Shown piece after piece: positions 1 to 5,461 of a stretch of 5,461 bases of DNA. This stretch comes from Alphaproteobacteria bacterium MarineAlpha10_Bin3 (GTDB lineage Bacteria; Pseudomonadota; Alphaproteobacteria; UBA8366; GCA-2717185): positions 1 to 5,461 of the forward strand of contig PTKA01000129.1 of assembly GCA_002937525.1 (NCBI GenBank), written 5' to 3'. A program made the position numbers and the translations under genes. How positions within the stretch are numbered: position 1 is the stretch's first letter; each line of letters opens with the position of its first letter. The notes under the pieces are model-generated. The model was given only the letters and a program-made list of their open reading frames with translations, was not told where the DNA came from and did not search any database.

Positions 1-536
1 CCAATATAGCGGCCGTCTTCGATGGTCAGGCGCGGCACATCGTCAAGCCCGGCATGGCGCAATGCATCGGCCAGTTTCGTGCCGTCGCGGCCCACCGCCG
101 CCGCTTCGGCCGCCGGATCGAGCGTACCGCACCACGACCGGCTGCCAAGACAGTCCAGGTAATTGCCTTCCTCGTCCTGCCAGGATACAGCGTCTATCGC
201 GAGACCGGCGGTATCGGGGTCTTGCGCGCAGGCGCGCACGATTTCCAGGGCGTAGATGACGCCGAGCGCGCCATCCAGCCAGCCGCCGCGCGGCTGGGTA
301 TCCGAATGCGACCCGATCAGCAACGCCGGCCCCGGATTACGCGACCGGCCCAGCACATTGGCGACGCCGTCCAGGGTCGCGTCCAGCCCGGCTTCCTCGT
401 AGCGCCGCGCCAGCCAGCGGCGCGATTCGATATCGGCGTCGCTCAAGGCCGGGCGGACGACGCCGTTCTCGCACGCACCGAAGCCGCGCAATTCCCGCAG
501 ATCGGCGAGCAGTCTTTGCGCGTCGATTTGCGGCAT
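1..536 (-). CDS. M20-family Zn amidohydrolase / N-carbamoyl-amino-acid hydrolase-like, 3' end missing
   Basis: This is the N-terminal 178 residues of a metallohydrolase of the M20 hydantoinase/carbamoylase branch (N-carbamoyl-L-amino-acid hydrolase, allantoate amidohydrolase, beta-ureidopropionase). Such enzymes cleave C-N bonds of carbamoyl or amide substrates in the cytoplasm with a two-metal centre. Visible motifs are G-S-H-S-D-T at about 75-80 (H77 metal ligand, D79), W-L-D-G-A-L-G at 86-92 (D88, bridging-ligand position) and W-Q-D-E-E-G at 119-124 (E122 general base, E123 ligand), followed by G-S-R at 131-133. The family is usually about 400 residues, so more than half lies beyond the left edge. 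The ATG lies one base after the crotonase TGA (TGAGATG) with no clear Shine-Dalgarno of its own, so translational coupling is likely. It is the last visible gene of the minus-strand operon. The substrate within the family cannot be told from this half. Confidence 0.88.
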   Translation of the reverse strand, partial: MPQIDAQRLLADLRELRGFGACENGVVRPALSDADIESRRWLARRYEEAGLDATLDGVANVLGRSRNPGPALLIGSHSDTQPRGGWLDGALGVIYALEIVRACAQDPDTAGLAIDAVSWQDEEGNYLDCLGSRSWCGTLDPAAEAAAVGRDGTKLADALRHAGLDDVPRLTIEDGRYI

Positions 537-537
537 C

Positions 538-1314
538 TCAGGCGCCGATGAAGTTGGGAACCCGCCGTTCCGACATCGCCTTGATGCCTTCCTGAAAATC
601 GGCGGTTTCGCGTAAGGCGTTTTGTATTTTCAGTTCGTGATCGGTCGCCGCGCGGACCGCGTCGGCCATCCCGCGGCGCATCGTCGCGCGGGTTTCGATG
701 ACGCCAAGCGGCGAGGATTGGGATATTTCACGGGCCAGATCCAGGGCCGCGGCGCGAACCTGATCGCGCGGCACCAGCATATCGGCCAGGCCCATCGCAT
801 GGGCTTCCTCGCCCTTGATGCGGCGGCTGGTATAGAACATCAGGGCTGCGTTGTTTTCGCCGATCACGCGCGGCAAGGTATAGGTCAGCCCGAACCCCGG
901 ATGGAACCCCAGCCGGGTGAAATTGGCGGCAAAGCGGGTCTCCGGGCAGGCGACCCGGAAATCGGGCACCAGCGCCAGGCCCAGCCCGCCACCGACGGCG
1001 GCTCCGTGAATCGCCCCGACGACCGGCTTTTTGGTGCGAAACAGGCGAACGGCTTCGACATAAAGATGATTGGCGCCAAGGTCGCTGGACCGGTTCGGGT
1101 CGCCGAAATTGGCCCCGGCGCAGAACGCCTTGCCCTGCGCCGCCAGAACGATCGCCCGGCAAGCCGGATCGTCGTCCAGCGCTTCGAAGGCGTCGGCAAT
1201 TTGCTGAATTAACGCATAATCGAAGTAATTATACGGCGGCCGCTGGATCTCAACGGTCGCGACAAGATCCGCGACGGTAACTTCGATATCGTCAAACGTA
1301 GCTAATTCAGACAT
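538..1314 (-). CDS. Crotonase-fold protein (enoyl-CoA hydratase/isomerase family)
   Basis: This 258-residue protein has the length and order of a single-domain crotonase, which binds acyl-CoA thioesters and stabilises an enolate in an oxyanion hole. The first oxyanion segment is G-K-A-F-C-A-G-A-N-F (61-70) and the second is G-A-A-V-G-G-G-L-G (104-112). The C-terminal helix region ends E-R-R-V-P-N-F. Aligned by eye to rat mitochondrial hydratase, the two catalytic glutamates (E144, E164) fall at G112 and F132, so classical syn-hydration chemistry is doubtful. An isomerase, hydrolase, lyase or other crotonase reaction is possible. The ATG at 1314 is chosen because GGAAGGA lies just upstream; an in-frame TTG at 1332 lies upstream of that Shine-Dalgarno and is unlikely. 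A long palindrome abuts the Shine-Dalgarno. The downstream M20 gene starts after one base. The CoA substrate is not identifiable. Confidence 0.9.
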   Translation of the reverse strand: MSELATFDDIEVTVADLVATVEIQRPPYNYFDYALIQQIADAFEALDDDPACRAIVLAAQGKAFCAGANFGDPNRSSDLGANHLYVEAVRLFRTKKPVVGAIHGAAVGGGLGLALVPDFRVACPETRFAANFTRLGFHPGFGLTYTLPRVIGENNAALMFYTSRRIKGEEAHAMGLADMLVPRDQVRAAALDLAREISQSSPLGVIETRATMRRGMADAVRAATDHELKIQNALRETADFQEGIKAMSERRVPNFIGA

Positions 1315-1318
1315 GGGG

Positions 1319-1326
1319 TTCCTTCC
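1319..1326 (-). promoter_or_regulatory. Ribosome binding site of the crotonase gene
   Basis: On the minus strand GGAAGGAA precedes ATG 1314 with four C residues between. It decides the start in favour of the 258-residue form over the TTG six codons upstream. The last two bases of a long hairpin arm overlap its 5' end, so the hairpin could affect initiation. Confidence 0.75.
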
Positions 1327-1363
1327 GTTCAAGGGTGTGATGGAAGATTACACCATTGAACGG
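1325..1363. repeat. 39-bp imperfect palindrome / intercistronic hairpin
   Basis: The outer arms CCGTTCAA (1325-1332) and TTGAACGG (1356-1363) are perfect 8-bp complements. Inside them, after one mismatch, GGTGTGAT (1334-1341) faces ATTACACC (1347-1354) with seven of eight positions complementary. The centre is a 5-nt GGAAG loop (1342-1346). It lies in the 70-nt gap between the glutaredoxin-DinB gene and the crotonase gene and abuts the crotonase Shine-Dalgarno. Neither side has a T run, so it is not a standard intrinsic terminator. It could be an mRNA-processing or stability hairpin, a translation-modulating structure, a dispersed palindromic repeat, or an operator for a dimeric regulator. 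Confidence 0.8.
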
Positions 1364-1384
1364 TATTTGCGAAAACGGCGCGCC

Positions 1385-2146
1385 TCAGCCTTCGTCCCAG
1401 ATCGTGTCGGTCAGCGGCAGGCCCGCAATATCGCCGGCGGTCAGCGGGCGGTCCGGCGCAACGCCGGCCCGGTCCAGCAACGAGGCGATCTGACGGACAT
1501 GCTGGGCCGAATGCCAGACCGTGCGCTCCATCATCTCATGGCGCGAAGTCGCGCCGAAATAGGTCGGCACGTCGCCGCAAAAATCCTCGCCCGACGCGCC
1601 CTGCCACCAGTTCTGGAACCGGGTTCGCACCGCCTGTCCGAATTCGGCGATATCGGCGCTGGTCTTCAAATCGTCTGGCGGCGGCGCGATCAAGGTCTCA
1701 TAGACCAGCGTTTCGCCGCCTTCCTCCATATCGAGGAATGCCGTCGGTATCTGGAAGACGTGATGCATCAGTACGCGCCACGAACGCGGCCGGTTCGGCA
1801 GCTCATCGCCAAGCCGGTCATCGGGCATCTGGCGAATCAGCCGGATTGCGGTTTCCAGGATGCCGTCATAGCGCGCCGCCAATTCGTCGGGCGGCAGTTC
1901 CGGCGCGGTGTCGTCGGCCAGGCCCAGGAAATCGACGACATCCTTGATGACCTGGGCGAAGACGAATTTATCGCCCTTCGATACGATCGGCACGCTCCGC
2001 GCGCCAAGCTGGCGCAGCTGCGCCATGCCGCCGGCTTCCAGCACATTTATCGAGTCGTATTCGATCCCACGGACCGACAGGTATTCCTTTACCCTAAGAC
2101 AGCTTGTTCAATGAGGCTGCCAGAAGACCTTGATTGCTTCAGTCAT
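1385..2146 (-). CDS. Selenocysteine-containing glutaredoxin-DinB fusion protein (TGA at codon 13)
   Basis: Read with TGA as selenocysteine, this is a 253-residue two-domain protein. Residues 5-76 form a glutaredoxin/thioredoxin-like domain: strand I-K-V-F-W, active site W-Q-P-H-U-T-S-C (U13, C16), then A-R-S-V-P-I-V with the expected cis-proline P53 and a helix ending D-F-L-G-L. Residues 87-253 resemble the DinB/thiol S-transferase four-helix fold, with H-H at 128-129 and W-H-S-A-Q-H (H212, H216) as the probable metal-binding histidines. U13 takes the place of the nucleophilic first cysteine of CxxC. The ATG at 2146 has AGGGAG six bases upstream and lies 16 nt after the PhyH stop, so translation should start before the TGA. 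The remaining 240 codons are open to a TGA stop at 1385, which argues against decay. Starting at the internal GTG (2044) would delete the active site and has no Shine-Dalgarno. Alternatives are a sequencing error or a recent nonsense mutation. The substrate is unknown; a thiol-dependent reductase or transferase role is inferred. Confidence 0.85.
2073..2100 (-). promoter_or_regulatory. Candidate bacterial SECIS hairpin
   Basis: On the minus-strand RNA, GGGUA (2094-2090) can pair with UACCU (2083-2079) as four Watson-Crick pairs plus a terminal G-U. This closes a 6-nt loop AAGGAA (2089-2084). Three weaker outer pairs (2098-2100 with 2075-2073) lie beyond a 3x3 internal loop. The loop begins 18 nt after the UGA, inside the spacing known for bacterial SECIS elements. 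The loop guanines are at positions 3-4, not 1-2. An alternative fold AGG/CCU gives a larger loop starting with G about 15 nt from the UGA. The stem is short, so the element is plausible but not proven. Confidence 0.5.
2108..2110 (-). other. In-frame UGA, predicted selenocysteine codon
   Basis: This TGA is codon 13 of the glutaredoxin-DinB gene, three codons before the resolving cysteine C16. It occupies the place of the first cysteine in a redox CxxC motif, and a single base change separates TGC/TGT from TGA. Substitution of Sec at a catalytic redox cysteine is the classic signature of bacterial selenoproteins. Confidence 0.82.
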
Positions 2147-2152
2147 TTTAAA

Positions 2153-2158
2153 CTCCCT
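2153..2158 (-). promoter_or_regulatory. Ribosome binding site of the glutaredoxin-DinB gene
   Basis: AGGGAG on the minus strand is followed by TTTAAA and then ATG at 2146. It lies just after the PhyH stop codon. It fixes the translation start upstream of the in-frame TGA, which makes selenocysteine read-through the meaningful interpretation. Confidence 0.8.
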
Positions 2159-2162
2159 TCAC

Positions 2163-3071
2163 TCACGTTAGTGCTGCTTGGTCGTGTTGTTCCCGGTCGT
2201 CGAAAAACCGGTTCCCGAGAATGCTCTGATTATCGTAGATCGACCCGACGATGACATCGGGGCGCAAGGGCAGCGGAATACGCACCGGCGGCGCTGCCAT
2301 GCGCGGCTGTAGAATCGGCGCGCCGCGCACGATCTTGTCGTTGAAGCCGTCCAGCCCGCCGGCCAGATCGGCCAGCGGCCAGGCGTCCACCGCCGCATAA
2401 GCCTGCAACAGAAACCGGCGCGGTTTGGCCGAACGATTAGAGGCGGAGCCATGCAACAGCCGCGCGTGATGGATCGTCAGGGTGCCGGCCGGGCCGGTCA
2501 GCGGCACCGCCCGGCTGATTTCGTCTTCGATCAAATCCGGGTCGATTGCGCCGCAGAAATAGCCCCCTTCATGGTGATCGTAGACCGGTCCCTTATGGCT
2601 GCCCGGCGTCACCATCATGGGGCCGTTTTCTGGCGTGCAGTCGTCAAGATAGATGCCGATCGCCAGCACATCGTCGTTGGTGTGGGGGTAGAAGGCCCAG
2701 TCCTGATGCCATTCGACCGATTCGCCGACCCCGGCCGACTTCATGTTGATCTTCGAGTTATGCAGCCGGATACCGGACGCCATCAACGGGTCAAGCAGAT
2801 CCATGATCAACGGTTCGGCGGCAAAAGCGCGGAAAAAATCCGAATGTTCGTGCTGCGACTTGATGCGCCGGACGCGCGGTGCTTCGGGCTTGTGCGCCGG
2901 ATCGACATCCAGCATGGCGGTTCCCGAAGCAATGGTATAGGCGACATCGAGCATCCGCTCGGTTTCCGCGATCACTCCCGCCAGGCGTTTTTGCGGCACC
3001 GCGCCGTGGATGACCAGATACCCGTCGCGATCGTAGCGATCCAATTCCTGGCGGGTCAGCGTCCTGGTCAT
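2163..3071 (-). CDS. PhyH-type Fe(II)/2-oxoglutarate dioxygenase
   Basis: This 302-residue protein belongs to the phytanoyl-CoA dioxygenase (PhyH) family, non-haem iron enzymes that couple 2-oxoglutarate decarboxylation to hydroxylation of small organic substrates. The N-terminus (R-Y-D-R-D-G-Y-L-V) is typical. The iron-binding facial triad is W-H-Q-D-W (H122, D124) and L-L-H-G-S (H207), and R218 eleven residues later is the likely 2-oxoglutarate carboxylate anchor. T-P-G-S-H-K-G (155-161) is another family signature. No signal peptide is seen, so it is cytoplasmic. AGGAGA (3077-3082) lies five bases before ATG 3071. It is the first gene of the minus-strand operon, 16 nt before the selenoprotein gene and divergent from the alpha/beta hydrolase. 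Family substrates range from acyl-CoAs to halogenated and secondary metabolites, so the specific reaction cannot be assigned. Confidence 0.93.
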   Translation of the reverse strand: MTRTLTRQELDRYDRDGYLVIHGAVPQKRLAGVIAETERMLDVAYTIASGTAMLDVDPAHKPEAPRVRRIKSQHEHSDFFRAFAAEPLIMDLLDPLMASGIRLHNSKINMKSAGVGESVEWHQDWAFYPHTNDDVLAIGIYLDDCTPENGPMMVTPGSHKGPVYDHHEGGYFCGAIDPDLIEDEISRAVPLTGPAGTLTIHHARLLHGSASNRSAKPRRFLLQAYAAVDAWPLADLAGGLDGFNDKIVRGAPILQPRMAAPPVRIPLPLRPDVIVGSIYDNQSILGNRFFDDREQHDQAALT

Positions 3072-3137
3072 TGCGGTCTCCTGTCTGCGCTCGATACTAT
3101 TTAGTGTAGATGCTCGGGACGAAAGAGGGAAGGTCGC
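3072..3137. promoter_or_regulatory. Divergent promoter/operator region between the two transcription units
   Basis: These 66 bp separate the divergent PhyH and alpha/beta hydrolase genes and must hold promoters for both. The only AT-rich core is 3093-3110, containing TACTAT (3095-3100) as a possible plus-strand -10 and overlapping TAGTAT/TAAATA-like -10 candidates on the minus strand. The core has partial dyad symmetry (ACTA-TT-TAGT at 3096-3105), so it could also bind a regulator. No convincing -35 box is visible. Shine-Dalgarno sequences lie at both ends (AGGAGA on minus, GGGAAGG on plus). Confidence 0.45.
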
Positions 3138-3953
3138 GTGCCGGAAAGCCCTAAGGGGGATCTTAAATTCGACGATACGGCGCTAACCGTCGCTGGCGAC
3201 GGCGCGCCGGTCGTGCTGGTGCATGGCATGGGGCTGAACCGGTATATGTGGGACGGGCAGATGCCGCCCCTCACGGCCAGCTTCCGGGTCGTGGCCTACG
3301 ACCTGCTGGGGCATGGCCAGAGTATCGCGCGGCCCGGACCCTATGCCATGGACAATTTCGTCGATCAATTGGCGCGGTTGCTGGACAGGCTTGAAATCAA
3401 ACGCTGCGGGCTGGTCGGGTTTTCGCTGGGCGGGTTGATCGCACAGGCCTTCACTTTGGCGCACGCCGGCCGGGTCGATGCGTTGGCGATCCTCAACGCC
3501 GGATACGACCGCAGCGCAGATGAGCGGTCCGGCATGATCGAGCGCCTGAAAATCACCCGTGACGCTGGCCACGGCGCCACCGTGGAGATGGCGCTGGCGC
3601 GCTGGTTCACGCCGGATTTCGCCGCCCGCCGGCCGGATAGGGTCGAAACGGTGCGGCGATGGATGCACGCGAACGATCCAGCCGCCTATCGGGAAATCTA
3701 CCGTGTCCTGGTATATGGCGACCGGCCCTTGAGCGATGCGATTTCGGCGATCCGATGTCCGGCACTGGTGCTTGCCTGCGAAGAAGACGTTGGCAATTCA
3801 CCCGAAATGGCGCGGCGGATGGTGCGGCGCATGGCCAATGCGCGGCTCGCCATTGTGCCGGGGCTGAAACATATGGGGTTGGTGGAAGACCCGGATGCGA
3901 TCAATGAAATACTTGTGCCGTTCCTGGCCGGGATCCTCGATTCGCGTGGGTGA
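3138..3953 (+). CDS. Alpha/beta-fold hydrolase
   Basis: This 271-residue cytoplasmic hydrolase resembles the 3-oxoadipate enol-lactonase / C-C hydrolase type of alpha/beta-fold enzymes, which act on esters, lactones or C-C bonds. V-V-L-V-H-G-M-G (25-32) supplies the oxyanion hole, and Y-D-L-L-G-H-G-Q-S (54-62) follows. The nucleophile elbow is G-F-S-L-G-G (S96). The acid is probably D217 in C-E-E-D, and the base is H245 in L-K-H-M-G. A cap region covers roughly residues 125-195. The start is GTG at 3138, supported by GGGAAGG four bases upstream; no better ATG is near. It is the first gene of the plus-strand unit, with the TauD-type gene 74 nt downstream. The substrate is unknown, and the annotation should stay at family level. 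Confidence 0.92.
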   Translation: MPESPKGDLKFDDTALTVAGDGAPVVLVHGMGLNRYMWDGQMPPLTASFRVVAYDLLGHGQSIARPGPYAMDNFVDQLARLLDRLEIKRCGLVGFSLGGLIAQAFTLAHAGRVDALAILNAGYDRSADERSGMIERLKITRDAGHGATVEMALARWFTPDFAARRPDRVETVRRWMHANDPAAYREIYRVLVYGDRPLSDAISAIRCPALVLACEEDVGNSPEMARRMVRRMANARLAIVPGLKHMGLVEDPDAINEILVPFLAGILDSRG

Positions 3954-4027
3954 TTCGTACGCCGTTCCCTTGGCGGCGAAATCGAAGTAGGCTTTTACGA
4001 AATGGCGATGAGAAAGAGGAGAGCGCA

Positions 4028-4972
4028 ATGGCTTCGGAAACGATCATGGATAGCGCACCCGCCGCCATCGCGGTGCGGCCGTATTCCTTCCATATCGGCG
4101 CGGAAATCGGCAACGTCGATCTGACCGGTCCGCTTTCGGCGGCGACCATTGCGGAAATCCGCGCGGCGTTCCTGAAGTGGAAAGTGGTGTTCTTTCGCGG
4201 CCAATCGCTCGATCACGACCAGCATCTCGCCTTTGCGCGGCAATTCGGCGATCTGACGGTCGGGCACGCCGTGTTCGGCAATGTCGACGATTACCCGGAA
4301 ATCTATTCGATTTCCAAGCACCGCAAATCGAACCGCTACGAGGGCCCGTCGATGGTGCGGCCCTGGACCGGCTGGCACGCCGATATCACGGCGGCGGTCA
4401 ACCCGCCGGCCGCCTCGATCCTGCGCGGCGTGACGGTCCCGCCCTATGGCGGCGACACGCAATGGACCAACCTTGTCGCCGCCTATAACGGCTTGTCGGA
4501 AACCTTGCGCGGTTTTAACGACGGGCTGCGCCGCATCCACCGCTTCGCCGCCCCGCAAGGCGTGCAGACCACCGGCGAATACGACAAGCTGCTGACCAGC
4601 CGGGGACAAGTCAGCGAACACCCGCTGGTGCGCGTCCATCCCGAAACCGGCGAACGCGCGCTCTATATCAGCCCCTCTTTCCTCAAATCGGTCGTCGGCC
4701 TGCATCCGCGCGAAAGCCAGCAACTGCTCGAACTGCTGTGGGAACACGCGGTGCGGCCGGATTACACCGTGCGGTTCCGCTGGCAGCCGGGCGATATCGC
4801 GTTCTGGGATAACCGCTCGACCTGCCATCTGGCGCCCTCGGACATCTTCCAGAGCGACGCCGACCGCCAGCTCTACCGCGTCACTCTGGTCGGCGATGTA
4901 CCCGTCGGCGTCGATGGCAGGCGTTCCACCATGATCGAAGGCGAGCCGGTGCTCGCCTATTCGGCGGCATAG
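4028..4972 (+). CDS. TauD/TfdA-type Fe(II)/2-oxoglutarate dioxygenase
   Basis: This 314-residue enzyme belongs to the TauD/TfdA family, which hydroxylates small substrates such as sulfonates, aryloxyacids, carnitine precursors or nitriles and often causes their cleavage. The N-terminus has the family pattern (I-G-A-E-I-G-N-V-D-L) and V-V-F-F-R-G-Q at 53-59. The iron ligands are W-H-A-D (H117, D119) and C-H-L-A (H267). Y-G-G-D-T (140-144) is the usual segment near the 2-oxoglutarate, and R280 and R284 in D-R-Q-L-Y-R are the expected co-substrate anchor. ATG 4028 is chosen because AGGAGA lies five bases upstream; the open frame extends back to a GTG at 3950, but that form overlaps the hydrolase stop and has no binding site. 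It is probably co-transcribed with the alpha/beta hydrolase. The substrate is not identifiable. Confidence 0.93.
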   Translation: MASETIMDSAPAAIAVRPYSFHIGAEIGNVDLTGPLSAATIAEIRAAFLKWKVVFFRGQSLDHDQHLAFARQFGDLTVGHAVFGNVDDYPEIYSISKHRKSNRYEGPSMVRPWTGWHADITAAVNPPAASILRGVTVPPYGGDTQWTNLVAAYNGLSETLRGFNDGLRRIHRFAAPQGVQTTGEYDKLLTSRGQVSEHPLVRVHPETGERALYISPSFLKSVVGLHPRESQQLLELLWEHAVRPDYTVRFRWQPGDIAFWDNRSTCHLAPSDIFQSDADRQLYRVTLVGDVPVGVDGRRSTMIEGEPVLAYSAA

Positions 4973-5000
4973 CGCAAAACAACGCCTTTGGGCGGCGGCT

Positions 5001-5032
5001 TTGCTTGCGGGGATAGTAAATACCGCTAGAGT
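5001..5032 (+). promoter_or_regulatory. Possible sigma-70-like promoter for the lytic transglycosylase gene
   Basis: The 95-nt gap after the TauD-type gene contains TTGCTT/TTGCGG (5001-5010) and TAGAGT (5027-5032), separated by about 16 bp when TTGCGG is taken as -35. Both boxes are only partial matches. A promoter is expected here because the downstream gene is functionally unrelated to its neighbour. Confidence 0.3.
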
Positions 5033-5067
5033 ACAAGCTCGGCGCAGGCGGCTCTCCATCGTGGCGA

Positions 5068-5461
5068 ATGGGTAACATGGCAAGCAAATTTTTCGGTGCA
5101 TGGGCGGTTGCCGCGGGCTGTTTTTTGGCGCTGATTTTCGCGGCACAGCCGGGACTGGCGCAGAATCCAGCGGCGCTGGAAACCACCTCGCTGCCACGCG
5201 GCGAAGACCAGAATCCCGAAGCCGCACTGCCGCGCGTGCTTAACGAAGCGGACGCAGCTTTGTACCGGGAAATCTTCACCTTGCAGAAAGCCGGCAAGTG
5301 GCGCGCCGCCGACCAGCGGATCGCCATGCTGCGCGACACGCTGCTGATCGGCCATGTGCTGTTTCAGCGCTACATGCACCCGACCGCCTATCGCTCGAAA
5401 TATACCGAATTGAAGGGCTGGATGGCGCAATACGCCGATCATCCGGGTGCCGCCCGCATCT
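5068..5461 (+). CDS. Soluble lytic murein transglycosylase-like protein, N-terminal part
   Basis: The first 131 residues are visible and the gene runs off the right edge. A Sec-type signal peptide is clear: a short N-region with a lysine (M-A-S-K), a hydrophobic stretch at about 8-26, and a likely cleavage after G-L-A (residue 31). The mature part (A-L-Y-R-E-I-F, K-W-R-A-A-D, L-I-G-H-V-L, H-P-T-A-Y-R-S-K-Y) resembles the alpha-helical N-terminal region of periplasmic Slt-type transglycosylases of alphaproteobacteria, which cleave peptidoglycan to anhydromuropeptides. The catalytic SLT domain would lie downstream, outside the window. The start is ambiguous between ATG 5068 and in-frame ATG 5077; neither has a good Shine-Dalgarno. 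C18 follows A-A-G, but the hydrophobic stretch continues past it, so a lipoprotein is unlikely. It is probably a housekeeping gene separate from the catabolic cluster. Confidence 0.78.
   Translation, partial: MGNMASKFFGAWAVAAGCFLALIFAAQPGLAQNPAALETTSLPRGEDQNPEAALPRVLNEADAALYREIFTLQKAGKWRAADQRIAMLRDTLLIGHVLFQRYMHPTAYRSKYTELKGWMAQYADHPGAARI

What the first reader, a model, noticed from the sequence alone, without database searches (positions are those of the whole stretch)
2108..2110. Unannotated selenoprotein: UGA replaces the first cysteine of a glutaredoxin CxxC
Extending the minus-strand frame upstream of the apparent GTG start (2044) gives a continuous glutaredoxin N-terminus, interrupted only by a TGA exactly where the redox motif needs its nucleophilic cysteine (W-Q-P-H-[TGA]-T-S-C). 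An ATG with a good Shine-Dalgarno (AGGGAG, 6-nt spacer) precedes it, the gap to the upstream gene is only 16 nt, and 240 codons stay open afterwards. TGA serves as a normal stop elsewhere in the window, so a changed genetic code is not the explanation. Sec at a catalytic redox Cys is the established hallmark of bacterial selenoproteins, and Sec-containing glutaredoxin-like proteins are known in principle. This instance and its domain context appear not to be commonly annotated.
Basis: partly seen in the sequence, partly recalled or inferred. Interest (0 to 1): 0.95.

Follow-up and report, generated by a model that had tools for sequence, protein, structure and literature searches.

The report
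Overlooked selenoprotein: glutaredoxin fused to DinB
A bacterial gene whose nearest database entries almost all begin only after an internal UGA "stop" codon reads on across that codon, in dozens of related genomes, as one conserved glutaredoxin-DinB protein, in which the UGA is predicted to insert selenocysteine at the catalytic position, making it a likely new kind of selenium-dependent thiol enzyme.

Summary
Minus-strand ATG 2146 to stop 1385 is one 253-codon frame, an N-terminal glutaredoxin (PF00462) plus a C-terminal DinB_2/STL domain, broken only by TGA 2108-2110 at the first position of CxxC. Of the best 80 of 318 homologous loci in named genomes, 75 have TGA there and 5 TGC/TGT; a 77%-identical relative has Cys. 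All 76 UGA copies examined (window included) carry a hairpin fitting the published bacterial SECIS limits; 0 of 5 Cys copies do, and 11% of synonymous recodings. Degenerate third positions in the hairpin are 97-100% identical, against averages of 37-51% over other stretches of the gene. SelA is in 21 of 23 UGA-form genomes tested and 0 of 5 Cys-form ones. The window's own 64%-complete assembly has tRNA-Sec and a SelA cut by a contig end; SelB and SelD were not found there. A 2026 inventory of 119 selenoprotein families lists no such fusion. Function is inferred: a seleno-glutaredoxin coupled to a metal-dependent thiol-transferase fold. Selenium incorporation itself is not shown.

The parts
2153..2158 (-). 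Shine-Dalgarno-like AGGGAG, 6 nt before the ATG
   Evidence: sequence
1385..2146 (-). Grx-DinB selenoprotein gene: 253 codons plus TGA stop (1385-1387); starts ATG 2144-2146
2108..2110 (-). in-frame UGA, predicted Sec13, first position of UxxC (U-T-S-C)
   Evidence: TGA in 75 of 80 homologous loci, TGC/TGT in 5
1961..2134 (-). glutaredoxin domain, residues 5-62 (PF00462)
2061..2077 (-). SECIS candidate H2: UCGGUCC-GUG-GGAUCGA, 7 bp, loop GUG 37 nt after the UGA
2079..2094 (-). weaker hairpin H1 (GGGUA...UACCU) between UGA and H2; differs in form between relatives
   Evidence: -3.8 kcal/mol
1439..1900 (-). DinB/STL four-helix domain, residues 83-236
1760..1762 (-). His129, first of the candidate metal-binding triad
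   Evidence: invariant in A1 (19 rows) and A3 (43 rows)
1511..1513 (-). His212, candidate metal ligand
   Evidence: invariant
1499..1501 (-). His216, candidate metal ligand
   Evidence: invariant

Best explanation
The minus-strand gene at window 2146-1385 encodes a 253-residue glutaredoxin-DinB protein whose in-frame UGA (2110-2108) is predicted to be read as selenocysteine (Sec13) by SelB, directed by a likely SECIS hairpin 37 nt further down the message. Shown: the frame, the UGA conserved in place of Cys, the hairpin conserved at nucleotide level in UGA forms and absent from the 5 Cys forms, the link with SelA, and the two domains. Inferred: SelB uses the hairpin whose apical loop begins with GU (GUG here, GUU in a sub-group, GUC in the Sec-SelD genes of relatives), perhaps with the intervening hairpin H1 shortening the path from the UGA. 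Inferred for function: the Sec/Cys pair of the N-terminal domain does thiol-disulfide (selenenyl-sulfide) exchange as in Sec-glutaredoxin, while the DinB/STL domain binds a divalent metal through His129/His212/His216, activates a small thiol and transfers it to or from a substrate; the fusion would let one enzyme make and then reduce mixed disulfides or thiol adducts. Step estimates: real selenoprotein 0.96; H2 is the SECIS 0.85; redox-active UxxC 0.85; metal-dependent thiol-transferase coupling 0.45.
For: TGA at the same column in 21 of 21 family-holding genomes among 59 and in 75 of 80 loci. Cys relatives: P0004 at 77% identity, 5 loci, and C(T/S)SC in 120 of the 120 listed hits of a Cys-form query. 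bSECIS-like hairpin in 76 of 76 UGA forms, 0 of 5 Cys forms, 10.7% of synonymous recodings. Third-position identity 1.00/0.99/0.97/0.97 at residues 24-27, against stretch averages of 0.37-0.51 outside residues 14-31. H2 paired in 97.6% of cells, 10 doubly changed cells against a shuffled mean of 1.0; RNAalifold finds the same helix unaided. SelA in 20 of 21 family-holding genomes and 3 of 38 others (Fisher 1e-11), and in 21 of 23 UGA-form against 0 of 5 Cys-form genomes (P 2e-4). tRNA-Sec and SelA in the own assembly. Model pLDDT 95.1; DinB/STL and cGrx1 folds; three invariant His, as in the metal-dependent bacillithiol transferases.
Against: SelB over the cut-off and SelD were not found in the window's own assembly, which is 64% complete. 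Total folding energy after the UGA is no better than for synonymous recodings (mean z -0.01), so the RNA evidence rests on hairpin form and constraint, not stability. Two of the five covariation measures (pairs with a double change; further pair types) are reached by 84 and 91 of 500 shuffles. H2's spacing (37 nt) is the very edge of the published range, and its energy sits at the threshold (-7.5 to -8.3). G053 and two named MAGs (L069, L086) have the UGA form without SelA detected. The SelA association is not phylogenetically independent: within the order, families f1/f2 hold both and f3/f4 neither. No functional data; gene neighbours are not conserved. The usual glutathione-binding signature of glutaredoxins (recalled) is not obvious, so the thiol partner is open.
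Confidence: 0.88

Rival explanations
1. The UGA is an ordinary stop; a short N-terminal peptide and a separate DinB protein starting at an internal codon (GTG 2044) are made, and the upstream glutaredoxin half is decayed.
For: Gene callers start the protein downstream of the UGA in 119 of the 120 listed hits (202-240 aa); TGA also ends this same gene; G003 has a frame break near residue 52 in both of its copies.
Against: The N-terminal glutaredoxin residues W9, P11 and C16 are invariant across 43 sequences down to 41% identity; intact CxxC relatives exist; hairpin and SelA association.
Confidence: 0.02
2. The UGA is read as another amino acid (Trp, as in genetic code 4, or Cys) by suppression or a changed code, not as selenocysteine.
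For: The frame is open under any such reading; some bacteria decode Sec at other codons with unusual tRNA-Sec variants (passage).
Against: TGA stops this gene at 1387-1385; a tRNA-Sec with UCA anticodon is present; in the 80 loci the column is TGA, TGC or TGT, never a Trp codon; bSECIS-like hairpin in UGA forms but not in the 5 Cys forms.
Confidence: 0.02
3. A selenoprotein, but H1 next to the UGA (or the two hairpins together), not H2, is what SelB reads.
For: H1 lies at the more usual distance and is a perfect 7-bp hairpin in the Reyranella group; H2 is at the 37-nt limit.
Against: H1 differs in register and form between relatives, and in the window and Reyranella its loop begins with A, whereas H2's loop GUG is invariant in 59 rows and resembles the GUC loop of Sec-SelD in relatives.
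Confidence: 0.13
4. The selenoprotein is real but the DinB domain is not a thiol transferase; it is a binding or metal-sensing domain and the protein is simply a specialised disulfide reductase.
For: DinB-fold proteins vary in function: ClbS, maleylpyruvate isomerase and OvsA also match the model; the partner thiol is unknown.
Against: The three-His signature is invariant, and eight divergent STL proteins of B. subtilis share metal-dependent thiol-transferase activity.
Confidence: 0.45

Closest known systems
Sec-containing glutaredoxin (PF00462, UxxC; cGrx1, PDB 7c10/7c12)
   Different: cGrx1 is an 84-residue single domain; here about 170 further residues form a DinB/STL domain. That 7c10 is the Cys version of a clostridial selenoprotein is recalled; the entry title says only 'Dithiol cGrx1'
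[quoted passage not shown]
   Same: Four-helix fold; three invariant His, the last two spaced HxxxH, as in BstA His67/160/164
   Different: 'Glutaredoxin' does not occur in PMC5815605, which I saw as passages only; partner thiol unknown here
UXX-star glutaredoxin-like (seleno)proteins (NF041212, NF041114, NF041211, NF047338)
   Same: Glutaredoxin-like with Sec in or near a UxxC/UxxT-type motif
   Different: Window protein scores 22.6 bits against NF041212's cut-off of 66; no DinB domain named in the inventory entries
Cys-form 'glutaredoxin / damage-inducible protein DinB' proteins of Burkholderiales and others
   Same: Same full-length architecture, C(T/S)SC in place of UTSC
   Different: Cys codon; no bSECIS-like hairpin in the 5 Cys loci tested; no SelA in their genomes (0 of 5)
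'Grx-like' selenoproteins of the Global Ocean Sampling set (42 sequences, UxxC; PMC2398784, passages)
   Same: Sec-glutaredoxin-like marine sequences
   Different: Not compared here: fragments of the present family could be among those reads; no DinB domain is mentioned in that paper (0 occurrences)

Membership tests
Bacterial selenoprotein (UGA-Sec) | In-frame UGA inside a conserved coding region, conserved among homologues | tested here: met
   75 of 80 loci and 21 of 21 family-holding genomes have TGA
Bacterial selenoprotein (UGA-Sec) | Cys-containing homologues at the same column | tested here: met
   P0004, 5 loci, 120 of 120 listed hits of a Cys-form query
Bacterial selenoprotein (UGA-Sec) | bSECIS: loop 3-9 nt with G in first two positions, stem 4-16 bp, 16-37 nt from UGA, MFE at most -7.5 (model as given in PMC13188914) | tested here: met
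   Window H2: loop GUG, 7 bp, 37 nt, -7.5 (17-nt core) to -8.3; by loop, stem and spacing 76 of 76 UGA forms and 0 of 5 Cys forms (energy not applied there)
Bacterial selenoprotein (UGA-Sec) | SelA, SelB, SelD and tRNA-Sec in the organism | tested here: inconclusive
   Own 64%-complete assembly: tRNA-Sec and partial SelA found, SelB over cut-off and SelD not found; genus mates G001 and G003 have all four
Bacterial selenoprotein (UGA-Sec) | Selenium in the protein | not testable with these tools
   needs 75Se labelling or mass spectrometry
Sec-containing glutaredoxin (PF00462, UxxC) | Glutaredoxin domain with Sec at the nucleophile position | tested here: met
   PF00462 34.3 bits against cut-off 22.9, U13-T-S-C16; fold match. 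Sec itself predicted
Sec-containing glutaredoxin (PF00462, UxxC) | GSH-dependent disulfide reductase activity | not testable with these tools
   no biochemical data
UXX-star (seleno)protein (NF041212) | score over the NCBIfam cut-off | tested here: not met
   22.6 bits against 66; none of the 13 NCBIfam matches listed for the window protein reaches its cut-off
STL (DinB/YfiT) superfamily | DinB fold and Pfam score | tested here: met
STL (DinB/YfiT) superfamily | three conserved His that may hold a metal | tested here: met
   His129, His212 and His216 invariant in 43 sequences; BstA pattern
STL (DinB/YfiT) superfamily | metal-dependent thiol transferase activity | not testable with these tools
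   no biochemical data
Glutathione S-transferase (GST/DHAR/CLIC) | GST fold over both domains | tested here: inconclusive

The most novel reading that the evidence does not exclude
This is an undescribed selenoenzyme family, a selenium-dependent thiol transferase made of a seleno-glutaredoxin and a metal-dependent DinB/STL domain. It, not formate dehydrogenase, is a main reason why many alphaproteobacteria, Reyranella among them, keep selenocysteine decoding. Within the family the SECIS hairpin has been moved along the coding sequence (GU loop 37 nt from the UGA in most, 23 nt in one sub-group), showing directly how a SECIS can relocate inside one protein family.
Probability: 0.4. Interest if true: 0.8.

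Novelty: new variant of a known kind. Interest (0 to 1): 0.68.

Why it matters
It would add a selenoprotein family with a new domain pairing (glutaredoxin plus DinB/STL thiol transferase), present in cultured species (Reyranella soli, R. aquatilis, Desertibaculum subflavum) and so testable now. 119 of the 120 nearest database entries start after the UGA, and where these carry a name it is hypothetical, DinB or glutaredoxin. [quoted passage not shown] The natural UGA/Cys pairs and the two hairpin positions make SECIS spacing and Sec-to-Cys exchange directly testable.

Tried and rejected
Folding stability after the UGA against dinucleotide shuffles (z 0.03) and against synonymous recoding (mean z -0.01 for 76 Sec forms): no excess stability, so stability is not used as evidence. 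The bSECIS test was written after the hairpins had been seen (minimum stem of 6, loops of 3-7, G followed by G or U), though it stays within the published limits; the synonymous control is the guard.

Rfam on the window: no match at E up to 1. The degenerate loop pattern CGRYCCGTGNGRYYG over 59 genomes occurs 172 times against 179 for its backward control, so it cannot be used to find other selenoprotein genes.

In one search the row for L025 (the second copy in G028) was read on the wrong strand and is meaningless; it was read rightly.

Breadth: in an even sample of 398 genomes of the phylum, 85 have a match, but only the own genome and G196 have a full-length one, both with TGA; the rest match the glutaredoxin part alone, at E 1e-8 or weaker. 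The family is thus sparse across the phylum.

Gene neighbourhood: the window's neighbours (PhyH-like and TauD-like dioxygenases, enoyl-CoA hydratase, amidase/hydantoinase-like) recur near at most 7 of the 80 other loci each. A cruder all-against-all clustering was dominated by what look like shadow frames; the frame-filtered repeat shows an amidase-like gene near 9 loci and a CoA-transferase-like gene near 7 as the widest-spread neighbours (names from reading the sequences; 28 Reyranella-group loci counted as one lineage). Not used for function.

Changed genetic code and pseudogene: rejected as stated under rivals. Sec-FDH as companion: TIGR01591 in 29 genomes gave no over-cut-off match with an in-frame TGA (weaker matches beyond the printed list were not seen); TIGR01553 in 23 SelA-positive genomes found a Sec-FDH only in G056, which lacks this family (E up to 1e-60). 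Other selenoproteins of these genomes were not surveyed beyond SelD and FDH, so 'sole selenoprotein' is not claimed.

Full report
OBSERVATION. The window is contig C34 of an unnamed assembly, 2.30 Mb in 502 contigs, 64% complete. On the minus strand a frame opens at ATG 2146-2144, preceded by AGGGAG with a 6-nt spacer and lying 16 nt after the upstream gene. It meets TGA at 2110-2108 as codon 13 and then stays open for 240 codons to TGA 1387-1385. With the UGA read as a residue, the protein has a glutaredoxin domain (PF00462, residues 5-62, 34.3 bits, cut-off 22.9) and a DinB_2 domain (26.8 bits, cut-off 24.8).

THE UGA IS CONSERVED. In 59 genomes (the own one and its relatives) 22 have a match; one (G057) matches only the glutaredoxin part in a 100-residue frame. 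All 21 others have TGA at this column. In G003 the UGA lies in a piece separated from the rest by a frame break, in both of its copies. In genomes with names, a scan found 318 loci encoding relatives; the best 80 were kept and read: TGA in 75, TGC in 4 (L111, L128, L142, L146), TGT in 1 (L133). One of the two search patterns spelled Cys at this position, so the scan was not tilted towards UGA forms; the 238 more distant loci were not seen. Organisms include Reyranella soli, R. aquatilis, Desertibaculum subflavum, Rhodospirillales URHD0017 and many alpha-, beta- and gammaproteobacterial MAGs. In an even sample of 398 genomes of the phylum only the own genome and G196 have a full-length match, both with TGA, so the family is sparse. 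Of the 120 listed of 1985 database hits, 119 begin after the UGA (202-240 aa); the exception, P0004 (252 aa, 77% identical over the full length), has Cys.

CYS FORMS. A query with a Cys form (L142) gave 1880 hits; all 120 listed have C(T/S)SC: 119 within the first 80 residues and P0158, a longer protein, further in. In a quick tree of 57 UGA and 17 Cys rows (a selection; 23 near-copies among the loci left out) with the UGA column masked, at least 4 changes between Sec and Cys are needed, 2 if only well-supported branches count; P0004 sits beside the window protein inside the UGA group. Sec and Cys have thus been exchanged more than once.

THE SECIS. The published bacterial model is: loop of 3-9 nt with G in its first two positions, stem of 4-16 bp, 16-37 nt from the UGA, MFE at most -7.5 (PMC13188914, passages). 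The window has UCGGUCC-GUG-GGAUCGA: 7 bp, loop 37 nt from the UGA, -7.5 to -8.3 kcal/mol. A hairpin within the loop, stem and spacing limits is present in 76 of 76 UGA forms (68 with the loop at 36-37 nt; 8 with GUU at 23 nt, as in ACGAAAGA-GUU-UCUUUCGU) and in 0 of 5 Cys forms; random synonymous recoding of the same proteins gives one in 10.7% on average, 27% at most. Third positions of four-fold-degenerate codons at residues 24-27 (TCG GTC CGT GGG) are 100, 99, 97 and 97% identical among 76 UGA forms; averages over the other stretches of the gene are 37-51%, single columns reaching about 70%. In 59 distinct sequences the helix pairs in 97.6% of cells, with 10 doubly changed cells against 1.0 in shuffles (0 of 500 reach it); but the number of pairs with a double change (2) and of further pair types (7) is reached by 84 and 91 of 500 shuffles. 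RNAalifold predicts the same helix from the alignment alone. Against this, overall folding energy is no lower than in synonymous recodings. Sec-encoding SelD genes of six relatives carry AGCACC-GUC-GGUGCU, a GU-starting loop 17 nt from the UGA, so a GUN loop on a stem of about 6-8 bp is a coherent signal across two genes. A smaller hairpin H1 between UGA and H2 may shorten the path; that is inference.

MACHINERY. Own assembly: tRNA-Sec with UCA anticodon (67.8 bits) and SelA (353 bits) running off the end of its contig; SelB over cut-off and SelD are missing there. Among the 59: SelA over cut-off in 23; in 20 of the 21 family-holding genomes (not G053, 77% complete) and in 3 of the 38 others. 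Within the order (43 genomes) it is 20 of 20 and 1 of 23. The association is statistically strong but clustered: families f1 and f2 hold both, f3 and f4 neither. Across named genomes SelA is present in 21 of the 23 tested with the UGA form (23 of the 75 were tested) and in 0 of 5 with the Cys form (P 2e-4). Sec-type formate dehydrogenase (TIGR01553) is in 1 of 23 SelA-positive genomes, G056, which lacks this family. SelD has an in-frame UGA in 6 of 24 genomes searched.

WHAT IS KNOWN. Sec-glutaredoxins (PF00462, UxxC) are established. The 2026 inventory of 119 prokaryotic selenoprotein families lists no DinB protein and no glutaredoxin-DinB fusion (PMC13188914: section 7, parts 1 and 2 of 3 read, plus passages; 'DinB' occurs 0 times in it). 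'DinB' also occurs 0 times in PMC9312934 and PMC2398784 (passages); the 42 'Grx-like' marine selenoproteins of the latter were not compared and could include fragments of this family. Searches combining selenoprotein or selenocysteine with DinB terms showed no paper on such a protein, judged from the listings (one search listed 15 of 375). That library holds open-licence papers only. NCBIfam has no model that the window protein passes.

VERDICT. A real, unannotated selenoprotein gene by all comparative tests run here, one of a family of at least dozens; new as an architecture, known in kind. Selenium incorporation and the catalytic cycle remain to be shown at the bench.

Noticed in passing
G003:C8 (L019/L028) and G003:C55 (L026/L029): Both copies of the gene in genome G003 have the UGA but a frame break near residue 52; decay or an assembly error shared by two contigs.
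   Followed up: no
G019:C36 and C28; G028:C11 and C60; G006:C554 and C330: Two copies of the gene in one genome (the second G006 copy is cut by a contig end), all with the UGA; the second copies in G019/G028 are only 41-42% identical to the window protein.
   Followed up: partly
L230-L235 (SelD of G004, G005, G007, G009, G019, G028): SelD in these genomes is itself UGA-encoded with a compact GUC-loop hairpin; others have SelD without UGA inside frames of 755-819 aa, as if fused.
   Followed up: partly
window 3-536 (-), 538-1332 (-), 2163-3071 (-), 4028-4972 (+): Neighbours look like a Zn amidase/hydantoinase-type enzyme, an enoyl-CoA hydratase, a PhyH-like and a TauD-like dioxygenase (names from reading the sequence, no family search run); TauD-like and PhyH-like genes recur near 5 other loci each, enoyl-CoA hydratases near 7.
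   Followed up: partly
window 5068-5460 (+): Start of a protein with what looks like a signal peptide (MASKFFGAWAVAAGCFLALIFAAQPGLAQ), cut by the contig end.
   Followed up: no
A2 columns 15-31, Reyranella group (for example L118): A second perfect 7-bp hairpin GAGACUC-AAA-GAGUUUC lies just before H2; its nucleotides overlap those of the sub-group hairpin with the GUU loop, suggesting how the SECIS could have shifted position.
   Followed up: partly
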